NCBI GenBank assembly: GCA_040752395.1
Contig: JBFMHD010000160.1
Coordinates: 1-6,374, forward strand
DNA: 6,374 bases
From: JBFMHD01 sp040752395 [NCBI: Candidatus Hydrogenedentota bacterium]
GTDB taxonomy: Bacteria > JBFMHD01
Direction of reading: 5' to 3'
In this document: positions 1-6,374 of the stretch, in pieces
Position numbering within the stretch: position 1 is the stretch's first letter
How the letters are laid out: each line of letters begins with the position of its first letter
Made by a program: the position numbers and the translations under genes
The notes under the pieces: model-generated
Told to the model about the DNA's origin: nothing
Databases searched by the model: none
The model's input: only the letters and a program-made list of their open reading frames with translations

Positions 1-99
1 CAGCCGGCTGGAGCCCGAAGCCCGGAGCCTGAAGCCAACATATCATCTTTAGTTTTTCATATATTGTGTAGAACGCAACCCGCGCTCATGAGTACTCCT
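1..99 (-). repeat. Intergenic direct repeat, copy 1 (99 bp, cut by window edge)
   Basis: Counterpart of the repeat at 5582-5680, differing at positions 21, 27, 62, 63, 73 and 79. It starts exactly at the palindrome centre at the window edge, so the other half of the heptamer array probably lies outside. The first 36 bases are 27/36 G+C, against an AT-rich background. Its heptamers are more regular than those of copy 2 (consensus GRAGCCY on the plus strand). It lies 58 bases downstream of the thiolase stop. Confidence 0.93.
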
Positions 100-109
100 C
101 TGAAAAACA

Positions 110-144
110 TTTTAACTTTAATAATAGCAGATAGAAAGTTAAAA
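110..144 (-). repeat. 10-bp inverted repeat after the thiolase gene
   Basis: TTTTAACTTT (110-119) and AAAGTTAAAA (135-144) are perfect inverted copies separated by a 15-base loop, beginning 14 bases after the thiolase stop. The RNA stem is almost all A-U and has no strict T-run after it, so it is at best a weak terminator or 3'-end stabiliser of the operon transcript. Confidence 0.5.
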
Positions 145-154
145 GTTAAAAGTG
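136..154. repeat. Short AT-rich heptamer tandem repeat
   Basis: AAGTTAA occurs twice in direct tandem (136-142, 143-149) followed by a degenerate third unit, AAGTG. The right arm of the inverted repeat at 110-144 is part of it. The 7-base period equals that of the GC-rich array, although the sequence is unrelated. Confidence 0.55.
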
Positions 155-157
155 AGA

Positions 158-1285
158 TTAGCTCTTACACAATATAGTAACAAAATTACAGGAAGCAAGT
201 CCACCAATACTATGAGCTAATGCTACGTTGACTTTTTCAAGCTGCCTTTTACCTGCTTGTTTTCTCATCTGATATGCGATTTCCACTATCTGGGCAAGCC
301 CACTCGTGCCTACCGGGTGTCCACGTGACTTAAGCCCACCTGAGATGTTCACAGGTAATACACCATTTTTCTCAGTCGCTCCATCTAATGTTTTTTGCCA
401 GGCTGTCCCTTTTTCAAAAAAACCTAAATCCTCAAGACTGATAATCTCAAACGAGGTAAAAGCATCGTGTATCTCAGCAAAATCTATATCAGCTGGTCCC
501 AGTGAAGCCATAGAGAATGCCTGTTTTGCTGCTAAAATTGTAGCTTTAAAAGAGGTAAGTGAATCTCTGTTTCTTAAAGCTATATGGTCGGTGCCGCAAC
601 CTATACCCGCAACATTTATATCGGTTTTTTTAGAGGTAAGAATACAGCAGGCAACACCATCAGAAATAGGACTGCAGTCATACAATCTTAAAGGCTCTGC
701 TACTATCCTTGAGTCGAGGATATCTTTTTCAGTTATTAATTTTCGAAAATGCGCAAAAGAATTATAATACCCATAGCTGTGGTTTTTTATAGCAACCCTC
801 ATTAATGCTTTGTATGGCATTTTATATTCATACATATATCTTTTTGTGACAAGAGCAGCAAGCGATGGCATCGAGGCACCTATTATTCGCTCCTTTTTGT
901 CTATAACCTGAGCAAGTATCGCAGTTATTCGTGGGGTTGGCAAATCAGACATCTTTTCACAAGCAATAACAAGAACATCCTTGAAAAGATCGCTTGCTAC
1001 AGATTGGGTTGCTGTATGAAATGCAGCTGCACCAGCCGAGGATGCTGTATCAACACAAAAAGCCGGCAGCCCTGATTTGCCAATCCAGTCAGCTATTAAT
1101 GGCCCAAGATTACCATCACCTATAAACTGTGCAGGCGCCATACTACCGACAAAAACCGCATCTATCTCATCTAAACTATGCTCTTCTCTCAAACGACTGA
1201 TTGCCGAAATAACGAGTTCATATAAAGATGATTCAAGTTTACCAAACTGGCTCAACGATATACCAGCTATATATACTTTGTTCAT
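158..1285 (-). CDS. Thiolase-like protein (archaeal/SCP2-type acetyl-CoA acetyltransferase family), nucleophile Cys replaced by Ser
   Basis: A 375-residue protein of the thiolase superfamily, whose members join or cleave acyl-CoA units in the cytoplasm. It resembles the archaeal/SCP2-type branch: the His motif EIHDAF lies at residues 271-276 (H273), the glycine-rich SGGLKSRGHPVGTSG at 315-329 carries the expected GHP histidine (H323), and AHSIGG (357-362) matches the branch's C-terminal HNxG-type loop. The nucleophile region reads VDTASSAG (78-85). Where the family has an A-C-A/S-x-G cysteine, this protein has Ser82 (codon TCC, one base from TGC). Length is near the family's usual ~380-400, so it is not truncated. 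It starts in a TAATG overlap with the rpoD stop and has only a weak GGAA upstream, so it is probably translated by coupling to rpoD. The OB-fold (DUF35-type) partner often found beside archaeal thiolases is not in the window. It may be a non-classical or inactive thiolase; the substrate is unknown. Confidence 0.85.
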   Translation of the reverse strand: MNKVYIAGISLSQFGKLESSLYELVISAISRLREEHSLDEIDAVFVGSMAPAQFIGDGNLGPLIADWIGKSGLPAFCVDTASSAGAAAFHTATQSVASDLFKDVLVIACEKMSDLPTPRITAILAQVIDKKERIIGASMPSLAALVTKRYMYEYKMPYKALMRVAIKNHSYGYYNSFAHFRKLITEKDILDSRIVAEPLRLYDCSPISDGVACCILTSKKTDINVAGIGCGTDHIALRNRDSLTSFKATILAAKQAFSMASLGPADIDFAEIHDAFTSFEIISLEDLGFFEKGTAWQKTLDGATEKNGVLPVNISGGLKSRGHPVGTSGLAQIVEIAYQMRKQAGKRQLEKVNVALAHSIGGLASCNFVTILCKS

Positions 1286-3051
1286 TATTCCAAATAGTCG
1301 ATAAGCTTTCTTGCCCGTGTTGGGTGCCGGAGTTTATCAAGCGCTTTTGCCTCTATCTGTCTTATCCGTTCTCTTGTTACATTAAAATATTTACCCACTT
1401 CTTCAAGTGTTCTCGGATACCCGTCTTCTAACCCGAACCTTAATCTTAAAACTCTCTGCTCCCTGTTCGTTAGAGTTGATAAAACTCTTATAAGCTGTTC
1501 AAATAGAAGCTGGTTTGTAGCGATTTTAGCGGGTGAATCAACTTCTTTGTCTTCAATAAAATCAGCGAGATGCGAATCCTCATCTTCACCAATAGGTGTT
1601 TCAAGCGAGATCGGTTCCATGGCTATCTTCATTATTCCACGCACCTTATCAACAGGCCAGTCAAGATTTTTAGCTATTTCCTCTGGTCTCGGTTCTCGTC
1701 CATATTTCTGCACAAGCGCTCTTGTCTCTTTAACAACTTTGTTGATCTGTTCAACCATATGAACAGGTATCCTTATAGTCCGCGCCTGGTCAGCGATCGC
1801 TCTGGTAATAGCCTGACGTATCCACCAGGTAGCATAAGTAGAAAATTTATATCCTCGCCGGTACTCAAATTTTTCAACTGCTTTAATTAAACCCGTGTTG
1901 CCCTCCTGAATTAAATCAAGGAAGGTTAAACCACGGTTTGTATATTTTTTTGCAATAGAAACCACCAACCTTAAATTAGCCTCAACCATTTCTTCACGAG
2001 CAGTATCCATAATCCTTTTGCCTTCACCATACTTCTCAATTGCTTTTTTTAATTCTTCAATACTGATTCCTTCTTTTTCCTCAATCTTCTTTATCTGATA
2101 GTTATAACCATAAAAATAGGTTCTTAATTTTTTTAATTCTGCTTTAGATATATGATGTTTTTTTAACTCCGTATCAAGGAGCGGGTCTTTTCTTCCAAGC
2201 ATATCTATCCATATCTTAATATCCTCTAATTTATAACCGTTTTTAGATTCAATAGCTATTTTTAATTTAAGCGATAAAATATCAGCTTCTTTTAAAACAC
2301 CGTGTATTTTATCAAGAAAATATCGTATTACACCCTGATTAAAATTGAGTTTTTTCATTTCGTTGACAATAGAATTTTTAAATTTTTCCATTTTTTTGAT
2401 TAGAGTCAGATTTCTTGATTTCAAAGAGAACTTTTTTAATTCCAGTGCGGTTTTATTATACAAAGAATAATATCGTTTAACTCTTCTTAAAACAGTTTGC
2501 AGCCTTTTCTGCCAGCGCTTTTCCTCATATGGTTTTAACCTTATTCTACCCTTGATATTTATTAAATCTCTTACTCTTATCCTTTCTTCTTCTAAATTTT
2601 TATTTATTTCACAAGTAACCTCTTCTAAAATCTCTACAGATTTTGGCCATGAAAAGACAGCTTCCTGCATTAACGTTTCGCCTGTTTCAATTTTCTTTGC
2701 GATCTCGACTTCTTCTTCTGCTGTGAGCAGTTCAACCCGGCCTATTTCACGGAGATAAAGTCTTATCGGGTCATCTGTGATGCTCGTGGCTCTTTCAAGT
2801 GCTCGACGTTCTTTTAATAATTTGTCGTGTCTTGCTTCCTTGTGAAGTGATAAAATATCCCTTGAATCAACCTCATCAGCTATCTCTATGCCTTCTTTTG
2901 TAAGTAGCGTGAAAACCATGTCTATCTGGTCAGCGTCAGAAAGGTGTGGCGGTAGGATATCGTTTATCTGGTCATACGTAAGCCTGCCATGCTTTTTACC
3001 AAGTAGTAATAATTTCTTTATTTCTTTTCGGTTTAATAACGCAGTGTTCAT
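1285..3051 (-). CDS. rpoD: RNA polymerase primary sigma factor RpoD (sigma-70)
   Basis: The housekeeping sigma factor, which directs core RNA polymerase to -10/-35 promoters and melts the DNA. All regions of a group 1 sigma are present over 588 residues. Region 1.1 (about 5-62) includes [14 protein letters not shown]. Region 1.2 (about 92-124) has [19 protein letters not shown] long, Lys/Glu-rich non-conserved insert spans about 125-350. Region 2 (about 353-434) has the core-binding [38 protein letters not shown], and the melting/-10 helix around [17 protein letters not shown] (406-422). Region 3 (about 435-510) includes the finger [14 protein letters not shown] (488-501). Region 4 (about 518-588) has the -35 helix-turn-helix with [20 protein letters not shown] (548-567). 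The start lies in an ATGA overlap with dnaG and has an AGAGG Shine-Dalgarno seven bases upstream. Intact, typical of MMS operons, and expected to recognise the TTGATT/TATACT promoter seen upstream of hinT. Confidence 0.98.
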
Positions 3052-4823
3052 ACTTTTACCTCTTTGGTGTAGGGGTTTATCTCATCTGCCATATTTTTTA
3101 ATAATTCTTTTTTTGATGTTATGAGTTTATCAAACTCTTTTAGTAATAAATCTTTTCTCTTTTCAGTTTTTTCATCTTGAATAAGTTTTTTAATCTCGTT
3201 TATTTTAAAAGCGATCTTTTTCTCAATGATCTTCTTCATTAAATAATATGCGCTTGCAAGCTTGTTTAAATGCTCTTCTTTTTGCATCTCGAGATAACTG
3301 ATTAAACTAACAATTTTTTCATCATCTGTATTATTCATTAGTAAGGCTGTATCAATATAACCCTGATTGTAAAACTGCTCCTGTAACATCTTAAATAGTC
3401 TGCTATACTCTGTTCTTGTAAAAAAGTTTTCGTCCATAAACTTGTTTGTAAATTCAAAAACCTCTCTGTCTCCATAAGTTAAAATTAATAATAATCTGGT
3501 TTCAACGTCATCCTGTAATTCTTTTGTTTCAAGAGTTTTTTCCATTTTCATATCGCCTTCTATATTTCTTAGAAATATATCACTCTCAATATTTAAACGT
3601 TTTGAAAATTCATCTGAATATAAGCGCCTATCAATATGCATCGGAACCCTTTTTAAAATCGGTATAATATTTTTCACTATTTTTATCTTGCCGGAAATAG
3701 ACGCTGTATCGCCTTTTTCACATTCACGCTCGAAGAGAAATTCAAGATAATCTTTAGCGTTCTTTATCAGTTCTTCCATTTTCTCTGCACCGTGCTTTTT
3801 TAAATAATCATCCGGGTCAGATTCACCAGGAATAATAACTATTTTAACTTTGAAATTTTTCGATAACGCTTTGTCTATCCCTCGCTCAGCAGCTGTTTTA
3901 CCCGCACTATCACCATCAAAAAGTAATACCAGTGAATTAACAAGCCGTGCTAATATAGAGAGCTGTGAATCAGTAAGCGCAGTTCCCATAGTTGCCACAC
4001 AATTCTTGAACCCGTATCTCTGCATCGTTATAACATCAGTATACCCTTCAACTATTACCATTTCATTCGAATGTGAAGAAAATTTACGCGCTATATGAAT
4101 ACCATATAGATTCCTGCTCTTGTCAAAAACAAGGTTCGAAGAAGTGTTAATATATTTCGGCGAGTCATTGTCATTAACTATTCTACCTGAAAAACCCACT
4201 ACTTTAGAGGATTCATTTAAGATTGGGAAGATTATCCTGTTTTTGAAAAAATCTTCAAAGGTATTGTCTACTTGCTTGATAATGCCACATTCTATAGCTA
4301 ACTCTCTCTCACTATCGTTAATTAACTTCGTTATATATCTGCTCTCCAGAGGAGCATACCCAATTTTAAATTTCGAGATATCTTCTGTCTTGATCTCTCT
4401 CTCTCTTAATATTTTCATAATTCTGTCACCTGCTTCTCTTAACGCCCTCTGATACATCTCACATACCTTCCCATTTAACTCTAACATTCTTATTCTCTTT
4501 TTGTCTTTTTCACTCAGAGTATAATCTGTGTCACTAATAAATACACCTGCTTCGTTAGCTAATCTTTTCACAGCATCTATAAAAGATATCTTCTCAAAAG
4601 CCATTAAAAAGTGGAAAACATTACCTCCCTTACCACAGCCAAAACAATGAAATATCTTCCTCTCTGGACTTATTATAAAAGAAGGTGTCTTTTCATGATG
4701 AAAAGGACATAGCGCTTTAAAGTTTTTACCGCTCCGCTGTAAAGATATATATCTCGAGATAACATCGACTATGTCAGTTTTATCTCTAATATCATCTATT
4801 AATTCACGGTCAATCCTATTCAT
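3048..4823 (-). CDS. dnaG: DNA primase DnaG
   Basis: Synthesises the RNA primers for Okazaki fragments and leading-strand initiation, working with the replicative helicase. The 591-residue protein has the standard order. The N-terminal zinc-binding domain has ligands C39, H42, C60 and C63 in [11 protein letters not shown] and HCFGCGKGG. The RNA polymerase core follows, including FKNRIIFPI (193-201), VVGFSGR (208-214) and SPKYINTSS (221-229). The TOPRIM catalytic site has EGYTD (E259-D263) and [12 protein letters not shown] (D303 and D305). The C-terminal ~160 residues are charged and helical, as expected for the helicase-binding domain, and are less conserved. Nothing essential is missing. 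It begins two bases after the yqeY stop, with a GAGGGAG element somewhat far upstream (about 14 nt spacing), so coupling to yqeY translation is likely. Its stop overlaps the rpoD start by four bases. Confidence 0.98.
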
Positions 4824-4825
4824 AA

Positions 4826-5269
4826 TTACGAAAGCATCTCCCTCACTAACATTTGAACAAACTTTCCATCAGCACGACCCTTAACCCTGGTTATGACCCC
4901 TTTCATAACCTTCCCAAAATCTTTTATTCCTTCTGCATTAGTCTCTTTTATAACTGCCTTTATACATTCTTTAATCTCATCCTCTGATAAAGGTGATGGA
5001 AGATATGACTCTATAATCTTTTTTTCTGTTTCTTCTTTTTTTGCTAAATCTTCCCTGTTAACTCTTTTATACTCTGAGATAGCTTCGTTTCGCTGCTTTA
5101 GTGCACGATTTAATACGTTTATTTCTTCATCTTCTGTGATCTCCCTTTTTAAAACTATCTCCTCCTGTTTTATAGCATTGATTAAAAGCCGTATAGTTGA
5201 TAACCTCTCTTTCTCTCCTTTTTTTAAACTGATTTTTAAATCTTCATATAGTCTGCCAATTAAACTCAT
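4826..5269 (-). CDS. yqeY: YqeY/GatB-related domain protein
   Basis: A 147-residue, all-helical protein of the YqeY family, related to the C-terminal tRNA-binding domain of the amidotransferase subunit GatB. The molecular role of the stand-alone family is not firmly established; RNA/tRNA binding is inferred from the GatB relation. Family hallmarks are visible: KGEKERLSTIRLLINAIKQEE (17-37), the RNEAISEYKRVNREDLAKKE stretch (60-79), EKKIIESYLPSPLSEDEI (82-99), and the C-terminal DFGKVMKGVITRVKGRADGK (117-136). Length is typical, near 148. It sits between rpsU and dnaG as in many bacterial MMS operons. The gap from rpsU is 42 nt and the local Shine-Dalgarno is weak (GAAGAA just before the start), so expression may be lower than that of rpsU. 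The symbol follows the Bacillus subtilis name. Confidence 0.93.
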   Translation of the reverse strand: MSLIGRLYEDLKISLKKGEKERLSTIRLLINAIKQEEIVLKREITEDEEINVLNRALKQRNEAISEYKRVNREDLAKKEETEKKIIESYLPSPLSEDEIKECIKAVIKETNAEGIKDFGKVMKGVITRVKGRADGKFVQMLVREMLS

Positions 5270-5311
5270 AATTCTTCAAAACCTACCAATTTATCCCCAT
5301 ACCTTAGGATT

Positions 5312-5509
5312 TTAATAACCCCCTCCTCTGTATTTTTTGCTCATTCTTTTTCTTGCTCGCTCACTCTTCTTTTTTCGCTTCACACTCGGCTTCTCATAAT
5401 GCTGCCTCTTTTTAATCTCTGTCATTAATCCAGATTGCTGACAGGATTGCCTGAACCTCTTTAACGCTTTTTCAAAAGACTCGTCTTCTCTTACAATAAT
5501 ATCCGGCAT
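5312..5509 (-). CDS. rpsU: 30S ribosomal protein S21
   Basis: A small, very basic protein of the 30S subunit platform that sits near the 3' end of 16S rRNA and helps start translation. At 65 residues it has the family size. Recognisable parts are the N-terminal IIVREDESFEKALKRFRQ (4-21), the central GLMTEIKKRQHYEKPSVKRK (27-46), and a lysine/arginine-rich tail ending in RGGGY. Upstream is a strong AAGGAGGG Shine-Dalgarno about ten bases from the ATG, which fixes the start. It is the first gene of the MMS block and is separated from the small membrane gene upstream by 157 nt that hold the intergenic repeat and heptamer array, so its leader RNA would be highly structured if transcription comes from the hinT promoter. 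Confidence 0.97.
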   Translation of the reverse strand: MPDIIVREDESFEKALKRFRQSCQQSGLMTEIKKRQHYEKPSVKRKKKSERARKRMSKKYRGGGY

Positions 5510-5555
5510 CCTATACCAACCCTCCTTCGAAAAACGCTGTAACTCTAATAATTCG

Positions 5556-5618
5556 GGGTACAGGCTACGGGCTACGGACTACAGCCGGCTGGAGCCCGAA
5601 GTCCGGAACCTGAAGCCA
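5556..5618. repeat. GC-rich heptamer array with central palindrome
   Basis: Nine consecutive 7-bp units. The left half follows GGCTACG-type units (5556-5583). The centre is AGCCGGCT (5583-5590), a perfect 8-bp palindrome. The right half follows GRAGCCY-type units (5591-5618). Folding at the centre, the 30-base arms 5557-5586 and 5587-5616 are complementary at 22 of 30 positions, and the mismatches recur with the 7-base period. The array lies in the rpsU leader. There is no T-run after it on either strand, so it does not look like an intrinsic terminator. Confidence 0.85.
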
Positions 5619-5680
5619 ACATATCATCTTTAGTTTTTCATACTTTGTGTAGAGCGCAAGCCGCGCTCATGAGTACTCCT
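5582..5680 (-). repeat. Intergenic direct repeat, copy 2 (99 bp)
   Basis: This segment matches positions 1-99 at 93 of 99 bases with no gaps and in the same orientation. Read in the direction of transcription it holds, in order: AGGAG (Shine-Dalgarno-like), the overlapping palindromes GAGTACTC and CTCATGAG, a perfect 6-bp stem GAGCGC-GGCTT-GCGCTC (5668-5652), an A-rich spacer, and a GC-rich run of 7-bp units ending at the palindrome AGCCGGCT. It lies between the small membrane gene and rpsU, overlapping the former by 14 bases. No transposase or target-site duplication is evident. Confidence 0.93.
5652..5668 (-). promoter_or_regulatory. Small GC stem-loop downstream of SD/start module
   Basis: A 6-bp stem, GAGCGC with GCGCTC, and a 5-base loop, beginning inside the ATGA overlap of the small membrane gene. 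In the other repeat copy (71-87) one stem base differs, yet in minus-strand RNA it becomes a U-G wobble and the stem is retained. It could affect translation of the membrane gene's end or the processing of the rpsU leader. Function is inferred only. Confidence 0.45.
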
Positions 5681-5756
5681 TTCGAACATCACGTATAAAC
5701 CAAACTATTGAAACACACCCTGCTACAAGTGTAACAAATGTTATCACCCATTCCAT
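5667..5756 (-). CDS. Small single-pass membrane protein (29 aa), unassigned
   Basis: A 29-codon frame not recognised as a named family. It begins with ATG preceded by AGGGGA five bases upstream, a plausible Shine-Dalgarno. The peptide starts MEWV, has one hydrophobic stretch from about residue 3 to 21 (ITFVTLVAGCVSIVWFI), and ends with the charged tail RDVRKEYS. This is the layout of a single transmembrane helix with a positively charged, probably cytoplasmic, C-terminus. It lies 31 nt after hinT on the same strand, so it is likely co-transcribed. The last four residues (KEYS) and the stop are encoded inside the 99-bp intergenic repeat, and its TGA overlaps the ATG of a ten-codon frame within the repeat. 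A chance frame is possible given its length, but the ribosome site, hydrophobic core and positive tail together favour a real gene. Confidence 0.6.
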   Translation of the reverse strand: MEWVITFVTLVAGCVSIVWFIRDVRKEYS

Positions 5757-5787
5757 AATTATCCCCTATAAAAAATAAGAACTATCT

Positions 5788-6132
5788 CTAACCTGGTGGC
5801 CATGTAAATGTTCGACCACCTAAAAGATGATAGTGTATGTGAAATACTTCCTGACCAGCCCCTTTATTACAATTTAAAACTAATCTCACACCATCCTTTA
5901 TTACCCCATTTTTTATGGCTATCTCTTTAGCGACAATCTGCATTTTACCAAGAACTTCTATATCCTCTTTCTTTGCATACTCTAAACTTGGTATATGTTT
6001 CTTTGGAATAATTAATATATGTAGCGGTGCTTTTGGATTTATATCATTAAAAGCTAAAATATCATCATCTTCATAAACTTTATTAGTAGCTATTTCGTTT
6101 TTTATAATTTTACAAAAAATACAATTATTCAT
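5788..6132 (-). CDS. hinT: HIT family hydrolase, HinT type (purine nucleoside phosphoramidase)
   Basis: A 114-residue histidine-triad protein. Known HinT enzymes are cytoplasmic dimers that hydrolyse AMP-lysine and other adenosine phosphoramidates; the biological substrate is uncertain. The triad HIHYHLLGG (98-106) carries H98, H100 and catalytic H102. The N-terminal CIFCKII (C4 and C7) matches the zinc-type Cys-x-x-Cys of many HIT proteins, and AFNDINPKAPLHILIIPKKHI (27-47) is the nucleotide-binding sheet. The GGRTFTWPPG ending is characteristic of the Hint branch rather than Fhit or GalT. Full length. The Shine-Dalgarno is weak (AGAAAAAGAAA), but a strong promoter lies about 70 bases upstream. 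It is on the same strand as the MMS genes and precedes them without an obvious terminator. Confidence 0.95.
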   Translation of the reverse strand: MNNCIFCKIIKNEIATNKVYEDDDILAFNDINPKAPLHILIIPKKHIPSLEYAKKEDIEVLGKMQIVAKEIAIKNGVIKDGVRLVLNCNKGAGQEVFHIHYHLLGGRTFTWPPG

Positions 6133-6201
6133 AATAAATTTCTTTTTCTAATTTCAATAATATCAATACTTTTATATCCAATTCTAAAAAATAGTCTTAT
6201 T

Positions 6202-6230
6202 AGTATAGCATAAACTTGAAAAAAAATCAA
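6202..6230 (-). promoter_or_regulatory. Sigma70 promoter of hinT (and perhaps the whole gene string)
   Basis: On the minus strand, TTGATT (6230-6225) and TATACT (6207-6202) are separated by exactly 17 bases. The -10 is preceded by TGC, giving an extended -10 (TGCTATACT). The spacer contains an eight-base T-tract that begins in the -35. Transcription should start near 6195, giving a leader of about 60 bases to the hinT ATG. This is the best promoter in the window by match and spacing. Confidence 0.8.
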
Positions 6231-6257
6231 TACCAATTTTATTAAATTTTTTATAGG

Positions 6258-6374
6258 CTAAAACTGGGTATAAAGATAGTCTTTTAAAAATATATCTATA
6301 AGCCCACCTAAAAAACCATACCAGCATAATATAACTAAAATACTAATAACGAATCCGAATTCCTGAGATAAAAT
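6258..6374 (-). CDS. C-terminal fragment of an unidentified membrane protein
   Basis: An open frame enters from the right edge and ends at a TAG; 38 residues are visible. They are strongly hydrophobic: FGFVISILVILCWYGFLGG forms a likely transmembrane helix, followed by LIDIFLKDYLYTQF, a second amphipathic or membrane segment with a short tail. No family can be named from so little. The frame stops 51 bases before the start of the -10 element of the hinT promoter, and no GC-rich terminator hairpin follows. The frame could be a chance one in AT-rich DNA, but the residue composition looks like a real membrane protein end. Confidence 0.55.
   Translation of the reverse strand: MLSQEFGFVISILVILCWYGFLGGLIDIFLKDYLYTQF

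What the first reader, a model, noticed from the sequence alone, without database searches (positions are those of the whole stretch)
1..5680. Near-identical 99-bp direct repeats bracket the rpsU-yqeY-dnaG-rpoD-thiolase block
Positions 1-99 and 5582-5680 agree at 93 of 99 bases in the same orientation, one just upstream of rpsU and the other just after the thiolase. Direct repeats of this length could support duplication or excision of a 5.6-kb unit carrying essential genes, or could mark the block as a module that was moved as a whole. More simply, they may be two members of a dispersed intergenic family. The six differences argue against an assembly duplicate.
Basis: partly seen in the sequence, partly recalled or inferred. 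Interest (0 to 1): 0.6.

Follow-up and report, generated by a model that had tools for sequence, protein, structure and literature searches.

The report
Two copies of a small hairpin repeat
A short non-coding DNA repeat that can fold into hairpins sits at both ends of an ordinary set of essential bacterial genes; it looks like two scattered copies of a small intergenic element rather than the borders of a block that jumps or duplicates.

Summary
In detail: 1-99 and 5582-5680 match at 93 of 99 bases in direct orientation, far beyond chance. The length "99" is set by the window: copy 1 is cut off at base 1, inside a palindrome. Copy 2 continues left, probably to 5555, where GGGGTAC can pair with GTACTCC at the repeat's right end. 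The likely unit is a ~126-bp, non-coding, multi-hairpin element: a hairpin of two opposed arrays of 7-bp units (GGCTWCR), then a 63-bp core. The right flanks of the copies are unrelated, the gene block is a conserved order (a sigma-70 gene follows dnaG in 18 of 20 distant loci), and the longest exact run shared by the copies is 34 bp. I read them as two members of a small dispersed palindromic repeat family, not a moved or excisable module. Copy number could not be counted: no host genome is held, the element was not found in the collections scanned, and full-length RpoD relatives reach only about 50% identity. A lead found on the way: in two Omnitrophota-group genomes 11 of 43 heptamer arrays have an inverted partner nearby, and one of them holds dispersed repeat families built on 7-, 8- or 9-bp units.

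The parts
1..99 (.). copy 1 of the repeat, cut off on its left by the window start; lies downstream of the thiolase stop
   Evidence: 93 of 99 bases identical to 5582-5680
5555..5680 (.). copy 2, inferred complete element of about 126 bp between the tiny ORF and rpsU
   Evidence: right end fixed by comparison with copy 1; left end inferred only from pairing of GGGGTAC 5555-5561 with GTACTCC 5673-5679, the only such site in the window
5563..5617 (.). hairpin made of two opposed heptamer arrays around AGCCGGCT
   Evidence: TRF period 7 at 5554-5582; in copy 1 period 7 at 12-36 and 14 at 10-36; fold
5618..5651 (.). A+T-rich part of the core, holding most of the longest exact run shared by the copies (34 bp, copy positions 28-61)
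5652..5668 (.). second hairpin GAGCGC-AAGCC-GCGCTC; in copy 1 (71-87) one stem base differs, giving G-U on the minus strand and A-C on the plus strand
5667..5756 (-). tiny ORF of 29 aa with one hydrophobic stretch; its last codons and stop lie inside copy 2
   Evidence: translation; no Pfam family
158..5509 (-). rpsU, yqeY, dnaG, rpoD, thiolase: the block between the copies

Best explanation
The two repeats are two copies of one small, non-coding, palindromic intergenic element of about 126 bp that spreads by copying to gaps between genes. It has three parts: a GC-rich hairpin whose two arms are arrays of a 7-bp unit in opposite orientation, an A+T-rich stretch, and a short second hairpin. In copy 2 the outer ends can also pair. 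Shown: two copies, sharp right boundary, unrelated right flanks, location between genes, fold potential of copy 2 and 7-bp periodicity. Inferred: the left end, spread as a passive (non-autonomous) element by enzymes encoded elsewhere, length change in the arms by replication slippage, and at most a mild effect on neighbouring transcripts through RNA hairpins. That it flanks this operon on both sides is most likely coincidence, since both sites appear to be gaps at the edges of a transcription unit.
For: Repeat and sharp right boundary. The plus strand of 5545-5690 folds with z -2.56, 2 of 200 shuffles as stable; the 126-bp element has z -2.81, 4 of 500; as DNA z -2.31, 4 of 200. The only site in the window able to pair with the right terminus by the rule used is GGGGTAC at 5555, 118 bp away. 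No Rfam family at gathering score. Heptamer arrays at 5554-5582 and in copy 1 at 12-36. Analogues: in G227, a genome of the phylum of G003 (record titled Candidatus Omnitrophota), 50 contigs not chosen for arrays held 63 places of 64-548 bp with at least three distinct partner places, in families of 22, 19, 15, 10 and smaller. The families of 22 and 10 have 7 as their strongest period in 22 of 22 and 10 of 10 members, and members read by eye show opposed arrays around a core. In 73 such contigs of G227 and G218, 11 of 43 heptamer arrays have an inverted partner within 120 bp and 4 of 43 a same-orientation one; an unrelated unit reaches this in 2.3% of 430 control tests.
Against: Only two copies are seen and one is incomplete; copy number in the host was not measurable. 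The element was not found elsewhere: 0 in viral contigs with three patterns, 0 in genome contigs, BLAST hits near chance level in 5 of 237 and 6 of 395 genomes. Minus-strand folds of the whole element are weaker (z -1.60 with flanks; -1.42; as DNA -0.95), and copy 1 alone is unremarkable (RNA z -1.25 and -0.62; DNA 0.35 and 0.49), as is copy 2 without its left arm on the minus strand (RNA z 0.46). Two of 50 non-overlapping 126-bp stretches, both coding, have lower z than the stretch at 5545. In G227 the families of 19 and 15 have strongest mean periods of 8 and 9, not 7, and 32 of 43 heptamer arrays have no inverted partner. The window's own arms score 15 of 21 in that test, just under its threshold of 16. 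No target-site duplication or transposase is established.
Confidence: 0.75

Rival explanations
1. The copies are borders of a mobile or amplifiable module: the 5.6-kb block was moved as a unit, or recombination between the copies duplicates or deletes it.
For: Same orientation, 94% identity, and one copy at each end of the block. No thiolase match at E<=1e-3 was found in the 25 compared loci, so the last gene of the block is unusual there.
Against: A sigma-70 gene follows dnaG in 18 of 20 distant loci and rpsU lies upstream in 9 of 20, so the core of the block is ordinary gene order. Deletion would remove rpsU, dnaG and rpoD. The longest exact run is 34 bp. No integrase or transposase among the window's ORFs searched.
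Confidence: 0.07
2. The repeats are a functional pair specific to this operon, for example matching regulatory RNA elements before and after the rpsU-dnaG-rpoD transcript.
For: One copy upstream and one downstream of the unit; the second hairpin keeps pairing by G-U on the minus strand, the coding strand of the operon, in copy 1; the heptamer hairpin by itself folds better on the minus strand (z -2.89, 4 of 500) than on the plus strand (z -1.92, 25 of 500).
Against: No Rfam match at gathering score; the only hit at E<=1 in 5500-5800 is a microRNA family far below its cut-off. The whole element folds less well on the minus strand than on the plus strand. No terminator-like site found at either copy.
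Confidence: 0.1
3. Artefact: a misassembly that duplicated a stretch of one contig.
For: Copy 1 begins exactly at the window's first base.
Against: Six differences and unrelated right flanks; copy 2 is embedded in a continuous gap between genes.
Confidence: 0.04

Closest known systems
ERIC/IRU elements of enterobacteria
   Same: Similar size (127 bp reported), intergenic, palindromic, 7-bp terminal inverted repeat (PMC2229807, passages read)
   Different: No blastn match at E<=0.01 in 20,395 E. coli records; ERIC is predicted to fold as one long stem-loop (PMC2267715, passages read), copy 2 here as several hairpins; arms are heptamer arrays; no TA at the inferred ends
Bacterial MITE-like repeats in general (Correia/NEMIS, RUP, RPE)
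   Same: Under 200 bp, non-coding, hairpin-forming, mostly in gene gaps (PMC2229807, passages read)
   Different: Repeat is 51.5% G+C in a 35.4% G+C window, not A+T-rich; TA ends absent; target-site duplication unproven
GTAG-tagged REP sequences
   Same: Palindromic extragenic repeats; GTAG occurs in the heptamer arm on the minus strand
   Different: REPs are 20-40 bp palindromes with an unpaired GTAG motif at one end (PMC3733652, abstract and outline seen); here GTAG is part of the 7-bp units inside the paired arm
Heptameric simple sequence repeats of bacteria (TAACTGA in Beggiatoaceae, GGGAATC in Xanthomonas, GGGGA(C/T)T in Nostoc)
   Same: 7-bp tandem units, mostly between genes (PMC4679880 and PMC4692102, passages read)
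   Different: In the passages read these are direct arrays (TAACTGA: 169 direct sets and one inverted pair); here two arrays face each other as arms of a hairpin inside a longer repeated element

Membership tests
Bacterial MITE as described in PMC2229807 | under 200 bp and encoding no protein | tested here: met
   about 126 bp, left end inferred; no ORF of 50 aa or more lies within copy 2, one 58-codon frame runs through copy 1 off the window's edge
Bacterial MITE as described in PMC2229807 | terminal inverted repeats | tested here: inconclusive
   GGGGTAC/GTACTCC, 6 Watson-Crick pairs plus one G-T, in copy 2 only; left end of copy 1 lies outside the window
Bacterial MITE as described in PMC2229807 | TA dinucleotide at the ends | tested here: not met
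   inferred ends read GGGG and CCT
Bacterial MITE as described in PMC2229807 | A+T-rich | tested here: not met
   51.5% G+C against 35.4% for the window
Bacterial MITE as described in PMC2229807 | target-site duplication | tested here: inconclusive
   TTCG on both sides of copy 2 (5552-5555 and 5681-5684), but its G overlaps the putative terminal repeat, four bases are weak evidence, and there is no second complete copy
ERIC | sequence similarity to enterobacterial copies | tested here: not met
   no blastn match at E<=0.01 in E. coli genomes
GTAG REP | 20-40 bp palindrome with unpaired GTAG at one end | tested here: not met
   element longer; GTAG units inside a paired arm
Small dispersed intergenic repeat family | several copies at unrelated gene gaps of one genome | tested here: inconclusive
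   two copies with unrelated right flanks; genome not held
Heptameric tandem repeat | period of 7 bp | tested here: met
   TRF at the low score limit of 30: 5554-5582 period 7, 4.1 copies, score 37; 12-36 period 7, 3.6 copies, score 36; not reached by the stricter array rule (18 of 21), reached at 16 of 21
Known structured RNA | match to an Rfam family at its gathering score | tested here: not met
   0 matches in the window

The most novel reading that the evidence does not exclude
The element belongs to a cross-phylum class of small mobile hairpins whose arms are opposed arrays of a family-specific short unit (7 bp here; 7, 8 or 9 bp among the families of G227) around a unique core. Slippage in the arms and copying of the whole hairpin would together explain part of the long-noted excess of heptamer repeats in bacteria and the many dispersed repeat families in genomes such as G227.
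Probability: 0.15. Interest if true: 0.6.

Novelty: new member of a known kind. Interest (0 to 1): 0.3.

Why it matters
For the window: it makes the idea of essential genes sitting on a movable cassette unlikely. More broadly, opposed heptamer arrays as hairpin arms link two things that the papers I saw describe separately, heptameric simple repeats and small palindromic mobile repeats. If the link is general, the excess of 7-bp repeats in bacterial genomes becomes testable as the signature of one kind of small element.

Tried and rejected
Looked for the element in other collections: no exact match to three short patterns in viral contigs or to a 22-base pattern in genome contigs; no blastn match in plasmids, E. 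coli or phages. BLAST hits in 5 of 237 and 6 of 395 genomes at E<=0.01 are short and near the number expected by chance (about 2 and 4). The six hits each lie within a stop-free frame of at least 228 codons; of the five hits, two read by eye as coding sequence and the others were not worked out.

Considered and dropped: descent from an aminotransferase or hydrogenase gene (those two hits, identified by eye only; their E-values are chance level for 237 genomes); the tiny ORF as a known family (no Pfam hit; 0 of 148 genomes, where the tool warns that an empty answer shows nothing); Omnitrophota as the host (RpoD best 385 bits over part of the protein in 193 genomes, against 470 bits full length in the phylum of G001); the window's start inside copy 1 as proof of many copies (in G227, 5 of 98 contig ends lie in repeat places with three or more partners, against 3.0 expected from their share of sequence). 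Similarity of the window's core to a G227 repeat was seen in one 65.6% alignment, E 0.015, that also spans the heptamers; homology is not claimed.

Literature: eight searches. In the rows listed, judged by title and start of abstract, no paper describes hairpins with heptamer-array arms; several searches had far more papers than were listed. A 2023 Omnitrophota survey (PMC10066038) has no word beginning with repeat, heptamer, palindrom or intergenic in its main text.

Corrected on recheck: the G227 count counted BLAST hits; one search recounts distinct partner places and adds the unit lengths, which shows that two of the five largest families are period 7, one is period 8 and one period 9.
Full report
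Observation. The repeat is real: 1-99 and 5582-5680 agree at 93 of 99 bases in the same orientation. Differences lie at copy positions 21, 27, 62, 63, 73 and 79, and the longest exact run is 34 bp. Without the two copies the longest exact repeat in the window is 13 bp, and 100 mononucleotide shuffles never exceed 16 bp. A 29-codon ORF at 5667-5756 ends inside copy 2.

True size. Copy 1 starts at the first base of the window, so 99 bp is a lower limit. The right end is sharp: beyond 99/5680 the next 61 bases match at 17 of 61 places. On the left, copy 2 continues into 7-bp units (TRF period 7 at 5554-5582). The plus-strand fold pairs GGGGTAC 5555-5561 with GTACTCC 5673-5679. A scan of the whole window for a site able to pair at all seven positions with at least six Watson-Crick pairs finds only that one. 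This was noticed after the fact, so I treat 5555 as a likely, not a proven, left end.

Anatomy. Inside the outer pairing lie (a) a hairpin at 5563-5617 whose left arm reads GGCTACG GGCTACG GACTACA and whose right arm is the reverse complement of similar units, around AGCCGGCT; (b) an A+T-rich stretch; (c) a hairpin GAGCGC-AAGCC-GCGCTC at 5652-5668. In copy 1 that second hairpin has one stem change, which keeps a G-U pair if the minus strand is read as RNA and gives A-C on the plus strand (sequence). The whole element folds better than shuffles on the plus strand (z -2.56, 2 of 200; z -2.81, 4 of 500; as DNA -2.31, 4 of 200) and less well on the minus strand (z -1.60, 11 of 200; -1.42, 38 of 500; as DNA -0.95, 37 of 200). 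The heptamer hairpin alone is the other way round: minus z -2.89 (4 of 500), plus -1.92 (25 of 500). Results against: copy 1 alone is unremarkable (RNA z -1.25 minus and -0.62 plus; DNA 0.35 and 0.49), copy 2 without its left arm has z 0.46 on the minus strand, and among 50 non-overlapping 126-bp stretches two in dnaG have lower plus-strand z than the stretch at 5545 (60 shuffles each). No terminator-like site is found at either copy, and no Rfam family reaches its gathering score in the window.

The block between the copies. In 20 DnaG loci from distant taxa (L001-L020), a sigma-70 gene matching rpoD lies downstream of dnaG on the same strand in 18; in two of these (L006, L009) it is not that genome's best RpoD match. 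rpsU lies upstream in 9 of 20. No thiolase match at E<=1e-3 is found in these or in five further RpoD loci, of which L022 repeats the place of L001. Some loci are cut by contig ends. The rpsU-dnaG-rpoD order is the well-known macromolecular synthesis operon (recalled; the name also appears in the listing). There is no need for a moved module, and no mobility gene was recognised among the ORFs searched.

Host. No whole genome is held for the window. A DnaG scan of genome contigs found 20 loci, 31-41% identical in the best segment. RpoD matches over most of its length at 40-50% in the phylum of G001, a delta-like MAG (198 genomes; searches drew on the same genomes almost entirely and gave nothing closer). 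In the phylum of G003 (Omnitrophota) the listed matches cover only the C-terminal part, best 385 bits (193 genomes). So the host seems to be a lineage closer to the delta-like phylum, without a near relative among those sampled; I did not build a tree.

Copies elsewhere. Exact patterns: 0 in viral contigs and 0 in genome contigs. BLAST of the element: 5 of 237 genomes of the phylum of G003 and 6 of 395 of the phylum of G001 at E<=0.01 per genome, close to the 2 and 4 expected by chance; the aligned pieces are 19-56 bp. No match in plasmids, E. coli or phages. The specific family was thus not seen outside this window.

A wider pattern. Arrays of GGCTWCR units hit 6 viral contigs (a 32-base pattern), and with a 21-base pattern 2 of 345 genomes of the phylum of G001 and 4 of 193 of the phylum of G003. 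The same pattern read backwards, the control, hit 1 of 345 and 2 of 193. From two genomes picked because they hold several such arrays, G218 and G227, I fetched 80 contig stretches. In the 73 stretches not themselves chosen for arrays, period-7 arrays number 32 in 376 kb of G227 and 13 in 155 kb of G218, the highest count of any period from 4 to 14; next in G227 come 14 (23, largely the same arrays by nature), 9 (12) and 8 (11). Twenty loci of other taxa (267 kb) hold 2. After merging overlaps there are 43 arrays: 11 have an inverted partner within 120 bp at 16 of 21 or better (9 of 30 in G227, 2 of 13 in G218), 4 a same-orientation partner, against 2.3% for unrelated units (430 tests) and 0.5% for shuffled flanks (215). 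So most arrays, 32 of 43, have no inverted partner by this test. The window's own arms score 15 of 21 within copy 2, just under the threshold, and 17 of 21 between copy 2's left unit and copy 1's right arm.

Dispersed families in G227. In its 50 unselected stretches, 63 places of 64-548 bp have at least three distinct partner places; single-linkage families number 22, 19, 15, 10, 6 and smaller. The families of 22 and 10 have 7 as the strongest of periods 5-9 in 22 of 22 and 10 of 10 members; in the family of 19 the strongest mean period is 8, in that of 15 it is 9, and the family of 6 shows none of them clearly. By eye, members of the two period-7 families are opposed arrays around a core. None was shown to be homologous to the window's element.

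Reading. The simplest account is a small dispersed palindromic element with two copies in this window. I do not file it as a MITE, ERIC or REP: A+T richness and TA ends are not met, the E. coli search is empty, and the GTAG tag is not free. It may still work like one. The heptamer excess in bacteria is in print (PMC4692102 and PMC6749651, passages read; PMC4679880, passages read), as are small palindromic repeats (PMC2229807 and PMC2267715, passages read; PMC3733652, abstract and outline). In the rows listed by my eight paper searches I saw none joining the two.

Noticed in passing
window 135-153: A second heptamer array, AAAGTTA units, lies just before the thiolase stop on the way to copy 1 (TRF; 124-153 by the relaxed rule).
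   Followed up: no
window 5667-5756 (minus): A 29-aa ORF with one hydrophobic stretch between HIT and rpsU has its last codons and stop inside copy 2, so the element may have shortened or changed its end.
   Followed up: partly
window 158-1285 (minus): A thiolase closest to the PRK06064 model, below its cut-off; its start codon overlaps the rpoD stop codon by one base. No thiolase match in the 25 loci compared.
   Followed up: partly
L062-L141 (G227, G218): Genomes of the Omnitrophota group crowded with heptamer arrays; G227 also with dispersed repeat families built on 7-, 8- or 9-bp units.
   Followed up: partly
L049, L052, L053, each 1501-1521: Heptamer arrays inside long open frames (726, 363 and 582 codons), so such arrays may be carried within genes.
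   Followed up: no
window 4033-4158: A coding stretch of dnaG folds far better than shuffles on the plus strand (z -5.2 with 60 shuffles).
   Followed up: no
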